In this document: piece after piece, positions 1 through 64,000 of the stretch
How the letters are laid out: each line of letters opens with the position of its first letter
Numbering within the stretch: the first letter of the stretch is position 1
Origin: a virus
Reading direction: 5' to 3' (one strand)
Length of the DNA stretch: 64,000 bases
Virus record (IMG/VR): IMGVR_UViG_3300044691_000274
Span: 39,538-103,537 of that record
Position numbers and translations under genes: made by a program
The notes under the pieces: generated by a model
Seen by the model: the letters and a program-made list of their open reading frames with translations, nothing else
Database searches by the model: none
What the model was told of the DNA's origin: nothing

Positions 1-2976
1 CAGAACACGACCATCGGCCAGGGCATGAGCTGGGTCGGCAGCCACGTGCTGGGCGTCAATAGCGCTGAGCAAGACGCTCAGAAGAAGCAGGAAGAGGAAG
101 AGCGAGCCAAGCGCGAGGCCGACGACGAGAGCTTCCGCAACAGCCCGTCCGGCATGGCGCGCGGGCGGCAGGCTGAGCGTTCGACGTCGGGGGCCAACGA
201 CAATGGTGGCGGTGGCAACCCGCAAGCCGCCATGTGGGAAGGCGCGCTCAAGGGCCTGGACGATTACGAGACGAAATTGGGCGAGCTGAAGACCCAGCTC
301 GACGCCATCAAGAACCTGCAGGCGCTGCCGGCTGACCAAAGGACAATTTCCAGCGAGCAGCTGCAGATCGAGAAGAACATCGTCGCGGAGAAAATCCGGG
401 CGCTCGACCCAATGAACAAGATGCGGGACAGCTGGCGCGAACAGCTGCAGGCCGCGACCGCTTATACGAAGGTCCAGCAGGAGCAAGCCGCGATCGAGAA
501 GGCGGTTGCCGACGCACGTCGCTCGAACCCGCGTTTCAGCGCCTCGGACGAGACCGAGATGCGCGGCGCGATGAAGGCCACGAACACGGCTGAGCACAAT
601 AAGTCGTTCGCCGAGGACATGACCACGGCCAACCAGCAGCTCGCCGCTGCCGCCGCGATCTCCCAGACGTCTAAGGATCAGCTGCAGATCGACCAGCAGA
701 TCGCCGCCGTCGCCAAGACGAAAGGCTGGACCGACGCGCAGATCGCTCAGTACAAGCAGGTCCTGGAGCTGACCAAGCAGATCGAGGAGCGGACAGCGCA
801 GTTCAAGGCCCTGAACCCGCAGGCTGCCTCGATCCAGAGCTATAACGACCAGCTCATGCTCCTGAAGAAGAACCTCGACGCCGGCAACATGAGCCAGGGC
901 GAGTACAACCGCGAGAAGGCCAAGCTCGACGAGGACACACTCAGCGCGCGCGACCCGATCGGCGCCATCGTCGAGTCGCAGCAGGAAGAGATCGCCCAGC
1001 TGGGCGTCATCGGCCAATACCGCGAAGCCGATCTCAAGACACTGCAGGAGATCACCGCCCTCAAGAAGCAGGGCATCAAGGTCGACGACCAGACGGCTGG
1101 CCAGCTCCAAGGAGGCAATCGCGCGATCCAGGACATCAAGGAGGCTCAGTCCCAGATGCAGGGGCTGGAGGACAGCTTCGGCTCTGGCCTCGGCAACGCG
1201 ATCTCCGGCGCGCTCTCGGGCCAGAAGGGCGCGTTCCAGAAGTTTGCCGCTGACTTCGGCAAGCAACTGTTCGACAGCGCGTGGAAGAACATCTGGAAGC
1301 AGATCGAAGGCCAGATGAGCGGCGGCATGAATGGGATGCTCGGCGGCCTCTTCGGCAAGGCCAAGGACGCGACCAGCTCGCTCGCCGGGGCCGGCGAAAA
1401 GCAGATGGCCGACACTATGTCGACTGCCGCCATGACCGTGCAGGCGGCGAACGTCACCATCAACAGCGCGACCGCAGCGGCCACCGCAGCGACGGGCGGA
1501 GCCACGGCTGAAGGCGCCGCGCCCGACGTGACCGGCAGCACCGGCAACCAGGCGACGGCTCCGAGTGCAGGTATCAGCAAGTTGGTCTCGACTGGCGCAG
1601 GCGCAGCCAACGACAACAGCCCGAGCGGCAGCGCGAGCGGGGGCATAGGCTCGGACGCGCATATCGCCACGATCGCCAAGGCCATCACGTCGGGAGGGGG
1701 TGGCATCGGGTCTGACTTCAAGGCCAGCGGTGGCATGGGTGTCAAAGACCTGATCTCGAAGGCGCAGAGCGCGCTGAAGGGCGCGAGTGGCATTGGTTCG
1801 GACGCAGTAGCGGGCGGTGCTGCGGCTGGCGCTGCGGGCGGCGCTGCGGGCGGCGGGGATGGCCTAGCCGCGTCCATGAAGGCATTGAAGGGCTTCGAGG
1901 GCTTCGCACCCAAGGCGAAGTGGGACGTCAACCATTACCGTGCCGGCTACGGCTCTGACACGACGACCGACCCGAAGACCGGCGCTGTCCGTTCGATCCA
2001 GAAGGGTGACACCGTCTCGCGCGCTGAGGGCGACGCAGACTTGCAGCGTCGCGTCCAGACGGAGTTCATGCCGAAGGTTCGCGGGCAGGTGGGCGGCGAC
2101 AAGTTCGACGGCATGAGCCCAGAGCAGCAGGGCGCCCTGACGTCCATGGGCTACAACTACGGCAAGTTGCCGAAGGACGTGGCCAGGGCGGCGCGCAGTG
2201 GCAGCACGGAAGACGTCGAGAAAGCCATGCGGGCGCACGAGCACGACAACGGTGGGATCAATCTCAAGCGTCGCGACCAGGAAGCCGACCTGTTCGGCGG
2301 CAAACAGCAGATGGATCAGGCCGCCAAGCTCGCTTCCCAGACCAAGGAGCAGGCCAAGGCCATGCAGGACCAGGTGCAGGCGGCCAGCAAGGCTACGCAA
2401 GGGATCGGCAGTCTGAACAGCGGCATCGGCGAAATCGGCACGAAGGCGGCCGGCGCGGTGCCTGACATGAGTTCGTTCTCGGGTTCGATCGAGAAGATGG
2501 TCTCCAGTTTGGCGAGCGGAGCTGGTGGCGGGGGCGGTGGTGGCCTCGGCGGGATCGGCGGCGTGGTCAGCGGGCTGTTCTCGGCGGCGCATACCGGCGG
2601 CGTCGTCGGCTCGATGAACACCGGCATGTTGCGCTCGGTCAACCCGAACGTCTTCAACTTCGCCCCGCGTTTCCACGACGGCATGGGCAGCGACGAGTTC
2701 CCGGCTGTCCTGCAGAAGGGCGAACGGGTGCTGACCCAGAACCAGGACCAGCGCTCGACCGCGCTCATGAGCCGCATGGCAGCTGCGCTTTCCAACAAAT
2801 CGACCCCCGCTGGGTCGGCTCCGGTCACGAACCCGGCATCGGGCGCTCAGGCGCGCGGCGGGCACACAACCGTCAACGTCTACACGCCCAACGCGAGCAG
2901 CTTCCGCAGCTCGCAGTCCCAGATCGCAGCGACGACGCACGCCACCATGCGCCGCGCCAACGCCAAGCATAATTGA
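1..2976 (+). CDS. Tail tape measure protein with embedded lysozyme-like domain (5' end outside window)
   Basis: The frame is open to base 1, so the protein probably begins upstream; the first Met in the window is at 25. The N-terminal half is long, Gln/Ala-rich and helical, as expected of the tail-length ruler. From about residue 618 to 752 (counted from that Met) lies a lysozyme-like domain: GFEGF, then HYRAGYGSD, then RRDQEADLF, matching GH24-type muramidase spacing. Such a domain would open murein during DNA entry. The C-terminus (HTGGVVG, RFHDGMGSDEFPAVLQKGE) is the usual end of lambda-gpH-like tape measures. Gly/Ala-rich linkers separate the domains. It is followed by tail-tip genes, in gene-transfer-agent order. 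Confidence 0.9.
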   Translation, partial: QNTTIGQGMSWVGSHVLGVNSAEQDAQKKQEEEERAKREADDESFRNSPSGMARGRQAERSTSGANDNGGGGNPQAAMWEGALKGLDDYETKLGELKTQLDAIKNLQALPADQRTISSEQLQIEKNIVAEKIRALDPMNKMRDSWREQLQAATAYTKVQQEQAAIEKAVADARRSNPRFSASDETEMRGAMKATNTAEHNKSFAEDMTTANQQLAAAAAISQTSKDQLQIDQQIAAVAKTKGWTDAQIAQYKQVLELTKQIEERTAQFKALNPQAASIQSYNDQLMLLKKNLDAGNMSQGEYNREKAKLDEDTLSARDPIGAIVESQQEEIAQLGVIGQYREADLKTLQEITALKKQGIKVDDQTAGQLQGGNRAIQDIKEAQSQMQGLEDSFGSGLGNAISGALSGQKGAFQKFAADFGKQLFDSAWKNIWKQIEGQMSGGMNGMLGGLFGKAKDATSSLAGAGEKQMADTMSTAAMTVQAANVTINSATAAATAATGGATAEGAAPDVTGSTGNQATAPSAGISKLVSTGAGAANDNSPSGSASGGIGSDAHIATIAKAITSGGGGIGSDFKASGGMGVKDLISKAQSALKGASGIGSDAVAGGAAAGAAGGAAGGGDGLAASMKALKGFEGFAPKAKWDVNHYRAGYGSDTTTDPKTGAVRSIQKGDTVSRAEGDADLQRRVQTEFMPKVRGQVGGDKFDGMSPEQQGALTSMGYNYGKLPKDVARAARSGSTEDVEKAMRAHEHDNGGINLKRRDQEADLFGGKQQMDQAAKLASQTKEQAKAMQDQVQAASKATQGIGSLNSGIGEIGTKAAGAVPDMSSFSGSIEKMVSSLASGAGGGGGGGLGGIGGVVSGLFSAAHTGGVVGSMNTGMLRSVNPNVFNFAPRFHDGMGSDEFPAVLQKGERVLTQNQDQRSTALMSRMAAALSNKSTPAGSAPVTNPASGAQARGGHTTVNVYTPNASSFRSSQSQIAATTHATMRRANAKHN

Positions 2977-2985
2977 GGAACGACC

Positions 2986-4095
2986 ATGGCTCTCCTTTGG
3001 ATCGACGGGTTTGACGCCTACTCGCCAACAAGCGGCACGGTCATAGAGACGGTGCTGAACCAGCAGGGCTACATCGTGGTGGACCCCAACACGACGGACC
3101 TGCGCGCAAGCAACGTCACGCAGAGCGGCATCGGCTTCAGCCTGGATTTCGTCGGCACCGGCACGTTGACACTGCCGTTCGGCAACTCGCCGGGGGTCAT
3201 CGTCGGGTTCCGGTTCAATTCGCCGGTCGCGCTCGGCACTATCTTCGAGCTGAAATACAACAACCTGCTCGGGGTGTTCACGACGCAGCTGGTTGTTTGG
3301 CTGAACGATCAGAACGGTATTTCGGTCGGGACGCAGGACGGCGACATCCTAGCCTCGACCCCGGTCAACTCGGTCCTGACGAACACCTGGTATTACCTGG
3401 AGCTGCTCTACGTCCCGAGCCCGACCAACGCCGGCACCGTTAAGCTCAGGATCGACGGCGTCGAACTCATCACCATCTCTGCAACAAAGACGGCCTTCGC
3501 CAACATCGCGAGCACGGTGGGCCAGGTCACGTCGAGCCTCGTCAACCAGATCAGCTTCAATTGGGTCGGCGGAGAATTCTCGCCAGGAGCCTTTAACGTT
3601 ATGCCGGCCTTCGGCGGCTCTATCGACGACTTTTACCTGCTCGACACGACGGGCACGTTGTTCAACACGTTCCTGGGGGACGTGGTCGTTCATGCGGTGT
3701 TCCCGGCCTCCGATGCTGGCACGAACACCATGAGCCAGGTGGGCGGCGGCGCGGGGCATTTCACCTCGGTCAAGGAAGTCGCGCCCGATGGCGACAGCAG
3801 CTATGTCTTCGGCAGCACCTCGGGGCTGAAGGAGCTGTACACGGTCTCGACACTGCCCGCCGACATCATCGACGTGCTCGCAGTCAGCGTAGACGTCATG
3901 GCGCGCAAGGCCGCGATCGGCGACGGTTCGTATGAGAGCGCCTTGGTCTACAACACGGTCGAAGTCGACAGCCAGGCGTTCCCAGCCGCGTCCTCGTACA
4001 CGGCGACCCACTTCATTGTCACGACGCCGCCAGGCGGGGGCTCGTGGACGCTCTCACTCGTGCAGAGCGCTAAGATCGGGTTCAAACTGCCGTGA
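2986..4095 (+). CDS. Virion structural protein, probable jelly-roll/LamG-like fold
   Basis: 369 aa starting at ATG after AGGAACGACC. The sequence is rich in beta-prone stretches (LWIDGFDAYS at the N-terminus, VGFRFNSP, WYYLELLYVPSP) and the pattern resembles concanavalin/LamG-type phage structural proteins that open with an xDGFDxY motif. It sits between tape measure and the DUF2460 distal-tail gene, and its stop overlaps the next GTG by 4 nt, so it is probably a tail component. I do not recognise a named family with certainty. Confidence 0.7.
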   Translation: MALLWIDGFDAYSPTSGTVIETVLNQQGYIVVDPNTTDLRASNVTQSGIGFSLDFVGTGTLTLPFGNSPGVIVGFRFNSPVALGTIFELKYNNLLGVFTTQLVVWLNDQNGISVGTQDGDILASTPVNSVLTNTWYYLELLYVPSPTNAGTVKLRIDGVELITISATKTAFANIASTVGQVTSSLVNQISFNWVGGEFSPGAFNVMPAFGGSIDDFYLLDTTGTLFNTFLGDVVVHAVFPASDAGTNTMSQVGGGAGHFTSVKEVAPDGDSSYVFGSTSGLKELYTVSTLPADIIDVLAVSVDVMARKAAIGDGSYESALVYNTVEVDSQAFPAASSYTATHFIVTTPPGGGSWTLSLVQSAKIGFKLP

Positions 4096-5282
4096 GCGTC
4101 ACCTTCCTGATCACGGACACACAGTTCACCCGAGGCAAGCTGGAGGTGGTCGGCGTCCCCACGCCCCCAGACGTGTCGCTGACGCGCGCAGTTTTGCAAG
4201 TAGCTGCAACGGCGCCGGCCAACCCAGCCATCCGGCTCGGTCGGGAGAGCATGCAGGTGATGGGGCAGGTCCCAGCGCCGATCGTCCATTTAGGCCGCGC
4301 GGTGATGCAGGTCCTCTGCACGCACACGCCCAACTATGCGAGAATTCCCGTGATCGTATCAGACGTGTTCCCATACGACATCTCTTACGACTCTGTCGGC
4401 TCGACCCGGTTCGCGACGGACGTCCTCGTCGTGGACTCGGGCGACGATCAGCGGACCCAGCGTTGGGATCAGCCCGTCATGGAATACGACGTCGCCTATG
4501 GCGTCCGTACCATGGAGCAACTGATCGCGCTGGTGGCCTTCTTCCGCTCGATGCGGGGCCGGGCTATCGCGTTCAACTATCAGGACAATGTCGATTACAC
4601 GTCCTCGATCCCGACGCGGTTCGAGTCGCGCGCGGCGCCGCCCATCACGCCCTTCGACCAGGGGTTCGCGGTCGGCGACAGCAACACGATGACGTTCCAG
4701 CTCTACAAGACCTACGCCACGGCGACGCAGACCCAGCCGCGCCCGATCACACGTCCGATCCCCGGCACGACTCGCATCGGGGTGAACGGCGTCGAGGTCA
4801 CCAACTGGACCGTCGACACGAACACCGGCCTCGTCACCTTCAGCTCAGCGTTCTTCAAGCTGTTCACGGACGCGCTGACGACCTCGGTCCTCACCGGCAA
4901 CACCGGGCGGCTTAGCGGCGTGGCCAACGACTTCAACGGTTTCAAGCCGTTCGTCGGCTACCGGGTGACGACCTCGGGCTTCGTCAACGCCCAGAACAAC
5001 GTGCCGCTGACCCAAGTCGCGACCATCGGCGCGGTGGCCGCTAACGGCTCGACGATGGACATCAATTTCCCGGCGAGCTTCGGCGGCGTGGTCGAGATCA
5101 CAGCCAACGCAACGGTGTCGCTCCATCCGGCGCCGCAGTCGGGGTCGTCGCTCACCGCAGGCTTCTGGTTCTATGTGCCAGTCCGCTTCGACACGGACAC
5201 GCTGCCTTTGACTATTGCGGATTACGGTGTCGGCGGCGCGAACAGCGTCAAGCTGATCGAAGTCCGGCCGAACGCATTCTGA
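4092..5282 (+). CDS. DUF2460-family distal tail protein (GTA g12-like)
   Basis: 396 aa, GTG start overlapping the previous TGA. From about residue 95 the sequence follows the DUF2460/TIGR02217 pattern: PYDISYDSVGS, VDSGDDQRTQRW, AYGVRTMEQLIALVAFF, RGRAIAFNYQD, then TRPIPGTTRIGVNGVE. In gene transfer agents this family is the distal tail protein joining tail tube and baseplate hub. The first ~90 residues are an extension not typical of the family and contain two similar short repeats (RAVLQV, RAVMQV). One TGCA box lies inside codons 35-39. Confidence 0.85.
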   Translation: MSVTFLITDTQFTRGKLEVVGVPTPPDVSLTRAVLQVAATAPANPAIRLGRESMQVMGQVPAPIVHLGRAVMQVLCTHTPNYARIPVIVSDVFPYDISYDSVGSTRFATDVLVVDSGDDQRTQRWDQPVMEYDVAYGVRTMEQLIALVAFFRSMRGRAIAFNYQDNVDYTSSIPTRFESRAAPPITPFDQGFAVGDSNTMTFQLYKTYATATQTQPRPITRPIPGTTRIGVNGVEVTNWTVDTNTGLVTFSSAFFKLFTDALTTSVLTGNTGRLSGVANDFNGFKPFVGYRVTTSGFVNAQNNVPLTQVATIGAVAANGSTMDINFPASFGGVVEITANATVSLHPAPQSGSSLTAGFWFYVPVRFDTDTLPLTIADYGVGGANSVKLIEVRPNAF

Positions 5283-5289
5283 GGGCGTC

Positions 5290-6078
5290 ATGAAAAGCAT
5301 CCCTTCACCGCTGTTCACCGAGCTGCGATCTTCGAACCCCCGCATCGCGACGGGTTGGCTCGTCACGCGCAAGGACGGGGCGCAATATGGCTTCACGACG
5401 TCCGACATCGAGTTCGTCTACCAAGGACTCCTGTTCACGCCAGCCAACGGCTTCAACCCGTCCGCGATCGTCTCCAAGGCCGACGCCTCGGTCGACAACC
5501 TGGAGGCCCAGGTGCTCCTGTCCGATGTGATCACCGAGGAGGACCTGCGCGGCGGGGTGTGGAACAACGCTGCGATCAAAGTCTTCTGGATTTGCCCGTT
5601 CCATCCGGAGTGGGGAGTCGTCCCGCTGCGCGGCGGCATCTTCGGCGAGGTGGTCATCAAGGAGGGGGATTTCACCGTCCAGCTCCGCGCGCTGTTCGAG
5701 CAGCTCCAGCTGCCGTTCGGTTATCAGTATTCGCTCCAGTGCCAGGCCCAACTCGGCGACGCGCGGTGCAAGGTGAAAGTAACTGCACCGGTCTGGCAGC
5801 CGAACCACACGTACAGGCTCGGGCTGATCTCGGACGCGGGCATCGGGGACATCGTTCAGCCGACCGTCCCGAACGGCTTCTGGTACGTGGCCGCATACAC
5901 GACCGAGGTGGGCCTCCAGTCAGAGCGCCTGCCGACGCTGCCAGGCCAAGGGCTCTCGGGCAACGACGACCTGGGTCCGAACGACGACACCCAGACCGCT
6001 GTCGGGCCGGCGCAGGACAACTTCACCGAGTTCCATCCGATCTCGCCGGTCATGGACATTTTCGGGATTGAAATCTGA
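5290..6078 (+). CDS. DUF2163 N-terminal half, tail hub protein (split)
   Basis: 262 aa. Residues 1 to about 165 follow the N-terminal part of the DUF2163/TIGR02218 family (GTA g13 hub): TGWLVTRKDGAQYGFT, FNPSAIVSKADASVDNLE, then CQAQLGDARCKV. Family members normally continue in the same polypeptide into the BR0599 C-terminal domain. Here the sequence diverges just after the CKV and ends; the C-terminal domain is in the next gene. The residues after 165 (FWYVAAYTTE) look like inserted surface sequence. ATG of the next gene overlaps this stop by 1 nt. Confidence 0.85.
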   Translation: MKSIPSPLFTELRSSNPRIATGWLVTRKDGAQYGFTTSDIEFVYQGLLFTPANGFNPSAIVSKADASVDNLEAQVLLSDVITEEDLRGGVWNNAAIKVFWICPFHPEWGVVPLRGGIFGEVVIKEGDFTVQLRALFEQLQLPFGYQYSLQCQAQLGDARCKVKVTAPVWQPNHTYRLGLISDAGIGDIVQPTVPNGFWYVAAYTTEVGLQSERLPTLPGQGLSGNDDLGPNDDTQTAVGPAQDNFTEFHPISPVMDIFGIEI

Positions 6079-6923
6079 TGGGCGGCAAGAGCAGCAACAA
6101 TAGCGGGTACAACGCGCTGCAGGGCGGGAGAGGTGCCATCATCGCCGACCCGACGCCACCGACCGCGACCTCAGTTTCGGGCGCCACGGAGCCCGTGTGG
6201 CCCACGTCGCCCGGCGCGACCATTCCTGATGGCGGCGTCAGCGGACCTCCGGTCATCACGGTGATCATCGAGACGGCGCTGACGAACAGCAATTTCATCA
6301 TCCGAGGGATCGACACGACCCACCTGACCGTGGGCATGCGCGTCTCGTGCGGGGGCCTGTATTATCCGGCAAACACGGTGATCCAGTCGATCGGCACATT
6401 CGGTTCGGGGTCCATCGTCACCAGCAATCCACCAACGTTGCCCACGGAGTTCGTCGGTCCCGTTTTCCTCACGTTCCAGAGCGGCGGGGGCGGCACGGGC
6501 GCGATCATTTGGACCGCGATCCCAGCGCGCCAGAGCCTGCCGGGGACCGTGACGGCCATCCTGAACGAGGCGACCTTCAACCACGACCTCGGCCTCTACC
6601 CGAGCCATTATTTTCAATATGGGACCGTGACCTGGCTCACAGGGGACAACGCCGGCTTCACTTGCGACGTGCGCGACTCGCTCGCCAGCGTGCGGGGGTC
6701 CCAGCCTTACGTCTACATGCTGGAGATCGCCCCGAACCCGATCCAGGTGGGCGACACGTTCACGGCACTCGTCGGCTGCTCGAAGATCAGGAGCAAGTGC
6801 CAGGCGTTCAACAATCTCGACAACCATCGAGCCTTCCCGGACATGCCGACCGAGGAGCGCGCGCTGGCGACGCCGAACATTTCGAACCAGGGCTTCTCGC
6901 CCAACAGCTCAAGCTCGAAGTGA
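6078..6923 (+). CDS. DUF2163/BR0599 C-terminal half, tail hub protein (split)
   Basis: 281 aa, ATG overlapping the preceding TGA. The C-terminal ~120 residues carry the missing second half of the DUF2163 family: a GTVTW-type strand (YFQYGTVTWLTGDNAGF), then VGDTFTALVGCSKIRSKCQ and NHRAFPDMP, which correspond to the GC-K and F-G-FP-MP signatures of BR0599. The N-terminal ~150 residues are unrelated Gly/Ser/Pro-rich and beta-rich sequence, perhaps an insertion that allowed the split. Probably co-assembles with the upstream product as a two-chain hub. Confidence 0.8.
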   Translation: MGGKSSNNSGYNALQGGRGAIIADPTPPTATSVSGATEPVWPTSPGATIPDGGVSGPPVITVIIETALTNSNFIIRGIDTTHLTVGMRVSCGGLYYPANTVIQSIGTFGSGSIVTSNPPTLPTEFVGPVFLTFQSGGGGTGAIIWTAIPARQSLPGTVTAILNEATFNHDLGLYPSHYFQYGTVTWLTGDNAGFTCDVRDSLASVRGSQPYVYMLEIAPNPIQVGDTFTALVGCSKIRSKCQAFNNLDNHRAFPDMPTEERALATPNISNQGFSPNSSSSK

Positions 6924-6927
6924 CGCC

Positions 6928-7392
6928 ATGAAGCCCGAAGAGCTGCCAGTCGCCTACACCGTCAGCCGCCGCGAGATCATCAGGGTCGCGCGCGAGTGGA
7001 TCGGCGCGCCTTATCGCCATCAGGGTCGCGGCAAGCGCGGCATCGATTGCGTTGGCCTGCTCATTGAGGTCGCAGCCGGGGTCGGCCATCCAGTCGTGGC
7101 GCCGCACGCCTATTCGACCATGCCACAGGGCTGGCAGCTGCTGGTGCCGTGTGACGAGCAGCTGTGGAAGCCGGTTCGCCAGGCGCCAATCCCCGGCGAC
7201 CTGGTCGTGTTCTGGGGCTGGCACCCGGCCGAGCCGCAGCACTTCGCCTTCGTCGCGGAGCACGCCGGCCGCATCACGATCATCCATTCGTTCTCGAAGT
7301 TCGCCAAGGTCGTCGAGCAGGGCTGGAACCGGCATTGGACCGGGAAATTCCACTGCCTCTACAACCTGCCAGGCACAGAGGAGATCTACTGA
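6928..7392 (+). CDS. NlpC/P60 peptidase, tail-associated (GTA g14-like)
   Basis: 154 aa. Catalytic Cys in GIDCVGL (about residue 41), catalytic His in PQHFAFV (about residue 105), and the early WIGAPYRHQGRG motif are those of phage cell-wall peptidases of the NlpC/P60 superfamily. Placed directly before the large tail-tip gene exactly as in gene transfer agents, where it cuts peptidoglycan cross-bridges at the tail tip during DNA entry. Confidence 0.92.
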   Translation: MKPEELPVAYTVSRREIIRVAREWIGAPYRHQGRGKRGIDCVGLLIEVAAGVGHPVVAPHAYSTMPQGWQLLVPCDEQLWKPVRQAPIPGDLVVFWGWHPAEPQHFAFVAEHAGRITIIHSFSKFAKVVEQGWNRHWTGKFHCLYNLPGTEEIY

Positions 7393-7393
7393 A

Positions 7394-10051
7394 ATGGCCG
7401 CCCTCGCAGTAGAACTCGTCATCGGCCTCGGCGGCATGCTGCTGACGTCGCTGTTCCAGCCGAAGCCCAAACCACAGTATGGTTCCAGGCTCTCAAACAT
7501 CAACGTCCCGCCTGTTTCGGTGGGCAACACGATCCCGCGCGTCTGGGGCACGTTCAAGGTGCCTGGCCAGATGATCTTCGCCTCGCCGCTGATCGAGACG
7601 ATGCACACCCATCACGCGGCCAAGAAGGGCGGCGGCAAGGGCATGGGCGGGGGAGGCAACAGCGCCACGACCTACACGTACACGTATTCGGTCGACATCG
7701 CGGTCGCGGTCTGCGCGGGACCGGTCTACCGCATCAACCGCGTCTGGGCGAACCAGAAGCTGCTCTATATCGACCCGACGGTGGCGGCGCGCGAGCAGAT
7801 CGACTTCGACGCGGCCTACCAGTCGGAGGCGACCCGCCTGATCGACGAAGAGGGCTTGGACGTGGCGCAAGCTGCCGCATCCGCCTACATTTTCGCCTAT
7901 AACAATTTCTACACCTTCGAGGTCACGAACCTGACCGTCGACCTGGCGGCTGTCTACGTCACGACGCACCCGATCGACGACACGCAGGGCATCACCGGGC
8001 AGATGCTCCTTCCGGGGCCGGAAGTGCTGACCATCCTGAACCAGCTGTTCAGCGGCATCAACACGAACAACACTTTCGAGGCCCAGATCAACCGCTTCGA
8101 CGTGATCGAGATTTTCCTCGGGTCCGACCGGCAGGGTCCGAGCGGCTTGCTCGAAGGCTACCTGGGCATCGGCAACGTGCCAGCGTTCCGGAACTGCTGC
8201 TATTTCGTGCTGACCAACCTGCAGCTGATGGACTTCGGCAACACGGTGCCGTCGATGACCGTTGAGGTCCAGACCAGCCCCTCGGGGACGACTAGCCTCG
8301 TCGAGGTGATCACGTCCATGTGCTTCCAGTCAGGGCTGGCCGACGACCAGTTCGACGCTACCTCGAACGTGGACGACACGCCGTTCCAAGGCTTCGCAGT
8401 GCTGGCCAACACCTCAGTCCGTGAGACGGTGAGCGAGCTGCAGAAGGTGTTCCCGATCGACGCGGCCGAGACCGGCTACGGGATCGTCTTCTCGATGGTC
8501 AACAAGCGCGCCTCCCAGATTTTTAATCGACCGGACCTCGGAACGCACCAGGACTCGGAGGCGCTGCCGCCGTCGATGGAAACGACCATCACGTCGGATT
8601 ACGACCTGCCGTATCGGATCAACCTGAAATATCAGGAGGCGGCGCGCAGCTATTCGCCGAATATGCTCTACGCCATGCGGTCGAACACGCCCTCGAAGAC
8701 CGTCGAGGACAACGACGTGACTGTGGCGCTCGATCGCGCGGTGGCGCAGAACGCGGTCTCGAACCTGCTCGCCCATCGCATGTTTGGCCGGCGCTCGTAC
8801 AAGATGTCGTTCCCTCGCCAGTACGTCACGGTGGAGCCGACCGACGTCTTCAAGATGCCGAACAAGGTCAATGCCGCGTTCATGGACCAATATTACGTGA
8901 CGGAGGTTCATGTTGGGGCCAACGGCATCGTCAGTCTGACGGCTGTAGACCACATTTACGTCGATCCGAACCTGAACCCTCTTGACCAGGTGTCGCAAGA
9001 CTTCGACGTTGCTGTCGGAGGCAACACCTCGCTGCCCACGACCTCGCAGACGGTGCCGTTCCTGCTCGACACGCCGCTCCTGACCGACGTCGACACGGAC
9101 GGGCCGGGCTTCTACGTCGTGCTCTCAGGCGCCTTCAACGGCTGGTCTGGGGGCTCGCTCTTCGTCGATGCGGCGGCGCCGACAGTCTCGACCGCCTACG
9201 GCCTGGACATCCTGACGCCAACGGCGGGCTCGGCATGGACGACGATCGCCTCGAACGGCATCAACGTCCCCCAGGGGACCGCACTAGGCACACTCGCGCC
9301 GAATATGGTCTCCTGCTACTGGGATCGAACCAGCGTGCTCCTGGTCCGGATCGCCAACGGCATGGACTTGGTGGCAGCCGCCGAGGACGACATCCTCGTG
9401 CAACCGCTGAACGTGACCATGATCGGCAACGAAGTCGTCCAATATGCCAACGTCGTCGACAGGGGGAACGGCCTCTGGCAGGTCTCGACCTTCTTGCGGG
9501 GACTGAAGGGCACCGAGCGCTGGATCAACAGCCATGTGGCTGGAGAGAGGTTCGTCCGCCTGACCAGCGCCATGAAGCGCGTCAGGACGACCATCGCCGA
9601 CGTGAACCAGAGCGACAACTTTCAGGCCATCAGCAACAGCCAGCCTGCGTCCACGGCCGTTTCGTTCTCCTTCAGCGACACCGGCAATTCCATGCGGCCG
9701 CTCACGGTGGCGGTCGAGCGCAAGTTCCGGAACGTGACTGGGGCGATCGAGGTGGACTGGGTCCCGCGCGTGCGGCAGAACGGCTCGTGGCTCTCCCTGT
9801 CCGACGTCAAGCTCGCGGCGAACGATCTGCCGGAGCAATATCAGGTGGACGTCTGCACGACGGCCGATCCGACCACGGCGGTGGCGACCTATACAATCAC
9901 GCCGACGCCTGGCGCCCTCGCGGGGACGTTCGTTTACACGACAGCTCAGCAAGTGACGGACCTTGGCGCGGCGGCCAACCCCGTTCATCTGGCGATCTAT
10001 CAAATGTCCGCTGTTATTGGTCGTGGCTTCGGACTCGGTGTGAAAGTGTGA
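7394..10051 (+). CDS. Tail tip/hub protein (GTA g15-like, Phage-tail_3 type)
   Basis: 885 aa from ATG 7394, one base after the upstream stop; this start gives the typical hydrophobic N-terminus MAALAVELVIGLGGMLL. Family features are INVPPVSVGNTIPRVWGTFKV near the start, the central VTEVHVGANGIVSLTAVDH (Phage-tail_3-like), and a fibronectin-like C-terminal end (LRGLKGTERW ... YQVDVCTT). It is shorter than the ~1300-aa GTA protein, so one or more peripheral domains are absent. It should form the tail tip contacting the host. Confidence 0.87.
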   Translation: MAALAVELVIGLGGMLLTSLFQPKPKPQYGSRLSNINVPPVSVGNTIPRVWGTFKVPGQMIFASPLIETMHTHHAAKKGGGKGMGGGGNSATTYTYTYSVDIAVAVCAGPVYRINRVWANQKLLYIDPTVAAREQIDFDAAYQSEATRLIDEEGLDVAQAAASAYIFAYNNFYTFEVTNLTVDLAAVYVTTHPIDDTQGITGQMLLPGPEVLTILNQLFSGINTNNTFEAQINRFDVIEIFLGSDRQGPSGLLEGYLGIGNVPAFRNCCYFVLTNLQLMDFGNTVPSMTVEVQTSPSGTTSLVEVITSMCFQSGLADDQFDATSNVDDTPFQGFAVLANTSVRETVSELQKVFPIDAAETGYGIVFSMVNKRASQIFNRPDLGTHQDSEALPPSMETTITSDYDLPYRINLKYQEAARSYSPNMLYAMRSNTPSKTVEDNDVTVALDRAVAQNAVSNLLAHRMFGRRSYKMSFPRQYVTVEPTDVFKMPNKVNAAFMDQYYVTEVHVGANGIVSLTAVDHIYVDPNLNPLDQVSQDFDVAVGGNTSLPTTSQTVPFLLDTPLLTDVDTDGPGFYVVLSGAFNGWSGGSLFVDAAAPTVSTAYGLDILTPTAGSAWTTIASNGINVPQGTALGTLAPNMVSCYWDRTSVLLVRIANGMDLVAAAEDDILVQPLNVTMIGNEVVQYANVVDRGNGLWQVSTFLRGLKGTERWINSHVAGERFVRLTSAMKRVRTTIADVNQSDNFQAISNSQPASTAVSFSFSDTGNSMRPLTVAVERKFRNVTGAIEVDWVPRVRQNGSWLSLSDVKLAANDLPEQYQVDVCTTADPTTAVATYTITPTPGALAGTFVYTTAQQVTDLGAAANPVHLAIYQMSAVIGRGFGLGVKV

Positions 10052-10065
10052 TGCAATTAACTGCA
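10052..10065 (+). promoter_or_regulatory. TGCA box, TGCAATTAACTGCA
   Basis: Exact match to TGCARNYRNYTGCA. It begins on the base after the tail-tip stop and ends 21 nt before the endonuclease VII-like ATG. Confidence 0.8.
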
Positions 10066-10086
10066 CGATAGGATAGAGTTCCTGTT

Positions 10087-10530
10087 ATGACTTGGGGCGC
10101 GTTGCGAGGTTTATCTGAAGAGGAACGCCGCGCGCATAAGCGTAGCGTCCATAAGGTGTGGCGTGCCAAGAACGCGGAGCACATACATAATTATCAGACG
10201 GAATACAGAGCTAAAGACCCTGAGAAGGCTAGGGTGGATAACGCCATTTGGCGCAAGAAAAACATAGATCACGTACGGGCAAAGAATAGAGTAAACAAAC
10301 TGAAAAGTATGTATGGCCTTACCGTGCCAGCTCTTGAAGCCATGAAACAAGCGCAAGCGTTTAGGTGTTTACTCTGCGATAAAGAGAAGCCACTGAACGT
10401 AGATCATTGTCATAAAACGGGGCAAGTACGCGGGTTACTATGTACGGACTGTAATACCTCGTTAGGTAAGTTCAACGATGACCCGAATATGCTACGCCGT
10501 GCTACTGCATATTTAGAAGGAACGCTGTGA
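10087..10530 (+). CDS. Endonuclease VII-like HNH nuclease (mobile-type)
   Basis: 147 aa. The C-terminal half has the recombination endonuclease VII signature: CLLC (zinc pair), VDHCHKTGQVRGLLC, then CNTSLG. The N-terminal half is basic and repetitive (RAKN, RAKDPEKAR). Codon use is clearly AT-richer than both neighbours. The gene is wedged between tail-tip and fibre genes, as free-standing homing-type nucleases often are in phage late regions. The alternative role, Holliday-junction cleavage for packaging as in T4 gp49, is less likely given its position and composition. Confidence 0.85.
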   Translation: MTWGALRGLSEEERRAHKRSVHKVWRAKNAEHIHNYQTEYRAKDPEKARVDNAIWRKKNIDHVRAKNRVNKLKSMYGLTVPALEAMKQAQAFRCLLCDKEKPLNVDHCHKTGQVRGLLCTDCNTSLGKFNDDPNMLRRATAYLEGTL

Positions 10531-11900
10531 TGGCTGTCACTCCCAACCTGGGCTTGACCTTAATGAGTAGTTCCCAAGCGCAGAAGGAGGCGGTGTTCAA
10601 CAACGCCATCGTCGCCTTTGATGCGCTGTTCAAGGGCTCGGTCATCAGCTTGGCGCTGAACACTCCGCCTGGCTCGCCTAGTGCGGGCGACATTTACATC
10701 GTGGCGTCCGGAGGCAGCGGGCTGTGGTCGGGCCACGATCACTCGATCACGTTCTATTTCAACGGCTGGCAGTTCTTCACTCCGCCCCTAAAACTCACGC
10801 TTTTCGACCAAAACACGGCTGAATTCTACACTTATCAGGGAGGTTCGACCTTCTGGGTCGCCAATCCTTCGGGCCTCGTCGCGGTCCTGAACGACCTCAC
10901 GAACGTCGCCGGCACGCCGACCAACGGGCAGGTGCTGACGTACAATACGAGCACAAGCAAGTGGGGTCCGGTCACGCCGTCCGCAGGCGCGCTCTCGGTG
11001 TTGACAGACGTCAACGTCACAGAGGGCAGCCCGATCGACGGCCAATACCTCATGTGGAACAATGGGACGAGCAAGTGGGTCGCCCACGCCGTCCCGACAT
11101 ACCCGACTGCTCTCACCGGCCTGACCGACGTCAATGTGACGGAAAGCTCGGGCATCGACACTTATTTGCTGTCCTGGCACAACTCGACTGGCAAGTGGGT
11201 CGCCATCGCGCCGACCGCGCTGACCTCGCTGGCCTCGCTCGCCGGGGTGGGCGACGTCACATACGGTTCAGGGCCGACGATCGGCGACGGCCTGGTCTGG
11301 AGCGGCTCGCACTGGGCGCCTTCGTCCTCGACCATGAGCTATAAGTTCGAGAGTCTGACGGACGGCCCCGGCCTGTTCGCGGGCCACGGCGGCTCGGTCG
11401 TCATGGTGGACGTCAGCGAGACGACGCTCGACTATATGACGCTGCCCACGCTCGCTTCGAACATGAACGCCAGCCTGGCCTACGCCGGCCTGAACGACGT
11501 CACCATCACCTCGCTGGCGACCGGTCAAGTCATGGTGTGGAGTGGAACGAAGTGGACGAACCAAGCCCACGTCGATTTCCCATGCGGGTCCGCCGTAGTC
11601 TCGACCGGCACGCACAACGTTGATCGCAGCGTCGGCGAAGTCCAGCGACTCAGCCTGACGGGCAACACCACCCTAACCGTATCCAACTGGCCGGCCTCGG
11701 GGCTCTTCGGGCGCCTGGTCCTAGAAATCCAGAACACCGGGGCGTTCAACATCACGACCTGGCCCACCGGCACGATCTGGCCGGGCGGCACCGTGCCGAC
11801 CATCACGCCGGGCAGCGGCAAGAAGGACGTCATCATCCTGATGTCGTTCGACGGCGGCACGACGATTTATGGTAGTGCAGCGGGACAGAATTTCAGCTAA
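10530..11900 (+). CDS. DUF2793-containing tail fibre protein with repeats
   Basis: 456 aa from ATG 10530, overlapping the upstream TGA; GTG 10527 is an alternative. Residues 1-110 match DUF2793 (LGLTLMSSSQAQKEAVFNNA, GSGLWSGHDHSITFYFNGWQFFTP), a domain common in alphaproteobacterial phage and GTA fibres. It is followed by about five degenerate repeats of roughly 30 residues, each with L-x-D-V ... G-Q-x-L-x-W-N ... S-K-W, then a beta-rich tip. Repeat shafts of this kind are usual in trimeric fibres. Probable receptor-binding or adaptor protein. Confidence 0.85.
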   Translation: MAVTPNLGLTLMSSSQAQKEAVFNNAIVAFDALFKGSVISLALNTPPGSPSAGDIYIVASGGSGLWSGHDHSITFYFNGWQFFTPPLKLTLFDQNTAEFYTYQGGSTFWVANPSGLVAVLNDLTNVAGTPTNGQVLTYNTSTSKWGPVTPSAGALSVLTDVNVTEGSPIDGQYLMWNNGTSKWVAHAVPTYPTALTGLTDVNVTESSGIDTYLLSWHNSTGKWVAIAPTALTSLASLAGVGDVTYGSGPTIGDGLVWSGSHWAPSSSTMSYKFESLTDGPGLFAGHGGSVVMVDVSETTLDYMTLPTLASNMNASLAYAGLNDVTITSLATGQVMVWSGTKWTNQAHVDFPCGSAVVSTGTHNVDRSVGEVQRLSLTGNTTLTVSNWPASGLFGRLVLEIQNTGAFNITTWPTGTIWPGGTVPTITPGSGKKDVIILMSFDGGTTIYGSAAGQNFS

Positions 11901-11904
11901 GGTG

Positions 11905-11918
11905 TGCAATCAATTGCA
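11905..11918 (+). promoter_or_regulatory. TGCA box, TGCAATCAATTGCA
   Basis: Exact match, 4 nt after the DUF2793 fibre stop and 16 nt before the next ATG, just ahead of its AGGAGAG ribosome site. Confidence 0.8.
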
Positions 11919-11934
11919 CCACAAATAGGAGAGC

Positions 11935-12381
11935 ATGATGCCCGGTGGAAAAGGACCGACCTTCGATGGTCAGCTTCTTGGACTAATTCTGAATGGCTCA
12001 CCGATCGCGAACATCGCGGACAACGCCGCGTCCTCGCCATTGACGAACCTGTATTTGTCGCTGCACACGGCGACTCCCACGGGAGGCAACCAAGGCACCA
12101 GTGAGGCGGCTTACACCAGCTACGCGCGCAAGGCGCTAGCCCGCAGCACCGGCAGTCCGTCGTGGACCATCTCGGGCGCGGTCGCGACCCTGGCGGCCAT
12201 CCAGTCGTTCGTCGCGGCGACCGGCGGCTCTGAGACAGAACAGTTTTGGGGCATTGGCGTGTCTGCCACCGCGCATGACACTGGCGAACTCCTTTACTGG
12301 GGTCCAGTCACTCCAAACATCGTGGTTTCCAGCGGTGTCACCCCGCAGCTCGGCACCGGGACGACTATCACCGAAGCCTGA
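11935..12381 (+). CDS. Phage tail fibre/head-fibre-like protein
   Basis: 148 aa with ATG 11935 (ATG 11938 also possible) after AGGAGAGC. The sequence LTNLYLSLHTATPTGG, then EAAYTSYARKALARS and FWGIGVSA, matches a widespread small phage structural family placed near fibre genes. Presumed virion decoration or fibre accessory; the exact location is unknown. It is bracketed on both sides by TGCA boxes. Confidence 0.75.
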   Translation: MMPGGKGPTFDGQLLGLILNGSPIANIADNAASSPLTNLYLSLHTATPTGGNQGTSEAAYTSYARKALARSTGSPSWTISGAVATLAAIQSFVAATGGSETEQFWGIGVSATAHDTGELLYWGPVTPNIVVSSGVTPQLGTGTTITEA

Positions 12382-12390
12382 TCTCAGGTT

Positions 12391-12404
12391 TGCAAGTAAC
12401 TGCA
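12391..12404 (+). promoter_or_regulatory. TGCA box, TGCAAGTAACTGCA
   Basis: Exact match, 9 nt after the preceding stop and 17 nt before the ATG of the PEP-CTERM gene. Confidence 0.8.
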
Positions 12405-12421
12405 ACAGAAGGACCATGCCA

Positions 12422-13075
12422 ATGCGCGCTTCTCTCTTCGCTCTCGGACTCGCCGCTCTTCTCTCCAGCCCAGCCGCAGCGGCGCTCGTCAACGAGGGTG
12501 AGTGGACCCTCGACACGACCACGAACCTGGAGTGGCGACATCCACAGCTAACGCGAGGTGTTGAAGACCCGTTGGGCGCAGGCGGCTTGGCAGGTGCAGG
12601 GTGGAACTACGCAAGCGGTGATGAGTTTTTGGCCCTTGTGACCGATTACGTTGGCCCTGCAGTAGGAGCTTTGCCACCGATAGACCTAAGCGCAGACGGG
12701 AACGTCGTGGGGTACAGCACGTCCTATTTTCTGCCAGTAATTCAATTAATAGGGGCATTAGGCGGGCCTACCTACGCTGTAAGCTACAACGATCCGGGGG
12801 CATATCGTGTGCACAGTACCCAGTACGAGCAGATGTCTATTTGGGGCATACTTGAGGTGAGCCCTAACCAATACGCTGAAGGTTACCTTATTTCGGACCT
12901 GTGGCCGACGTCTGCGGGCGCGTGGGCCTACGGAGACTCCAACGGCGGGGTAGCACAGTTCGAAGGCAGCTTCTTAGTTCGGGAGGCCCCTGCTCCAGAA
13001 ATCTCGACCATGCTCATGATGCTCATGGGCTTCGTGGGCCTCGGTTACGCCGGTCGGCGCCGCGCGGTGATCTAA
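12422..13075 (+). CDS. Secreted PEP-CTERM-type protein encoded by the phage
   Basis: 217 aa from ATG 12422 (AAGGA 8 nt upstream; ATG 12416 is in frame but too close to it). An N-terminal signal peptide ends near SSPAAAALV. The C-terminus from residue 192 reads PEISTMLMMLMGF followed by a hydrophobic Gly-rich helix and a terminal RRR cluster, i.e. a PEP-CTERM exosortase sorting signal. The middle (about 165 residues, EWTLDTTTNLEWRH, WNYASGDEF) resembles bacterial secreted PEP-CTERM proteins that start with such a W-L-D-T-x-T-x-L-E-W segment. Codon use is somewhat AT-richer than the fibres either side. It would be exported by Sec and processed by a host exosortase, so it is unlikely to be a virion protein in the usual sense. 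Possible jobs are surface masking or superinfection exclusion (inference). Confidence 0.8.
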   Translation: MRASLFALGLAALLSSPAAAALVNEGEWTLDTTTNLEWRHPQLTRGVEDPLGAGGLAGAGWNYASGDEFLALVTDYVGPAVGALPPIDLSADGNVVGYSTSYFLPVIQLIGALGGPTYAVSYNDPGAYRVHSTQYEQMSIWGILEVSPNQYAEGYLISDLWPTSAGAWAYGDSNGGVAQFEGSFLVREAPAPEISTMLMMLMGFVGLGYAGRRRAVI

Positions 13076-13076
13076 G

Positions 13077-15086
13077 ATGGCCTACGCTAACGCAGCCGGG
13101 CAATACGTCAACTACGGCAATGGCACGACGACCGGCTATTACGCCCTGACCAAGTGGGCGGCCGGCGCGGCGGTGACCGTTGGCATGCTGCGCCGACAGC
13201 TTACGGTGACAGGGTTCGTAGCCGAGCGGGTGTTCGTCTGCATAGTCGCCGGCACCACTGGATCGACTGAGCCTACGTGGGTGTTGACCAAAGGCGCGCG
13301 GTCGCCCGCTACAGGCACTGACGGCACAGCTGTTGTCTGGATGGAAGTGACTGGGCAGCCAGGCGTCAACGGCGACGTGACAGCGAGGACAGACGGCGTC
13401 GTCAACTGCCCTCAGTGGACTGTCAGCTCGACCCCGGCCCTTGGCACAATCATCTACGTCCCGAGCAACGGGTCACTGCAAATATGCACCACCTCGGGAG
13501 CTGGCGGAGCCACTATACCAGGAACGTTCAGCACGACGCCAAGCACCCCAGCAGCAGATGGCTCGGCGTCGTGGACCAGCCTTGGATTGGCCAGCAGCTT
13601 CAGCATATGGAGCGCGCCACACGCGCGCCTGAATAACGCCTGGACGTCCACGTGGGGCTTCGCCGGACAAGATTTCTACGTCTCCTCGATCCACGCGGAG
13701 ACCCAGAGCACTGCGATGACGCTCACTAGCCCAGGCACGGTCACGACGCCGTGCCGAGTGATCTGCGTCGCCCAGTCGCCAGCCTCAACGCCTCCCGGCT
13801 CGGCTGACGTGACCACAGGCGCGTCGATCTCGACGAGTGGCAACACCGACATGAGCCTGTGCCCTGGCACGAACATGACCTATATCTACGGCGTCGCGTT
13901 CACGTGCAGCAACGGAGCGGGCGCGAGCGGGACCTTCTCGATGGCGGTAGGCGTCGCCACTCTCACGCTCGAAAACTGCTCAGTCGTTTTGGGTACGACG
14001 TTTGGCAATCCGTTGAAGGTCGGACCGGCCACCGCCAGCCAGCAGGCGACTGTGCTCTGGAACAACGTCAAGTGGGCATCCGGCAATTCGGCCCAGGCGA
14101 TCCAGGTACAACAGGCGGATTTCACCTGGAGGAACACGCCAAGCGGCGCGTTCAGCGGGGCGCAAGCCGGCAACCCTGCTGTTCAGGCCAACCCCGGTCC
14201 ATGCAACATTTTGTTGGAAGGGCTCGATCTCAGCAACAACACGCACCCTGTCGTTGGTTCGGTATCCGGCGGGACAGGCTACGCTTGCGTCAAAGACTGC
14301 AAACTGCCCCCTGGTATAGCTTGGGGGGTAGCAGGGACCGGGGCCAATTTCACGGTAGACTTGGTGCGCAGCGACACTGCTGGGGCCACGTATCGCAATG
14401 AGCGCCTCTCGTCCCAAGGGTCGCAGACGACCGACACCCAATTCTATCGAAACGGCGGCGCGTCGGATGGCACCACGCCGGTCTCACATATGATCGTCAC
14501 TTCTTCGAATGGCTTGCTCTCGACCTGGAACCCGTTCCTTGGCCTCCCGATCGCCATCTGGAACGGCACGACGGGGTCGAGCGTGCATGTCACGCTGTTC
14601 GGTATTGTCAACGCAGCGGTGGTGCCTAACAACGACGGGTTCTGGTTTGAAGCCGAATATCTCGGGACGTCGGGGTCCGCCGTCGGCTCCTTCGCTTCGG
14701 CCTTCAAGGCGAACGTCCTAGCAGCTCCAGCCGCGCTCACGGCTGACAGCACTTCGAGCTGGTCCGTAGGCGCACCCTTGCGAACCAACGGTGGATCGTA
14801 CAGCCCTGCCGACCCCCCGATCGCGGTGGCGAGCAACCCCGGTCGGCTGTTTTTCTGCACCACTACCGGAAACTCAGCAGGCTCCGAGCCGACAGGCGTT
14901 GGCGGCTATAGCGCGTGTATCGACGGTGGCTCCGTGACGGATAACACAGCGGTGTTCCGCGCAGGCTGCCGGTTCTCGGTGAGCCTCAACGTCACTCCGC
15001 AGCAGGCCGGCTACATCTACGCTTATCCGAAATATGCGCAGATGAGCACGTCCTACTTTATCGACCCGCTGATCGTGCTGACCTAA
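13077..15086 (+). CDS. Large tail fibre/receptor-binding protein
   Basis: 669 aa, ATG one base after the upstream stop. Starts MAYANAAGQYVNYGNG and has a small domain with FVCIVAGTTGSTEPTW, a motif repeated near the end as FFCTTTGNSAGSEPTG; such pairs are common in phage fibre modules. The middle is beta-rich with many Thr/Ser/Asn/Gly and reads like a beta-helix shaft. No catalytic motif was recognised. Position in the fibre cluster suggests host-surface binding. Confidence 0.75.
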   Translation: MAYANAAGQYVNYGNGTTTGYYALTKWAAGAAVTVGMLRRQLTVTGFVAERVFVCIVAGTTGSTEPTWVLTKGARSPATGTDGTAVVWMEVTGQPGVNGDVTARTDGVVNCPQWTVSSTPALGTIIYVPSNGSLQICTTSGAGGATIPGTFSTTPSTPAADGSASWTSLGLASSFSIWSAPHARLNNAWTSTWGFAGQDFYVSSIHAETQSTAMTLTSPGTVTTPCRVICVAQSPASTPPGSADVTTGASISTSGNTDMSLCPGTNMTYIYGVAFTCSNGAGASGTFSMAVGVATLTLENCSVVLGTTFGNPLKVGPATASQQATVLWNNVKWASGNSAQAIQVQQADFTWRNTPSGAFSGAQAGNPAVQANPGPCNILLEGLDLSNNTHPVVGSVSGGTGYACVKDCKLPPGIAWGVAGTGANFTVDLVRSDTAGATYRNERLSSQGSQTTDTQFYRNGGASDGTTPVSHMIVTSSNGLLSTWNPFLGLPIAIWNGTTGSSVHVTLFGIVNAAVVPNNDGFWFEAEYLGTSGSAVGSFASAFKANVLAAPAALTADSTSSWSVGAPLRTNGGSYSPADPPIAVASNPGRLFFCTTTGNSAGSEPTGVGGYSACIDGGSVTDNTAVFRAGCRFSVSLNVTPQQAGYIYAYPKYAQMSTSYFIDPLIVLT

Positions 15087-15090
15087 GCCC

Positions 15091-15492
15091 ATGGCTCGCC
15101 AGGCAGGTCTATACACGAACGGCCTCGGAGCGATCTTCGTCAATGAGACGAGGGCGGGCCAAGTCGGCTTGCCTGGCGAGTTCTTCGACGAGACGTCTGG
15201 CCTCACGGTCCACGCCGCGACAGGCTCAGCCACGGGCCAGGCTTCGGTGTCCGGCCAGGGCAAGGCGCTGTTCACCGGCAACGGCAGCGCGACCGGCCAG
15301 GCGTCAGTGTCGGGCTCGTCGTCCTCGGGCAAGCTCGTGACGGGCACTGCCGCAGGGCAGGCGTCGGTCTCAGGGCAGGGCCAGTCGAAGGCTCTGGCCA
15401 ACGGCTCCGCCACCGGCCAGGCGTCCGTCTCGGGGCAAGGACGATCCATCACAAGGAACGGCGGGGCCATCTTTCTGCTGATCGGGGTGTGA
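15091..15492 (+). CDS. Small repeat protein of the fibre cluster
   Basis: 133 aa. The N-terminal part (ARQAGLYTNGLGAIFVNE) precedes four tandem copies of a unit of about 16-19 residues with the core G-x-A-T/A-G-Q-A-S-V-S-G, then GGAIFLLIGV. The repeats are visible in DNA at about 15220-15440. Their small-residue composition suggests a beta-solenoid or flexible stalk. Similar repeat arrays change copy number by recombination. Probably a virion or fibre accessory; no enzymatic motif. Confidence 0.65.
   Translation: MARQAGLYTNGLGAIFVNETRAGQVGLPGEFFDETSGLTVHAATGSATGQASVSGQGKALFTGNGSATGQASVSGSSSSGKLVTGTAAGQASVSGQGQSKALANGSATGQASVSGQGRSITRNGGAIFLLIGV
15220..15440 (+). repeat. Four in-frame tandem repeats encoding GxATGQASVSGQG-like units
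   Basis: Each unit contains a near-identical core of about 30 nt (GCSACSGGCCAGGCGTCNGT-like, encoding ATGQASVSG), separated by variable linkers. Confidence 0.75.
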
Positions 15493-15569
15493 CCTCCACA
15501 CATAGGTCATGTTTCCGCGATTAACCAAAAGAATTGCGGCTATCGCCAGTTGCTAAAAAGTCCAAAGCG

Positions 15570-15583
15570 TGCAATTAAATTCA
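15570..15583 (+). promoter_or_regulatory. Near-copy of the TGCA box upstream of endolysin
   Basis: TGCAATTAAATTCA departs from the consensus at positions 10 and 12. It lies 16 nt before the endolysin ATG in a 107-nt intergenic stretch. A possible -35/-10 pair, TTGCTA (15550) and AATTAA (15573) with 17-nt spacing, overlaps it. Confidence 0.4.
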
Positions 15584-15599
15584 TTCTCAGGAGCCTGTC

Positions 15600-16559
15600 A
15601 TGTCCGTAGGCGATTTCCCAAAAGCGCTCCTCCGCATCCTCGTCTATGAGGGCGGCAAGGTCGACAATCCCAAGGACCCAGGTGGGCGCACGAACAAAGG
15701 CATCACCCAGGGGACCTATAACGCCTATCGCCGTCAGATCGGCAAGGCGCCGCAGGACGTCTACCTGATTTCGGACGCCGAAGTCGCGACGATCTACCAG
15801 CTCCGATACTGGAACGTCATGGCGTGCGACAGCCTGCCGGCCGGGCTCGACCTGGCTGTCATGGACGGCGGCGTCAACTCGGGCTGTGGCCAGTCCGGCA
15901 AGTGGCTCCAGCACGCCCTGGGCGACACGTTCACCGGCACGGTCGACGGCCTCATGGGGCCGAAGACGATCCAGGCGATCGAGGACTACGGCGACGTCGA
16001 GAAGCTGATCGGCGCATACTGCTCGCGGCGCCTCGCCACCCTCCACAGCCTTAAGACCTGGAAGACCTTCGGGCCTGGCTGGTCCGCGCGCATCGCCAAC
16101 GTTCTCAAGACCTCGGACGCCTGGGCATCGGGAGCAGAGGCTCCGCACCCGGTAGACGTCACAGCGGCCGGCGGCCACCAGAAGGCCAAGGTCACCGACA
16201 TCAAGCCGGCCCCAATCTCGCAGATCACAGCCCACGCTACGGCCGGCATCAGCGGCATCGGCGCGGTCGCAAGCAACTCAGCCGACCAGCTCAAGCCGCT
16301 CACCGACACGCTCCCGCACTGGCAGTGGCTCACGTATGGCATGTCTGGGCTCGCCATTACCGGAGTGCTTGCCGGCATCGCGGTCAAGATCATCAACGAC
16401 GTCCGCAACCAGGCCGAGAAGGGCTCAGCCACGGCAACGGTCGATCTGGACGCCGACAGCGCGCATCCGCAGGTCGCGGTCAACGACAACGCGGCTCCGG
16501 CCATCGCATTCGACCCTGATGCGGCCAAGCTGTTGCAAGTAACTGCACAGGCGGCCTGA
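15600..16559 (+). CDS. Endolysin, GH108 muramidase with C-terminal membrane segment
   Basis: 319 aa. Residues 1-175 carry the GH108 (DUF847) pattern: the catalytic Glu in VYEGG (residue 17), DPGGRTNKGIT, and YWNVMACDSLPAGLDLAVMD ... GVNSG, plus a peptidoglycan-binding-like region (GTVDGLMGPKTIQAI). Residues about 245-265 (YGMSGLAITGVLAGIAVKII) form a hydrophobic helix. A C-terminal membrane anchor is unusual and suggests it is held at the inner membrane, or delivered through it, before lysis. It begins the lysis cassette, and a TGCA box overlaps its last codons. Confidence 0.88.
   Translation: MSVGDFPKALLRILVYEGGKVDNPKDPGGRTNKGITQGTYNAYRRQIGKAPQDVYLISDAEVATIYQLRYWNVMACDSLPAGLDLAVMDGGVNSGCGQSGKWLQHALGDTFTGTVDGLMGPKTIQAIEDYGDVEKLIGAYCSRRLATLHSLKTWKTFGPGWSARIANVLKTSDAWASGAEAPHPVDVTAAGGHQKAKVTDIKPAPISQITAHATAGISGIGAVASNSADQLKPLTDTLPHWQWLTYGMSGLAITGVLAGIAVKIINDVRNQAEKGSATATVDLDADSAHPQVAVNDNAAPAIAFDPDAAKLLQVTAQAA
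16534..16547 (+). promoter_or_regulatory. TGCA box, TGCAAGTAACTGCA
   Basis: Exact match within the last codons of the endolysin gene, 14 nt before the ATG at 16562. Confidence 0.75.
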
Positions 16560-16561
16560 CC

Positions 16562-16816
16562 ATGCTCGCAATCGCCACGTTCTTCATCGGCCCGATCGGT
16601 CGCTACGTCGCTCTCGCCCTCGCGGCAGGGGCGGCTCTCGGCTGGTACACGGTCCACGAGCGGAACATTGGCGCAGCGAAGGTCACGACTCAAATCGAAG
16701 AGCAGAACAAGGAAGCTGATCATGAAGCGGAAGGCATACGCAACGGGGTTCAGCGTAATTGCGCTGTTGTCCCTCTCCCTGCTGACTGCGTGCGCGACGG
16801 TTGGTCCCGAGACTAA
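16562..16816 (+). CDS. Inner-membrane spanin-like protein (Rz-like)
   Basis: 84 aa. One N-terminal transmembrane helix (about residues 10-30) followed by a charged helical stretch (HERNIGAAKVTTQIEEQNKEADHEAEG), the topology of an i-spanin. It is shorter than typical Rz (~150 aa). Its 3' half overlaps, out of frame, a lipoprotein gene starting at 16722, which is the classic nested Rz/Rz1 arrangement and the main support for the assignment. Confidence 0.7.
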   Translation: MLAIATFFIGPIGRYVALALAAGAALGWYTVHERNIGAAKVTTQIEEQNKEADHEAEGIRNGVQRNCAVVPLPADCVRDGWSRD

Positions 16817-16946
16817 AGCCGGGGCCTGCAACATCTTCAAGCCGATCACGACGTCGGTCCAGGACACACAGCCGACCAAGACGCAGGTTTTCGCTCACAA
16901 CGCAGTGGGCCACAAAGAATGCGGATGGACTCCGCCCAAGTCCTAA
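16722..16946 (+). CDS. Outer-membrane spanin-like lipoprotein (Rz1-like)
   Basis: 74 aa from ATG 16722 (AAGGAAG 8 nt upstream), embedded in the +1 frame of the Rz-like gene. A signal sequence ends in the lipobox LLTAC. The mature part contains a FKPITTS segment and HNAVGHKECGW, a C-terminal signature seen in short phage lysis-cassette lipoproteins of proteobacteria. It should pair with the upstream i-spanin to fuse inner and outer membranes at the end of lysis. Confidence 0.75.
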   Translation: MKRKAYATGFSVIALLSLSLLTACATVGPETKAGACNIFKPITTSVQDTQPTKTQVFAHNAVGHKECGWTPPKS

Positions 16947-16970
16947 GTTTGTCACCCGTGAGTAACCCCC

Positions 16971-17297
16971 ATGGCCGATCCAGCAGCCGCCTTCGATTGG
17001 TACGAGGTGCTCAAACAGTGGTCGAACCCGGCTGCGATCATCGGGATCGGGGCTGTGGTCTGGAGAGTCGCGAGGGGCAAAGTGGCAGCCGGGCTTGAAC
17101 ACTTGCAGCTGCGTCACGACCACGACGAGCTGAAGACGTCCCACGAGAAGCTGGCTGAGAAGGTCACCGCCGTCCGCGAGGCGATCGCCACGCTGGCCAC
17201 GAAAGACGACTTGATGAAGCTCGGAGACCGAGTAGCCGACCGCGTAGACGCGAACTTCGGCCACCTGGTCAACCTGCTCAAAAAAGAGCACCAGTAA
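16971..17297 (+). CDS. Small membrane protein of lysis cassette, holin candidate
   Basis: 108 aa. One hydrophobic segment near residues 18-35 (PAAIIGIGAVVWRVA) followed by a long charged coiled coil (HDELKTSHEKLAEKVTAVRE) ending KKEHQ. Placement right after the spanins makes a single-span (class III-like) holin possible. The long cytoplasmic coiled coil also fits a structural or chaperone role. No definite family recognised. Confidence 0.55.
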   Translation: MADPAAAFDWYEVLKQWSNPAAIIGIGAVVWRVARGKVAAGLEHLQLRHDHDELKTSHEKLAEKVTAVREAIATLATKDDLMKLGDRVADRVDANFGHLVNLLKKEHQ

Positions 17298-17309
17298 GGA
17301 GAGTTCGGT

Positions 17310-18920
17310 ATGGCCAGGACGCTTTCTGACAAAGAAGCCGCCCGCACGAAACGTGCATTCGAACTCAGCGACCATAATGTTACCGAGACCGCCCGCCGGA
17401 TGGGCATAAGCCGCACCACCATCCGGGACCGCCTCATTAAGATGGGGCTCACGGACAACGCCAAGACCACCAAGAAGCCGGACGTCGTCGGCGCCAAGAA
17501 GGTCTGGGCTGCGCCCGCTAAGACGCGCGTCGTCATCATGACCGGAGTGCAGGACGACTCGGGCATGGTGCCTGGCTGGCAGAACCTGCTGGCCTATACC
17601 AAGAAGCGCGACGGCGAGTTCCTCGTCGGGGGCTTCACCTACGACAAGAAGCTCTACACGGATCACGAGACCAAGACGGCGTTGTTCCATCACGACGTGC
17701 TGCCTTACATGAACGGCGAGATCATGCAGCTTGCGCCGCGCCTCGTCTGGTACGGCGACTTCAACGTGCTGCCGACCGCCGCCGACCCGCTCACCGGCTG
17801 GGACACGAACACCAAGGACAGTTGGGCCGTGTTCCCTCACGCCAAGATCGGCCTGAAGTGTGTCCCGACGATGCCAGGCCGGCCAGGCAAGCAGATCATG
17901 ACCACCGGGGTCATCAGCCGCGCGAATTACATCCGCAAGAACGCCGGCCAGAAGGCCGAGTTCCATCACACCCACGGCGCCACAATCGCCGAGATCAAGC
18001 CGGACGGCACGTTCTTCTGCCGCCAGCTGATCCTGCTCAAGGACGGATCGTTCCAGGACCTGGACGTTATGGTCAAGGACGGGAAGGTCACAAAAGGGCC
18101 GCCGGTAGAGGCCATCACCTGGGGCGACATCCACCGGGAATGGCTCGACCCGACCGTCGCGCGCGTCTGCTGGGGTTTCGACGTCGAGACCGGTGCAGTT
18201 AACGGCACGTCGATGCTCGACGACCTTCGGCCGCGCCACCAGTTCTTCCACGACTCGTTCGACTTCAAGGCCCGGAACCACTGGACCCGCAACGACCCGC
18301 ACGAGCGGCAGAAGCGCAACTACGAGAACTGCAACAGCGTCACGGACATGCTGGACAGCACCGCGCAGTTCCTCTCCGCGACCCGCCGCGACTTCTCGAA
18401 GAGCGTCCACGTTAGCTCGAACCACAACGACGCGCTCGACCGCTGGCTGAAGTCGCCGGACGGCCACATGGACGCGAAGAACGCCCAAATCTGGCATGAG
18501 CTGAACGCGGCTTGGCACGGCGCGATCAAGGAGGGTGACCTCCGGTTCGAGGCGTTCGCCTACGCGCTGCAGAAGCGGGACTGGAACCTCGACGACGTCG
18601 CCTTCGTCCGGCGCGGCGAGAGCTACACCATCTGCCAAGCCACACAGCCGGTCGAGTGCGGCCTTCACATGGACGTGGGTCCACGCGGCGCGCGCGGCAG
18701 CGCCAAGGGCCTCAGCAAGATCGTGGAGCGCGTCAACGGCGCCCACACGCATGAGCCCGCGATCGTCGAAGGCGTCTACGTCGCCGGCACCAGCACGGTC
18801 CTGGACATCCCTTACGCCACGCGCGGCCCGACCGGCTGGGCGCAGGCTGAGATCATCACTTACGAGAGCGGGAAGCGCGCGATCGTGACCATCAGCAACG
18901 GAGGATACCGTGCGTCTTAG
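17310..18920 (+). CDS. HTH plus metallophosphoesterase-like protein (T5 A1-like?)
   Basis: 536 aa. The N-terminus is a Fis-type helix-turn-helix (residues about 20-48: NVTETARRMGISRTTIRDRL). The remainder has motifs placed as in calcineurin-like phosphoesterases: YGDFN, WGDIHREW, FDVETG with a downstream DD, SSNHNDALDRW, and CGLHMDVGPRGARGS. Annotated relatives in other phages are often called A1-like or DNA-transfer proteins; I infer that similarity from motif layout only. The fusion of a DNA-binding domain with a phosphoesterase suggests action on nucleic acid. Its stop overlaps the next start by 11 nt. Confidence 0.6.
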   Translation: MARTLSDKEAARTKRAFELSDHNVTETARRMGISRTTIRDRLIKMGLTDNAKTTKKPDVVGAKKVWAAPAKTRVVIMTGVQDDSGMVPGWQNLLAYTKKRDGEFLVGGFTYDKKLYTDHETKTALFHHDVLPYMNGEIMQLAPRLVWYGDFNVLPTAADPLTGWDTNTKDSWAVFPHAKIGLKCVPTMPGRPGKQIMTTGVISRANYIRKNAGQKAEFHHTHGATIAEIKPDGTFFCRQLILLKDGSFQDLDVMVKDGKVTKGPPVEAITWGDIHREWLDPTVARVCWGFDVETGAVNGTSMLDDLRPRHQFFHDSFDFKARNHWTRNDPHERQKRNYENCNSVTDMLDSTAQFLSATRRDFSKSVHVSSNHNDALDRWLKSPDGHMDAKNAQIWHELNAAWHGAIKEGDLRFEAFAYALQKRDWNLDDVAFVRRGESYTICQATQPVECGLHMDVGPRGARGSAKGLSKIVERVNGAHTHEPAIVEGVYVAGTSTVLDIPYATRGPTGWAQAEIITYESGKRAIVTISNGGYRAS

Positions 18921-19290
18921 GGGCAAGATCAGCAAACTCTACCTGGCAGGCCCGATGCGGGGCTACCCACGGTTCAACGGCGATGCGTTCGAGTATTGGG
19001 CGGAGACGCTGCGCGAGGCCGGCTACGAGGTGTTCAGCCCACGCGAGAACTCGATCAAACTGTTCGGCAAGGCCGTCTACGAAAATGCCGACGGAGACGA
19101 AGGCGCGATGGGCGGGGACGAAGAGCACATCTCGCGGACGGTCTTCGCGATCGACTGCCACTGGATTTGCACGCAGGCGCACGCCGTCGCGCTCATCAAG
19201 GGCTGGGAAAAGAGCAGGGGCGCGAGCGCCGAGTCAGCCGTCGGCCTGGCCATCCCGATGCTCGTTCTGCCGGTCGAGGAATATATCTGA
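18910..19290 (+). CDS. DUF4406, nucleoside deoxyribosyltransferase-like
   Basis: 126 aa, GTG start inside the end of the preceding gene. Family motifs: LYLAGPMRGYPRFN at the N-terminus, an internal acidic segment, then ALIKGWEKSRGASAE and AIPMLVL. Similar folds cleave or transfer nucleoside bases. It probably belongs to phage nucleotide metabolism together with the DUF5664 gene that follows. Confidence 0.8.
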   Translation: MRLRGKISKLYLAGPMRGYPRFNGDAFEYWAETLREAGYEVFSPRENSIKLFGKAVYENADGDEGAMGGDEEHISRTVFAIDCHWICTQAHAVALIKGWEKSRGASAESAVGLAIPMLVLPVEEYI

Positions 19291-19294
19291 GCAG

Positions 19295-19308
19295 TGCAAT
19301 CACTTGCA
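19295..19308 (+). promoter_or_regulatory. TGCA box, TGCAATCACTTGCA
   Basis: Exact match, 4 nt after the DUF4406 stop and 12 nt before ATG 19321; the GGGAG ribosome site follows directly. Confidence 0.8.
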
Positions 19309-19320
19309 CGGGAGCGCGTA

Positions 19321-19791
19321 ATGAGTGAAACCACCGACCTCATGGACCAGCCAGACGCGAAGTCTTTGCTTGCCGTGCAGGCCGACGGCACCCCCGCGCC
19401 GCTGTTCGCCAACGCCTCCGACAACCCCGACAACCCGAAGGACAAGTTCGGCAAGGCCAAGGTCTGCGTCCACTTCATCCCCATGATCGCGATGGCCATG
19501 GAGGCAATCGTTATGCGGGTTGGCGCCATCAAATACGGATGGTTCAACTGGCGCGAGAAGAAGGTCGAGGCGGAAACCTACCTCGACGGCATGTGGCGGC
19601 ACTACGCGCTCTGGCAAGCGGGCGAGGACAACGACGACGAGACCGGGGTGAGCCACCTGGCCTCCGTCCGCGCCGGCTGCGGCATCCTGATCGACGCGCA
19701 AGCGCAGGGCATGCTGATCGACAACCGCAAGCCAGACGCGGCGCTGATCGCATTCATCAAGTCGCAGGTGAAACCTGTCAGCATGATCTGA
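19321..19791 (+). CDS. DUF5664, dATP/dGTP diphosphohydrolase-like
   Basis: 156 aa from ATG 19321. DUF5664 pattern: KDKFGKAKVCVHFIPMIAM, EAIVMRVGAIKYGWFNWRE, ETYLDGMWRHYALWQAGED, then THLA-like SHLASVRAGCGILID. The family is all-alpha NTP pyrophosphohydrolase-like. The expected role is adjusting the dNTP pool during infection. Acidic pairs (GEDNDDETG) are present for metal binding. Confidence 0.8.
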   Translation: MSETTDLMDQPDAKSLLAVQADGTPAPLFANASDNPDNPKDKFGKAKVCVHFIPMIAMAMEAIVMRVGAIKYGWFNWREKKVEAETYLDGMWRHYALWQAGEDNDDETGVSHLASVRAGCGILIDAQAQGMLIDNRKPDAALIAFIKSQVKPVSMI

Positions 19792-19801
19792 GGAGCGCGC
19801 C

Positions 19802-20263
19802 GTGTACCAAGTGCGAGAGGCGGACGGCAAGAACGCTCTAACCAGGATGATCCTGCGCGACCTCCACGAGGAGGTGTTTGGGGACTCGGCGCCCCAGGTG
19901 GTGACGGAGGAGGGCTGGTGGTGGCTCGCATGGTCTGGAAAGACACCTGTCGGATTTGCTGGGCTGCGGCTCGCCGCCGCGACGCCGGGCACAGCGTACC
20001 TGAACCGTTCCGGTGTTTTGCTTGCTCACCGTGGGCATGGGCTGCAACAGAGGTTCATCCGACTCCGGGAGCGGAAGGCGATCAAGCTGGGCCTAAACCG
20101 GATGATCTCGGACACAAGCGCCAACAATCCCTCAGCGAACTCATTGATACGTGAGGGCTACCAGCTGTTCGACCCAGACTGGAAATGGGCCTTCGGCTAT
20201 TCACTGTATTGGCAGAAGGCGTTGACCATAGATGGCCGCGCCGACTGCCGGGTGAGTAGTTAA
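19802..20263 (+). CDS. GNAT-family N-acetyltransferase
   Basis: 153 aa, GTG start after GGAGCGC. Acetyl-CoA-binding motif near residue 78 (RSGVLLAHRGHGLQQRFIRLRERKA) and the C-terminal ISDTSANNPSANSLIREGYQLF pattern of GNATs. Target unknown; phage GNATs may modify host proteins or counter defence. One of two GNAT genes in the window. Confidence 0.82.
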   Translation: MYQVREADGKNALTRMILRDLHEEVFGDSAPQVVTEEGWWWLAWSGKTPVGFAGLRLAAATPGTAYLNRSGVLLAHRGHGLQQRFIRLRERKAIKLGLNRMISDTSANNPSANSLIREGYQLFDPDWKWAFGYSLYWQKALTIDGRADCRVSS

Positions 20264-20305
20264 CTGCAATTTCCCCTTGACTCCTGCCCGCACCAGAGTC
20301 ATCGG
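20255..20305 (+). promoter_or_regulatory. Half-box plus TTGACT promoter upstream of 20333
   Basis: AGTAGTTAACTGCA (20255-20268) keeps only the right half of the dyad. It is followed after 8 nt by TTGACT (20277-20282) and, 17 nt on, a weak -10 CATCGG. The 8-nt spacing is the same at 35263, 36211, 39006 and 39536. Confidence 0.5.
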
Positions 20306-20332
20306 TACGGGACCCGCAAACAGGAGGTTTCG

Positions 20333-20473
20333 GTGAGCCTCAGACACGTCGTTGTAATCACGCTGGGCACGGTCGGCGCTTATGCCGTAAGCAGCGGCAA
20401 CTTGCTGGCCTTCGGGTTGGTTTTGGTGGTCGCAGCCCTGTCCGGCTATTTTTCGAAAGATTTGGGGCTCTGA
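20333..20473 (+). CDS. 46-residue membrane peptide
   Basis: GTG at 20333 follows a strong CAGGAGG by 6 nt. It encodes 46 residues with two hydrophobic segments (VVVITLGTVGAYAV and LLAFGLVLVVAALSGYF) and ends KDLGL. The stop overlaps the AAA ATPase ATG (TGATG). It is the first gene after a promoter-like region. Small two-span phage peptides often act as membrane effectors; no function is assigned. Confidence 0.65.
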   Translation: MSLRHVVVITLGTVGAYAVSSGNLLAFGLVLVVAALSGYFSKDLGL

Positions 20474-21708
20474 TGCTCAAGCTTGCCATCGCCGCGCACC
20501 TGCCCCTCGTGGCAGTTGCGACCCGTGACACGATCAACCTGGCTGCGGTCATCAAGAACCTGACCAAGAAAGAAATCGAGCCCTTCCCGATGAAGGCGAC
20601 CGAGTTCAAGAAGCACGTGGTCTACTTTTTCGTCTTCTATCCGGACAAGAAGGTCTCGCTGGAATACGAGATGATCTACAGCCAAATGACCAGCGCCGAG
20701 AGCACCCTGCTGCTCGTGAACCCGCCGAGGATTTACGACATCATGTTCAATGCCGGCGAGGTGCCCGTCCCGCGCCCGCTGGTCCAGGAGTTCCTCCAGG
20801 TGGTAGTGACGGACAAGAAGACGGCTGATGCCCTCACACGGGGCCTCGGTGGCTGCACAATCAAGGAGACGGCCGAACTCTGCGGGCTCACCATGGCGCG
20901 CGACGGCAGCCTCACGGTGCCCGGCCTGATGCTCACCCGCAAGGAGTCCTTCGCCGGGCAGCAGGGGCTCACCCAAATTGACACGAAACAGGCATTTTAC
21001 CAGCCGCCGGCAGAGCTTGCGGAGTGGGTCTCCAAGGAGCGCCACGCATTCCTCACCGCCGAGGACGTGCGGCTGCGGGCGAGGGGCCTGGTCCTGGACG
21101 GCGATCCCGGTGTCGGCAAGACGTCGGGCGCCAAGTGGATGGCCGAGCAGTTCGGGGTGCCGCTGTTCCGGCTCGACCTGGCCGGCACCAAGAACAAATA
21201 CATCGGCGACAGCGAGCGCAATCTACAGTCCCATCTGAGCCGGGCTGATCAGGAAGAGCCGTGCATGTTGCTGATCGACGAGGTCGAGAAGATCATGGGC
21301 TCATCCGTGGACGACAAGTCGGGGGTCACGACCAGCATGCTCTCCCAGCTGCTCTGGTGGCTCGCTGAGCACAAGTCTCGGGTGCTGATCATCATGACCA
21401 CGAACGACCGGAAGGTGCTGCCTCCGGAGCTATATCGCGAGGGCCGCGTCGACAAGGTGATGGTGTTCGAGGGCCTTGAGTCAGGCCCAGCCATGGACTT
21501 CATCGACAGCGTGCTGAAGACCTTCCCCAAGCTCAAATATACGACGCCCGACGTCGCTGCGCTGCACGAAAAGGTTTTCGGCAAGAGCTGGGTCGTGCCC
21601 GGCGGCACAACTAAGAAAGTATCCCAATCTGCCCTGACAACAGCCGTATATGGTTGGGTCAAGGCTAACCAGACTCCCGGTCCGCACTTGCAAGTAATTG
21701 CAAAATAG
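20473..21708 (+). CDS. AAA-family ATPase
   Basis: 411 aa. Walker A GDPGVGKTS at about residue 211, Walker B LLIDEVEK at about 267, sensor-like MTTNDRK and an arginine in REGRVDK: a classical AAA module of the FtsH/Cdc48 type. The N-terminal 200 residues are unfamiliar (LAIAAHLPLVAVATRDTINL). A protein remodeller is likely, perhaps acting on replication complexes given the next genes. A TGCA box overlaps the last codons. Confidence 0.85.
   Translation: MLKLAIAAHLPLVAVATRDTINLAAVIKNLTKKEIEPFPMKATEFKKHVVYFFVFYPDKKVSLEYEMIYSQMTSAESTLLLVNPPRIYDIMFNAGEVPVPRPLVQEFLQVVVTDKKTADALTRGLGGCTIKETAELCGLTMARDGSLTVPGLMLTRKESFAGQQGLTQIDTKQAFYQPPAELAEWVSKERHAFLTAEDVRLRARGLVLDGDPGVGKTSGAKWMAEQFGVPLFRLDLAGTKNKYIGDSERNLQSHLSRADQEEPCMLLIDEVEKIMGSSVDDKSGVTTSMLSQLLWWLAEHKSRVLIIMTTNDRKVLPPELYREGRVDKVMVFEGLESGPAMDFIDSVLKTFPKLKYTTPDVAALHEKVFGKSWVVPGGTTKKVSQSALTTAVYGWVKANQTPGPHLQVIAK
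21689..21702 (+). promoter_or_regulatory. TGCA box, TGCAAGTAATTGCA
   Basis: Exact match across the final codons of the AAA gene, 55 nt before ATG 21758. Its right half supplies TTGCAA (21698-21703) as a possible -35, with TGTAGC 18 nt further on. Confidence 0.75.
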
Positions 21709-21757
21709 CGCACAGGACGAGTGTAGCGAAAGTCCAAGTCTGAGCAAGGAGGCTCTA

Positions 21758-22546
21758 ATGGCAAAAAAGGCAGTTAAGGCAGTGATCGACCCGGCCAGCT
21801 TCACGCTGATGTCGGGGACCAGCAGCAAGGGGACCTATCTCCCGTTCGCGCGCAAGGGCGACATCCTTCTCGGCGTCAAGCCGGAGGGTGCAGTTAACGG
21901 CGGCACCATGGGAGTTCCACACACCGTCTATTTCTGCGCTCGCCTGCGCGCGGCGCCGAACAACGGACTGCTCGATCAGGCAGCAGAGGGCAACGTTGTC
22001 ACGCTCAAGCCCAAGGCGACCGGCAAGCCAGGCGATGCCTTCGGCGGCATCGAATGGGACAACGACGGCACCTCGCGCGCGTCGACCACGGTCGGAGCGT
22101 TCATCCCCGGCGACTTCAGCGTCAGCAACGAGAAGCTGCTCGCGGAGCTGAAGGAGGGCCTGGCCAACAGCGCCATGACGATCAAGATGGCTGACTACCT
22201 GCTCTCGCTCGCGGGGTCCGCCGACCTTCTCCACACGAAGGAGGAAATCGTCGCCTGGCTCGACAGCGTCTATGACCCGCAGATCAACGCGGTGTTCGAG
22301 GGCATCAGCAAGCAGCTGGAGGTCCAGGCGGCCATGACCGCATCGGTTGGCGCCTTCGGCATCCAATCGGCCCTGCTCAAGAAAATATACGCCGAGAAGA
22401 AGGCGGCAAAGGGCGAGCCGGGGCTGGAGGAGGAGCAAATTCTCGAAGACCACTCGGACGACATGGACGCCGAGATGAACGGAGACGACAGTGAATACGC
22501 CGTCGACGACAGTGGATACGCCGTCGACCCGCAAGACGGGGAGTGA
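21758..22546 (+). CDS. Acidic-tailed protein of unknown function
   Basis: 262 aa from ATG 21758 (AAGGAGG 8 nt upstream). A beta-rich N-terminal half (YLPFARKGDILLGVKPEG), a helical centre and a strongly acidic C-terminal tail (EEEQILEDHSDDMDAEMNGDD) ending in two copies of DDSxYAV. Acidic tails are frequent in proteins contacting ssDNA-binding or replication proteins. Its position at the head of the replication block supports that, but no family is recognised. Confidence 0.75.
   Translation: MAKKAVKAVIDPASFTLMSGTSSKGTYLPFARKGDILLGVKPEGAVNGGTMGVPHTVYFCARLRAAPNNGLLDQAAEGNVVTLKPKATGKPGDAFGGIEWDNDGTSRASTTVGAFIPGDFSVSNEKLLAELKEGLANSAMTIKMADYLLSLAGSADLLHTKEEIVAWLDSVYDPQINAVFEGISKQLEVQAAMTASVGAFGIQSALLKKIYAEKKAAKGEPGLEEEQILEDHSDDMDAEMNGDDSEYAVDDSGYAVDPQDGE
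22484..22525 (+). repeat. Two tandem 21-nt repeats (DDSEYAV/DDSGYAV)
   Basis: Two adjacent 21-nt units differ by one base and end the acidic-tailed protein; probably replication slippage. Confidence 0.75.
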
Positions 22547-22664
22547 GATCAAGCCCGAAGGACCGCGCGTGGTCTGAGGTGGGTTAGGGGTCCCGTTCAT
22601 GGAGGGGATTGTTCCCGAGGGTGTTGCCCGTTTGCAAGCGGGACCTCGGTGCCCCATTGAAGTG

Positions 22665-22687
22665 GGCGGGACCCCGCCGGTATTTTT
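22665..22687 (+). terminator. Terminator/attenuator hairpin before the 22698 start
   Basis: Stem GGCGG (22665-22669) with CCGCC (22674-22678), 4-nt loop, then GGTATTTTTG. A second hairpin, CCCGTTTGCAAGCGGG (22627-22642), lies just upstream. The placement suggests a leader between 22546 and the GTG at 22698. Confidence 0.45.
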
Positions 22688-22697
22688 GAAAGAGCCC

Positions 22698-23726
22698 GTG
22701 TCGATTGACCCTGCCGTAAAAAAGCAACCGCTCGCCCGCTGCATAGAGGCAACCAAGACTCTGGCTGCGGGCATTTTGCTTTACCGGGTCTGGCAATTCG
22801 CCCAGTGGAAGGGCATCGAGCGTGGTGGCCACGAGTGGAGCGTCAACGCAATGGAGCGGTGGCAGTTCGAGACCGGGCTGACACCAAAGCAGATGCGCGG
22901 CGCCTTCGACGAGCTACGCGAACGGAACCTAATCGTCACGGAGAGGCACGTGTTCAAGAACGTGATCCACGTGTTCGCGCGCCTCGTGCATTCTGCCCCC
23001 AAGGGCGAAATCCATTTTGCCCCAGAGGGCATAATCAGTTCTGCCCCAGAGGGCACAATCGAAGTTGCCCCGTGCGGCACAATCGGTTCTGCCCCAGAGG
23101 GCGAAATCATGTGTAAAGAAGAGCTGGAACTTGAGCTGGAACTAGAACTGAAATTGGGCGGAGCAAAGTCCGCCAATGTACCGGGTGAAGAAAAAGAGGA
23201 AACGGAAGAGATGTTGAAATTGAAAAGTCTGAGTGAGTTGATAGTGTTGACGGGAGCTGAGAAAGCATCCGCTCTACTGCATAAGCCCGTGAAGGATGAG
23301 AAAGTCTCTCTAGCGTGGAAGCATGGGTGGGCAAAAGCATATCCGGGGATGTTCTCTGGCCTCAGCGGCAAGGAGCTGGGCCAACTCCGGAACTTTGAAA
23401 AGGGGTGCCCCGCCGGCACCGCGCCCGCGATCCTCCTCTGGGTGCTTTCCGACTGGATCACGGTCGCGAAGAGCGCGGTGGAAATGAAGGGCAGCAAGGC
23501 GACACCAACTATGCCGGACGTCGGTTTTCTCTTGTATCACCGGCCACAGATCGTTATGTTATTTCAATCCAAGAAAGAGCCCGAAGTGCAAGAGGCGCCA
23601 GAGGCTATTATCGCGGCGGAGCAAGTGCAAGTAACTGCAATTCAACCGACCCCAGTCGAGCCGGAGCCCGCCTCCAAGAAACTGACTTGGGAAGAGCTGT
23701 CGGCCATCATCGACAAGGATGACTAA
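22698..23726 (+). CDS. Winged-helix replication protein candidate with repeat linker
   Basis: 342 aa from GTG 22698. The frame opens to ATG 22599, which would give 375 aa, but that start lacks a ribosome site and lies before a terminator-like hairpin. Residues about 10-100 look like a winged helix found in phage replication/helicase-loader proteins (AAGILLYRVWQFAQW, WSVNAMERWQFETGLTPKQMRGAFDELRERNLI). Then come five 8-residue repeats (APxGxIxS/F) and a charged linker (KEELELELELELKL). The C-terminal domain is unknown. Low GC in the linker. It precedes the DnaB-type helicase by one gene, which fits a loader or initiator. Confidence 0.65.
   Translation: MSIDPAVKKQPLARCIEATKTLAAGILLYRVWQFAQWKGIERGGHEWSVNAMERWQFETGLTPKQMRGAFDELRERNLIVTERHVFKNVIHVFARLVHSAPKGEIHFAPEGIISSAPEGTIEVAPCGTIGSAPEGEIMCKEELELELELELKLGGAKSANVPGEEKEETEEMLKLKSLSELIVLTGAEKASALLHKPVKDEKVSLAWKHGWAKAYPGMFSGLSGKELGQLRNFEKGCPAGTAPAILLWVLSDWITVAKSAVEMKGSKATPTMPDVGFLLYHRPQIVMLFQSKKEPEVQEAPEAIIAAEQVQVTAIQPTPVEPEPASKKLTWEELSAIIDKDD
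22992..23108 (+). repeat. Five in-frame 24-nt repeats (APEGTI-like)
   Basis: Units with the core TTCTGCCCCAGAGGGC followed by AAATC-like ends encode (S/F/V)APxGxI repeats. Likely copy-number variable linker. Confidence 0.75.
23626..23639 (+). promoter_or_regulatory. TGCA box, TGCAAGTAACTGCA (intragenic)
   Basis: Exact match near the 3' end of the 22698 gene, 87 nt before ATG 23727. Confidence 0.65.
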
Positions 23727-24290
23727 ATGTTGACCGACCCGTACGCCACCGGGGTCCTGGACAAAGAAATCCACGGCCGCCTCGTTCAGAACCTTGAGCA
23801 CTATGCCAAGGACGCCGGCATCATGCCCTTCTGGGTCTGGACGAAGCTTTCCGACACCTGCGGGCCTGACGAACTCGACTACGCGCGGCAGTTCAACATC
23901 CACCGCGCCAAGGGCCTGACTCAGGGGCTCTGCTATCTCCGCGCCACCACCAAGGCCGATCCGGTCGACCATATGTTCGCGCTGGCGGGCGCGCTGGTGC
24001 GGAACTTCATCCGCGCGCGGGTGATGACGCTCTCCAAGGTCATCGAGCACATCAACGGGGGCGGCGTAGACGCCACGGCGCTCCTGATCCCAAACTTCTG
24101 CCTGAGCAAGCAAGAGGGTGGCAACATCCACCAGTGGCAAGCCCAGGTGATGAACGACCTGCTGATGCAGCGCGCGCAGGAGGGGAACCAAACGATCCTC
24201 TACGCGACCTCGCTGGACGACATCAAGAACGCCTACGGACTCGTGACCCAACAGCTGGTCAAGACCCGCTTCCTCAAGATCGAGATTTGA
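23727..24290 (+). CDS. Unknown protein of the replication block, possible helicase loader
   Basis: 187 aa; ATG directly after the upstream TAA. Helix-rich (LDKEIHGRLVQNLEHYAKDAG, DELDYARQFNIHRAKG). No known motif is visible. Lying between a winged-helix protein and the DnaB-type helicase, 4 nt from the latter, it could be a loader or primosome partner. That is inference from position only. Confidence 0.7.
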   Translation: MLTDPYATGVLDKEIHGRLVQNLEHYAKDAGIMPFWVWTKLSDTCGPDELDYARQFNIHRAKGLTQGLCYLRATTKADPVDHMFALAGALVRNFIRARVMTLSKVIEHINGGGVDATALLIPNFCLSKQEGGNIHQWQAQVMNDLLMQRAQEGNQTILYATSLDDIKNAYGLVTQQLVKTRFLKIEI

Positions 24291-24294
24291 TCGC

Positions 24295-25569
24295 ATGACC
24301 GTCGGCAAAGACTTCCTGGCGGCCGTCGCTGCCAAAGGCACCATCTCGGACATCCTGCAACAAGGCCCGATCACCCATCTGTTCACTGGGACCGAGGTCG
24401 AGGTCTGGAAGTTCGTCCACGAGTTCGTGAAGAAATACGGCTCTTTCCCAACCCCGGAGACGATCCAGGCGCACACGTCGATCGAGCTGCCGACGGTCTC
24501 CGAGCCGCCGGCCTATTACCGCGATCTGATGGAGACACGCTACGTCGAGATGTCCCTGAAGACCGCGATGAAGACAGCCTCCGAAGCTCTGCAGCCTGGC
24601 GCGGCGGGCGCGTCGGCAGCGCTGGGCGGCATGACGGAGACCATCCTCAAGCTGCTGCGTACGCAGAACGGAGCCTCTATCGCCGACTTGCGCGACGCCC
24701 TCGACCTGCTCATGCCCGCATACAAGCAGCAGAGCACTGGCGCCGGGGGCGAGGCCCTCATGCTCGGCTGGCCGTACCTCGACGAAATGACCGGTGGGCT
24801 GCGCAAGGGGGATTTGGTTTCGTTCATCGGGCGCCCCGCGCTGGGCAAGACCTGGCAGATGCTCTTCGGCGCGCTCTACGGCTGGCTGACGGCCGAGGCG
24901 AACCCGGAGCACCCAGGCGTGTCCCGGATGTTCGTCAGCATGGAAATGAACGTGCTGCCAGTCGAGCAGCGGCTGGCCTCCATGGTTTTCGCGACCCCTT
25001 TCGACAAGATCAAAAAAGCCCAGCTGTCGACCGCCTTCCCGGACAACCTGACCAAATTCACGAAGAACCTGAAGACGCTGAAGGGCTTCAAGAAGCCGTT
25101 TTGGATCGTGGACGGCAACCTCACCTCGACGGTCGACGACATCCTCATCCTGGTCCGCCAGCTGAAACCGGATGCGATCTTTATCGACGGAGCCTATTTG
25201 CTGCAACACCCGAAGGCCCAGGACCGCTATAAGCGGGTGGCCGAGAACGTTGACCTGCTGAAGCGGGACATAGCCGCTGAGGCGCCCTGTGTGTGCTCCT
25301 GGCAGTTTAACCGGGACGCGACCAAAAAGAAGGGGGGCGACGAGGCCGGCCTGGAAGACATCGGCTATACGGACGCCATCCCGCAGCACAGCGCGCTCGT
25401 GCTTGGCCTGTTCGAGTCCGACTCGGTCGAGACCCTCAAGCACCGCCGGATCAAGGTCCTCAAGGGGCGCTCCGGCGAGACCGGGCAGTTCATGGTCAAG
25501 TTCGACTTCGACCACATGGATTTCAGCCAATACGTGCAGAAAAGCGTCGAGGAGCTGCATATCGATTAG
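24295..25569 (+). CDS. DnaB-type replicative helicase
   Basis: 424 aa. An N-terminal helical domain, then DEMTGGLRKGDLVSFIGRPALGKTW with Walker A at about residues 179-186, SMEMNVLPVEQRL, a Walker B-like IFIDGAYLL, and a C-terminal KGRSGETGQFMVKFDFDHMDF. This is the DnaB C-terminal RecA-like fold that unwinds the fork as a hexamer. It is the core of the replisome genes here. Confidence 0.9.
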   Translation: MTVGKDFLAAVAAKGTISDILQQGPITHLFTGTEVEVWKFVHEFVKKYGSFPTPETIQAHTSIELPTVSEPPAYYRDLMETRYVEMSLKTAMKTASEALQPGAAGASAALGGMTETILKLLRTQNGASIADLRDALDLLMPAYKQQSTGAGGEALMLGWPYLDEMTGGLRKGDLVSFIGRPALGKTWQMLFGALYGWLTAEANPEHPGVSRMFVSMEMNVLPVEQRLASMVFATPFDKIKKAQLSTAFPDNLTKFTKNLKTLKGFKKPFWIVDGNLTSTVDDILILVRQLKPDAIFIDGAYLLQHPKAQDRYKRVAENVDLLKRDIAAEAPCVCSWQFNRDATKKKGGDEAGLEDIGYTDAIPQHSALVLGLFESDSVETLKHRRIKVLKGRSGETGQFMVKFDFDHMDFSQYVQKSVEELHID

Positions 25570-25579
25570 CCATGCCAAG

Positions 25580-25593
25580 TGCAGTTATTTGCA
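25580..25593 (+). promoter_or_regulatory. TGCA box, TGCAGTTATTTGCA
   Basis: Exact match 10 nt after the helicase stop. Its right end forms the -35 of the promoter at 25589. Confidence 0.85.
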
Positions 25594-25617
25594 ATCGGCG
25601 CGGGAGTGAGCTATGCA
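25589..25617 (+). promoter_or_regulatory. Sigma70-like promoter overlapping a TGCA box
   Basis: TTGCAA (25589-25594), 17 nt, TATGCA (25612-25617) with GAGC before the -10. Drives the 25648 gene and probably the RNase H/primase genes after it. Confidence 0.65.
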
Positions 25618-25647
25618 ATCAACGTCATCCAGAAACAGGAGGTTTCG

Positions 25648-26097
25648 GTGGGCCTAATTACGATCCCAAAAAAGGTTCTGATCGCCGTCGATAGCTCGGT
25701 CAGCGAGATCGCGGCAGAGATCGACGCATTCGGTGAAGCGTCCGAGGCGGCAGCGCCGATCCTCGCCCAGATTGCAGCGCTCCAACTCAAGCTCGCGCCG
25801 CTCGGCATCACCAAGAAGAAGCTCGAAGAAAAGCTGGCGAAGCTGGGCCTCGACGACGACGTCAAAGACCACGTCGAGCGCGGCGCCTCCTACGAGGCCA
25901 CGATCGGCAAGAAGGGATCGTCCCGCGACATTGTGAGCATGGACGCGGTTAAAAAAGCCATGGGACCGACGCTGTTCATGCAGCTGGCCACGGTCAAGCT
26001 CGGGGACATGGACAAATACATGACACCCCCGCAGCTGGAGGCGCTGCTTACGACCACCCGCACCAAGCACTCCGTCACCGTGACGAAGCGTGGCTAA
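25648..26097 (+). CDS. Unknown protein between helicase and RNase H
   Basis: 149 aa from GTG 25648, 5 nt after CAGGAGG. The 18 bases up to this start are identical to those before the 20333 gene. Contains a helical hairpin rich in Lys/Glu (LGITKKKLEEKLAKLGLDDDVKDHVE) and then GSSRDIVSMDAVKKAMGPTLFMQLATVKLGDMDKYM. No family recognised. Overlaps the RNase H GTG by 8 nt. Confidence 0.72.
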   Translation: MGLITIPKKVLIAVDSSVSEIAAEIDAFGEASEAAAPILAQIAALQLKLAPLGITKKKLEEKLAKLGLDDDVKDHVERGASYEATIGKKGSSRDIVSMDAVKKAMGPTLFMQLATVKLGDMDKYMTPPQLEALLTTTRTKHSVTVTKRG

Positions 26098-27289
26098 ATT
26101 GCTCGATGGTCCGCCGGTTGGCCTGCCTCCATGGGTTCTGAATAAAGACGAACCGATCGTCTGGGAGTTCGTGGACCTGGGGGTGCCGGGGTCAGACCAC
26201 ACGCACGTCGATATCAAGGTCGGGGAGTACATGTTTACCCACGCGAGTTGGGAGGGTGAGAACCTGGCCAAGAACATGGCCGCCAACAAGCTAGGGGTCC
26301 ACGTTTCAGAAGTTGAGATGACCGACCATAAATTCGTCGCCAAAGACCAGATGCACACGTTCACTTTCAAAAAAACGAAGGTTCCTCCACAGGACTGGAC
26401 TCAGGTTGGCCACAACCACATCGCCGTCAAGATCGAGTATGGCCTCAAGCATCCGGCGCATGGCCAAGCCGTAAACGATGCGTTTGCGCTCGCGGCCAAG
26501 CACCTGGGCGTTCCCGCTGCTGCCCTCAACGTGACTGATGCCGGGACCGATTACACCAGCAAGCAGCATGTGCTGCATTTCACCGTGAAAGGAAAGCAGG
26601 CCGTGAAGTTCATGAAGAAAAAAGAGGACCTGCCGACGCAAGATGACGGGACTCTGGTTATGACCGGTCCAATCACGGTCCTCAACACGGACGGCGGGTC
26701 GAACCTGATGAAGGAAGTCGGCGCCTTCGCATGGACCGCAGTCATCCCCGGCGGCCGGGTCCGCACGCGGTCGGTCGCGGTGGGGGACGTCACGAACAAT
26801 CAGATGGAGCTGCGCGCGGTCATCGACGCGCTGGAAGAGCTGGAGATCGGGTCCGAAATCCACCTCCGCGCCGACAGCGAATACGTCCTGAAGGGGATGC
26901 AGTATTGGGGCCGCAGCTGGCGCGCCAATGGCTGGAAGACCAAGGACGGCAACCCGATCAAGAACAAAGACTTGTGGGAGCGCCTGCTCGGACTCAAGGA
27001 CCTGCACCGCATCACCTATGAGCACGTCGACGGCCACACGGGCGACACGGGCAACGAGATGGTCGACAGCTTCTGCACCCAGGCGATCGCGGCCGGGGTT
27101 TACGAGGGCCTGGAGACGGGCGACGAGCATGTGGTGAAAGACATCGACATCACCGAGACGGGCTCCAACCAACTCACGACTGAAGAGCTGCTCAAGAAGA
27201 AGAAAAAGAAGCCGAAGCCTGGGCTCATGCCAACCGATGACTTCAACGACCTGTGGGGGATCACACCAGCCGAAGGTCCCGGCGCGTGA
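26090..27289 (+). CDS. RNase HI with duplicated N-terminal domain
   Basis: 399 aa, GTG start. Residues about 190-345 form an RNase HI domain with the four acidic residues: D in NTDGG (~201), E in NQMELRA (~240), D in ADSEYV (~262) and D in NEMVD (~325), plus the His-containing GHTGDTGN loop. It degrades RNA in RNA-DNA hybrids, i.e. Okazaki primers. Residues about 20-185 are two divergent copies of one ~80-residue unit (both H-x-H-(V/I)-x-(V/I)-K then LGV ... HxFTx-K), unlike the usual hybrid-binding N-terminus. The C-terminal tail is Lys-rich (KKKKKKPKPG). Confidence 0.87.
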   Translation: MAKLLDGPPVGLPPWVLNKDEPIVWEFVDLGVPGSDHTHVDIKVGEYMFTHASWEGENLAKNMAANKLGVHVSEVEMTDHKFVAKDQMHTFTFKKTKVPPQDWTQVGHNHIAVKIEYGLKHPAHGQAVNDAFALAAKHLGVPAAALNVTDAGTDYTSKQHVLHFTVKGKQAVKFMKKKEDLPTQDDGTLVMTGPITVLNTDGGSNLMKEVGAFAWTAVIPGGRVRTRSVAVGDVTNNQMELRAVIDALEELEIGSEIHLRADSEYVLKGMQYWGRSWRANGWKTKDGNPIKNKDLWERLLGLKDLHRITYEHVDGHTGDTGNEMVDSFCTQAIAAGVYEGLETGDEHVVKDIDITETGSNQLTTEELLKKKKKKPKPGLMPTDDFNDLWGITPAEGPGA

Positions 27290-28263
27290 AGCCGGAGAAG
27301 ATCACCGAGTTCCTGACGATCGTCGGGATCAAGAACGCCAACCGTTATAAGCGGACTGGCTGGGTGGTCTCGCAATGCCCCCTCGGGCCGTGGAACCATG
27401 AGAACGGCAAGTCGGGGCTGGAGGTGTTCGGGGTCCAGATCGAGTCCGGCGACCCGAAGTGCAACTGCTTCGCCTGCGGCTTCCACGGCACGCTCGGCAG
27501 CCTCGTCCAGCGCATGTTCGGCCTGAACAAGATCAACCCCAAGATGGAAGCCAAGTGGGGCGACGCGCGCGCCATCACCGAGGCGGCCGACGCCGAGTTC
27601 GAGCTGGACCTGGACATTCCGGGGATCGAGGAAGTCCTGGCCGGCAACATGAAGCCGCTGCACGAATTCCCCTCATGGTGGCTTGACACCTTCCCGCCGG
27701 CTCTCGGGTCCGCTGACGCGTGCAACTACCTGCAAAAGCGAGACGTCGCCCCGATCGTATCCAAGATGCTGGACCTTCGCTGGGACCCTAACCAGCGGCG
27801 CATTTGCTTCCCGGTCCGCGACTTCAAGGGGCGCCTGGTCGGGCTGCACGGGCGCGCGATCGACGAAGAGGCAGACCTTCGCTACAGGATGTACCTTCAA
27901 GCGAAAAAGAACAATCCAATCGCCTGGCTCGGGGAGTCGTGGGTCAACCTTGACATGCCGATCGTGGTCGTGGAGGGGCCGTTCGACCTGGCGGCGGTCC
28001 TCGGGGTCTACAGCAACGCCACATCCCCGCTGTTCGCCACCCCGTCCTACGAGAAGCTCCGCCGGATGTCCGACGCCCAGACATGGATCACGTTCTTTGA
28101 CCGGGGCGCGGGCGGTGACTCCGGCCGGGAGCGCGTCAACAAAGCGCTGAGCAAAAAGACGCACCTGATCCATCACTTGCACCCGCCCAAAGGAAAGAAG
28201 GACCCCGGAGCGATGAGTAACCAAGAACTGCAAGACATTCTCTTTCCAGTTCTCGGCCTTTAG
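27286..28263 (+). CDS. DnaG/TOPRIM-type primase
   Basis: 325 aa from GTG 27286, overlapping the RNase H TGA. N-terminal zinc-binding residues: C in QCPLG (~30), H in NHENGK, then CNCFACGFHG (~59-65). TOPRIM motif IVVVEGPFDLAAV at about residue 225, followed by an acidic DRGAGGDSGRE. Architecture is that of a short phage primase without a fused helicase; the helicase is the separate gene at 24295. Confidence 0.88.
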   Translation: MKPEKITEFLTIVGIKNANRYKRTGWVVSQCPLGPWNHENGKSGLEVFGVQIESGDPKCNCFACGFHGTLGSLVQRMFGLNKINPKMEAKWGDARAITEAADAEFELDLDIPGIEEVLAGNMKPLHEFPSWWLDTFPPALGSADACNYLQKRDVAPIVSKMLDLRWDPNQRRICFPVRDFKGRLVGLHGRAIDEEADLRYRMYLQAKKNNPIAWLGESWVNLDMPIVVVEGPFDLAAVLGVYSNATSPLFATPSYEKLRRMSDAQTWITFFDRGAGGDSGRERVNKALSKKTHLIHHLHPPKGKKDPGAMSNQELQDILFPVLGL

Positions 28264-28270
28264 GGTGAAA

Positions 28271-28315
28271 TTGACTGCATTAACCGTTGCAATTAATGTC
28301 ACCGTGAGCTAGTGT
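28271..28315 (+). promoter_or_regulatory. Two overlapping promoters upstream of ssDNA-binding protein
   Basis: P1: TTGACT (28271), 17 nt, TAATGT (28294-28299). P2: TTGCAA (28287), 17 nt, TAGTGT (28310-28315) with GAGC before the -10. A degenerate TGCA box (TGCATTAACCGTTGCA, 16 bp) spans the spacer. Consistent with high expression of the SSB gene. Confidence 0.65.
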
Positions 28316-28358
28316 TTGAATTGACCTGACGGTCCACATGAAACCATAGGAGGCCCTC

Positions 28359-29150
28359 ATGGGCATATCATTCACGAAGAAGGCAACTGAGGTTGCCGCT
28401 AAGGTCGGAGGCGGTGCCTTCAACTTTATGAAGACCGGCGCGGCTGCAAAGCAGGCAGTCCAGCAGGAGGATGCCAGGGCAGAGGCCAGGCGTCTTGAGT
28501 CGAGCAAGATGCGCGACTTTTACCTGAAAAACAACACGGACGGCCAAATCACCTTCCTCGACGGGAACCTGGACACGGACGGGATGCTCGAAATCCCGCG
28601 CTGGATGCAGCACACCATCCCGGTCGGTGGCACGTATAAGAGCTACGTCTGCACGAAGGACGCGGACACTTCCCAACCATGCCCGCTCTGCGAGGCCGGC
28701 GATAAACCTTCACTCGTCGGGGTGATGACGGTCATCGACCACTCGTCCTACACGGTGAAGACCGGGCCGAACGCTGGCAAGGTCTACGTCAACCAGCGTC
28801 GCTTGTTCATTGCCAAGGACGGCACGATCAAGCAGCTGAACAAGCTCGCAATGAAACCGGAACGCAACGGCCTGGCCCTCTGCACCTTCGACGTGAGTCG
28901 CGGGCCGGAGAGCAAGCACCCGCCGCGCGTTGGCGACACCTTCGATTTCGTCGGCAAGCACAAGTCGCATGCGGCTCTGGCTGAAAAGTACGAGTTGAAG
29001 ATCGAGGACGTCCAGCCCGCGATCTACGAAGGAGAAAACGGCGAGATCACGTACCTCCCGCCGGAGCAGCTGTTGGCCCTCGGACTCGGCAAGGCGCACA
29101 CGGGCGTCGGGTACGAGAAGGGCGTTTCGGCGGCAAAAGACGATCTCTGA
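28359..29150 (+). CDS. Phage single-stranded DNA-binding protein (gp32-like)
   Basis: 263 aa, ATG after AGGAGGC. Resembles zinc-containing phage SSBs: FYLKNNTDGQITFLDG, a zinc pocket YVCTKDADTSQPCPLCEAGDK, and SYTVKTGPNAGKVYVNQRRLF. The C-terminus ends in acidic AAKDDL, as expected for partner binding. It lies between primase and UvsW-like helicase. Coats ssDNA at the fork and during strand exchange. Confidence 0.8.
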   Translation: MGISFTKKATEVAAKVGGGAFNFMKTGAAAKQAVQQEDARAEARRLESSKMRDFYLKNNTDGQITFLDGNLDTDGMLEIPRWMQHTIPVGGTYKSYVCTKDADTSQPCPLCEAGDKPSLVGVMTVIDHSSYTVKTGPNAGKVYVNQRRLFIAKDGTIKQLNKLAMKPERNGLALCTFDVSRGPESKHPPRVGDTFDFVGKHKSHAALAEKYELKIEDVQPAIYEGENGEITYLPPEQLLALGLGKAHTGVGYEKGVSAAKDDL

Positions 29151-29154
29151 TCTG

Positions 29155-29168
29155 TGCAAGTGATTGCA
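29155..29168 (+). promoter_or_regulatory. TGCA box, TGCAAGTGATTGCA
   Basis: Exact match 4 nt after the SSB stop and 71 nt before the helicase TTG. Confidence 0.8.
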
Positions 29169-29173
29169 CGGAT

Positions 29174-29211
29174 GCGGGGGAGGTCTAGGCGCCTAGATGC
29201 TCCGCTCCCCC
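29174..29211 (+). other. Strong hairpin without T-run
   Basis: Arms GCGGGGGAG and CTCCCCCGC enclose a second palindrome, TCTAGGCGCCTAGA (29184-29197). The run after it is AAAATTA, not T, so it is not a standard intrinsic terminator. Could be an RNA-stability or processing element after the SSB gene. Confidence 0.55.
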
Positions 29212-29239
29212 GCAAAATTATACGCCAGGAGGGCGTGAG

Positions 29240-30601
29240 TTGACTGCTCTGCATGAGTTGATCCAGCAGGCCAAGCCGCTGCGCACGGGCGCGACGGCCG
29301 TCTACCCGTATTCGGCGAAGCTGGAGAAGAAGTTCCAGTTCACCTCTCGCTTCGGCGACGAGGTCTCGCTCTGCCGCGTCGAAGGCAACGTGATCCACCT
29401 ACCGCGCGCCGTATGCCCGATCGGGGTGATCGACGAGCGCGTCAACGGGACGGTCGTCAATTTCCCCAAGGCCCCGACCCCCAAGCCCAACCAGTACGAG
29501 CTGTTCGACGCGACCGCGAACTTCCTGCTCGACGGCCTCTCCGGCATCGTCCAAGCCTACACCGGCTGGGGCAAGACGGTCCTCGGCTACCATGCCGCGT
29601 ATGTCACGCATCGCAAGACGCTCGTCATCACGACCAAGGACGATATTTTCAAGCAGTGGATCGAAGGCGCCAAGCAGTTCCTTGGCCTGCCCGATCAAAT
29701 GGTCGGCGAAATCCGGGGAGACAAGTGCGAGGTCGAGGGCACGGTGTTCGTGGTCGCGATGGTCCAGTCGCTCTCGAAGTTGGGCCGCTACCCCGCCTGG
29801 ATCAGGGACAGCTTCGGCCTCGTCATCTTCGACGAATGCCACCGGATGCCCGCTGAGCAGTTCAGCGTCGTGGTGGACATGTTCCCCGCCAAACTCCGGC
29901 TTGGCCTGTCAGCGACCCCTTCCAGGGCCGACGGCAAGGAGATTATCGCGTTCGCCCACATAGGTCCGATCCGCGCCGCGACTGAGGCGGAGCTGATGAT
30001 CCCCAAGGTCCTCCGCTTCAAGAGCGAGTGGAAGTGCCCGCGCACGCTCAAGACGGATCACGAGACGGGGGAGCAGGAGGTTGTCCGCATCCCGCACCAG
30101 CCTGGCAAGACGACGCACATCGAGAAGATCATCGGCAAGGACAAGGTCCGCAACCACGCGATCGCCGAGCTGATCAAACAGGCGTTCGACAAGGGCCGGA
30201 AGACGGTCATTTTCTCGACCCTGCACGACCACATCCACGCGCTCCACAAATCCTGCCTCGTCGACTTCAAGGTCTCGGGCAAGGACATGGGCTTTTACGT
30301 CGGCGCGGTCACCAAGGCGGAACAGGCTGCGCGCGAACGCGAGAAGGTAAAACCCATTGTTTTTACTACGTTTTCCATGATGTCCGAGGGCACAAGCATC
30401 GACTGGCTCGACACCTGCCTGCTCGCGATGCCGCGCTCGAACGTGACCCAACCCGTCGGCCGCATCCGACGAGAATATCCCGACAAGCTGCCACCGGTCG
30501 TCATGGAGATGATCGACGAGGACAGCCCCGTTTTCAACTCTTACGCGGCGAGCCGGCTGCGTTGGTACAAATCAATCGGCTGCCAGGTAAAGGATTTTTG
30601 A
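29240..30601 (+). CDS. UvsW-like SF2 DNA helicase
   Basis: 453 aa, TTG start placed 7 nt after AGGAGG. SF2 motifs: Walker A AYTGWGKTV (~107), DECH box (FDECHRM, ~198), LSATPSRADG (~223), and motif VI QPVGRIRRE (~404). Resembles T4 UvsW/RadD-type helicases that remodel recombination intermediates and R-loops. Neighbours UvsX/RecA and resolvases fit recombination-dependent replication. Confidence 0.87.
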   Translation: MTALHELIQQAKPLRTGATAVYPYSAKLEKKFQFTSRFGDEVSLCRVEGNVIHLPRAVCPIGVIDERVNGTVVNFPKAPTPKPNQYELFDATANFLLDGLSGIVQAYTGWGKTVLGYHAAYVTHRKTLVITTKDDIFKQWIEGAKQFLGLPDQMVGEIRGDKCEVEGTVFVVAMVQSLSKLGRYPAWIRDSFGLVIFDECHRMPAEQFSVVVDMFPAKLRLGLSATPSRADGKEIIAFAHIGPIRAATEAELMIPKVLRFKSEWKCPRTLKTDHETGEQEVVRIPHQPGKTTHIEKIIGKDKVRNHAIAELIKQAFDKGRKTVIFSTLHDHIHALHKSCLVDFKVSGKDMGFYVGAVTKAEQAAREREKVKPIVFTTFSMMSEGTSIDWLDTCLLAMPRSNVTQPVGRIRREYPDKLPPVVMEMIDEDSPVFNSYAASRLRWYKSIGCQVKDF

Positions 30602-30602
30602 G

Positions 30603-30932
30603 ATGGGAGTCACGTTCAAGACCACGCCTAAAGGCAAGGCGACGATCGACAAGGTCGTGACCGATAAGAAGACCGGCAACGTCATTTCGGAAGACCACCT
30701 GAATTTTAGCGAAGTGCTGGGGCCGGCCGGTTCTGGCATGGCCATCCACGTTGGTCCGAGCGCGGAGGTCAGCTACACCGCCGGCTTCACGAAGGGCATG
30801 CCGAATTACAGCGCGGCGCGCATCGACATCACGCTCAAGATGCCCTGCGATCCTGGCGACATCGACGCGACCTACGAGTTCACCGAGAAGTGGGTCAGCG
30901 ACCGCCTCGAAAAGCAATACGGAGAACTTTGA
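30603..30932 (+). CDS. Conserved small protein between helicase and RecA
   Basis: 109 aa. LNFSEVLGPAGSGMAIHVGPSAEVSYT, then NYSAARIDITLKMPCDPGDID and EKWVSDRLEKQ. This layout (N-Y-S with PC and a C-terminal helix) recurs in phage proteins next to RecA-like genes, but I cannot name a function. Its TGA overlaps the RecA ATG. Confidence 0.72.
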   Translation: MGVTFKTTPKGKATIDKVVTDKKTGNVISEDHLNFSEVLGPAGSGMAIHVGPSAEVSYTAGFTKGMPNYSAARIDITLKMPCDPGDIDATYEFTEKWVSDRLEKQYGEL

Positions 30933-32041
30933 TGGCGGTCATCATCAAGAACTCGGGCAAGTCGGACAGCGGAGCCAAAGGCACGTCGATGGGGGACTTC
31001 CTCAAGGCTCTGCAGAAGGATCACGGCGAGGGGGTCGGCAGCTTCGGCGGCAAGCTTGTAGACGCCACACGTATCCCGACCGGGCTATTTCCGCTCGACC
31101 TCGCGCTCGGAGGCGGCCTGCCACGTGGCACTACGTCGATGATTTACGGTCCTGAGTCCAGCGGCAAGACGAACCTGGTCCTGCTCGCTATCGCAGCGCA
31201 CCAGCGTATGTGGCCCGACGCCATCAACGTGTTCTTCGACATCGAGCACTCTCTCGACCCGACTTGGGCCAAGCGGCTCGGCGTGAACATGGACAAGCTC
31301 GTCGTGATCTCCCCGAACTATGGCGAGCAACTTGTCGACATGGCCGAGAGCGCGCTCCGTACGCACGACTGCGGCATCGTCGCAATCGACAGCTTGGCAG
31401 CAATCCTGAGCACGGCTGAGTCCGAGAAGAGTGCTGAGGCCAACACGTACGGCGGCAATTCGATCCTGATCGCCAAGCTCGTGCGCAAGACGACCAACGC
31501 CATCATGCAGGCGTCTAAGGCCGGCCGCTCGCCAACACTGTTCTACGTCAACCAGATCAGGAGCAAGATCGGCATCGTCTACGGCAATCCGGAGAGCATT
31601 CCGGGAGGCAACGCCCCGAAGTTCCAGTGCAACGTCATCCTGCGCGTCTACGGCAAGAATGAGATGGACACGAAGATCAGCGCCGTTATGCCGGTAAAGA
31701 AATTAGTAAAGTTCATCGTGGCCAAGCGTAAATGCCCTATGCTTAGTGAGTCCGGAATATTTTCGATGGTGACGCTACCGCATAAGGGCCTGGAGATTGG
31801 CCAGTGTGACGACTTCAATACGGTCAGTGAATACCTGAAAACCTTCGGCCAGTTCGAGAAGGACCCGAAAAAGGGTTGGCTGATCTGCGGCCAGCACTAC
31901 GACACGATCGAGCCGTTTAAGACCAAGCTCTACGTGGACAAGGTGTTCGGAAACGAGATCAGGTCGAGCATCATCAAACGGATGTTGGAGTCCGGCGACC
32001 TCCTGCCAGAGGGTGAGAAGGAAGAAGAGGAGGCAGCGTGA
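30932..32041 (+). CDS. RecA/UvsX-like recombinase
   Basis: 369 aa from ATG 30932. N-terminal TGLFPLDLALGGGLPRG, Walker A GPESSGKTN (~73), Walker B-like GIVAIDSLAA (~152), then FYVNQIRSKIG and the glycine-rich GGNAPKF that marks the L2/filament region. C-terminal tail acidic (EGEKEEEEAA). Catalyses strand exchange for recombination-dependent replication and repair. Followed by two or three nucleases in the same operon. Confidence 0.93.
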   Translation: MAVIIKNSGKSDSGAKGTSMGDFLKALQKDHGEGVGSFGGKLVDATRIPTGLFPLDLALGGGLPRGTTSMIYGPESSGKTNLVLLAIAAHQRMWPDAINVFFDIEHSLDPTWAKRLGVNMDKLVVISPNYGEQLVDMAESALRTHDCGIVAIDSLAAILSTAESEKSAEANTYGGNSILIAKLVRKTTNAIMQASKAGRSPTLFYVNQIRSKIGIVYGNPESIPGGNAPKFQCNVILRVYGKNEMDTKISAVMPVKKLVKFIVAKRKCPMLSESGIFSMVTLPHKGLEIGQCDDFNTVSEYLKTFGQFEKDPKKGWLICGQHYDTIEPFKTKLYVDKVFGNEIRSSIIKRMLESGDLLPEGEKEEEEAA

Positions 32042-32394
32042 TGGACCTCCCTTACCTCCGGCGCCGCGAAGAGCACAAGATCGGCAAGGCTGGTCGGGCG
32101 TCTGAAAAGCGCTTGATCAAGCAGCTGGGAGGTCGCGGGCGTCCCGCGTCCGGCGCCATGGTCGGGGCTAAGGGGGACATCGACCTCGGCACGGTGCTGC
32201 TGGAGGCCAAGTCCACGACGTCGGCCAGCATCTCGGTCAAGCACGACTGGCTGGCCAAGATCGCCCACGAGGCGCGCTCCGAGGGGAAGACCCCGGCGCT
32301 GTCCATCTCGTTCGTGGGGGTCGGCGGCGGGCCGGCCTTCCATGACGGGGAATGGGTGATGATCCCGCGATACAAGTTCGAGGAAATGCTCTGA
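32041..32394 (+). CDS. PD-(D/E)XK nuclease, Hjc-like resolvase candidate
   Basis: 117 aa from ATG 32041, overlapping the RecA stop. Pattern: KAGRASEKRLIKQLGGRGRPASGAM, VGAKGDIDLG (metal-binding D), LLEAKST (E-x-K) and PALSISFVG. This is the Holliday-junction resolvase-like branch of the PD-(D/E)XK fold. Together with the RuvC-like gene at 33299 the phage would encode two junction nucleases. Confidence 0.8.
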   Translation: MDLPYLRRREEHKIGKAGRASEKRLIKQLGGRGRPASGAMVGAKGDIDLGTVLLEAKSTTSASISVKHDWLAKIAHEARSEGKTPALSISFVGVGGGPAFHDGEWVMIPRYKFEEML

Positions 32395-33302
32395 TGGCAA
32401 TGAAGTTCCTCGCCAAGATCAAGCACCCTGGTCCGGAGCAGAGCGTCAAATTCCTGCTCCACCAATACCTTAACGACAGCGAGCCCGAGCGGACGATGGC
32501 GACCGTCCATGCGTCCGAGCTGACCAAGCCGGACGGGTTCTGCCCGCGCGCCTACGCGCTCAGCGACGTGACGCATCAGAAGCCAGGCGTCCGGTGGCTA
32601 TCGACTTCCGAGAACATGACGTTCGCGCTGGGGCGCGCCGTGGAGAAGAAGGTGGTCGAAACCTTCGCGGACATGGGCAAGGCGATCTGCCATTGGGAAT
32701 GCCTCGCGTGCAAGCATCTGCACCAGTTCACGAGCCGTCCGTTCGGTTGCCAAAAATGCAGCTGCAAGGCGTTCAAGCCGGTCGAGGTGCGCTTTCAAAG
32801 TGCAGTTAATGGCGCGTCATGCGGCATCGACATGCTCGTGACCCTGGGCGAAGGCAAGCTCCGGCCGGTCGAGCTAAAGACCATGGCGGCCGACGAGTTC
32901 AAGTCCCTCCAGGCGCCGCTTGCCGAGCACCGGCTGCGCACCAACCTCTACCTGCGGCTGATCGCCGAGAGCGACCACAACTGGTCGAACATGGTGGCCA
33001 CGGACCGCGCGCTGATCCTCTACATCTCGAAGTCCGCCTACGGCTGCGCCGATCCATCGCTGGCGGCCTGGGGCCTCAAGGAGAAGTTCAGCCCGTTCAA
33101 GGAGTTCGAGGTCACGAGGGACGACAAGGAAACAGACTACCTCGCCAACCGCGCAATCGTCGTCAAGAGCTTCCGGGACGGCGTGATCGGGGTGCCCGCC
33201 GGCATATGCCCAACGGCCATGACTAAGCGCGCGTGCAGCTGCGCTCTCCGGATACCGTGCTTCTCCGGGGCACACCCCGCAACCTATGAGTGGGCGCAAT
33301 GA
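32394..33302 (+). CDS. Cas4/RecB-like Fe-S nuclease with zinc insertion
   Basis: 302 aa. First cysteine in GFCPRAY (~50) and a C-terminal cluster CPTAMTKRACSCALRIPC (~272-290) fit the split Fe-S cluster of Cas4/AddB-type nucleases. Nuclease core: CGIDMLVTLGEGKLRPVELKT (D ~145, E-x-K ~159-161). An extra zinc knuckle, CLACKHLHQ ... CQKCSC (~100-124), sits between. Probably end resection for recombination. Stop overlaps the next ATG. Confidence 0.82.
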   Translation: MAMKFLAKIKHPGPEQSVKFLLHQYLNDSEPERTMATVHASELTKPDGFCPRAYALSDVTHQKPGVRWLSTSENMTFALGRAVEKKVVETFADMGKAICHWECLACKHLHQFTSRPFGCQKCSCKAFKPVEVRFQSAVNGASCGIDMLVTLGEGKLRPVELKTMAADEFKSLQAPLAEHRLRTNLYLRLIAESDHNWSNMVATDRALILYISKSAYGCADPSLAAWGLKEKFSPFKEFEVTRDDKETDYLANRAIVVKSFRDGVIGVPAGICPTAMTKRACSCALRIPCFSGAHPATYEWAQ

Positions 33303-33859
33303 TCTCGCTAGCGAAGAAGAGCGGCCGAAAGTTCACCAGCTTAGGCATCGACCCTTCCACTGTCGCGACAGGCGTCGTTATGCTGGAGGAGTCCGGAACC
33401 AGGCTCCCCACCGTCCTGTGGCAAGACGAGATCAAGGTCGCCGGCGCCGGCATCCAGCGCAACGCGACGATCGTATCGATCATCATGAAGGCGATCCTGG
33501 CCAACAAGCCGGACATCATCGTGATGGAGGGCTACAGCCTGAACATGAAGAACGCGGCCAGCGTGATCCCGCTCGTCGAGTTGGGCGGCATGTTACGCTT
33601 CATGCTTAAGATCGAGGGCCTGAAGTGGTTCGACCCGCGCGCCGGGCAGCTGAAGCAGTTCGCCACCGGCAAGGGAAACTCGCCCAAGGACGTCGTCATG
33701 ATGCACGTCTTCAAGCGTTGGGAGTTCGAGAGTGCAACTAATAACATCGGTGACGCTTACGTCTGCGCCGCGATGGGGTTGGCGCGCGCCGAGCGCCTGC
33801 CTGGGATCACGCTCCCTATGAAGTGCATCGTCGGCGAAATGAAAGAAAACATGAACTGA
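33299..33859 (+). CDS. RuvC-like Holliday junction resolvase
   Basis: 186 aa from ATG 33299. RNase H-fold acidic residues in order: D in LGIDPSTVATG (~17), E in VMEGYSL (~76) and D in GDAYVCAAMG (~151). A conserved basic stretch lies before the last motif. Resolves junctions produced by the RecA-like protein. Last gene of the helicase-recombinase operon. Confidence 0.85.
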   Translation: MISLAKKSGRKFTSLGIDPSTVATGVVMLEESGTRLPTVLWQDEIKVAGAGIQRNATIVSIIMKAILANKPDIIVMEGYSLNMKNAASVIPLVELGGMLRFMLKIEGLKWFDPRAGQLKQFATGKGNSPKDVVMMHVFKRWEFESATNNIGDAYVCAAMGLARAERLPGITLPMKCIVGEMKENMN

Positions 33860-33875
33860 CGCCTGCATTTCCGTT

Positions 33876-33903
33876 TGCAATTATTTGCACGGCGAGCTAT
33901 CGT
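33876..33903 (+). promoter_or_regulatory. TGCA box (TGCAATTATTTGCA) overlapping a promoter
   Basis: Box 33876-33889. Its left half plus one base gives TTGCAA (33875-33880); 17 nt on is TATCGT (33898-33903) preceded by GAGC. Drives the 33945 gene. A protein on the box would cover the -35. Confidence 0.8.
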
Positions 33904-33944
33904 CCACCCATCGGTTTTCACCGAATGCCAGGAGGGCAGCTAAA

Positions 33945-35180
33945 ATGGAAACTAACAGCGCTTCGTTGACTATGTTGCAGAACGCTGGTGCGAAGGCCAA
34001 GGCCGTCGACGCCGAGTTGGAAAAGCCTGTCACGGCCGAGGGCGACGCGGTTGTCGACATCGACGTCGATGACATGACCACCGAGCAGCTTGACGGTCTC
34101 GTGCAGGCGCAAGGGGTCGAGACCCCGGAAGAATGGGCCGGCTGGGACGTCGTCGCCAAGCGCGCGTGGCTCAACCAGACCTTCGGCACCCCACCCGGCG
34201 AGGTCACAGTCGGCGAAGTGCTCAACGTTGAGACGCCTGCTGCGTCCGAGGCGGACCCGGCAGTCATCGCAGCTGACGCACTCGTCGAGGTGGCCAAGCC
34301 CAAGAAGGGCAAGGGCAAGAAGGCCAAGGCGTCCACTGCACTCAGCACGGATGTCGCCAAAGACGGTGTCATCGTCGAGGCGGACCCGCTGCTCGATATG
34401 GTCCACGAAATCGAGAATATGAAGGAAAAGGAGGTTTACGACGTGATCGCGGTCCTCATGGAGCAGACCGACATCACGCACTTCAAGCTCGGCGGCATAC
34501 TCTCCATCGCCTCGGCCAACCAGTGGTTCCAGGGTTACGCCTCGTTCCGCGAGTTCGTCGAAGGCAAGTACGGCCTGGCCTACCGCAAGGCGATGTACCT
34601 GATCGAGATTTACAACAAGCTCGCAAACAGCGGCATCCCTTGGGAGAAGTTCAAGGACCTCGGCTGGACCAAAATTCAAGTGATCGCGCGCATCGTGAAC
34701 AAGGATAACGTCGACCAGTGGGTCGCCATCGCCACCGAGCAGAACCTCATGACCCTGCTCGAAACGGTCAAGAGCGCGCTGTCCAAAAAGCCCGACCAGA
34801 TCGAGGGCGAAGTCAAGACGGTCACGACCATGTCCTTCAAGGTCCACCAGGACCAGAAGATCAGCATTGACTCGGCGATCGCCAAGGCCAAAGAGGCTGC
34901 AGGGACGGACGTCGGAACGGTCGCGCTCGACTTCATCTGCATCGAATACCTCGGCGGGCAGTCACTGGCCCAGCGCATCGCGACGGTCGGACCCTCACAG
35001 GCCGGCAAGGCGGTCGCCCAGGCGTTCGCCGCGAACGAAGAGATGCTCACCTCCTTCATGGTCGAGATCGGCTTCAAGGAGGCCCTAAGCGCGGTTGCAG
35101 CCACGGCGCCGCAATACGACATCACGGTCGACACCAAGCCGACCGGCAACGAACAAGGCGGACAGCAAGAAGCCGCCTGA
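33945..35180 (+). CDS. Unknown protein, paralogue of 36289 product; possible DNA binder
   Basis: 411 aa from ATG 33945 (GGAGG 9 nt upstream). Residues 1-135 acidic/low complexity, then KPKKGKGKKAKAS. Residues ~185-290 carry EGKYGLAYRKAMYLIEIYNKL ... GWTKIQVIARIVNKDN, clearly matching the shorter protein at 36289 (RKAYYLVEVSR ... KWTKLQLIGKYVKPDN). The helix pattern looks like a DNA- or nucleoprotein-binding domain; that is inference. Own promoter upstream and a strong terminator downstream make it a one-gene unit, suggesting high expression. Confidence 0.75.
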   Translation: METNSASLTMLQNAGAKAKAVDAELEKPVTAEGDAVVDIDVDDMTTEQLDGLVQAQGVETPEEWAGWDVVAKRAWLNQTFGTPPGEVTVGEVLNVETPAASEADPAVIAADALVEVAKPKKGKGKKAKASTALSTDVAKDGVIVEADPLLDMVHEIENMKEKEVYDVIAVLMEQTDITHFKLGGILSIASANQWFQGYASFREFVEGKYGLAYRKAMYLIEIYNKLANSGIPWEKFKDLGWTKIQVIARIVNKDNVDQWVAIATEQNLMTLLETVKSALSKKPDQIEGEVKTVTTMSFKVHQDQKISIDSAIAKAKEAAGTDVGTVALDFICIEYLGGQSLAQRIATVGPSQAGKAVAQAFAANEEMLTSFMVEIGFKEALSAVAATAPQYDITVDTKPTGNEQGGQQEAA

Positions 35181-35208
35181 CGCGCGGCCCACACCGCGCG
35201 AAACTTGG

Positions 35209-35235
35209 GCCGGGGGGGCAACCCCCGGTCTTTTT
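35209..35235 (+). terminator. Intrinsic terminator after 33945 gene
   Basis: Stem CCGGGGG (35210-35216) pairs with CCCCCGG (35222-35228), followed by TCTTTTT. Ends the single-gene transcript before the next box and promoter. Confidence 0.9.
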
Positions 35236-35240
35236 CATGA

Positions 35241-35291
35241 TGCAAGTAACTGCAGAATTTTCTTGACTCGGCTCCGCCGCAGAGCGACAAG
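35241..35291 (+). promoter_or_regulatory. TGCA box plus TTGACT promoter
   Basis: Box TGCAAGTAACTGCA (35241-35254), 8-nt gap, TTGACT (35263-35268), weak -10 GACAAG 17 nt later. The AACAGGAGGTT ribosome site follows at 35304. Confidence 0.7.
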
Positions 35292-35323
35292 GTCCACGCG
35301 CATCAACAGGAGGTTGATCCACC

Positions 35324-36124
35324 GTGTCTACCGCTACCATGGTCTACCCTGACAAGAAGCTGGCAGAGGCCATCCTCGCCAAGGTCCAGAAGCACCGCCC
35401 GCACCAGAAGTGGACCATCCGGGACCTGCCTCACGGCTTCCACGTCACCCGGCAGCTCCACATTGACCTCTCGAAGACATTGGCCGCCGCGCCAGGGGCT
35501 GCAGAGCAGGTCGACCACGTATTCAGCCCAGAGCTAATGGCGGCGCTGGAGGAGTCGGCCAACATTTCCAAGAAGAAAAAGAAGACCGCGTCCGAGGAGC
35601 TATTGGACAACCTGGCCACGCTGAGCGCCGAGAAGGAAGAGGCCCCGCTCGGGCCGTGGACGGGAGGCGTGACCTCCACGATCAAATCCAAGGGGCCAAG
35701 CATCCAGCAGATCGCGAAGGGCGCTCCGTTCCCCAAATTTGAGAACGTGGGCGTGACGCCGCCCTGCGAGTTCAGCATGGGAATGACCGAGGAGGCCAAG
35801 TGGCATCAAAAAGGCCAGCACGTCACTGGCCTTCCCGGCAAGCCTAGCGTCGTGGAGACCAAGGTCGCCGGACTGAAGATCAAGAAGGCCCAGGAGATGC
35901 CTCTGGCCAATTACCTGATGCTGGCCGCGACCACGCCCGCCTCGATCAATTATAAGTTCTTCCTGTCCAGCATCGACGAAGGCTGGATACACATCAAGTA
36001 CAAAGGGCAAAACGTGAGCATCGGCAAGTCGTCGGTACTGGCCTACACTGTTGCGACAAGCAAGAAGCTCGTACATATCTTGCTTCCGAACGCTTACGCC
36101 CAGAAGAAAGGCTTTTCTTTTTAA
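35324..36124 (+). CDS. Unknown 266-residue protein, single-gene unit
   Basis: GTG start 11 nt after AGGAGG. N-terminal helices (YPDKKLAEAILAKVQKH), a Lys-rich patch (SKKKKKTASEE), then an aromatic/Pro-rich C-terminal domain (INYKFFLSSIDEGWIHIKYKGQNVSIG). No family recognised. It is flanked by box/promoter elements on both sides, so it is probably separately regulated. Confidence 0.72.
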   Translation: MSTATMVYPDKKLAEAILAKVQKHRPHQKWTIRDLPHGFHVTRQLHIDLSKTLAAAPGAAEQVDHVFSPELMAALEESANISKKKKKTASEELLDNLATLSAEKEEAPLGPWTGGVTSTIKSKGPSIQQIAKGAPFPKFENVGVTPPCEFSMGMTEEAKWHQKGQHVTGLPGKPSVVETKVAGLKIKKAQEMPLANYLMLAATTPASINYKFFLSSIDEGWIHIKYKGQNVSIGKSSVLAYTVATSKKLVHILLPNAYAQKKGFSF

Positions 36125-36188
36125 CTCTATTGGCTCGAACGTGTTGCAAACAAGATACAATTCGAGCAATATTGAGAGGCAAGCGACA

Positions 36189-36239
36189 ACCAGTTAACTG
36201 CATAAAACGGTTGACTCCTGGTGTGTTGTCGCGAACATG
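36189..36239 (+). promoter_or_regulatory. Degenerate TGCA box plus TTGACT promoter
   Basis: ACCAGTTAACTGCA (36189-36202; first two bases off), 8-nt gap, TTGACT (36211-36216), poor -10 (AACATG). Same geometry as 35241. Confidence 0.55.
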
Positions 36240-36288
36240 GACGGCCCGATTGCACGAGGCAGCGGGATAATTAAAGTAGGAGGAGCAA

Positions 36289-36831
36289 TTGGCGCTCTCG
36301 ACGGAAGACTTGTTCGATAAGGCCCTGCATCAAGCGGGCGGAGTGAACGACGACAACTTTTTGGAACTCGGCAGGTCGCTGAGGCAGCTCCAGGATCGTG
36401 ATCCAGAGCTGTTCAAGAAAATCGTATCGAAGTCGGACGTAGGCCGCCGGAAGGCTTACTACCTGGTGGAGGTGAGTCGCACGTTCGATCCCCTGCCGGT
36501 GCCGCGCTCGCGGCTCAAGAAGATCAAGTGGACCAAGCTCCAGTTGATCGGCAAATACGTGAAGCCCGACAACCTCGAAGAACTGCTGACCTTGGCGGAG
36601 ACACACAACGCCAAGGAACTCCAGAGACACCTTCGGGGGGAGAAGACGTTGGGTGGCAACGCGCACTGCGTGCTGATGTATTTCAGCCCGAAGGACTATG
36701 AGGAGGTCGAGGAGGAACTCGTCAAACACGGCGCCAAACACTCGACTGGCTCCGGCGGGCGCGTTGGCCTCTCCAACAAGGAGTCGGCCCTGCTCAGCTT
36801 GATCAGGAAGATCAAAGAGACCGCATCGTAG
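36289..36831 (+). CDS. Short paralogue of the 33945 protein
   Basis: 180 aa, TTG start 5 nt after AGGAGGAG. Shares the central helical domain of the 33945 product: VGRRKAYYLVEVSR, then LKKIKWTKLQLIGKYVKPDNLEEL. It lacks the acidic N-terminus. C-terminal part (VLMYFSPKDYEEVEEELVKHG) is basic and helical. Followed by its own terminator. A candidate DNA-binding regulator or architectural protein. Confidence 0.75.
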   Translation: MALSTEDLFDKALHQAGGVNDDNFLELGRSLRQLQDRDPELFKKIVSKSDVGRRKAYYLVEVSRTFDPLPVPRSRLKKIKWTKLQLIGKYVKPDNLEELLTLAETHNAKELQRHLRGEKTLGGNAHCVLMYFSPKDYEEVEEELVKHGAKHSTGSGGRVGLSNKESALLSLIRKIKETAS

Positions 36832-36836
36832 ACCAG

Positions 36837-36860
36837 CCGGGGCTAGAGCGCCCCGGTTTT
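36837..36860 (+). terminator. Intrinsic terminator
   Basis: Stem CCGGGGC (36837-36843) with GCCCCGG (36850-36856), 6-nt loop, then TTTT. Ends the 36289 unit. Confidence 0.88.
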
Positions 36861-36873
36861 GGGACCCAACGTG

Positions 36874-36887
36874 TGCAATTATTTGCA
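36874..36887 (+). promoter_or_regulatory. TGCA box, TGCAATTATTTGCA
   Basis: Exact match between terminator and ATG 36900, 12 nt before the start and overlapping nothing else. Confidence 0.85.
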
Positions 36888-36899
36888 CGAAAGGACGTC

Positions 36900-37133
36900 A
36901 TGAACGAGATCGCAAAGAAGGCAGCAGAACGCGGGCCTAGCTTTGACGAGCAAGCCAAGGTGATCCAAGTGATCGAGACCACGCTGTTCCGCAAGGGCGC
37001 GGGTACGCCGGAGAGCCCGCTGCGCTGCGTCACGCAATACTGGACCCTGGACGGCAAGCTCTTGGCCGAGGTCGACCCTGTGCAGGAGTCGCGCGGGACC
37101 CGCCCGACCGCAAGGCTCTCGTCGGATGGCTGA
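36900..37133 (+). CDS. Small protein of unknown function
   Basis: 77 aa from ATG 36900 after AAAGGAC. FDEQAKVIQVIETTLFRKGAG, then RCVTQYWTLDGKLLAEVDP: likely a small alpha/beta protein. First of a run of overlapping small genes; overlaps the next start by 8 nt. Confidence 0.7.
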   Translation: MNEIAKKAAERGPSFDEQAKVIQVIETTLFRKGAGTPESPLRCVTQYWTLDGKLLAEVDPVQESRGTRPTARLSSDG

Positions 37134-37452
37134 TCCAGTCCTGGAGACCTTCACCTGTCCCTGGTGCAAGAAGCCAGTCCGCACGTTCTGGGACGGCGAT
37201 CAGGGCGGCATGCTCTCTGACTACGAGTCGACCCTGATCGGGGACTGCGTGTTCCACAGCAAGTGCTGGGACGCTCTCGTCGAGAAGCACCCGCCTGGCG
37301 CCCAACCAAAAGACGAGGACGACCTGATCATGGTCGGGGACCTCGATACCAGTCCGTGGGCGCCCTCGGGGTTGAGGGCCATGGCCTACTGGCTGTTGAT
37401 CATCGGGGGCCTGACGTGGCTCGACTGGTTTCTGGATTGGATTTCCTCATGA
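37126..37452 (+). CDS. Zinc-ribbon protein with C-terminal membrane anchor
   Basis: 108 aa. TCPWCKKPVRTFWDG with a second pair near VFHSKCWDAL gives a treble-clef-like site. A C-terminal hydrophobic helix (MAYWLLIIGGLTWLDWFLDW) would anchor it in the membrane. Function unknown. Confidence 0.7.
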   Translation: MADPVLETFTCPWCKKPVRTFWDGDQGGMLSDYESTLIGDCVFHSKCWDALVEKHPPGAQPKDEDDLIMVGDLDTSPWAPSGLRAMAYWLLIIGGLTWLDWFLDWISS

Positions 37453-37643
37453 ACACCGACCTGATCCTAGAAGCCCTCGACCTGTACCGCGATCAGATAA
37501 GTGAGTCGAACCAGCTGCGTGGCAAGGAGAACGCTGCACGGCCGCTCGACCAGCGTTGGCTAACCCAGGATGGAGAGAGCCGCCGCGCCACGGTGGACGA
37601 GTGCAAGAAGCGCGTCCTTGACGCTGCCAGGAGATCGTCATGA
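37449..37643 (+). CDS. Small helical protein
   Basis: 64 aa, ATG overlapping the upstream TGA. LILEALDLYRDQISESNQLRGKE and a basic C-terminus (ECKKRVLDAARRSS). Unknown role. Confidence 0.65.
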   Translation: MNTDLILEALDLYRDQISESNQLRGKENAARPLDQRWLTQDGESRRATVDECKKRVLDAARRSS

Positions 37644-37822
37644 CAGTCAAGAAAGCGGCAGTTGAGCGCATCTATGCGAGCAGCCTTGAAGAAGTGCTGG
37701 CGATCATGGAGCAGCGCCACCCTGGCTTCAAGCGCGTCAAGTGCGTGCTGTGCAAGGGCGACGATCCGCACTGCTTGGGCTGTTCGCCTGAAGGTGTTTC
37801 GACAAAGGGGACACGCCAGTGA
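37640..37822 (+). CDS. Small zinc-binding protein
   Basis: 60 aa, 4-nt overlap with the upstream gene. C-terminal VKCVLCKGDDPHCLGCSPEG (CxxC ... HCxxC) suggests one zinc site; the N-terminal part is helical. Unknown role. Confidence 0.68.
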   Translation: MTVKKAAVERIYASSLEEVLAIMEQRHPGFKRVKCVLCKGDDPHCLGCSPEGVSTKGTRQ

Positions 37823-38094
37823 CCACCGAACGCTTGATCCCCATCACCTTCGTCGGGCCGGTCATCAACGCGGGGGCCAGATACGGCAAGCGCACGTGGT
37901 GCTTCCTGCTCATGCAGCCGGACAGCGACGCGCCGCTCAAGCTCGAATACAAAACCAAGAAAGAGGCAACGCTCGCGCGGATCGCCATGCTCGAAACTCC
38001 GCGCCTGGTCGACGTCCCGACCGTCCGGTTGTTCGGCGCCATCGAGATCGCGCTCAAGCAGGCGGCAGAGATGGCCGATAACAAGGGCGGCTGA
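37819..38094 (+). CDS. Unknown small protein
   Basis: 91 aa, GTG start overlapping by 4 nt. ITFVGPVINAGARYGKRTWCFLLMQPD and ATLARIAMLETPRLVDVPTV. Last gene of the overlapping run beginning at 36900. Confidence 0.65.
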   Translation: MTTERLIPITFVGPVINAGARYGKRTWCFLLMQPDSDAPLKLEYKTKKEATLARIAMLETPRLVDVPTVRLFGAIEIALKQAAEMADNKGG

Positions 38095-38273
38095 TAAATC
38101 CGAGTTCACGAACGCGTGATCTTCAGAAACTGTTCCGCTGATGTGACTCCACATATTTGGGGGTTTTTGTACGAAACCGGACATAGCCTTCGTCCTAGCC
38201 GCTGCTACATTCCTTAAGCAAAACAGCGACCTACACGGCTTTTGCAGTCAACGGCATCATTCACATGTGAACA
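38095..38273. other. Non-coding stretch
   Basis: No convincing gene. It contains a weak near-copy of the box, TGCAGTCAACGGCA (38244-38257), and TTTGGGGGTTTTTG at about 38156, with no clear hairpin. Base composition is AT-richer than the flanks. Confidence 0.5.
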
Positions 38274-38783
38274 GTGTGCCCGCCGAAGGTCCAGTGGAAA
38301 TACCCAAAAAGTGATGCTACCCATCAGAAATACTACTGGTTCGTGGGCGCGCATGAGGCATGCCCGACCGTGGTGGGGGAGGCCACTTTGCCTAGCACAA
38401 CTGACGCCCCGTTTTGGCTGCCACGTTTCGGACCCGAGGGCGGCTTCGTCATGTATTCCTGGACGCTACGCTTCGCCTTCAGATCGGGGGTACCGGCGTT
38501 TCACCGCGTACCCGTCGAAGTTGATCCTGGGCGAGACCGGTCCGACGTCGAGCGAAACCTCACGACAGCCTACGGACTAAGTATTCGTAGGGAACTGAAA
38601 AGCGACGAGGACAAGAGGCCCCGTCCAGCGATCGTGGAATGGTTATATGCCCGATGCAGTATCAAGAAAGTCCCGCATGGTGGTGCTGGCATACGCGGTC
38701 CTTGGCTCGATCGAAGCCCCGTCGACCAAGGACGTCTCAGACTCGGAGGTTTACGCGATGCTGTCGCGGGAGTTCGCTCTTAA
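38274..38783 (+). CDS. Doubtful gene, perhaps the 5' part of a frameshifted gene
   Basis: GTG-initiated frame of 169 codons with no ribosome site. The first ~130 residues have a protein-like composition (YYWFVGAHEACP, KSDEDKRPRPAIVEWLYARC). The tail is a shadow of the better gene at 38647 in another frame, overlapping it by 137 nt. Either an independent gene, or the front of one gene broken by an indel near 38660 (AAGAAAGTCCC). Confidence 0.35.
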   Translation: MCPPKVQWKYPKSDATHQKYYWFVGAHEACPTVVGEATLPSTTDAPFWLPRFGPEGGFVMYSWTLRFAFRSGVPAFHRVPVEVDPGRDRSDVERNLTTAYGLSIRRELKSDEDKRPRPAIVEWLYARCSIKKVPHGGAGIRGPWLDRSPVDQGRLRLGGLRDAVAGVRS

Positions 38784-38937
38784 AGCGGCCAACGCAAGCA
38801 AGATCGTTCGTAAACGGAGAGGCAAGGGCAAGCCAGCCCTCATCGAATTTGGCAAACCCATACTTATCGAACATCCACAGCCCGCACTCATCGAACGCGA
38901 GCTGTTGATATGGGTCAAACCAAAAGACGCCGCCTAG
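38647..38937 (+). CDS. Unknown small protein with winged-helix-like N-terminus
   Basis: 96 aa from ATG 38647 (ATG 38677 is an alternative). SDSEVYAMLSREFALKAANASKIVRKRRGKG resembles a DNA-binding wing/helix pair. Then a short repeat (ALIEFGKP, ILIEHPQP, ALIERE). A terminator follows at once. Confidence 0.6.
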   Translation: MPDAVSRKSRMVVLAYAVLGSIEAPSTKDVSDSEVYAMLSREFALKAANASKIVRKRRGKGKPALIEFGKPILIEHPQPALIERELLIWVKPKDAA

Positions 38938-38945
38938 AAGGAGGA

Positions 38946-38971
38946 CCGGGGAACTCAACCCCGGCTCTTTT
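38946..38971 (+). terminator. Intrinsic terminator
   Basis: Stem CCGGGG (38946-38951) with CCCCGG (38959-38964), loop AACTCAA, then CTCTTTT. Confidence 0.88.
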
Positions 38972-38983
38972 CATTAACGATCA

Positions 38984-39034
38984 TGCAGCTAACTGCATAT
39001 TCCAGTTGACTCGTCCGGAGGCCATCCATATGCT
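38984..39034 (+). promoter_or_regulatory. TGCA box plus well-formed promoter
   Basis: Box TGCAGCTAACTGCA (38984-38997), 8-nt gap, TTGACT (39006-39011), 17 nt, TATGCT (39029-39034). The best example of the box-8-nt-promoter arrangement; it starts the RMF-like transcript. Confidence 0.85.
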
Positions 39035-39065
39035 CCAACCATCAAGAGCCAACAGGAGGTTCGCC

Positions 39066-39227
39066 TTGAGGAATGACGCATACCACGTAGGACGCCGCTG
39101 CTGGATGCTGGGAATTGCCAGCTGCCCCCACGCTCGCGGCACACGCCGGCACCGGACCTGGTGGGCCGGATGGCAGGATGCCGATCGCTCGTTCAAGCTC
39201 GTGCAAACAACTGCACGGATCGCATGA
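39066..39227 (+). CDS. Ribosome modulation factor-like (Rmf/CrpP) protein
   Basis: 53 aa, TTG start 6 nt after AACAGGAGGTT. RNDAYHVGRRCWMLGIASCPH then RTWWAGWQDAD reproduces the RMF pattern (R-x-A-Y-x-x-G ... CP ... W-x-x-G-W). In Escherichia coli RMF dimerises ribosomes during stationary phase; in phages and plasmids the family also includes CrpP-like proteins. A role in adjusting host translation is inference. Its stop overlaps the next ATG. Confidence 0.75.
   Translation: MRNDAYHVGRRCWMLGIASCPHARGTRRHRTWWAGWQDADRSFKLVQTTARIA
39202..39215 (+). promoter_or_regulatory. TGCA box, TGCAAACAACTGCA
   Basis: Exact match in the last codons of the RMF-like gene, 8 nt before ATG 39224. Confidence 0.75.
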
Positions 39228-39529
39228 TGGCTGGCAGCAACCGGCGCAGCAGGCGCCATACCGTAGCCCGTGGGCATCTACAACCATCTAAAGAGGGTCT
39301 TGATCCGCGCCTGAACCCAACCTTCTTCATGGCTATCGAGGCTGCCGGTGAGAAGCGCGACAAGTGGCGCATGGGCATCCCCAGACTACCAGTCAAGTTG
39401 GCGGGCCTCCGCTGGATGGGTCAGGACCCAGTTGTGCAATTGTTTGCACGCGCCGAAGCCCCACAGGACGACGTCGAAGACGAGGAAGAAGAGGCACAAT
39501 CACTGGACGGCAGTGCAGCTAACTGCTAA
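39224..39529 (+). CDS. Unknown basic/acidic protein
   Basis: 101 aa, ATG 39224 (39227 possible). Basic N-terminus (SNRRSRRHTVARGH), middle GEKRDKWRMGIPRLP, acidic C-terminus (DDVEDEEEEAQ). No family recognised. Two box copies lie inside its 3' half. Confidence 0.55.
   Translation: MMAGSNRRSRRHTVARGHLQPSKEGLDPRLNPTFFMAIEAAGEKRDKWRMGIPRLPVKLAGLRWMGQDPVVQLFARAEAPQDDVEDEEEEAQSLDGSAANC
39435..39448 (+). promoter_or_regulatory. TGCA box, TGCAATTGTTTGCA
   Basis: Exact match inside the 39224 gene; the next start (39557) is 108 nt downstream. Confidence 0.7.
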
Positions 39530-39541
39530 AATCGGTTGTCA
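39514..39541 (+). promoter_or_regulatory. Near-perfect TGCA box plus -35-like TTGTCA
   Basis: TGCAGCTAACTGCT (39514-39527; last base off) with TTGTCA (39536-39541) after the same 8-nt gap, immediately upstream of ATG 39557. Confidence 0.55.
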
Positions 39542-39556
39542 ATCAGAGGGCACGTC

Positions 39557-39835
39557 ATGACCCCCAGGTGCAGAGAGATCATCGAAAGCGCGCAGTCCCC
39601 GATCCCATTCGACATGTGGTTGGAGATCGAGCGTAACGGCAAGCGTGCCTTCGAGGTCGGCCTGCGCCTGGTTGATTGTCCTTACACCGACAATATGGCC
39701 AAGCTCCAAGGGGAGGGCGGTCAAATGTACTCGCCCATCATCGTCTGGGCTTGGGGCTTCACCGACGCCGCGCAAGAGGACGACCTGGCGCGCAAGGCCG
39801 AGGGCGACGACAACGACAGACTCGTGAGGGTGTAA
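39557..39835 (+). CDS. Unknown small protein
   Basis: 92 aa from ATG 39557 after AGAGGGC. FDMWLEIERNGKRAFEVGLRLVD and IIVWAWGFTDAAQEDDLAR. No family recognised. Confidence 0.68.
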   Translation: MTPRCREIIESAQSPIPFDMWLEIERNGKRAFEVGLRLVDCPYTDNMAKLQGEGGQMYSPIIVWAWGFTDAAQEDDLARKAEGDDNDRLVRV

Positions 39836-39975
39836 TGGACTGGCAGGACATATGCATGAACGTCGCGATCGCAATTCTGGCCGTGCTCGGCCTGATCGTC
39901 ATAGGAGTCGAGGGCGCGGTCGAAATCCACAACGTCTACTATGTCTGCGGGGAGATCGAATGCCCCGGCCACTGA
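39835..39975 (+). CDS. 46-residue membrane peptide
   Basis: ATG overlaps the upstream TAA. One transmembrane helix (NVAIAILAVLGLIVIGVEG) then a Cys-containing tail VYYVCGEIECPGH, which may form a disulfide outside the cytoplasm. Confidence 0.6.
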   Translation: MDWQDICMNVAIAILAVLGLIVIGVEGAVEIHNVYYVCGEIECPGH

Positions 39976-39976
39976 C

Positions 39977-40201
39977 ATGATTATTCCCACAACCATGCTG
40001 CTCGCGCTCGGATACGACGACCTCGGCAACAACCTGAACCTGCTCTGCCGGGACGACCTCGAAGCGATCGAGGCCGGGCAATATCTGCGCGCGAGCGGCG
40101 AGATGGTCTGCAGGAAGTGCGGCTGCATCTATTACGACCATCCGAACGTCCAAGGCGCCCTGTGGCTTAGGCGCGCGTGTGAGGGGCTGGTCAAGCTATG
40201 A
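39977..40201 (+). CDS. Unknown small protein with CxxC
   Basis: 74 aa. EMVCRKCGCIYYDHPN suggests a partial zinc site; the N-terminal part is helical (LLALGYDDLGNNL). 4-nt overlap with the next gene. Confidence 0.65.
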   Translation: MIIPTTMLLALGYDDLGNNLNLLCRDDLEAIEAGQYLRASGEMVCRKCGCIYYDHPNVQGALWLRRACEGLVKL

Positions 40202-40662
40202 GGGTGCTCATCTCCGGGGGTCGGACGCTAGACCTCGCCAAGGTGCTCCAGTGGCTGGACACGAACCTCGCGATCCGCTGCGCCGGCCTGCCATCGTTCA
40301 TAATCGAAGGCGGGGCCACGGGCGCGGACCAAGGCGCTCGCATGTACCGCAACGCCCACCAGATCGCTGGGCAGACCTTCAACGCAGCCTGGGAGAACCT
40401 CACGCTGAAGCCCTGCGTCATCAAGTGGCGGGCTGACGGCTCGGCGTACAACGTCCTGGCCGGCTTCGCCCGCAATCAGCAGATGATCGACGAGGGCAAG
40501 CCCGAGGTCGCCGTGGTGTTCAAGGGGGGCAAGGGCACAGCCGACATGGTCAAGCGTCTCAAAAAAGCTGGGATCGAGATCATCGACGCGCGTGACGACC
40601 CGGCTAACCTCGCTGCAAATAACTGCACTCTCCACTGGACATTGCCCGGCGAAAAGCTATAA
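40198..40662 (+). CDS. YspA-like SLOG/DUF2493 protein
   Basis: 154 aa. RVLISGGRTLDL at the N-terminus, IIEGGATGADQGARMY, then GFARNQQMIDEGKPEVAVVFKGGKGTADMVKRLKKAGI: the SLOG/DUF2493 Rossmann fold that binds nucleotide-like ligands. Phages often carry it; it may act on NAD- or ADP-ribose-type molecules. A box lies in the last codons. Confidence 0.85.
   Translation: MRVLISGGRTLDLAKVLQWLDTNLAIRCAGLPSFIIEGGATGADQGARMYRNAHQIAGQTFNAAWENLTLKPCVIKWRADGSAYNVLAGFARNQQMIDEGKPEVAVVFKGGKGTADMVKRLKKAGIEIIDARDDPANLAANNCTLHWTLPGEKL
40614..40627 (+). promoter_or_regulatory. TGCA box, TGCAAATAACTGCA
   Basis: Exact match in the 3' end of the SLOG gene, 64 nt before the Arc-like regulator; a possible autoregulatory site. 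Confidence 0.75.
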
Positions 40663-40691
40663 CAGCGACATCGGGCAACACGAGGTTCCCA

Positions 40692-40904
40692 ATGAAAGAC
40701 GCTAGGTTAGCCGACAAGTTCATCGTTCGCTTGCCTGATGGCATGCGGGACGAAATCAAAGAGGCTTCTCTCAAGAACCGCCGCTCGATGAACTCCGAGA
40801 TCGTGGCTCGTTTGGGGTCGTTCGGCAGGGAAGACGCAACGCCCACGCTGGAGAAGCGACTCGAAACGGTAGAGCGCATGCTTGGCGTTGGAGTGGTTCA
40901 GTGA
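40692..40904 (+). CDS. Arc-type ribbon-helix-helix DNA-binding protein
   Basis: 70 aa. KFIVRLPDGMRDEIKEASLKNRRSMNSEIVARL (read in two parts: strand KFIVRLP, then helices) is the Arc/Mnt RHH pattern with the GxxxxN-type turn replaced by KNRRSMN. The C-terminal helix (TLEKRLETVERML) may mediate tetramerisation as in Mnt. RHH repressors bind short dyads, making this a candidate for the TGCA box. No partner toxin is adjacent. Confidence 0.85.
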   Translation: MKDARLADKFIVRLPDGMRDEIKEASLKNRRSMNSEIVARLGSFGREDATPTLEKRLETVERMLGVGVVQ

Positions 40905-41122
40905 GAGGCGTCGACTGGAAAGCGCTGGAAGCCACCAAGTGGAGCCCCTGGTGGCGCTGCCGCTTGCGCGTCTGGTTTCTCGGCCCCAAGTTCCCCGAGC
41001 GCCTCTGGCACATAAGAGAGTGCCGGGGCTGCTGGGATGGAGACGCTGTTTTCGAAGGCCCTGAAGGCCCAGGAGCAATCATGTGCTTCTGCCACAGATG
41101 CAAGGTCTGGTACTATGGCTAA
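40901..41122 (+). CDS. Small Trp/Cys-rich protein
   Basis: 73 aa, GTG start overlapping by 4 nt. WSPWWRCRLRVWFLG and the zinc-ribbon-like pairs CRGC ... CFCHRC. Unknown role. Confidence 0.62.
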   Translation: MRGVDWKALEATKWSPWWRCRLRVWFLGPKFPERLWHIRECRGCWDGDAVFEGPEGPGAIMCFCHRCKVWYYG

Positions 41123-41264
41123 ATTTTGGATTGCCGGCTGCTTGGTACTCGCGTTCACCGGCTTCTTCGTCGCGGGGACCTTCACCGGCATTGCGCTCGT
41201 CGAGTACGGGCCGTTCTGTTGGGACCAGCAGTGCAGCTATCTGCAATCGGGCGACGTCAAGTGA
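41115..41264 (+). CDS. 49-residue membrane/secreted peptide
   Basis: ATG 41115 inside the upstream gene end. Hydrophobic N-terminus (WIAGCLVLAFTGFFVAGTFTG) acts as anchor or signal; a short Cys-containing tail follows. A box spans its last codons. Confidence 0.6.
   Translation: MAKFWIAGCLVLAFTGFFVAGTFTGIALVEYGPFCWDQQCSYLQSGDVK
41232..41245 (+). promoter_or_regulatory. TGCA box, TGCAGCTATCTGCA
   Basis: Exact match in the end of the 41115 gene, 15 nt before GTG 41261. Confidence 0.72.
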
Positions 41265-41479
41265 CCAAGTACCAGGTCGCCTGCGTTTTCCTGCTCAGCA
41301 GTCTTGTCGTGCTGTCCACAAGCTGGTTGAGCTTCAGCGCTGGCTATCTGCATGGCCACATGGATGGACGCTTCGCAGGGCAGTACGACGCGAATGAAGC
41401 GCACGAGAAGATCGAGCTGGAGCTGAAGGCAGTCGGCATCTGCACGTGGGCCAGAACGACATGCGGGATCGACAAGTGA
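41261..41479 (+). CDS. Small single-span membrane protein
   Basis: 72 aa, GTG overlapping the upstream TGA. N-terminal transmembrane segment (VACVFLLSSLVVLSTSWLS), then a charged helix (EAHEKIELELKAV) and two cysteines near the end. Unknown. Confidence 0.62.
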   Translation: MTKYQVACVFLLSSLVVLSTSWLSFSAGYLHGHMDGRFAGQYDANEAHEKIELELKAVGICTWARTTCGIDK

Positions 41480-41679
41480 GCAAGCTAGGCATCCCGCAAC
41501 ACCACTCCCTCCTGTCCGTCGAAGAGATGGTCATGATGCACCGGCGGGGGCTGTCTACCCTGGTAATCGCCAAGCACGCCGGGCTGACACACCGCTACGT
41601 AGCCGGCCAGATCAGGGATAACTTCGAACGCATCAACGCCTTGGAGTGCAAGAACCAGACCGGCATAGGTTCGATGTAG
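41476..41679 (+). CDS. Small helix-turn-helix protein
   Basis: 67 aa from GTG 41476 (4-nt overlap). VEEMVMMHRRGLSTLVIAKHAGLTHRYVAGQI has the spacing of an HTH (helix, GLST turn, recognition helix). A possible regulator; no close family named. Confidence 0.62.
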   Translation: MSKLGIPQHHSLLSVEEMVMMHRRGLSTLVIAKHAGLTHRYVAGQIRDNFERINALECKNQTGIGSM

Positions 41680-41688
41680 TAACCACGG

Positions 41689-41740
41689 TGCAGTTGTTTG
41701 CATGAATACTAAGGAACTTGCGGCGGGCATGTGCTATAGT
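41689..41740 (+). promoter_or_regulatory. TGCA box and extended -10 promoter
   Basis: Box TGCAGTTGTTTGCA (41689-41702). Downstream lies TGTGCTATAGT with -10 TATAGT (41735-41740), but no acceptable -35 (AGGAAC) at the right distance. The box occupies the same place relative to the missing -35 as in the 8-nt class (9-nt gap here), which hints at activation. Confidence 0.6.
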
Positions 41741-41771
41741 TTGCTTATCGGGAAAACGGGAGGTTCTCCCC

Positions 41772-41948
41772 ATGCCATTTCATGATGACCCTGCGCACGA
41801 CGTGCTCGTAAACGACTTCACCTTGGCGAGCTGGCTGCAGGGCATCACCGCCGACCACGCGGGAACTCCAACGAAGCGGCCGGTGCGGCTGGCCGACATC
41901 CTCGCCGAATACGTCAAGCGCAAGCACGCGGGGATCGCACGCAAATGA
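41772..41948 (+). CDS. Unknown small protein
   Basis: 58 aa, ATG after GGGAGGTTCTCCCC (the ribosome site lies in a short palindrome, GGGAG/CTCCC, which could hide it). FTLASWLQGITADHAG and a basic end. Unknown. Confidence 0.62.
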   Translation: MPFHDDPAHDVLVNDFTLASWLQGITADHAGTPTKRPVRLADILAEYVKRKHAGIARK

Positions 41949-42145
41949 GCAAGACCCTCCTGACCAAGATGGTCGCGGTCGAATACGTGCCCGGCGAGCA
42001 AGTCATGCTCGACAAGGAGATCACCGGCTACGTGACGGAGGTCTGCATATTCACCCAGCGCATCCTTTACGAGGTCCGATGGATGCACAACGGGGACTCC
42101 CGCAAGGACTATTTCGACGGCTTCAGACTGAAGGCAGTTCCGTGA
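41945..42145 (+). CDS. Unknown small protein
   Basis: 66 aa, 4-nt overlap. VEYVPGEQVMLDKEITGYVTEVCIF ... VRWMHNGDSRKDYFDGFRLK: a small beta-barrel-like pattern. Unknown. Confidence 0.65.
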   Translation: MSKTLLTKMVAVEYVPGEQVMLDKEITGYVTEVCIFTQRILYEVRWMHNGDSRKDYFDGFRLKAVP

Positions 42146-42345
42146 AACTCACCCCAGATCAAGAACGCGCGCGCCAGCGTCAGCTGGACGAAGATCGCAC
42201 TCGACAGGCCGAGGCTGACGCCAGTGCTTTCGAGAACACGCGCAACGAGCATATCTATCAGCTCTCATGCATGGAGGACGTGACAGCGCCCCAGCAGCGC
42301 GCCGTAATCAACGCCCTACTCTTTCTCATGGAGAACCTGAAGTGA
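42142..42345 (+). CDS. Unknown small helical protein
   Basis: 67 aa, GTG start, 4-nt overlap. Charged helix DQERARQRQLDEDRTRQ then QQRAVINALLFLME. Unknown. Confidence 0.62.
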   Translation: MKLTPDQERARQRQLDEDRTRQAEADASAFENTRNEHIYQLSCMEDVTAPQQRAVINALLFLMENLK

Positions 42346-42710
42346 GTGACACCCACGAAGTCGACCGGCAGTGTCAGCTGCACGATTGCCAGCATCGGGC
42401 GCTGAGCGCTCGGATCGAGGAGCTGGAGCTGGAAGTCCAGGAGTCGGAACGCAAGCGCGCCGACCTGCTCAAGAACTCCAGCCGCTATATCGAGGGGCTC
42501 AAGGAAGAGAACGCCCGGCTCCTGCCGCTCGACGTCAAGTCCAAATTCGCCAAGGGCGACAAAGTGTCCAAGGTGAGCGAGGACAGCACGTTCCACGGAG
42601 TCGTGGTCGTCGCGTTCCGCAAGCTCTCGGGCAAGGTCCGCTACATCGTCGAGGACGACCGGGGCCTGCTCCTGATCCAGTCTGACAACTCGGTGGTCAA
42701 GACGCCATGA
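42342..42710 (+). CDS. Coiled-coil protein with small beta domain
   Basis: 122 aa, GTG 42342. Cys/His pairs near the N-terminus (CQLHDCQH), a coiled coil (IEELELEVQESERKRADLLK), then FAKGDKVSKVSEDSTFHGVVV ... VRYIVEDDRGLLLI, a KOW/SH3-like barrel. Unknown role. Confidence 0.66.
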   Translation: MSDTHEVDRQCQLHDCQHRALSARIEELELEVQESERKRADLLKNSSRYIEGLKEENARLLPLDVKSKFAKGDKVSKVSEDSTFHGVVVVAFRKLSGKVRYIVEDDRGLLLIQSDNSVVKTP

Positions 42711-42856
42711 CCGTCAAGGATTTGATCGCCGAGCTGCAGAAGCACGATCCGCTCGCTCGGGTGGAGGTCGACGTCCACGAAGCCGGCTTCATTACCAGCC
42801 ACGAGATCGAAGTCGTCCAGTACGAAAGCGGGGTCACGCTCCATGTCTACGCATAA
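42707..42856 (+). CDS. 49-residue protein
   Basis: ATG overlaps the upstream TGA; the end overlaps the next ATG by 14 nt. VKDLIAELQKHDPLARVEVDV resembles small phage proteins in which a helix is followed by a V-x-V-x-V strand. Unknown. Confidence 0.62.
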   Translation: MTVKDLIAELQKHDPLARVEVDVHEAGFITSHEIEVVQYESGVTLHVYA

Positions 42857-43190
42857 GCAGATCGCGGACGAGTTCGAGACCAAGCTCGCCAAGATGATGA
42901 AGGAAGCCGCCTCTGGCCACGGGGTCAACATGGCCTCGATCTGGTACACGTGGCTGCACCGCGAAGGGACCAAGATCATCGACGCGATGCGTCTTGCTGA
43001 GGAGCACGCCAAGCTGATCGAAGCCTTGACACCGAGCGCCGAGACGAAGGCCGAGTATATCGGGGAGTTCTCGTTCTACGGTCCTGAATACGTGGACGAC
43101 AAGGGCGAGCCCCGCGCCGACAAGATGCTTGTTCCGTGGAGCACAGTCAAAGTGCTCATGGCCGCGATCCGCAAGAGGGCAGAACGATGA
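42843..43190 (+). CDS. Unknown 115-residue protein
   Basis: Helical N-terminus (KQIADEFETKLAKMMKEAA), then a short beta region (YIGEFSFYGPEYVDD) and basic C-terminal helix. Overlaps the Tat-signal gene by 4 nt. Confidence 0.65.
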   Translation: MSTHKQIADEFETKLAKMMKEAASGHGVNMASIWYTWLHREGTKIIDAMRLAEEHAKLIEALTPSAETKAEYIGEFSFYGPEYVDDKGEPRADKMLVPWSTVKVLMAAIRKRAER

Positions 43191-43645
43191 TCCCCAAGCT
43201 GGGACGACGGGGCTTCCTGCGCGCGCTTGGCCTGGCGCCGGCCGCGATCGCCGTTGAGACCGCAGGCATCGGCCTGGGTGGTCGCGCTGTGCTTGGCTAT
43301 AGCAGCATCGCCTCGGCCGTGTGGGAGAACACCGGCGGCCCGATGAACAGCCCGACCAACTGCACCGAGATCGGTGGCATCTCACACGCCCAGAAGCTTG
43401 CCGCGTATCTCGCGACCCACGACCTGCCACAATATCTGGTCGACCGCATGCGCGCGCAGTCCCGGCAGAGCATCAATCGTTTTGATCCGGACCTGGCCGC
43501 CAATCGGTCGTTCAGCCTCTCGACCAAGATGCGGGTCCAGGCGGACCGTGATTTCGATCGCGCGGTGCTTAGCACGCGGGAGGTCGCCAATCGCAACGTG
43601 CTTTCTGAATTATTCTCTAAAGCAACTGGCTTCGGGTTGTGGTAG
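43187..43645 (+). CDS. Protein with a twin-arginine (Tat) signal peptide
   Basis: 152 aa from ATG 43187. The N-terminus GRRGFLRALGLAPAAIAVE has the RRxFL Tat consensus followed by an Ala-rich hydrophobic stretch. The mature part (TNCTEIGGISHAQKLAAYL, RQSINRFDPDLAANRSFSLS, then VLSTREVANRNVLSE) is helical without a known cofactor motif. Export in folded form through the host Tat pore is predicted. Tat substrates are rare in phages. It is the first of four exported-type genes in a row. Confidence 0.72.
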   Translation: MIPKLGRRGFLRALGLAPAAIAVETAGIGLGGRAVLGYSSIASAVWENTGGPMNSPTNCTEIGGISHAQKLAAYLATHDLPQYLVDRMRAQSRQSINRFDPDLAANRSFSLSTKMRVQADRDFDRAVLSTREVANRNVLSELFSKATGFGLW

Positions 43646-43650
43646 ACGTG

Positions 43651-43664
43651 TGCAGATAATTGCA
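43651..43664 (+). promoter_or_regulatory. TGCA box, TGCAGATAATTGCA
   Basis: Exact match 5 nt after the Tat-gene stop and 20 nt before GTG 43685; GGAAGG follows. Confidence 0.8.
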
Positions 43665-43684
43665 CTTGCCGGAAGGATTTGATC

Positions 43685-44080
43685 GTGAACAGGATAAGCT
43701 GGGTCGTTTACATTGTGTTCTGGATCACTCCTGCTATGGGAGGGGTGAGCGAGATCAACTGCCCATTGCCGGTGGCTCCGCTGGTGACGCATCATCCCTC
43801 GACCGGGGCCAAGCCCCACAAACACCGCAACCACGTCGCTAGGCTGCCGTGTCGTTGCGAGGACGGCGGGGGCGGAGGTGGTTACGACTCATCTGAAACC
43901 TATTACGGCGACGACCAGGGCGGCCCGATCCTCGGCGCCTCGGGTCAACCCGGCATCGGGGGCCTATGGGGAGACCACGGCGGCTGGGACCGAGTCGGCA
44001 AGACGATCAACGGCGTTCCAGAGATACCGACCTGGATGATGACCGGGCTCGGCATCGCCGGCATGCTGTTGCTGTTGTAG
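43685..44080 (+). CDS. Secreted Gly-rich protein with PEP-CTERM-like tail
   Basis: 131 aa from GTG 43685 (GGAAGG 8 nt upstream; TTG 43679 possible). Signal-like N-terminus (ISWVVYIVFWITPAMGG). Middle is His/Gly-rich with a five-Gly run. The C-terminus from residue 111, VPEIPTWMMTGLGIAGMLLLL, resembles a VPEP/PEP-CTERM signal (compare PEISTMLMMLMGF in the 12422 gene) but lacks the final Arg cluster. It may be a degenerate sorting signal or simply a membrane anchor. Confidence 0.6.
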   Translation: MNRISWVVYIVFWITPAMGGVSEINCPLPVAPLVTHHPSTGAKPHKHRNHVARLPCRCEDGGGGGGYDSSETYYGDDQGGPILGASGQPGIGGLWGDHGGWDRVGKTINGVPEIPTWMMTGLGIAGMLLLL

Positions 44081-44094
44081 TGCCATTAACTGCA
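44081..44094 (+). promoter_or_regulatory. Near-copy of TGCA box, TGCCATTAACTGCA
   Basis: One base off the consensus (position 4). Directly after the 43685 stop and 12 nt before ATG 44107. Confidence 0.6.
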
Positions 44095-44106
44095 TAGGAG
44101 AAAGCC

Positions 44107-44499
44107 ATGCGAAAGTTGTTCCTGTCCGCCACCCTGATGCTGCCGCTTCTGAGCTGCGGGGGCCACCCGGCCTACGCCTACCCGCTCAGCCCAGCGTTGC
44201 TCAAGCACTGCATGCCGTTGTCCGAGCGCGCCTCGGGCCTGGCGGCAGCCGCCGACATGGGCAAAGTCCTCCATTTCGATGGGGCGATCGCGCAGCGCTT
44301 CATCGACGCGATCAACGACCAGCTGCCGCTGTCCGACTGGACCGCAAGCCAGGTGGACGTGGTCATCAAGCAGGTCCCGGCAGACCAGCTCGCCGCCTAC
44401 GTCTTCCTGACCGACGACGCGAATATGTGCCTGATCGAGACCGCCAAGAAAGCGGACTGGGAGAAGCTCGCCGACAAGGTGTTCGGGTCGGGGACCTAG
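44107..44499 (+). CDS. Exported small protein or lipoprotein
   Basis: 130 aa. Signal sequence with a possible lipobox (LPLLSC, C at ~17) or a Sec cleavage after AYA (~25). Mature part FDGAIAQRFIDAINDQLPLSDWTASQVDVV and two cysteines. Unknown. In this exported block it probably acts in the periplasm. Confidence 0.65.
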   Translation: MRKLFLSATLMLPLLSCGGHPAYAYPLSPALLKHCMPLSERASGLAAAADMGKVLHFDGAIAQRFIDAINDQLPLSDWTASQVDVVIKQVPADQLAAYVFLTDDANMCLIETAKKADWEKLADKVFGSGT

Positions 44500-44524
44500 T
44501 CACGAGATTGTGATCGGCGTCGCG

Positions 44525-44562
44525 TGCAGCTAATTGCAATCGCCTGGTTGCTCTGTTACTAC
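44525..44562 (+). promoter_or_regulatory. TGCA box overlapping a promoter
   Basis: Box TGCAGCTAATTGCA (44525-44538). Its right end gives TTGCAA (44534-44539); 17 nt later TACTAC (44557-44562). Upstream of the beta-helix gene. Confidence 0.65.
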
Positions 44563-44590
44563 GGGGTCCTTAACTGAAGGGAACCCCCAA

Positions 44591-46267
44591 ATGTTCAAAA
44601 GCTACGCTCTCGGCTTCGCCGCGCTCATGGCCGTTGCCATGCCTGCAAACGCCTATCAGGTCTATCCTGGCTGCGCCGCCCCACCCCCGGTCAGCGTCGG
44701 CAAGAAATGGTTCGTCGATCCGGCCAACGGCAAGACCCCGGCAGCCGGCGGCCTCGGCACCCAAGACGCCCCGTGGAACAGCCTCCAGGGCGTCCTCGCC
44801 GGCCAGTGGGGCGCGGCCATCGTAGTCCCCGGCTACACCCGCCCGCTCCTGTCGATCGTCCCGTACAACCACGCCACGCCCACCGGCCGCGTAGACGCCG
44901 CTGATCTCATGGGCGCTCCGCCCGTCAATCCCGGCGACTCGATCGAGCTGATGACCGGCAATTACGGCGACGTCGGGCTCGGAAACTACCAGCTGCCCAC
45001 CGTCAACACGGACTGGATCACGGTCGAAGCCGCGCCTGGCCAGAAGCCGGTGTTCGACACGCTCGCGATCTCGCTTACCAGCAAGTGGGTTTTCAACGGC
45101 ATCAAGGTCCAGAGTCTGCTCTGGACGAACAAGAACACCAGGGCGCTGCTCACGGTCAACGATGCAGGCACAGTCGCCTGGTCGACACACGACATCGTGT
45201 TCACGAACATGGACATCAGCACGGACGACAACACGGCCGCCTGGACGCAAGCCCAGTGGGTCGCGCAGGGACGCTCGGGCGTGAGCTTCTCGGGCTCGGC
45301 CGGCGACGGCACCAACGGTCAGCCACTCACCAGCTGCATCTCGATGACGGGTTCGCACGTCCACGCCATCCGCACCGGCGTCTACCTCGGAGCGAACTCG
45401 ACGCTGTTCACGAACAACGAAGTCGACCATTTCGGGGACGACGCGCTCGAATGGGCAGCGAACGATCTGGCGATCACGAACAATTACGAGCATGACAACT
45501 TCGACGTCGGCGACGGCAATCACGAAGACGCCATGCAAGGGGTGATCGGCGCGCTGCCCAAGGGCGTCGCGTTCAACCGGTTCTCGAACATCCTGATCGA
45601 CTCGAACAAGATCATCCGCGCGACCGATCCGACGATCCTGTTCCCGACCTACCTGCAAGGGATCGACGCCTTCGACTCCGACTGGACCGGCATGACCGTG
45701 ACGAACAACGTCATTGTCACAGCCTCGTGCTGGGGCATCGACCTGTCATCCCAGCATAACGCCTTGGTCGCTGGCAACACGGTGGCCGACGACCTTCTGG
45801 TCTCGACGCCAGGCTGCACGACGTGGCTCGCGGTCGGAGGCCCGTCGCACGAGGGGTTGCCAAGCTCGAACGTCCGGGTCACGAACAACCTAGCCGAGCA
45901 CTTCATCATGGGCTCGCAGGGCGACACCGGCATGGTCTGGGACAACAACGTCGCGACGAACAGCTACCAGTCGTTCTCGGGCTGGAACTTCACGACCGGG
46001 GCATGGTCCTACGGCGAGAAGGTCGGCACCGACGCGACCGGCAACGTGACGCCTGCCAAGGCGATGGACCTGACGACGGTGTTCAAGGTCTGGAGCCCAG
46101 CGACGCGCACTTATGACATGCGGGTGCTCGCCACCTCGGGAGTGCTAGGCCACGGCTCAAGCTTGCCGGCGACCGACATCCTCGGCTCCGCGCGCGCCGC
46201 TGCCGCCCCGGTCTGCACGACTCCGGCCTACACCCCGGTCCCCGGCGCCTACAGCCTCCCGCTATAA
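44591..46267 (+). CDS. Secreted right-handed beta-helix protein
   Basis: 558 aa from ATG 44591 (GAAGGGAA upstream). Sec signal peptide ending near MPANAYQ. Then FVDPANGKTPAAGGLGTQDAPW and many N-x-(V/I) strands such as ALEWAANDLAITNNYEHDNF, IDSNKIIRATDP, VTNNVIV, AGNTVAD and RVTNNLAEHF: a parallel beta-helix as in pectate lyase-like and depolymerase proteins. Export by signal peptide is unlike virion tailspikes, so it may act outside the producing cell, e.g. on capsule or EPS, or be a lysogenic-conversion factor. Substrate unknown. Confidence 0.75.
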   Translation: MFKSYALGFAALMAVAMPANAYQVYPGCAAPPPVSVGKKWFVDPANGKTPAAGGLGTQDAPWNSLQGVLAGQWGAAIVVPGYTRPLLSIVPYNHATPTGRVDAADLMGAPPVNPGDSIELMTGNYGDVGLGNYQLPTVNTDWITVEAAPGQKPVFDTLAISLTSKWVFNGIKVQSLLWTNKNTRALLTVNDAGTVAWSTHDIVFTNMDISTDDNTAAWTQAQWVAQGRSGVSFSGSAGDGTNGQPLTSCISMTGSHVHAIRTGVYLGANSTLFTNNEVDHFGDDALEWAANDLAITNNYEHDNFDVGDGNHEDAMQGVIGALPKGVAFNRFSNILIDSNKIIRATDPTILFPTYLQGIDAFDSDWTGMTVTNNVIVTASCWGIDLSSQHNALVAGNTVADDLLVSTPGCTTWLAVGGPSHEGLPSSNVRVTNNLAEHFIMGSQGDTGMVWDNNVATNSYQSFSGWNFTTGAWSYGEKVGTDATGNVTPAKAMDLTTVFKVWSPATRTYDMRVLATSGVLGHGSSLPATDILGSARAAAAPVCTTPAYTPVPGAYSLPL

Positions 46268-46277
46268 ACCAAGAAAA

Positions 46278-46330
46278 GCTGAGTCCGGTCAATCGGTTGA
46301 TTTGCAGTTGACTGCATCGCCGGACTCAGC
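46278..46330. other. 11-bp inverted repeat enclosing a TGCA box and -35
   Basis: GCTGAGTCCGG (46278-46288) and CCGGACTCAGC (46320-46330) are perfect complements separated by 31 nt that contain the box and TTGACT of the next promoter. Confidence 0.75.
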
Positions 46331-46336
46331 TATCAC
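46303..46336 (+). promoter_or_regulatory. TGCA box containing a promoter -35
   Basis: Box TGCAGTTGACTGCA (46303-46316) contains TTGACT (46308-46313); 17 nt on is TATCAC (46331-46336) preceded by CAGC. Drives the 46363 gene. Confidence 0.8.
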
Positions 46337-46362
46337 CGGTTCACCTGAGCAAGGAGGCTCTT

Positions 46363-46647
46363 GTGAACGTCGCCTACATGACCATGATCGAAGTTCGCGC
46401 AGAGCTATATGCGCTCTCCGAGGCCATGGGCTATCCACGGCTCAAGGAGCTTGCCGACCGCACCAAGCGGACGACCCACGCTCCGCGCGGGCGTAATGAC
46501 TCGGTCAAGATGACCGACGAGATCAAGCAACAGATCAAGGCGATGAAGGCCGAGTTCCCGAGCCGGACCCTGGGCAAGCTAGGTCAGCTGCACAAGGTCA
46601 GCATGGGCCGCGCGAGCGAAGCGCTCTACGGGAAGAAGATGAAGTGA
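46363..46647 (+). CDS. Small DNA-binding-like protein
   Basis: 94 aa, GTG start after AAGGAGG. Basic: KELADRTKRTTHAPRGRND, then SRTLGKLGQLHKVSMGRASEALYGKK with HTH-like spacing at the C-terminus. Behind its own boxed promoter; possible regulator. Confidence 0.65.
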   Translation: MNVAYMTMIEVRAELYALSEAMGYPRLKELADRTKRTTHAPRGRNDSVKMTDEIKQQIKAMKAEFPSRTLGKLGQLHKVSMGRASEALYGKKMK

Positions 46648-46663
46648 ACGCTGGCGCTGCAAG

Positions 46664-46677
46664 TGCAGTCAACTACA
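46664..46677 (+). promoter_or_regulatory. Near-copy of TGCA box, TGCAGTCAACTACA
   Basis: One base off (position 12). 15 nt before ATG 46693. Confidence 0.55.
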
Positions 46678-46692
46678 CTAAGGAAAAAGCAA

Positions 46693-46800
46693 ATGGCTAA
46701 ACCAGCAAGCGGCTTCCCTCTCAAGAGGAAGGGCAAGTCCGTTGCCAAGGCGGACCAGCGGCGCGACGCCGCGAACAACGCCAAGAAGGCAACCAAGTAA
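46693..46800 (+). CDS. 35-residue basic peptide
   Basis: ATG after AAGGAAAAAG. Sequence rich in Lys/Ala (FPLKRKGKSVAKADQRRD, then KKATK). Similar tiny Lys-rich peptides occur in phage genomes; possibly nucleic-acid binding. Confidence 0.6.
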   Translation: MAKPASGFPLKRKGKSVAKADQRRDAANNAKKATK

Positions 46801-46857
46801 TTCTGACAGGGAGACCGGGGAGCCCTTCAGTCTAATCCATCCCCGAAGGAGAGAACA

Positions 46858-47301
46858 GTGAGCATCACGACACGTGAGAACCTGGTGATCCGCAAGGACG
46901 AGCCCAAGGAATACGTCAGCATGTACGGCTACTCGAAACGTGGCTTCTACGTCTACTTGGCGTCGGACACGGAATTCGATAACGCGATCGGCTTCATCAA
47001 GGAAGAGCGCGTCATCGGCGTCGATGGCAAGACGGTCGGCCTCGCGTATTACACGCGCACCGGGGGATGGCGCAACAACGGTCAGGAACGTTTCTTCGCG
47101 AGCCCGGAAGCCTTGATCATCGCGTTCGGCGGCAAGCTCCAGCCGGCCCTCGTTGCCAAGCCCCGCAAGAAGGCTGTGGCCAAGAAGGCAGCGGCGCCGA
47201 AGAAGCGCGCCAAGGTCGTCGTCAAGACCAAGGCCAAGACCAGCAAGCGGACCATGGCGGCACTGACCCCCAAGCCGCGTGCAAAGTACGCCTACGCCTA
47301 A
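46858..47301 (+). CDS. Protein with histone H1-like C-terminal tail
   Basis: 147 aa, GTG start after AAGGAGAG. The N-terminal ~95 residues form a compact domain (SKRGFYVYLASDTEFDNAIGF, AYYTRTGGWRNNGQERFF). The C-terminal 50 residues are Lys/Ala repeats (KKAVAKKAAAPKKRAK, VVVKTKAKTSKR) like H1/AlgP-type DNA-compacting tails. Likely binds DNA non-specifically. Confidence 0.68.
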   Translation: MSITTRENLVIRKDEPKEYVSMYGYSKRGFYVYLASDTEFDNAIGFIKEERVIGVDGKTVGLAYYTRTGGWRNNGQERFFASPEALIIAFGGKLQPALVAKPRKKAVAKKAAAPKKRAKVVVKTKAKTSKRTMAALTPKPRAKYAYA

Positions 47302-47391
47302 GCTTAAATTGGGCTGAATTACCCCGCGAGGTGGCCGCCTGCAATAGAGTGGGCGGTCACACTCAGCGCTAACTCAGAATAGGCTCTCGCG

Positions 47392-47419
47392 TTGCATCGT
47401 TTGTGGAACGAGCTATAGT
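47392..47419 (+). promoter_or_regulatory. Sigma70-like promoter
   Basis: TTGCAT (47392-47397), 16 nt, TATAGT (47414-47419) with GAGC before the -10. No exact box, so this one may be constitutive. It lies in the 142-nt gap after 47301, which also holds a GTGGCCGCC/GGCGGTCAC inverted repeat (about 47331-47360). Confidence 0.6.
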
Positions 47420-47443
47420 TGTTTCATGCAAACGGAGATTACG

Positions 47444-47635
47444 ATGTTTACGAACTTCCTCAAGGGCCTCTTCCACGTCCCGGCCAAGTTCAACGAGGAC
47501 CTGCTGAAGGTTACTTCGAGCACCCTTCGCCAGAACCACACGATGCACCGCCCCGGCAGCAACCAGAGCAGCCAGCACTGGAGCGGCGGACAGAACCAGG
47601 CGATCCGCGCCAACTTCGCCAGCAAGTGCAAATAA
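47444..47635 (+). CDS. Unknown small protein
   Basis: 63 aa from ATG 47444 (CGGAG 7 nt upstream; ATG 47426 would start at the predicted transcript start). LKGLFHVPAKFNEDLLKVTSS then Gln/Ser/His-rich. The stop codon lies inside a TGCA box. Confidence 0.6.
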   Translation: MFTNFLKGLFHVPAKFNEDLLKVTSSTLRQNHTMHRPGSNQSSQHWSGGQNQAIRANFASKCK

Positions 47636-47640
47636 CTGCA
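47627..47640 (+). promoter_or_regulatory. TGCA box spanning a stop codon, TGCAAATAACTGCA
   Basis: Exact match; the TAA of the 47444 gene forms bases 7-9 of the box. Confidence 0.75.
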
Positions 47641-47679
47641 GAAAGCACTTGCAAAGGCTGCGCCGAACGGCATAGTAGG

Positions 47680-47693
47680 CGCAGCTAACTGCA
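47680..47693 (+). promoter_or_regulatory. Near-copy of TGCA box, CGCAGCTAACTGCA
   Basis: One base off (position 1). 53 nt from the previous box start, 17 nt before ATG 47711. Confidence 0.6.
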
Positions 47694-47710
47694 CGCCAGG
47701 AGGGCGGCCC

Positions 47711-48037
47711 ATGGCCAACGATTTCGGCAAGATCAGGAACAGCATCGGCAACGACACGGTGGGCATCGCTCAGTGGATCGGCCGCAAGATCAGGAACCAC
47801 GACCCCATGACCAATCGGGACCGTGGCCTTCGTGGCGCTGGCGTGATCAAGCACCGCGCGCTCGACACCGGCAAGTTCCCGGCCGGGGCAGCCTGGGTCG
47901 CCATCGCAGCCGAAGCGCCTGCAAGCGCCCCCGTCGTGCTCTACAGCATGGAGGACGGGCGCCTGTTCGAGGTCCAGGTCCGCGAAGTGCGGCGCGAAGC
48001 CTACGCCCAGCAGAAGCTCGTCGCGGTGGGTAACTGA
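47711..48037 (+). CDS. Unknown 108-residue protein
   Basis: ATG after CCAGGAGGGC. IGNDTVGIAQWIGRKIRNHDP, then VLYSMEDGRLFEVQVREVRREA. Possibly a small DNA-associated protein; no family recognised. Confidence 0.66.
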   Translation: MANDFGKIRNSIGNDTVGIAQWIGRKIRNHDPMTNRDRGLRGAGVIKHRALDTGKFPAGAAWVAIAAEAPASAPVVLYSMEDGRLFEVQVREVRREAYAQQKLVAVGN

Positions 48038-48038
48038 G

Positions 48039-48842
48039 ATGAACGGTGCCCCCATGCGGATCGGCCCGTACGTCGCTCCGAAGAAGCCCTCGATCGAGGA
48101 CCTGCCCGCCTACAAGGCGCTGTTAGCCCGCGTCACGGAGCTGCAGGCAGCCAACACCGCCTTCGAGGAACGGGCGCGCGAGGCTGAGCGCAAGCTCGCC
48201 GCGCACCAGTCATTCCAGACCCACAACGAAGCGTGGATGGACTCGTGCTTCGGCCCCGAGATCAGCAAAGACATGGTCGAGCGCCGGCAGCGCTTCACGG
48301 AAGAGGCGATCGAGCTGGGGCAGGCCATTGGCGGCACCGCAGACGAAGCGCACGCGTTGGTTGACTATGTCTACAGCCGCCCGATCGGGGACCCCAAGCA
48401 GGAAGTAGGCGGGGTCATGGTCACGGTCGCCGCAATATGTTCGGCCGCCGGCCTCGACATGATCGAGTGCGCCCGCAACGAACTGCTCAGCTGCTGGAAG
48501 CGCCGGGAGAAGATCAGGGAAAAGCAAAAGACCAAGCCACGTGGCTCGGCTCTCGCCCAGAAGTGGGAAAACCCAACTATCGCGTGTCTCAAGTCCGCGT
48601 TGGTTGAACAGACCACCGAGAACGTTTGGTCCAGCTTCAATGCTGGCATCGAGCGCTCCTACGTCGTCACCGGCAAGACTTGGCGGTCGGGTGGCATGTC
48701 CGACGCCGAGTGGCTGGAGCGCCAGCTCGGGCTGACGGTGGGCGACTTGCACGATGCGGAGAAGGTGAAAGCGGCCATCCCTGGCCTCGCCGAGCGCCTT
48801 GTCGATGAGATCATAGCAGGAGAGAAGAATGCAACAAGCTAG
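48039..48842 (+). CDS. MazG-like NTP pyrophosphohydrolase
   Basis: 267 aa. An N-terminal coiled coil (LLARVTELQAANTAFEERAREAER), then the MazG-like core: RRQRFTEEAIELGQAIGGTADEAHALVDYVY (E-E-x-x-E, ~88) and KQEVGGVMVTVAAICSA (E-x-x-x-x-x-T), as in phage dNTP-pyrophosphohydrolases. A C-terminal ~90-residue domain is unknown. Probably hydrolyses NTPs/dNTPs or ppGpp-like alarmones. Confidence 0.75.
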   Translation: MNGAPMRIGPYVAPKKPSIEDLPAYKALLARVTELQAANTAFEERAREAERKLAAHQSFQTHNEAWMDSCFGPEISKDMVERRQRFTEEAIELGQAIGGTADEAHALVDYVYSRPIGDPKQEVGGVMVTVAAICSAAGLDMIECARNELLSCWKRREKIREKQKTKPRGSALAQKWENPTIACLKSALVEQTTENVWSSFNAGIERSYVVTGKTWRSGGMSDAEWLERQLGLTVGDLHDAEKVKAAIPGLAERLVDEIIAGEKNATS

Positions 48843-49044
48843 TCTGGCGTTGACGTCGGTCACAGACGACATTTACTCGAACCGGCAGATGGCGGTCGCG
48901 GACTGCATCGACCTCAACAAGAACTCGCCCCCAGGCGTCAAATACGGGGTCCGGGAGGTCGAGGGCGGCTGGCAGGTCGAAGCCCACCGCTTCGCTGCCA
49001 AGGGCGAGGCTGAGCGCGCTGAGCTGCGCCGGGGCATCGGGTGA
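48829..49044 (+). CDS. Unknown small protein
   Basis: 71 aa, ATG inside the end of the MazG-like gene. LNKNSPPGVKYGVREVEGGWQVEAHRF: small beta sheet. Unknown. Confidence 0.65.
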   Translation: MQQASLALTSVTDDIYSNRQMAVADCIDLNKNSPPGVKYGVREVEGGWQVEAHRFAAKGEAERAELRRGIG

Positions 49045-49289
49045 TCGTCGTCCGCGTCGAGCTGCACAGCGCAATCACCGGCAAGGTGACCGAGCTTGCC
49101 CGCATGGCGATCTCCAACCTCGGCACGCAAGTCGACCCGAAGTTGGGGGATTACGTCGGCAATGTGCTGCGGCGCCCGGCCTTCAAGTCGATGGCGCGCA
49201 CCGCGCATTTGCAGAACTATCGCCGGCTCGGTCGCCCTGTGTGGGACCTGGTGACTTTGATGCTCAAGGACATGGGATACGGGAAATGA
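49041..49289 (+). CDS. Conserved small phage protein
   Basis: 82 aa, GTG, 4-nt overlap. VVRVELHSAITGKVTELARMAISN ... YVGNVLRR ... NYRRLGRPVWDLVTLML matches a conserved phage family of unknown function (V-x-L-H-S-A-x-T-G-x-x-T-E-L). Confidence 0.75.
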   Translation: MIVVRVELHSAITGKVTELARMAISNLGTQVDPKLGDYVGNVLRRPAFKSMARTAHLQNYRRLGRPVWDLVTLMLKDMGYGK

Positions 49290-49702
49290 ATTCGACCGTC
49301 GATCTTCCAGCCCATCCGGTCTACCTGGCCGCCAAGGCGGTCTGCGACAAGCTCAGTCAGGCGTACGAGATGCGCAAGACCATGGCCATCGAAGACGAGA
49401 TGGCCTTTGAGCACAGCTTCCTTTGGGTGTTCAAATGGCACGTGACGAAGGAACAGGCGCAGAAGACGGTTGCAGACCCGCACTATGACCTGGAGCTGTG
49501 GAACGGAACATACGCGCAGTTCGGGCGCTCGTTCAAGCTTCTGACCCTGACCGCCGCTGCCCTGCAGAACGATGACGACTGGAACGTGCAAGTATCTGCA
49601 CAGGACCTCGCCGCGATCCAGGGCGTTTACTTTGACGAAGGGTTCCGGAAGACAGCAAGGATCATCGCAGCAAAAGCGGCGCGCGCTAACTTCGATCTGT
49701 GA
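49286..49702 (+). CDS. Unknown 138-residue protein
   Basis: ATG 49286, 4-nt overlap. Helical: HPVYLAAKAVCDKLSQAYEMRK, then FEHSFLWVFKWHVTKEQAQ. Unknown. Contains an internal TGCA box. Confidence 0.65.
   Translation: MNSTVDLPAHPVYLAAKAVCDKLSQAYEMRKTMAIEDEMAFEHSFLWVFKWHVTKEQAQKTVADPHYDLELWNGTYAQFGRSFKLLTLTAAALQNDDDWNVQVSAQDLAAIQGVYFDEGFRKTARIIAAKAARANFDL
49587..49600 (+). promoter_or_regulatory. TGCA box, TGCAAGTATCTGCA (intragenic)
   Basis: Exact match inside the 49286 gene, about 100 nt before its end. Confidence 0.65.
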
Positions 49703-49737
49703 AGCTAATTGCACCGGCGCCGCAACAGAGCTATCGT
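49700..49737 (+). promoter_or_regulatory. Near-perfect TGCA box overlapping a promoter
   Basis: TGAAGCTAATTGCA (49700-49713; one base off, and its first bases are the TGA of the preceding gene). TTGCAC (49709-49714), 17 nt, TATCGT (49732-49737) preceded by GAGC. Confidence 0.65.
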
Positions 49738-49764
49738 TTTCTCATGGGCAACATGGAGGTTCCC

Positions 49765-49953
49765 GTGCCGAACTCAACCGTTAATCTGCTGGTGGACCGC
49801 GCCGACTTGGTCGAGTTGACCCGGCTTGCGGTCATGCTCGAAGGCCGGCAGTTCCCAGAGGCTCGCCGGCTGCGCGAGCTTCTGATGCTTATCCGGACCA
49901 ACAACCGAGTCCACGTCTCGGCCGATGACGTTCTTCGTTCGAAGGTGGCATGA
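49765..49953 (+). CDS. Small helical protein
   Basis: 62 aa from GTG 49765, chosen because TGGAGG lies 6 nt upstream and the predicted transcript starts near 49744. VNLLVDRADLVELTRLAVMLEGRQFPEARRLRELLML. Unknown. Confidence 0.6.
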   Translation: MPNSTVNLLVDRADLVELTRLAVMLEGRQFPEARRLRELLMLIRTNNRVHVSADDVLRSKVA

Positions 49954-50660
49954 TGTCCGCGCGCGTAATTCAGGAACCGACTGAGAAGCCTGGCTCTATG
50001 GGTGGCACCCGTTATGACCATCCGGCATACGGCGTCATCCGGACGTCCCAGCCGCAGGGCAACACAGTGCTGTTCGGGACCGACTTCGTCCACCACAACT
50101 TCATCACGCTCACGATTTGCCAAGCCAGCCGGGAGCGCCAGTATCACGAGGACCGCGTGTTCGGCGAGAAGGTCATCTGCGAGATCGACATGAGCGAGGC
50201 GCAGTGGGCTCACTTCGTCAGCTCACACGGTCAGTATTCTGGGACCCCTGTCACGCTCCGCCACGTCCCCGACCGGACAGCCAAGCTGGAGCAGGTCCCC
50301 GGCCTCCCGCACCGAGACTCGACCAACAGCTTCGACCCTGAGACGCGCGCTCGCATCAAGGACGTCGACGCCAACCTGGAGCGACTCACCGTCCTGCTGA
50401 CCGACAGCCTGAGCAAGCTGTCCAAGGCCGACCGTGCTGAGGCCCTCGGCTTCGTCACCAAGGCCCGCCAGCAGATCGGCCCGAACCTCAAGTTCGTCGA
50501 GGATCAGCTAACAGAGCATCTCGACACCAAAATCACCAACGCCAAGCTGGAAGTCTACGCTTGGATGGACGGCGCGGTGCGCGCTGCCGGCCTTGAGTCG
50601 ATCCACAGCCGCCAAGCACCGATAGAAATCGAAGGACCCGATGCCAACCTCGACGTGTGA
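49950..50660 (+). CDS. Conserved phage protein with coiled-coil C-terminus
   Basis: 236 aa. HPAYGVIRTSQPQGNTVLFGTDFVHHNFITLTIC, then EIDMSEAQWAHFVSSHGQYSGTPVTL match a recurrent phage family of unknown function. The C-terminal ~100 residues are helical (DVDANLERLTVLLTDSLSKLSK). Overlaps the next gene by 20 nt. Confidence 0.72.
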   Translation: MMSARVIQEPTEKPGSMGGTRYDHPAYGVIRTSQPQGNTVLFGTDFVHHNFITLTICQASRERQYHEDRVFGEKVICEIDMSEAQWAHFVSSHGQYSGTPVTLRHVPDRTAKLEQVPGLPHRDSTNSFDPETRARIKDVDANLERLTVLLTDSLSKLSKADRAEALGFVTKARQQIGPNLKFVEDQLTEHLDTKITNAKLEVYAWMDGAVRAAGLESIHSRQAPIEIEGPDANLDV

Positions 50661-50916
50661 GATTTGCTCCAAGGAGTTTTGGTTCCGTAGGGGGCCGGCG
50701 CCTAAAGCCTGCTCCGTTGAGCATCGCCGCGAGAGAAACACTCGCCGGTCGGCAGCCAGGTACGCGAAGGACCCGCTGCCGCAGCGCGCGGCGTCCAGCC
50801 GCTGGGTGAATAAGTATCCGGAGAGAAGGCGCCTAGCGAACAAAAACAACAAAGCCAAGATCAAGAAAGCCTCGGCTGCGCTGCAAGCGCTAGAGGAGCT
50901 TGGACTCCAATGCTGA
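50641..50916 (+). CDS. Treble-clef zinc-finger protein, paralogue of 50910
   Basis: 91 aa. CEICSKEFWFRRGPAPKACSVEHRRERN (read in two parts) is a CxxC ... C/H finger; the remainder is basic (RRLANKNNKAKIKKASAALQALEELG). Similar in plan and C-terminal helix to the next protein. Unknown; possibly HNH-derived DNA binding. Confidence 0.66.
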   Translation: MPTSTCEICSKEFWFRRGPAPKACSVEHRRERNTRRSAARYAKDPLPQRAASSRWVNKYPERRRLANKNNKAKIKKASAALQALEELGLQC

Positions 50917-51305
50917 TCAAGACGTGCCTCATCTGCAGAAGCGAGTTTGAGTGCGTGAGAAGCACGCGAAGGTTTTGCTCAGGCATGTGCCAAGTAAAAA
51001 ATAGGTACATCACCACCGGAAGACTTGAACAAAAAACCGCACGTGACGCCAATCCTAAGACGAAGAACTGCGCCATATGTGGATCAACATACAGAGCTAT
51101 TGGCCGGCACCGAACGTGCTCTTCTATATGCGGCGTCGAACTCAAGCGCATCAGATGCCTGTCATTTCAGCGACGACATCCTCCAAGCAGAGAAACGCGC
51201 AATGCTATACAACAAAAGTATAGGACGAAAATCCACCTCGCCTTGGAGACGCTGAAGGTGATTGAAGGTTTGGGCATTCAAGTGAAGGAGAACGCAAATG
51301 GGTAA
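50910..51305 (+). CDS. Protein with two treble-clef zinc fingers
   Basis: 131 aa. First finger CLICRSEFECVRSTRRFC-C and second CAICGSTYRAIGRHRTCSSIC, then a basic helix ending LETLKVIEGLGIQ. The two fingers look like an internal duplication. Codon use is AT-rich against its neighbours, suggesting recent transfer. Confidence 0.68.
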   Translation: MLIKTCLICRSEFECVRSTRRFCSGMCQVKNRYITTGRLEQKTARDANPKTKNCAICGSTYRAIGRHRTCSSICGVELKRIRCLSFQRRHPPSRETRNAIQQKYRTKIHLALETLKVIEGLGIQVKENANG

Positions 51306-51816
51306 ATATGGTGCGACTAAGCAATCTTGGTCTGAGGAGAACCCCAGGCATTTGTTGAAGGAAATCATGGACGCCAATACAGGTTTATCGGAAGAGTCGG
51401 CGATAGACCTTATGTCCACCCGCTTGCTGCAGGAGCATCGGGTTGGCTATTTGAAGACCGCCATCGCCTATTGGGTGACGAACAACTATTACGCGTTGAA
51501 GCGTGAGATGGCGCCGACGGCCAAAGTGCTGCCATTCGTGAAGCTAGCTCAGCCGACCGCAATGCAAAAGAAGCAGGCGAGTCAGAAGCTCCACGAGACA
51601 ATCAAGGCGAAGATCGTGGCGCACGCCCCGACGCTGATGCTCGACTATCTGCTGCCCAACGGCAAGCGCTTGCGGGACTGCACCTTCCAAGAGGTCAAGA
51701 CAATCGGGCAAGGCTTGAACAAAGAAGGGGCCTGGATGCTCAACATCGCGGCTATGGGCAAGCCCACCGCGATTGTTGGCGAGGTGCTGACAGAGAAGGA
51801 CCTCCCCAGCAAGTGA
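51298..51816 (+). CDS. Unknown 172-residue protein
   Basis: ATG 51298, 8-nt overlap. SWSEENPRHLLKEIMDANTGLSEESAIDLMSTRLLQ and KKQASQKLHETIKAKIVAHAP: helical, basic. Unknown. Confidence 0.68.
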   Translation: MGKYGATKQSWSEENPRHLLKEIMDANTGLSEESAIDLMSTRLLQEHRVGYLKTAIAYWVTNNYYALKREMAPTAKVLPFVKLAQPTAMQKKQASQKLHETIKAKIVAHAPTLMLDYLLPNGKRLRDCTFQEVKTIGQGLNKEGAWMLNIAAMGKPTAIVGEVLTEKDLPSK

Positions 51817-51823
51817 AGGCACG

Positions 51824-51837
51824 TGCAATTATCTGCA
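51824..51837 (+). promoter_or_regulatory. TGCA box, TGCAATTATCTGCA
   Basis: Exact match 7 nt after the 51298 stop and 7 nt before ATG 51845; AGGACC overlaps its edge. Confidence 0.8.
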
Positions 51838-51844
51838 AGGACCC

Positions 51845-52126
51845 ATGACTATGCCTAAGCACGACCCTCCTGAAGCAACGTTTCCAGTCAACGACTCCAA
51901 CATGCACGCATGGCTGAACCTTTTCGACATAGGGAAGCCCGCGACGTGTATTGACAAAAATACAACACTCGGGGCCGCGATAAAACAGTGGCTGCAGCAA
52001 ATTCCGAATATAACGGAAGACGAGATGCTCTTTCTCGTATGTGAACAGCTTCCTAGTAATATCGCGGAGATGCTTAGGTTCCCGATTATAAACGAATACT
52101 ACCGCATTAAAGCAGCTATGCCGTGA
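51845..52126 (+). CDS. Unknown 93-residue protein
   Basis: DSNMHAWLNLFDIGKPATCIDKNTTLGAAIKQWLQQIPNITEDEMLF. AT-richer than neighbours. Unknown. Confidence 0.65.
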   Translation: MTMPKHDPPEATFPVNDSNMHAWLNLFDIGKPATCIDKNTTLGAAIKQWLQQIPNITEDEMLFLVCEQLPSNIAEMLRFPIINEYYRIKAAMP

Positions 52127-52407
52127 TCCGGATCATCAAGCGGGCGGCTACCACACGGGTTGCCGACCCCCTCGTTGAGGATGCCCCCAAAGCCACACTG
52201 GCGCCCAAGGAGTGGGAGCCGGCGGACTCGATAGCCTGGTGGGCCGAGCACGGCGTGTCCCCCACCACCAAGCCTTCCCCCTGCCAATTCTGCAAGGGCG
52301 TATTCGTCAAGCACTGCACCGATGCGGAGCACGCGGGGTGTCAGAACTTTCAGACGGCGGAGCGGCGGGCCAAGAACCCTCCGCCAGAAAAATCGAAGGC
52401 AAGGTGA
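52123..52407 (+). CDS. Small Cys-rich protein
   Basis: 94 aa, GTG start, 4-nt overlap. PSPCQFCKGVFVKHCTDAEHAGCQNF (CxxC ... C ... C) suggests one zinc site. Unknown. Confidence 0.64.
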   Translation: MIRIIKRAATTRVADPLVEDAPKATLAPKEWEPADSIAWWAEHGVSPTTKPSPCQFCKGVFVKHCTDAEHAGCQNFQTAERRAKNPPPEKSKAR

Positions 52408-52667
52408 TGAGCAGCATCGAGATCAACGCCCCCGAGGGTGTCGAGTTCAACATCATCACCTATATGACGTCGGACTCGACCGGGCTCGACGTGGCGATCG
52501 GCCTCAAAAGCATGAAGAAGATGGTCGAGCTGGCCGAGAAGGTCGACACCGTCGCGTTGGCGCTTGCCCACAACCTGACCAATTCGATGGGTGTCAACGA
52601 CTGGCGAGTCATGACCCGTGACGAGATCGCGCAGTACAAGAAGGCTATTGAGGACGAGGAAGGCTGA
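52407..52667 (+). CDS. Unknown 86-residue protein
   Basis: ATG overlaps the upstream TGA. SSIEINAPEGVEFNIITYMTS, then MKKMVELAEKVDTVALALAHN. Unknown. Confidence 0.65.
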   Translation: MSSIEINAPEGVEFNIITYMTSDSTGLDVAIGLKSMKKMVELAEKVDTVALALAHNLTNSMGVNDWRVMTRDEIAQYKKAIEDEEG

Positions 52668-52668
52668 C

Positions 52669-52878
52669 GTGCAAAACCTAGCCCTGATCGATTACACGAA
52701 CCATCGCGGCAGGCGCGCGCGGCGCCGGGTACAGCCGATCTCGATCCGGTTCGGGCACACGGACTGGCACCCGGAAGACCAATGGCTGCTCCTGGCGTTC
52801 GACTCCAACCACAAGGCAGAGCGCGAGTTCGCCATGCGCGACATCCACAGCTGGGAGCCAGCCAATGCCCAAATCTGA
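52669..52878 (+). CDS. Conserved small phage protein
   Basis: 69 aa from GTG 52669. IDYTNHRGRRARRRVQPISIRFG then WHPEDQWLLLAFDSNHKAEREFAMRDIHSW matches a common phage small-protein pattern (DYTNxxGExxxR). Function unknown. Confidence 0.7.
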   Translation: MQNLALIDYTNHRGRRARRRVQPISIRFGHTDWHPEDQWLLLAFDSNHKAEREFAMRDIHSWEPANAQI

Positions 52879-53086
52879 TCGCTTCCCGCCCTCTGGCCGG
52901 GAGCTTACGCTTTACGGCGTGCGGCTCAACGAACAGCCACGCGAGTTTCTGCTGCAGGCGATCGAGTACGAGGTCACCAGGAACCTGCCAGACGTGGGGC
53001 CGATGCACGACAAGACCCACAAGGACGCGATCACACGCGCGTTCAAGGAGCGCTGCCGTCAGATACGCCGAGCGGCGTGCAGGTAA
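52865..53086 (+). CDS. Unknown 73-residue protein
   Basis: Overlaps the previous gene by 14 nt. YGVRLNEQPREFLLQAIEYEVTRNLPDVG, then basic. Its TAA lies within a TGCA box. Confidence 0.62.
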   Translation: MPKSDRFPPSGRELTLYGVRLNEQPREFLLQAIEYEVTRNLPDVGPMHDKTHKDAITRAFKERCRQIRRAACR

Positions 53087-53121
53087 TTGCACTTGACTTC
53101 AGCAGCAGAGCCTGTCAAGAA
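53078..53121 (+). promoter_or_regulatory. TGCA box and TTGACT promoter
   Basis: Box TGCAGGTAATTGCA (53078-53091) contains the upstream stop codon; TTGACT starts 2 nt later (53093-53098), with a weak -10 (CAAGAA) 17 nt on. Confidence 0.65.
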
Positions 53122-53147
53122 CTCGATGGAGTTTTTCGGGGGTCCTG

Positions 53148-53309
53148 ATGCAAACGGTTGCACACACCAAGGTCGTCCAGTGTTCGCTCAGCGCAGTCAT
53201 CACGCGCGCTGACGGACGAGTCGAGGACCAAGGCGTCATCAGCTACTGGCACAGCAATCCCCTCAAACGCATCGCCTGGCGCATCAAGCGCTTTTTCGGC
53301 ATCGCCTGA
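53148..53309 (+). CDS. 53-residue conserved-type protein
   Basis: ATG after GGGGGTCCTG. HTKVVQCSLSAVITRADGRVEDQG then YWHSNPLKRIAWRIKRFFG: a beta hairpin plus basic amphipathic helix, a plan seen in small phage proteins. Possibly membrane-associated. Confidence 0.62.
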   Translation: MQTVAHTKVVQCSLSAVITRADGRVEDQGVISYWHSNPLKRIAWRIKRFFGIA

Positions 53310-53322
53310 GAAGGGGATTTAA

Positions 53323-53685
53323 ATGGCCAACTCCCAGACACAATTCTTGGGCCTAGCCCGTATGGCCACCGCCATGGCAGCCTTGTCCTTCTGGATCGGC
53401 TGGGGCACCGGCACCGGGGCGGTTTCTTCGGCGACAGCTCTCGTTGTGGCGTCGGCCGAGGCACGCGCGACCACGACGCCGTCCGCCGTGACCGTCACGT
53501 CGGCGGGCGACACATTGCAGTTGATTGCAGCGGCGATCACATCTTTGAGTGTTCAGACGATCACTGAGATCGGTTCGTTCGATGCCCTCTCCGCTGGCAA
53601 CATGGACCATTACGCCTGCTTCACCGGCATGCCTTTGGCCATTGGCGACAGCATCACCTTCACGATGAAGGTCACGTATTTGTAA
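53323..53685 (+). CDS. Probable small structural/adhesin-block protein
   Basis: 120 aa, ATG preceded by AAGGGG. Thr/Ser/Ala-rich (SSATALVVASAEARATTTPSAVTV) with strand-like ends (IGDSITFTMKVTYL). First of four genes that read like virion or fibre accessory proteins. Internal TGCA box. Confidence 0.6.
   Translation: MANSQTQFLGLARMATAMAALSFWIGWGTGTGAVSSATALVVASAEARATTTPSAVTVTSAGDTLQLIAAAITSLSVQTITEIGSFDALSAGNMDHYACFTGMPLAIGDSITFTMKVTYL
53516..53529 (+). promoter_or_regulatory. TGCA box, TGCAGTTGATTGCA (intragenic)
   Basis: Exact match near the middle of the 53323 gene; uses the less common codons TTG and ATT. Confidence 0.65.
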
Positions 53686-53741
53686 GCGAGGTGAGTGCCC
53701 CCGCGTATTCTGGGAGTTGAGGATCGCAAAGGGAAAGAGCG

Positions 53742-54233
53742 ATGACCGATTACACCGCCCTTGTGGCGAAATGGGCCACGCTCACCGGGACGACGCAGCA
53801 GAAGCTTGACGTGCTCAACGGGACGATGGTGGCAGGCCCCACGGTCGACGTCACGGTCCCACAAGTCGTTGGCTATCTCCTCCTGAACCAATCATATCTG
53901 CCGCTGCAGTCGTTTGCACTCACGACGGCGCCCGGCGGCAACGCAACTTACGCGGCAGCCTTGGTGGCGGCGAAGACGCTCATTGAGTGGCTCACCGTCG
54001 CGAACGCGCCGACCATGCAGATGTCGAACGCAGCCGTGGCTCAAACGGTGGCTGGGATGGCGGGTCTTCTCCTTGCGCAAGAGACCGCCGCACCAGGCAG
54101 CACAGGGTTCACGAGCGCGGTGTTCAACGGATTGCTCGCTCTCGCTGCGACGCAAATTCCGTGGTGGTTTTCGAGTGGGTACACGTCGCCGATCAGCGCG
54201 GGAGACCTCGCGGCGGCTGGAGGGTTAGCGTAA
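53742..54233 (+). CDS. Ala/Thr-rich protein of the second structural block
   Basis: 163 aa. LVAKWATLTGTTQQKLDVLNG, then VTVPQVVGYLL and QTVAGMAGLLLAQET, a pattern of small helical phage proteins adjoining fibres. Overlaps the next ATG. Function unknown. Confidence 0.65.
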   Translation: MTDYTALVAKWATLTGTTQQKLDVLNGTMVAGPTVDVTVPQVVGYLLLNQSYLPLQSFALTTAPGGNATYAAALVAAKTLIEWLTVANAPTMQMSNAAVAQTVAGMAGLLLAQETAAPGSTGFTSAVFNGLLALAATQIPWWFSSGYTSPISAGDLAAAGGLA

Positions 54234-54706
54234 TGGCTATTGAGAAATACACTCCCGGTGCCACCGCAGGCTGGGTTGCCTGCATGCTCAACTCGGGCAC
54301 GTCGGTTCTCAACTCCATGACGAACAACTCGTCGGTGCTCGACGGCGCGGACGTCGCGCAGCTGACGAACCAGGACGTGTTCGCCGACTTCTCGGTGTCG
54401 CTGGCCTCCGTTGTCGCCGCCGCGCCGGCTCAGCTTAACATCTTCCAATACATCCTGAACGCCGACGGCACGACCTATGGAGACGGCCAGCTGACGACCA
54501 GCTTCGCGGCTAAGACACCCGCACCGCAGCTCTACGTGGGCTCGATCATCTTCCCAGTCGGCACTGGTGTTTTGGTCGGCACCCTTCTGCGCATTCCTCT
54601 GCCAGAGGGCAATTTCCGCTGGGCGGTGCAGAGCCAAGCCGGCGTCACGCTAGGCTCGTCCCTCAACACGGCTTCCTACCGGACGTTTAACCGCGTGGTG
54701 GCGTGA
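54233..54706 (+). CDS. Putative virion structural protein
   Basis: 157 aa. Beta-rich: VFADFSVSLASVVAAAPAQLNIFQYIL, then PQLYVGSIIFPVGTGVLVGTLLRIPLPEGNFRWAVQS. Similar small beta proteins accompany phage fibres. No family named. Confidence 0.66.
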   Translation: MAIEKYTPGATAGWVACMLNSGTSVLNSMTNNSSVLDGADVAQLTNQDVFADFSVSLASVVAAAPAQLNIFQYILNADGTTYGDGQLTTSFAAKTPAPQLYVGSIIFPVGTGVLVGTLLRIPLPEGNFRWAVQSQAGVTLGSSLNTASYRTFNRVVA

Positions 54707-56751
54707 TGCCTGCGGTAGCGCGGGGGCTAGTTTTACCGCCGCGACCTTACAGCCTGAACGGGCTTGTCGGGCTGTATCCTGCTGCGACGCCACGCCTCAC
54801 AGCGTCGGTGTACGACGCGAGTGGCAGGAACAACACACTAACCGCCACCGGTTCTCCCGTCGTCACGGCAAGTCCTTACGGCCCAGCGATGGCGAGTGTT
54901 GGCGCGGCTCCATTCACGGCCACTGCCGTCAACGCTGCGTTCTTGACCCCCGATCTGACTTATGTCGCCTGGATCAACCTGAACAGCCTCGGGGCCAACA
55001 GGTGCATCTTTGGTGGGTCCAGCACCAATCCAATTCTCTTCATCAATACGACTAACAAGCTGACGTTCACGAAAAACGGCTCTGGAAACTTTGCCGTCGG
55101 GGCCACCTCGGTTGTTGCGGGGCAGTGGGTGCATGTGGCCGGTACTTATTCATCCGCCACTGGCGTTTGGATGGTGTACCTGAACGGTGTTCTGAACGGC
55201 ACCGGGACCTCGTTGCAGACATGGCTCACAACCGGCACGATTGGCGTCGGGGGCGGGGCGTTCACGATCCTGGGGCAGGTTGCAGACGTGCGCGTCTACA
55301 GCCGCGCGCTGCCCGCAAGCGAAATCTACGGGCTCTACGCCTTCGCCGCCCAAACCAGCTATCTCGAACCGATGACGCTGTTCTCGGCAGGGGGCGCCCA
55401 TGCGTTCACTAAGGTCGTCAGCATCTCGTCGGGGTCGAACCTCACGTTTCGCCGCTCGGTTGGCAAGAAGGTCGCCGTGGCTTCGTCGTCCAACGTCTCA
55501 GCCAAGAAGGCGACAGCAAAAAAGCTGCTCGTGGCGGCCCACTCGGCAGTCTCGACAAAGAAGGCCGTGACGCACAAGCTTCTCATCGCCGCGCACTCAG
55601 CGGTTGTCCTTAAGAAGGCTGTAGCGCACAAAGTGCTCGTGACCGCGCAGTCGACCGTCGCCATAAAGAAGGCCGTTGGCAAGAAGCTGGCGGTGGCGGC
55701 CCACTCGGCTGTGACCATCAAGAAGGCAGTCACCAAGAAGCTGTCCGTGGCTGCGAACTCATCTGTCGCCACGAAGAAGGCAGTCGCCAAGAAGCTGGCG
55801 GTAACGGCGCACTCAGCGGTTGGCATCAAGAAGGCGGTGGGCAAGAAACTGTCCGTGGCAGCGCACAGCGTGGTCTCGATCGTCGGGAGCCTAGCGACCG
55901 GCGCGCGGGCGCTGACCCACACGGTTTCGATCGCGGCTTCGTCCAGCGTGCATCTCAGCAAGTCCGTGAAGAAAAGGGTTTCGATCGCGACGGGGTCAAG
56001 CCTGCACTTCGGCAAGGCCGTGACGAAGCGAGTGGCCATCGCGGGCCACAGCGCGCTGAAGGTGCTCAAGGGCGCCCACTTGTCATTGAGCTTGGCAAGT
56101 GGTAGTGCAGTCAACGTCACCAAGAGGGTGTCGACGACCGTGGCCATCATGACCGCGAGCGCCGTCGCGGTGTCCAAGGCGATTGCCATCACCGTGGCGA
56201 TCCTCTCGGCCGGCGCGGTCCTGATTACAAACGACGCCAATAAGCACTACCAGATGCTGGTCAGCATCATGTCGACTTCGACGGTGTCCGTCGCTACGTC
56301 GTTCTTCGTTCGGTCAATCGCGGTCTCGTTAAGGCTGGTGGGATCAGCCTTTCATATGTTATTGTTCGGCAGGGCCTCGCGGCTGGAGTTGACTGGGATG
56401 AGCACGATTGCAAACGGCAAGTTTCACTACGGCGAGACTTGGGACATAACAGGCGTGGCTCGTGACGCCGTGGGCCAAGTCCTCGACCTCACGAACGGCA
56501 TCGTGCAGCTGCGGATCACGACTGCTGCGGCTGTCGTCCTCGACCTGTCGACACCGAGCACAGGCTTCATCACCGACGCAGTTAACGGCAAGTACCTGTT
56601 CCAAATCTCGGCGGACCAGCAGATAACCGCTGGCCTGACGCTGAAATATTACACCTATGAGGTCCGCGTCATTCTGCAGGACGGCACGAGGTCGGTGCAG
56701 AACACCGGCATTTTGACCATCTTGCCGTCGAAGTTCACTCAGTTTCCTTGA
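54706..56751 (+). CDS. LamG-domain adhesin with fourteen 18-residue repeats
   Basis: 681 aa from ATG 54706 (GTG 54703 also possible). Residues ~15-225: LamG/concanavalin-like domain (NGLVGLYPAATPRL, TYVAWINLNSLGANRCIFG, VHVAGTYSSATGVWMVYLNG, VADVRVYSRALPASEIYGLY). Residues ~250-510: about fourteen 18-residue repeats, consensus KKLxVAAHSAVxxKKAVx, the first seven nearly identical and later ones divergent. The last ~115 residues resemble a BppU-type N-terminal domain (FHYGETWDITGVARDAVGQVLDL). Probably a surface-binding fibre; the location next to integrase is unusual. Confidence 0.72.
   Translation: MPAVARGLVLPPRPYSLNGLVGLYPAATPRLTASVYDASGRNNTLTATGSPVVTASPYGPAMASVGAAPFTATAVNAAFLTPDLTYVAWINLNSLGANRCIFGGSSTNPILFINTTNKLTFTKNGSGNFAVGATSVVAGQWVHVAGTYSSATGVWMVYLNGVLNGTGTSLQTWLTTGTIGVGGGAFTILGQVADVRVYSRALPASEIYGLYAFAAQTSYLEPMTLFSAGGAHAFTKVVSISSGSNLTFRRSVGKKVAVASSSNVSAKKATAKKLLVAAHSAVSTKKAVTHKLLIAAHSAVVLKKAVAHKVLVTAQSTVAIKKAVGKKLAVAAHSAVTIKKAVTKKLSVAANSSVATKKAVAKKLAVTAHSAVGIKKAVGKKLSVAAHSVVSIVGSLATGARALTHTVSIAASSSVHLSKSVKKRVSIATGSSLHFGKAVTKRVAIAGHSALKVLKGAHLSLSLASGSAVNVTKRVSTTVAIMTASAVAVSKAIAITVAILSAGAVLITNDANKHYQMLVSIMSTSTVSVATSFFVRSIAVSLRLVGSAFHMLLFGRASRLELTGMSTIANGKFHYGETWDITGVARDAVGQVLDLTNGIVQLRITTAAAVVLDLSTPSTGFITDAVNGKYLFQISADQQITAGLTLKYYTYEVRVILQDGTRSVQNTGILTILPSKFTQFP
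55450..56235 (+). repeat. About fourteen in-frame 54-nt repeats
   Basis: Each 54-nt unit encodes an 18-residue repeat; seven units from 55504 to about 55880 are strongly conserved (core AAGAAGGCNGTN ... GCGGCSCACTCGGC), the others decayed. Expected to vary in copy number. Confidence 0.8.
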
Positions 56752-56755
56752 TGCG

Positions 56756-56769
56756 TGCAAGTAATTGCA
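56756..56769 (+). promoter_or_regulatory. TGCA box, TGCAAGTAATTGCA, abutting the excisionase ATG
   Basis: Exact match with a single base between it and ATG 56771, occupying the place where a ribosome site would be. Confidence 0.8.
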
Positions 56770-56770
56770 A

Positions 56771-57019
56771 ATGACCAAATCGCTCATTCAGCCGCAGGAT
56801 CGCCTGGGTCTTTCCCGGACCGAAGCCTCGGAATATATCGGGGTCGGCGTCGGCCTGTTCGACCTGATGGTTAAGGACGGTCGCATGCCGCCCCCGCGAC
56901 ACGTCAACAGCAGGCTCATTTGGGCGAGAAAAGAGGTTGAGAAGCATTTTGTGGACTTGCCTTACGCCGACGTAGTAGCGCAAAATGGGGAGTCGCCCAC
57001 CGGGTGGGACATGACGTAG
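56771..57019 (+). CDS. Excisionase/AlpA-like MerR-type HTH protein
   Basis: 82 aa. LSRTEASEYIGVGVGLFDLMVKDG then MPPPRHVNSRLIWARKEVEKHF is the HTH_17/AlpA-type winged helix of phage recombination directionality factors. Directly upstream of the integrase, 14 nt apart, supporting a role in excision. No Shine-Dalgarno: the TGCA box sits there instead. A regulator of the integrase gene is an alternative. Confidence 0.78.
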   Translation: MTKSLIQPQDRLGLSRTEASEYIGVGVGLFDLMVKDGRMPPPRHVNSRLIWARKEVEKHFVDLPYADVVAQNGESPTGWDMT

Positions 57020-57033
57020 GCAGGAGGCCCGCG

Positions 57034-58164
57034 TTGAACGTTCGCATCAAGTATCTGAAGCAAGAGACCGACCGCCACGGCAAGCCTCGCCTCTACGTCC
57101 GACTCCCAGGCCAAAAGCTAATCCGCCTGCCGGTCAACACGATCAAGGACCCGCAGTTCGGTCCAGCCTACGCAGCGGCGCTCAACGGCGAGCCTGTTCC
57201 GAGTCCAGCACCCAAGCAACCAACCAAGCGGGAGAAGGCGCCCACGGGCAGCCTACGGGCTCTGTGCGACCGATACTTCGACTATTTCACCAAGGACACG
57301 ACGCTGGCGGAGCGGACGAAGTACGTGCGCAGGCGGAACCTGGAGAATGTGTGCAGGGAGATGGTGAAGTCGCCCTCTGGCATGCGCCCGGCCGCCGACA
57401 TCCCAGTGAAGATCATGACGCGCGCCCACGTGTCGCAGCTGCTCGATCGCAACCGCGCCACGCCTGAGGCGTCCAACGATCGGCGCAAGGCGCTCATGGC
57501 CTTGTTCAAGTGGGCGATCCCGCGCGGCTACGCCGACAAGAACCCGGTGACCGAGACACGCCCGATCAAGACCAAGACTGGTGGCTTCACGACGTGGAAG
57601 AGGGAGCACGTCGAGCGCTACGCCGAGACGCACCCGTTCGGCACCAAGGAGTATCTGGCCCTCGCCTTGTTTCTGTTCACCGGCCAGCGGCGCTCCGACG
57701 TGATCACTTTTGGCCCCAAGCATGTCGAGAACGGGGTGCTCCATTTCGCCCAGCAGAAGACGCGCAAGGAGATGCACATTCCGATCCATGCTGGGCTGCA
57801 GGAGGTCCTCGATCTAGTGCCGTCTGAGCAGCCTACGTTCCTGGTGACTGAGTTCGGGAAGCCCTTCGCGGCCGGCGGCTTCAGCCATTGGTTTCACGAC
57901 CGCTGCGTCGATGCTGGGCTTCGGGGCTTCTCGTGCCACGGGCTCCGCAAGGCCCTCCAGACGTTCGGTGCTAACGCGGGCCTCAGCGCGCACGAGCTGC
58001 AGGCGCTGGCCGGGCATTCGAGCCTCAAGGAGACGTCCCGCTACACGGAGCAGCGTGACAGTGCGCTCCTGGCTGACAGCGGGATGACCAAGCTGTCCGG
58101 TCTGCGAATTGGCGCACCGAAAATCGACCCCCCAAAAAGTGCGCCTAAGAAGCCAAAAAAGTAA
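57034..58164 (+). CDS. int: Tyrosine recombinase, phage integrase
   Basis: 376 aa from TTG 57034, 5 nt after AGGAGG. Catalytic residues in order: R in GQRRSD (~219), K in QQKT (~241), H-x-x-R in CHGLRKA (~303-306), H in GHSS (~328) and Y in SRYTEQ (~337). N-terminal SAM-like core-binding domain (~75-160) and a Lys/Pro-rich C-terminal tail (PKSAPKKPKK). Integrates the phage at a host attachment site. It indicates a temperate life cycle. Confidence 0.93.
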   Translation: MNVRIKYLKQETDRHGKPRLYVRLPGQKLIRLPVNTIKDPQFGPAYAAALNGEPVPSPAPKQPTKREKAPTGSLRALCDRYFDYFTKDTTLAERTKYVRRRNLENVCREMVKSPSGMRPAADIPVKIMTRAHVSQLLDRNRATPEASNDRRKALMALFKWAIPRGYADKNPVTETRPIKTKTGGFTTWKREHVERYAETHPFGTKEYLALALFLFTGQRRSDVITFGPKHVENGVLHFAQQKTRKEMHIPIHAGLQEVLDLVPSEQPTFLVTEFGKPFAAGGFSHWFHDRCVDAGLRGFSCHGLRKALQTFGANAGLSAHELQALAGHSSLKETSRYTEQRDSALLADSGMTKLSGLRIGAPKIDPPKSAPKKPKK

Positions 58165-58389
58165 ACGAAATCAATGGTCACAAAAGACCTCGCATCCTCG
58201 GTCGGGGCGTGTAACTCGCGATATATCAAATACTTAGATGGCCCAGTGCGCCAAAAAGACTCCCACGTAAACCATGGCCTCACAAAGCGCAGTGTCGCAC
58301 CAGAGTGCCGTTGCAATGCGCGTGCTGTGCAGTTAAAGTCATCCGCAAGGCGTTTTGATTTCCCCTTTCCCCCACCCCTGGAGTCCCCC
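58165..58389. other. Non-coding gap after integrase, possible attP region
   Basis: 225 nt without a convincing gene, AT-richer than the flanks, directly downstream of int where attP often lies. Contains a degenerate box TGCAGTTAAAGTCA (58326-58339). No tRNA-like end was identified, so the attachment core cannot be named. Confidence 0.35.
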
Positions 58390-58659
58390 ATGTTTGAAAC
58401 CCTCGTCGCTCTAATCCCGTCATGGGATCACTTCGTTGGCGGAGCCTCAGTCGCGGCCGGCGTCGGCGCTTGGTCCGGCGTCAAGAAGGCTTACACCTGG
58501 GTCGAGAACGAAGTCGCCCCCCTCTTGAAGGACCTCCGCGCATTTCGGGCACAAGCGGCCGTCGCCGCGAACAAGGCCGTTGCCGAGGCCAAGGTCGTCT
58601 CCGCGCCGGTCGCGGCTGCGGTCGCCCCGGTCGTGGCTGAGGTCGCCGCGAAGGTCTGA
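58390..58659 (+). CDS. Unknown 89-residue Ala/Val-rich protein
   Basis: ATG after CCTGGAGTCCCCC. WDHFVGGASVAAGVGAWSGVKKAYTW, then long Ala/Val stretches (AVAANKAVAEAKVVSAPVAA): probably amphipathic, perhaps membrane-associated or a coiled coil. Unknown. Confidence 0.6.
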   Translation: MFETLVALIPSWDHFVGGASVAAGVGAWSGVKKAYTWVENEVAPLLKDLRAFRAQAAVAANKAVAEAKVVSAPVAAAVAPVVAEVAAKV

Positions 58660-58670
58660 TCAAAAAACAA

Positions 58671-58697
58671 CGGGGGGTTGGAACAACCAACTCCCCG
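58671..58697. other. 11-bp hairpin after 58390 gene
   Basis: CGGGGGGTTGG and CCAACTCCCCG around AACAA (one G-U pair). On the plus strand no T-run follows; on the minus strand it is followed by GTTGTTTTTTG, so it could terminate leftward transcription, although no minus-strand gene is seen nearby. Confidence 0.55.
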
Positions 58698-58753
58698 CCT
58701 ACCGTTGGTTGCGCTCAGATTTTCCCCGCAAGAGGCGTGGGAATACCCCCAAT

Positions 58754-58852
58754 ATGGCGATTGAGTGTTTTCCTCAAGACGAAGAAACGGATCACGGGAA
58801 CGTGTTCGGCCCTGGTGATTTGGGTCCGTTTCGCGATGAAACAGTCAGTTAA
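58754..58852 (+). CDS. Possible 32-residue peptide
   Basis: ATG-initiated frame, acidic (FPQDEETDHGNVFGPGDLGPF). Weak ribosome site. Listed because the stretch 58660-58960 otherwise holds only the hairpin; may not be real. Confidence 0.3.
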   Translation: MAIECFPQDEETDHGNVFGPGDLGPFRDETVS

Positions 58853-58960
58853 GTGACCTTGGGTGATACCCACACATGTGTCATGCACATCGGCTGGACA
58901 GCAACGTAGGATAAGAGCACCGTAGACCCATAATAAAACAAAAGAAAGCGGAGGCTAAAG

Positions 58961-59422
58961 GTGGCTGGTACAACTTGTTGGAGAAAAGATAGTATTTCAT
59001 CTGAGAACGAATGGCATAGAACAATATGGGCTTGGCGCAATCCAACGGCCGGCGGGACCTATCGCGAAGGCATGGTAATCTTGGTCGGATTGGAACCAAC
59101 CAGTGGTTGTGACCAGCAAATCCACCGAGAAGACATGACTCACGAGTTCCAAGCGTACGAGATTGATCCACGCACGCCTGTTGACCTTAAGAAAAGCCTA
59201 TTCGAGCAGCCTGGACTAACCCCCATGATGCCGTGGTGCGTGGCTTTTCAGTTCCCAGCCCTGTCGAACGCAGACGCGGACCTTCGCATCGGCAACCTGG
59301 TTGACCTCGTGGTCAAAAACATCCTGCCGGTGGACATCCCAGGCGAATGGCGCCGGTTCTTCCCGGAGGGTCTTGAGGTCCATCGCAAGGACAAGACAGC
59401 CGGACTCGCCAAAGCAGCATGA
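58961..59422 (+). CDS. Unknown 153-residue protein
   Basis: GTG after GGAGGCTAAAG. N-terminal half AT-rich (WRKDSISSENEWHRTIWAWRN), C-terminal half phage-like in codon use (LRIGNLVDLVVKNILPVDIPG). The composition change suggests a mosaic gene. No family recognised. Confidence 0.62.
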   Translation: MAGTTCWRKDSISSENEWHRTIWAWRNPTAGGTYREGMVILVGLEPTSGCDQQIHREDMTHEFQAYEIDPRTPVDLKKSLFEQPGLTPMMPWCVAFQFPALSNADADLRIGNLVDLVVKNILPVDIPGEWRRFFPEGLEVHRKDKTAGLAKAA

Positions 59423-59429
59423 CAGCAAC

Positions 59430-59454
59430 CACGGGGGTGGACAAAACCCCCGTG
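59430..59454. other. 9-bp perfect hairpin touching a TGCA box
   Basis: CACGGGGGT and ACCCCCGTG with a 7-nt loop; its last two bases are the first two of the box at 59453. No T-run. Confidence 0.55.
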
Positions 59455-59466
59455 CAATTGCCTGCA
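59453..59466 (+). promoter_or_regulatory. TGCA box, TGCAATTGCCTGCA
   Basis: Exact match, first of two boxes 70 nt apart. Between them TTGCAC (59486) and TAAGAC (59510) with an 18-nt spacer could be a promoter. Confidence 0.7.
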
Positions 59467-59522
59467 ATCTTAGCAAAAAGCTAGTTGCACAATCGCCCCC
59501 TGCTGGTGTAAGACAAGGCACG

Positions 59523-59536
59523 TGCAGTTAACTGCA
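59523..59536 (+). promoter_or_regulatory. TGCA box, TGCAGTTAACTGCA (perfect palindrome)
   Basis: The one exact copy with complete dyad symmetry at all 14 bases; 13 nt before ATG 59550. Confidence 0.85.
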
Positions 59537-59549
59537 ACGGAGCTTGACA

Positions 59550-59843
59550 ATGACGCTATTCAAATTTGGCTGGGGCCTCTCCGGCAAGATCATGGCAGCG
59601 CCCGACCAGCACAACGTACAAGACGTGCTCGGGCCGGCGGTGAAGCTGGTAGCTCTCCCGGTCAACGGGACAGCGTTCCCGCCCCCGAAGTGGATCATCG
59701 GCAACGCGGCCGGCACCGCGTCGATCACGGACTGCTTCGGCGACACACTGCTCCTTTTCCCGATCACGGGCGGAGAGCAGCATATCGCCTGCACCGCGAT
59801 CAACACGCTCGTGACGACCGCCAAGGTTTGGGGCGCCTACTGA
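59550..59843 (+). CDS. Unknown small protein
   Basis: 97 aa, ATG after CGGAGC. VKLVALPVNGTAFPPPKWIIGNAAGTASITDCFGD: beta-rich. Unknown. Confidence 0.62.
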   Translation: MTLFKFGWGLSGKIMAAPDQHNVQDVLGPAVKLVALPVNGTAFPPPKWIIGNAAGTASITDCFGDTLLLFPITGGEQHIACTAINTLVTTAKVWGAY

Positions 59844-59852
59844 GTTCAAGCC

Positions 59853-60275
59853 ATGAAGATTTCCTACAGCCGTCGCGCCGCCGACACGCCAGCGTTCGCC
59901 CTCATTGCTGAAGGGTGGAACGAACTCGTCCAGGGCGGGCTAACGCCTGAGCTGCGGGGCGACTCTCCTGTCGGCACTGAGAACCAAGTGCTCTACGCTG
60001 AGCGCGAGGACGGGGAGATCGTCGCATTCTTGTGTTTCACCCACCACGAGGCGCTCAGCAGCTTCTCCGTTTCCTTGGCCTACGTCGAGCCCACCAGCCG
60101 CAAGCAGGGTGTCTTCCGGGATATGTGGGCCGCGCTGATTGAGCGCGCCAAGCGGGCGAAGGTGCGGCGCGTGACCGTGGACGTCCATCCGGACAACGAG
60201 AACATGACCGAGGTCATGTCCCGGCTCTCCATGCCGGTCGTCGCTTGGACTTACGAAGCGCTCCTTGAGGTTTGA
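59853..60275 (+). CDS. GNAT-family N-acetyltransferase
   Basis: 140 aa. GEIVAFLCFTHHEALSSFSVSLAYVEPTSRKQGVFRDMWAALIERAKRAKV contains the acetyl-CoA motif (V-x-P-x-x-R-x-x-G-V-x-x-x-M), and DVHPDNENMTEVMSRLSM the C-terminal GNAT pattern. Three nucleotides separate it from the XRE gene, so the two are probably cotranscribed, possibly as a modifying pair. Confidence 0.82.
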   Translation: MKISYSRRAADTPAFALIAEGWNELVQGGLTPELRGDSPVGTENQVLYAEREDGEIVAFLCFTHHEALSSFSVSLAYVEPTSRKQGVFRDMWAALIERAKRAKVRRVTVDVHPDNENMTEVMSRLSMPVVAWTYEALLEV

Positions 60276-60277
60276 GC

Positions 60278-60592
60278 ATGCCCGAGGTCACAGACTGGGG
60301 AAAAGAGATCAAGAGGCTTCGCCTGGAGAACGGGCACACGCATCGCTCTCTAGCTGCTGCCGCTGGCGTGAGCCGATCATTCCTGAACGACATCGAGAAC
60401 GGCCTAACCGTTGGCAAAACTGACGTCGTCGCGAAGACGATGGCCTTCTTCGGCTTTGACCTGGACGCCTGCGCGCGGACCAGCCCAGAGGAGCAACTCC
60501 GCCTGCAAGCGATGGTGGAGACCAACCCGGCGCGCCGCTCCGTATTAGCCGCAAAGCGTCTCGTGACAATGTTCCCCTTGACTCGGGGCTGA
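60278..60592 (+). CDS. XRE-family transcriptional regulator
   Basis: 104 aa. GKEIKRLRLENGHTHRSLAAAAGVSRSFLNDIENGLTVGKTDVV (residues ~7-50) is an XRE/Cro-CI helix-turn-helix; the C-terminal half is short. Boxes lie upstream (59453, 59523) and just downstream (60606). It is a leading candidate for the phage repressor or antirepressor controlling the TGCA boxes, although it is too small to have a CI-type cleavage domain. Confidence 0.85.
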   Translation: MPEVTDWGKEIKRLRLENGHTHRSLAAAAGVSRSFLNDIENGLTVGKTDVVAKTMAFFGFDLDACARTSPEEQLRLQAMVETNPARRSVLAAKRLVTMFPLTRG

Positions 60593-60619
60593 CCCTCGAC
60601 CATTGTGCAAACAACTGCA
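60578..60619 (+). promoter_or_regulatory. Promoter with TGCA box over the start region
   Basis: TTGACT (60578-60583), 17 nt, CATTGT (60601-60606); box TGCAAACAACTGCA (60606-60619) begins at the last base of the -10 and would cover the transcription start. Confidence 0.75.
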
Positions 60620-60643
60620 ATCCCGCTAGCATGGAGGCTGGGG

Positions 60644-61318
60644 ATGAACGATCAGCTGACGGCCCTGAAAATCGTGCGTGCCTTTTACGCAGATATGGCG
60701 CCTGCAGGAGCGAAGTGCGCTTACAGCGGGAAATCGCTTGCGAGCGCGTTGGCGGCCCAGGACAACTGCCTCCAAGTCGTTGACCAGATCATCGCGAAGC
60801 TGCAGGCGTCGCCAACCACGAACGACCAGCGCATCAGCTCCATGCAGCTAGTCTACGAGGCGGCCGACGCGTACCTGCAGGAGAGCTTGTTCGACCCAGA
60901 CGCTGCTGTCCTTCAAAGCGCGCTGGGAGTCGTGGACGTTATGATCACGGAAGCCGAGGACGCGGGCCTTGACTGGAAGGACGCGGTCAAGCTCGCGAAC
61001 AACGTCACGAACAACCACGGCCACGTCGAAGGGATGCTGTGCATCTCCACGTCACATCTCACCGAGATGACGGCGCACGGCTTGGGCACGGATTTGGCGC
61101 CAGAGGTCATTGGTTACAACCACGGACAATATGGTTGGCAGGTCAGCATCCCGCTCGAAGAGAACGCCTGGGACATAGTGAAGGCGCATAACAAAGCCGG
61201 TGCCCTCCCGGACGACCTCTTCGGCTGCATGGAATTCGCGCGAAGTTTGGATTGTCCGTGGTTGCTGCTCGACCAAGACGCGGCGGCTATTTCGGACTTG
61301 AAAACCTATGACTGGTAA
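60644..61318 (+). CDS. DUF5983-like protein
   Basis: 224 aa from ATG 60644 (GGAGG 7 nt upstream). The C-terminal half, CISTSHLTEMTAHGLGTDLAPEVIGY ... GWQVSIPLEENAWD, follows the DUF5983 plan; the N-terminal half is helical (MQLVYEAADAYLQESLFDPDAAV). Function unknown. Confidence 0.68.
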   Translation: MNDQLTALKIVRAFYADMAPAGAKCAYSGKSLASALAAQDNCLQVVDQIIAKLQASPTTNDQRISSMQLVYEAADAYLQESLFDPDAAVLQSALGVVDVMITEAEDAGLDWKDAVKLANNVTNNHGHVEGMLCISTSHLTEMTAHGLGTDLAPEVIGYNHGQYGWQVSIPLEENAWDIVKAHNKAGALPDDLFGCMEFARSLDCPWLLLDQDAAAISDLKTYDW

Positions 61319-61325
61319 ACGATGA

Positions 61326-61339
61326 TGCAATCAACTGCA
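61326..61339 (+). promoter_or_regulatory. TGCA box, TGCAATCAACTGCA
   Basis: Exact match between the 60644 stop and ATG 61355 (15 nt), just before CGGAGG. Confidence 0.8.
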
Positions 61340-61354
61340 ACGTCGGAGGCTGCC

Positions 61355-61594
61355 ATGACACTCAACGATTTCTTCGAGCGCATCTCCCTTGAAGCGGCCA
61401 AGAGCTTCCCCGATCTCGTGGGACTCGTGATCTGCGCGCAAGGCGGCGAAGGCGACGAGACGGCCATCACCTCATTCACGAACCTGGAGCCCGAGGATGC
61501 TCTGGACTTAGCCATAGACGCGTTCAGCTCCGAGACGGACGAAACGGTGCTGGGCGCCGAGAGCGACCCTGACTGGGATGGGAGATTACATTGA
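61355..61594 (+). CDS. Unknown acidic protein
   Basis: 79 aa. FFERISLEAAKSFPDLVGLVICAQGGEGDETAITSF, strongly acidic C-terminus (DAFSSETDE). Unknown. Confidence 0.64.
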   Translation: MTLNDFFERISLEAAKSFPDLVGLVICAQGGEGDETAITSFTNLEPEDALDLAIDAFSSETDETVLGAESDPDWDGRLH

Positions 61595-61956
61595 AGCCAA
61601 TCAAGCTGACTTCGTTCTCGTATCGAAACGGCGCCCCTCCCAAGGATGCGACCACCATCATCGACTGCCGGCCCATGCGGAACCCTCACCACGTCATGTC
61701 GCTGCGCCCGCTGGATGGTCGCTCGCTCGACGTCCAGGATTACGTGGGCTGCGATCCTCTGTTCCGGGACATGCGACAGGAAGTGCTGCGCGCGTGCGTG
61801 AAGACGTCGCCCACAGGAATGGCGCCGCCGGTCTCGATAGCCTTCGGCTGTTTCGGGGGCCGACACCGCTCGGTCGCATTAGCGGAGATGTCCGCCAAGA
61901 TGCTCCGGGACCTCCGCCTGCCGGTTGAACTTTCCCACACGGAACTAAGCGCATGA
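61591..61956 (+). CDS. RapZ C-terminal domain-like protein
   Basis: 121 aa, TTG start after TGGGAGA. IIDCRPMRNPHHVMSLRPLDG and the CFGGRHRSVALAEMSAKML loop match the C-terminal domain of RapZ (GC-T/F-GG-x-H-R-S-V), without the N-terminal kinase domain. RapZ binds small RNA and glucosamine-6-phosphate in enterobacteria. A stand-alone phage copy may bind RNA or phosphorylated metabolites (inference). Confidence 0.8.
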   Translation: MKPIKLTSFSYRNGAPPKDATTIIDCRPMRNPHHVMSLRPLDGRSLDVQDYVGCDPLFRDMRQEVLRACVKTSPTGMAPPVSIAFGCFGGRHRSVALAEMSAKMLRDLRLPVELSHTELSA

Positions 61957-62171
61957 TCACGATCACGGTGGAAGACTACGAAGCGGTCGCCGTCCTCAAG
62001 CTGATGGATAAGTCGATCGTGATGGAGGCCAACCACCCGAGCCTTCTCCTGATGCACAAGATCATGTCGCAGGTGGTCAATCAGGGCGCAGTCCCCCTTG
62101 ACCCCGCCGCGATCAATGTTCTCGACCTGAGCACGCCGATCGACTGGCGCGGGTCAAACCAACTCAATTAA
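61953..62171 (+). CDS. Unknown small protein
   Basis: 72 aa, 4-nt overlap. ITVEDYEAVAVLKLMDKSIVMEANHPSLLLMHKIMSQ. Unknown. Confidence 0.62.
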   Translation: MITITVEDYEAVAVLKLMDKSIVMEANHPSLLLMHKIMSQVVNQGAVPLDPAAINVLDLSTPIDWRGSNQLN

Positions 62172-62185
62172 TGCAAGTATTTGCA
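62172..62185 (+). promoter_or_regulatory. TGCA box, TGCAAGTATTTGCA
   Basis: Exact match beginning on the base after the 61953 stop, 18 nt before ATG 62204. Identical in sequence to the box at 62562. Confidence 0.8.
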
Positions 62186-62203
62186 CACCACGGAGTTTGA
62201 GCG

Positions 62204-62551
62204 ATGAGCATGGAACCTTGGATCGGCGTCGACCTGGACGGCACCCTAGCCCACTACGACCACTGGCGCGGCGTGGAGCATATCGGCATCCCGATCTTGC
62301 CAATGCTGGACCGCATCCTCGTCTGGCTCCACGAAGGCAAGACGGTCAAAATCTTCACCGCGCGCGTCTGTGAGCGGGAAGACCCGCAGGAAGCCGCCCA
62401 TGCGCGCTTCTGCATCCAGCAGTGGCTGGAGTCGGTCGGGCTGCCGAAGCTTGAGGTCACGAACATCAAAGACTTCGGCATGATCTCGTTATGGGACGAT
62501 CGCGCGGTCGCCGTCAAATTCAACACCGGGGCAATCCTGGGACGCAACTAG
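62204..62551 (+). CDS. HAD-superfamily phosphatase-like protein
   Basis: 115 aa. GVDLDGTLAHYD (DxD motif) near the N-terminus, KIFTARV (motif II-like Thr), and a C-terminal WDDRAVAV with acidic residues: a compact HAD fold. Possibly a nucleotidase; substrate unknown. Confidence 0.82.
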   Translation: MSMEPWIGVDLDGTLAHYDHWRGVEHIGIPILPMLDRILVWLHEGKTVKIFTARVCEREDPQEAAHARFCIQQWLESVGLPKLEVTNIKDFGMISLWDDRAVAVKFNTGAILGRN

Positions 62552-62561
62552 AAACCCTCAA

Positions 62562-62575
62562 TGCAAGTATTTGCA
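62562..62575 (+). promoter_or_regulatory. TGCA box, TGCAAGTATTTGCA, abutting a start codon
   Basis: Exact match 3 nt before ATG 62579, leaving no room for a ribosome site. Confidence 0.8.
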
Positions 62576-62578
62576 CAC

Positions 62579-63046
62579 ATGCGCACTCGATCACACCCAG
62601 AGTTCGTTCGTCTTGCCCATTATCTGAAGCTCCGACGTCAGCGGGAACAGAAGCGTCAGGAGATCGAAGCAGCGTGGACCCAATACGGACCAGCCATCAC
62701 CAAGACGATGCTCAACACCGTGGCGGCCCAACGCCAGCTCAGGGCGAAGCACGCGGCTCAGGACGGGCTGTGCTTTTACTGCGAGCAGGAAGCCTGGCTC
62801 ACCGAGAAGCGCCTGAACAAAGACCTAATGTCCGAGGGCAATCCTGGGGCCGACCACCACATGAACCGGCGCCGCAAGAAGACCCAAGCCACGCGGGAGC
62901 ATCTCATCAGGAGGTGCGATGGCGGGACAGACGCCGACTCCAACATCGTCATGGCTTGCGCCGGCTGCAATCACGAACGACAGGACACACCGGTCGAAGT
63001 CTGGAAGTGGCACGTACGCGCGCGCCTCCCCCTCAACTGCGCATAG
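62579..63046 (+). CDS. HNH endonuclease
   Basis: 155 aa from ATG 62579. CFYCEQEA, DHHMNRRRKK, then REHLIRRCDGGTDADSNIVMACAGCNHERQDT: an HNH core with two CxxC zinc pairs. A basic N-terminal helix (YLKLRRQREQKRQEIEAAW) probably binds DNA. Could be a homing-type nuclease. Not next to terminase genes in this window. Confidence 0.85.
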   Translation: MRTRSHPEFVRLAHYLKLRRQREQKRQEIEAAWTQYGPAITKTMLNTVAAQRQLRAKHAAQDGLCFYCEQEAWLTEKRLNKDLMSEGNPGADHHMNRRRKKTQATREHLIRRCDGGTDADSNIVMACAGCNHERQDTPVEVWKWHVRARLPLNCA

Positions 63047-63055
63047 GAGAATGAC

Positions 63056-63322
63056 ATGAACCTGAAAAAAGTATTCCTGGTCGCTGACCTGGGCAAGAAG
63101 CTGAATAGCGTGCGCCACAGGATAGACCGCTTCGGCAATTATCGCGACCAGAACGACCAAGGTCACACGATGCCGATCACGGGCGAAACCGAGATCAAGT
63201 TCGACGACGATAAAGTTCAGGTCCCGCGCCAGTTGGTGCTCGACATGCTCAAGAGCGCTGAGAAGCATTACGCCAAGCTGCTCAAGGCCGAGGGCATCGA
63301 CACGGACGGGGCGACATTCTGA
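63056..63322 (+). CDS. Unknown 88-residue protein
   Basis: ATG after AGGAGAATGAC. KKVFLVADLGKKLNSVRHRID, then DKVQVPRQLVLDMLKSAEKHYAKLL. Unknown; 1-nt overlap with the next gene. Confidence 0.64.
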   Translation: MNLKKVFLVADLGKKLNSVRHRIDRFGNYRDQNDQGHTMPITGETEIKFDDDKVQVPRQLVLDMLKSAEKHYAKLLKAEGIDTDGATF

Positions 63323-63525
63323 TGGCTCTGAAACAAGTCACCAGCGAGCAGTTCTTCAAGGTCGTCGGTCCAATCGACTCGATCCCCAAGGTCGACGTGA
63401 ACACGTTCAAGGATCGGCTGCACGTCTCGCACTGGGAGGTCCAGCACACCCGAAAATACCTGGGCCTCTGCAAGTCCGACAGCTGGGGCATCCTCCCCAC
63501 CGAATTTTACCTGGTGGCTCCATGA
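63322..63525 (+). CDS. Unknown 67-residue protein
   Basis: ALKQVTSEQFFKVVGPIDSI, HWEVQHTRKYLGLC. Unknown. Overlaps the next gene by 4 nt. Confidence 0.62.
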   Translation: MALKQVTSEQFFKVVGPIDSIPKVDVNTFKDRLHVSHWEVQHTRKYLGLCKSDSWGILPTEFYLVAP

Positions 63526-63776
63526 GCGATCGCCGCGAATACGCCTACCGCCAGATCGCCTACCGCGACGGGGTGGAGATCAGCAGCCAGGTGATCAAGG
63601 TCGTCTACAGCTACCACGTCGAGTTCCTGCGCGACATCGCCATGTGGAACAGCCTGGGCTTCGAGCCAAGTCCGATCGGCGGCCTCTCGTATCGCTACCT
63701 GACGTCTCACTATCACCGGGGCTCAGGGCGCTATGTCGATGACAGTGAAGCCTCGCGCAACCCGTACGAACGCTGA
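63522..63776 (+). CDS. Unknown 84-residue protein
   Basis: EYAYRQIAYRDGVEISSQVIKVVYSYHVEFLRDIAMWNSLG (part), Tyr-rich. Unknown. Confidence 0.62.
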   Translation: MSDRREYAYRQIAYRDGVEISSQVIKVVYSYHVEFLRDIAMWNSLGFEPSPIGGLSYRYLTSHYHRGSGRYVDDSEASRNPYER

Positions 63777-63780
63777 CGAG

Positions 63781-63794
63781 TGCAATCACTTGCA
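63781..63794 (+). promoter_or_regulatory. TGCA box, TGCAATCACTTGCA
   Basis: Exact match 4 nt after the 63522 stop and 15 nt before ATG 63810. Same sequence as the box at 19295. Confidence 0.8.
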
Positions 63795-63809
63795 AATCAG
63801 GAGACTGAA

Positions 63810-64000
63810 ATGAAACCACAGCTGTTCATCCTCGGGGACGACATTATGACGTCCCTGACCAGGGAAGAGTTCGACGCGGTCGTGGCGGATATGAAGGAGC
63901 TGAAGCTGCTGAAGCCGCCGTTTCGGAGCTTCGACATCAAGGTGTCGGCACGCGGCATGAAGACCTTGGCCGTGGATATGGGGTTCAGCGACAACGGGGC
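63810..64000 (+). CDS. Unknown protein, 3' end outside window
   Basis: ATG after AGGAGACTGAA; open to the window end (63 residues seen). LFILGDDIMTSLTREEFDAVV, then MKELKLLKPPFRSFDIKV. Unknown. Confidence 0.55.
   Translation, partial: MKPQLFILGDDIMTSLTREEFDAVVADMKELKLLKPPFRSFDIKVSARGMKTLAVDMGFSDNG

What the first reader, a model, noticed from the sequence alone, without database searches (positions are those of the whole stretch)
12422..13075. A phage gene with a signal peptide and a PEP-CTERM sorting signal
The protein has a Sec signal at one end and PEISTMLMMLMGF...RRR at the other. Known: PEP-CTERM signals are recognised by exosortases of EPS-producing bacteria. A phage copy placed among fibre genes implies that the infected cell or lysogen displays a phage-encoded surface/EPS protein. 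It could block receptors, alter biofilm, or be carried host DNA. I know of no established role for such a gene in phages.
Basis: partly seen in the sequence, partly recalled or inferred. Interest (0 to 1): 0.76.

Follow-up and report, generated by a model that had tools for sequence, protein, structure and literature searches.

The report
Phage gene for host-sorted surface protein
A large, probably lytic, phage carries an intact gene for a bacterial type of secreted protein whose tail bears the tag that the host's own exosortase sorting machine recognises, so an infected cell could put a phage-chosen protein on its surface or in its slime; what it does there is untested.

Summary
ORF 12422-13075 (217 aa) has a Sec signal peptide and a C-terminal PEP-CTERM-type tail (PEISTMLMMLMGFVGLGYAGRRR). 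Pfam and NCBIfam score the tail below cut-off, but so do seven of seven tested host proteins with PEI/PET/PEV/PEL tails, from genomes that encode an exosortase. A profile built without the query still ranks the phage tail first (21.1 bits; next ORF 7.6). The body is not a fibre: it is full-length homologous to a cellular Alphaproteobacterial protein (signal peptide, "DTxTGLEW...GWRYATxxE" domain, "G.FLVR", sorting tail), and the three genomes holding relatives all encode an exosortase. No exosortase was found in the phage contig, a 103-kb siphophage with lytic-type gene content. Its nearest syntenic relative lacks the gene, whose codon usage is atypical: a captured host-type cargo gene in a variable fibre cluster. 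PEP-CTERM genes also lie beside phage core genes in at least three other phages, and one orthologous pair is under purifying selection. Best reading: Sec-exported, processed by host exosortase, shown on the envelope or in EPS, most plausibly masking receptors on infected cells or debris (functional analogue of T5 Llp). Identity is well supported; function is inferred.

The parts
12408..12413 (+). Probable ribosome binding site GAAGGA, 8 nt before the ATG at 12422
   Evidence: Read directly; an in-frame ATG at 12416 is too close to it
12422..13075 (+). Gene for a 217-aa secreted protein with an exosortase-type sorting tail
   Evidence: Open frame; full-length homologue in an Alphaproteobacterial genome, L161
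12422..12481 (+). Sec/SPase-I signal peptide, residues 1-20
   Evidence: Sequence MRASLFALGLAALLSSPAAA, n-, h- and c-regions with AxA site; by eye
12506..12646 (+). N-terminal domain of the cellular family ('DTTTNLEW ... GWNYASGDEF'), residues 29-75
   Evidence: E 7e-7 hit in G699; three relatives, body z-scores 14.6, 9.2, 8.0 against shuffles
12992..13063 (+). PEP-CTERM-type tail, residues 191-214: PEI motif, hydrophobic helix, RRR
   Evidence: 37.3 bits (query-biased profile) and 21.1 bits (independent profile)
11935..12381 (+). Upstream neighbour: gp80-like podophage fibre protein (PF23140)
   Evidence: E 1e-9, 39.2 bits over cut-off 27
10527..11900 (+). DUF2793 tail-fibre-like protein
   Evidence: PF10983 E 1.2e-16; tail/fibre PHROGs
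13077..15086 (+). Downstream neighbour: 669-aa probable virion/fibre protein
   Evidence: phrog_20658 head decoration E 8.6e-9; 30% homologue over 439 aa in phage L154
15600..16559 (+). GH108 endolysin that bounds the variable fibre cluster
   Evidence: PF05838 E 6.5e-24

Best explanation
The gene is a captured cellular-type cargo gene (a 'moron') in the variable fibre cluster of a probably lytic siphophage. Shown by sequence: an intact ORF with a good ribosome site; a Sec signal; a body homologous over its full length to an Alphaproteobacterial exosortase-substrate protein; a tail of the Hyphomicrobiales PEP-CTERM type; no exosortase match in the phage contig. Inferred: during infection the protein is exported by Sec, held in the inner membrane by its tail, cut and passed on by the host's exosortase, and ends on the outer envelope or in the exopolysaccharide. 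Inferred with less certainty: there it masks or alters the receptor or EPS layer, so that progeny do not adsorb to the dying cell, its debris or already infected neighbours. That is the job T5 does with the lipoprotein Llp, whose gene lies next to the receptor-binding protein gene, but here by borrowing exosortase sorting instead of lipoprotein sorting.
For: Tail profile scores with controls. Full-length cellular homologue with body z 14.6. All three genomes with relatives, and all three genomes with PEIST tails, encode an exosortase against 30 of 240 in the class. Gene absent from syntenic relative L009 and five other T5-A1 relatives; atypical codon usage (GC3 0.63 vs about 0.85). PEP-CTERM genes next to phage core genes elsewhere, one orthologous pair with dN/dS about 0.2. 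Llp genes adjoin the receptor-binding gene in T5 and BF23 and are not homologous to each other (PMC9586334, PMC4728585).
Against: Host unknown, so its exosortase is unproven. The motif is PEI and lacks W. No own promoter-like site, whereas Llp is expressed early. No homologous gene in any other phage, so selection on this gene cannot be measured. No evidence that it touches a receptor. Its relatives' functions are unknown.
Confidence: 0.5

Rival explanations
1. Surface or EPS-matrix modifier unrelated to receptors: the protein acts like its cellular relatives in the extracellular matrix, changing aggregation or loosening the biofilm so that progeny spread.
For: PEP-CTERM proteins are tied to EPS and floc formation (PMC1569441, PMC9850573 as found); the phage protein is homologous to such secreted proteins. 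Probable late expression fits release.
Against: No function is known for this particular family; nothing in the body is a recognised polysaccharide-binding or enzymatic domain.
Confidence: 0.25
2. Recently acquired passenger host gene with no role for the phage, on its way to loss.
For: Foreign codon usage, absence from relatives, degenerate PEP/W positions, no phage homologue.
Against: Open frame, good ribosome site and tight spacing kept; both signals intact; divergence from the cellular homologue is large (27% identity) with architecture kept, which argues against a very recent neutral pick-up; a phage-borne PEP-CTERM gene elsewhere is under purifying selection.
Confidence: 0.2
3. Virion component: an accessory fibre or tail protein whose hydrophobic ends serve assembly or membrane contact.
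For: Lies among fibre genes.
Against: A Sec signal would take it out of the cytoplasm, where siphophage tails assemble; homologous to secreted cellular proteins, not to fibres; no PHROG match.
Confidence: 0.05
4. Lysis-cassette membrane protein (spanin or holin-like helper).
For: N-terminal signal, C-terminal membrane segment, nearby endolysin and a probable Rz/Rz1 pair.
Against: Homology to exosortase substrates; a separate Rz/Rz1-like pair already follows the endolysin.
Confidence: 0.03

Closest known systems
PEP-CTERM / exosortase substrates (TIGR02595, PF07589, NF035944) of bacteria
   Same: Sec signal, divergent body, short C-terminal motif + hydrophobic helix + basic end; tail profile match
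   Different: Encoded by a phage; PEI instead of PEP, M instead of W; below curated cut-offs, as are host PEI/PET/PEV/PEL proteins
Unnamed cellular family of L161 (G699), with L162 and L175
   Same: Full-length homology: signal peptide, 'DTxTGLEW...GWRYATxxE', 'G.FLVR', exosortase-type tail
   Different: 27% identity; L161 and L175 have VPLPPA/VPVPAP-type tails, the phage a PEIST tail
T5/BF23 Llp superinfection-exclusion lipoproteins
   Same: Exported envelope protein gene beside the fibre/receptor-binding genes of a phage that shares a T5-A1-like gene
   Different: No lipobox, three times larger, no own promoter-like site, no sequence relation; function not tested
TIGR03118 proteins reported in Yellowstone virus genomes (PMC11003980)
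   Different: Different protein family; that paper proposes no role
Lcl_C / DUF1566 (PF07603)
   Same: Similar 'D..TgL.W ... GWR ... E' pattern; relative L162 matches weakly, E 0.19
   Different: The phage protein itself has no match; only a lead

Membership tests
PEP-CTERM exosortase substrate | N-terminal signal peptide | tested here: met
   Read directly; no predictor program available; aligned signal region in cellular relatives
PEP-CTERM exosortase substrate | C-terminal motif, hydrophobic helix and basic end, at the very C-terminus | tested here: met
   Residues 191-214 of 217; 21.1 bits with an independent profile, 37.3 with a query-biased one
PEP-CTERM exosortase substrate | Near-invariant Pro-Glu-Pro | tested here: not met
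   PEI. But PEI/PES/PET/PEL/PEV/PEA tails occur in exosortase-bearing Rhodoblastus and Bradyrhizobium genomes. So it is filed as a PE-x variant, not as strict PEP-CTERM
PEP-CTERM exosortase substrate | Score over curated Pfam/NCBIfam cut-off | tested here: not met
   14.7 vs 20.7; 12.8 vs 35. Seven host PE-x proteins fail Pfam too
PEP-CTERM exosortase substrate | Exosortase (PF09721) in the same cell | not testable with these tools
   Phage contig has no match; host unknown; genomes with relatives all have one
Cellular family of L161 | Full-length sequence homology including body | tested here: met
   E 7e-7, BLASTP 5e-14 for the pair, body z 14.6
T5 Llp-like superinfection exclusion protein | Lipoprotein signal (lipobox) | tested here: not met
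   No Cys after the signal peptide; not filed as an Llp
T5 Llp-like superinfection exclusion protein | Gene adjoins fibre/receptor-binding genes | tested here: met
   Between gp80-like and fibre-cluster genes; which of them binds the receptor is unknown
T5 Llp-like superinfection exclusion protein | Blocks adsorption or infection by the same phage | not testable with these tools
   Needs an experiment

The most novel reading that the evidence does not exclude
Phages of exosortase-bearing bacteria repeatedly recruit exosortase substrates as surface-display cargo: the phage supplies only the tagged protein and uses the host's sorting machine to repaint the infected cell, for superinfection exclusion or matrix control. 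This would be a route of phage conversion not described in the literature searched.
Probability: 0.35. Interest if true: 0.75.

Novelty: new variant of a known kind. Interest (0 to 1): 0.52.

Why it matters
Phage control of the bacterial surface is known through lipoproteins, O-antigen enzymes and similar tools, but I found no account of it through exosortase. If phages feed their own proteins into the exosortase route, that gives a new form of surface conversion in EPS-forming environmental bacteria, and a way to learn what PEP-CTERM proteins do: a phage gene with a defined time of action. It also suggests that curated models miss many PE-x-type tails in Hyphomicrobiales.

Tried and rejected
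Single-sequence searches for relatives in viral contigs, INPHARED phages, plasmids and genome contigs found none; the body in 297 Hyphomicrobiales and 398 Pseudomonadota genomes gave only chance-level hits. A guessed DNA motif for the cellular family gave 3 chance matches. Using only 60 residues from the start of the mature protein succeeded. The family alignment found no viral relatives. AlphaFold without an alignment was useless (pLDDT 36), so no fold search was made. A tail consensus in INPHARED found nothing (a 27-aa query is weak). A regex scan of T5-A1 relatives found no real PEP-CTERM gene (the one hit, in L032, is not convincing). Virion-protein and lysis readings were considered and ranked low. 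The worry that PEI and sub-threshold scores meant a false motif was rejected by the host controls.

Full report
What was checked. The window is bases 39538-103537 of a 103,537-bp linear virus contig. Core genes found on it are DNA polymerase, portal, head maturation protease, tape measure, tail proteins, DnaB helicase, GH108 endolysin and a T5-A1-like 'DNA transfer' protein. Its nearest named relatives by tape measure are Rhodobacter phage RcZahn and Rhizobium phages RHph_Y1_11 and RHph_TM16, all about 100 kb. No integrase appeared among the genes annotated, but not every gene was scanned. It is read here as a lytic-type siphophage of an Alphaproteobacterium; the host is unknown.

The gene. 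ORF 12422-13075 encodes 217 aa. GAAGGA lies 8 nt upstream of the ATG; the gene starts 40 nt after the gp80-like fibre gene and ends 1 nt before the gene of a 669-aa probable virion/fibre protein. Residues 1-20 are a classical Sec signal with AxA cleavage and no lipobox Cys. Residues 191-214 read APEISTMLMMLMGFVGLGYAGRRR.

Is the tail more than chance? Curated models see it only weakly: PF07589 14.7 bits (cut-off 20.7), NF035944 12.8 (35), TIGR02595 none. I therefore looked at real tails in exosortase-bearing genomes. In a Rhodoblastus MAG and two Bradyrhizobium genomes, each with one exosortase, 30 recovered tails carry P (16), I (4), S (3), T (3), L (2), A (1) or V (1) at the third position. 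These genomes were picked by a PEIST pattern and most tails were recovered by similarity to the query, so the share of I is inflated; that PE-x tails exist in such genomes is not in doubt. The derived profile gives 37.3 bits. A profile from 43 tails collected by a PEP[ST]TWAMM pattern, without the query, gives 21.1 bits against 7.6 for the next of 8,684 ORFs and 5.7 for the best of 20,000 shuffles. Seven host proteins with PEI/PET/PEV/PEL tails also score below the Pfam cut-off, while a PEPST control passes. The signal is real and of the Hyphomicrobiales type; only its strict PEP form is missing.

What the body is. Whole-body searches failed, but 60 residues from the start of the mature protein hit an Alphaproteobacterial genome at E 7e-7 (one of 376 genomes searched). 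That protein (L161, 213 aa) has a signal peptide, the stretch 'SDTQSGLEWLDVNLTAGRNYFDVSSELGSGGEFEGWRYATAQEF', a terminal 'GAFLVRD' and a VPLPPA-type sorting tail. BLASTP aligns it with the phage protein over 231 columns (27%, E 5e-14 for the pair); with signal and tail removed the score is 14.6 sd above shuffles. Two weaker hits from the same search, L162 (PEP-CTERM) and L175 (VPVPAP), share the N-terminal domain (z 9.2 and 8.0). All three genomes encode an exosortase, against 30 of 240 in the class. The phage gene therefore descends from, or shares descent with, a cellular exosortase substrate.

Origin in the phage. The nearest syntenic phage, L009 (57% in the tail protein), has a different 541-aa protein between its DUF2793 fibre gene and endolysin, and no such gene; five further T5-A1 relatives, some of them fragments, lack it too. 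GC3 is 0.63 against about 0.85 in core genes, and codon usage is atypical. This fits horizontal gain in a variable fibre cluster. It does not point to a high-GC3 donor, so the immediate source is open.

Not a one-off. A strict PEP[ST]TWAMM DNA pattern finds 46 stretches of IMG/VR contigs. Some may be host flanks, but in L064 the gene lies on one fragment with portal, terminase and helicase genes, in L063 beside an Erf recombinase and a phage methyltransferase, and in L062 near a primase. The L063/L079 orthologues (82% identical) show dN 0.15 and dS 0.71, so at least one phage-borne PEP-CTERM gene is under purifying selection. In the literature searched I found only a tally of TIGR03118 proteins with a putative exosortase-interaction domain in Yellowstone viruses (PMC11003980) and no proposed role.

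Mechanism. Export by Sec, membrane retention and hand-over to host exosortase follow from the published model (PMC1569441) and are inferred for this protein. For purpose, the best analogue is Llp: T5 and BF23 carry non-homologous receptor-blocking lipoproteins next to their receptor-binding genes (PMC9586334, PMC4728585). Our gene sits among fibre genes in a phage with a T5-A1-like gene. Against a close parallel: no lipobox, and no promoter-like site directly in front, so late expression is likelier. Late expression fits protection of progeny from debris better than early exclusion. Matrix modification and a neutral passenger remain open.

Verdict. Observation confirmed; cellular exosortase-substrate identity well supported (about 0.85, my estimate); use of host exosortase probable (about 0.65); surface masking the likeliest single function but far from certain (about 0.35).

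Noticed in passing
10087-10530 +: Endonuclease VII/HNH-type gene (PF02945 E 6.4e-24) with GC 47.5% and GC3 0.49 in a 62% GC tail cluster; looks like a mobile free-standing nuclease.
   Followed up: partly
16562-16816 + and 16668-16946 +: Overlapping ORFs after the endolysin; the inner one has a lipobox-like 'LLTAC' and may be Rz1 to an Rz-like outer ORF.
   Followed up: no
17310-18920 +: T5 A1-like 'DNA transfer protein' (phrog_1745 E 1.9e-141) in an Alphaproteobacterial-type phage; 50 relatives in IMG/VR.
   Followed up: partly
15091-15492 +: 133-aa protein made of repeats of the type 'GSATGQASVSGQGK' at the end of the fibre cluster.
   Followed up: no
L064 12718-13305, L067 3402-3989, L063 2672-3424, L079 1989-2747, L062 3198-4118: PEP-CTERM genes on other phage contigs, beside terminase/portal/helicase, Erf/methyltransferase or primase genes.
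   Followed up: partly
L104-L118, L133-L152 (Rhodoblastus MAG G007 and two Bradyrhizobium genomes): Many exosortase-type tails with PEI/PET/PES/PEL/PEV in place of PEP; the seven tested fall below the Pfam cut-off, so annotation probably undercounts them.
   Followed up: yes
L154 15620-16873 -: 30% homologue (439 aa) of the 13077-15086 protein in another phage that also shares the endolysin (62%): mosaic exchange of fibre and lysis genes.
   Followed up: no
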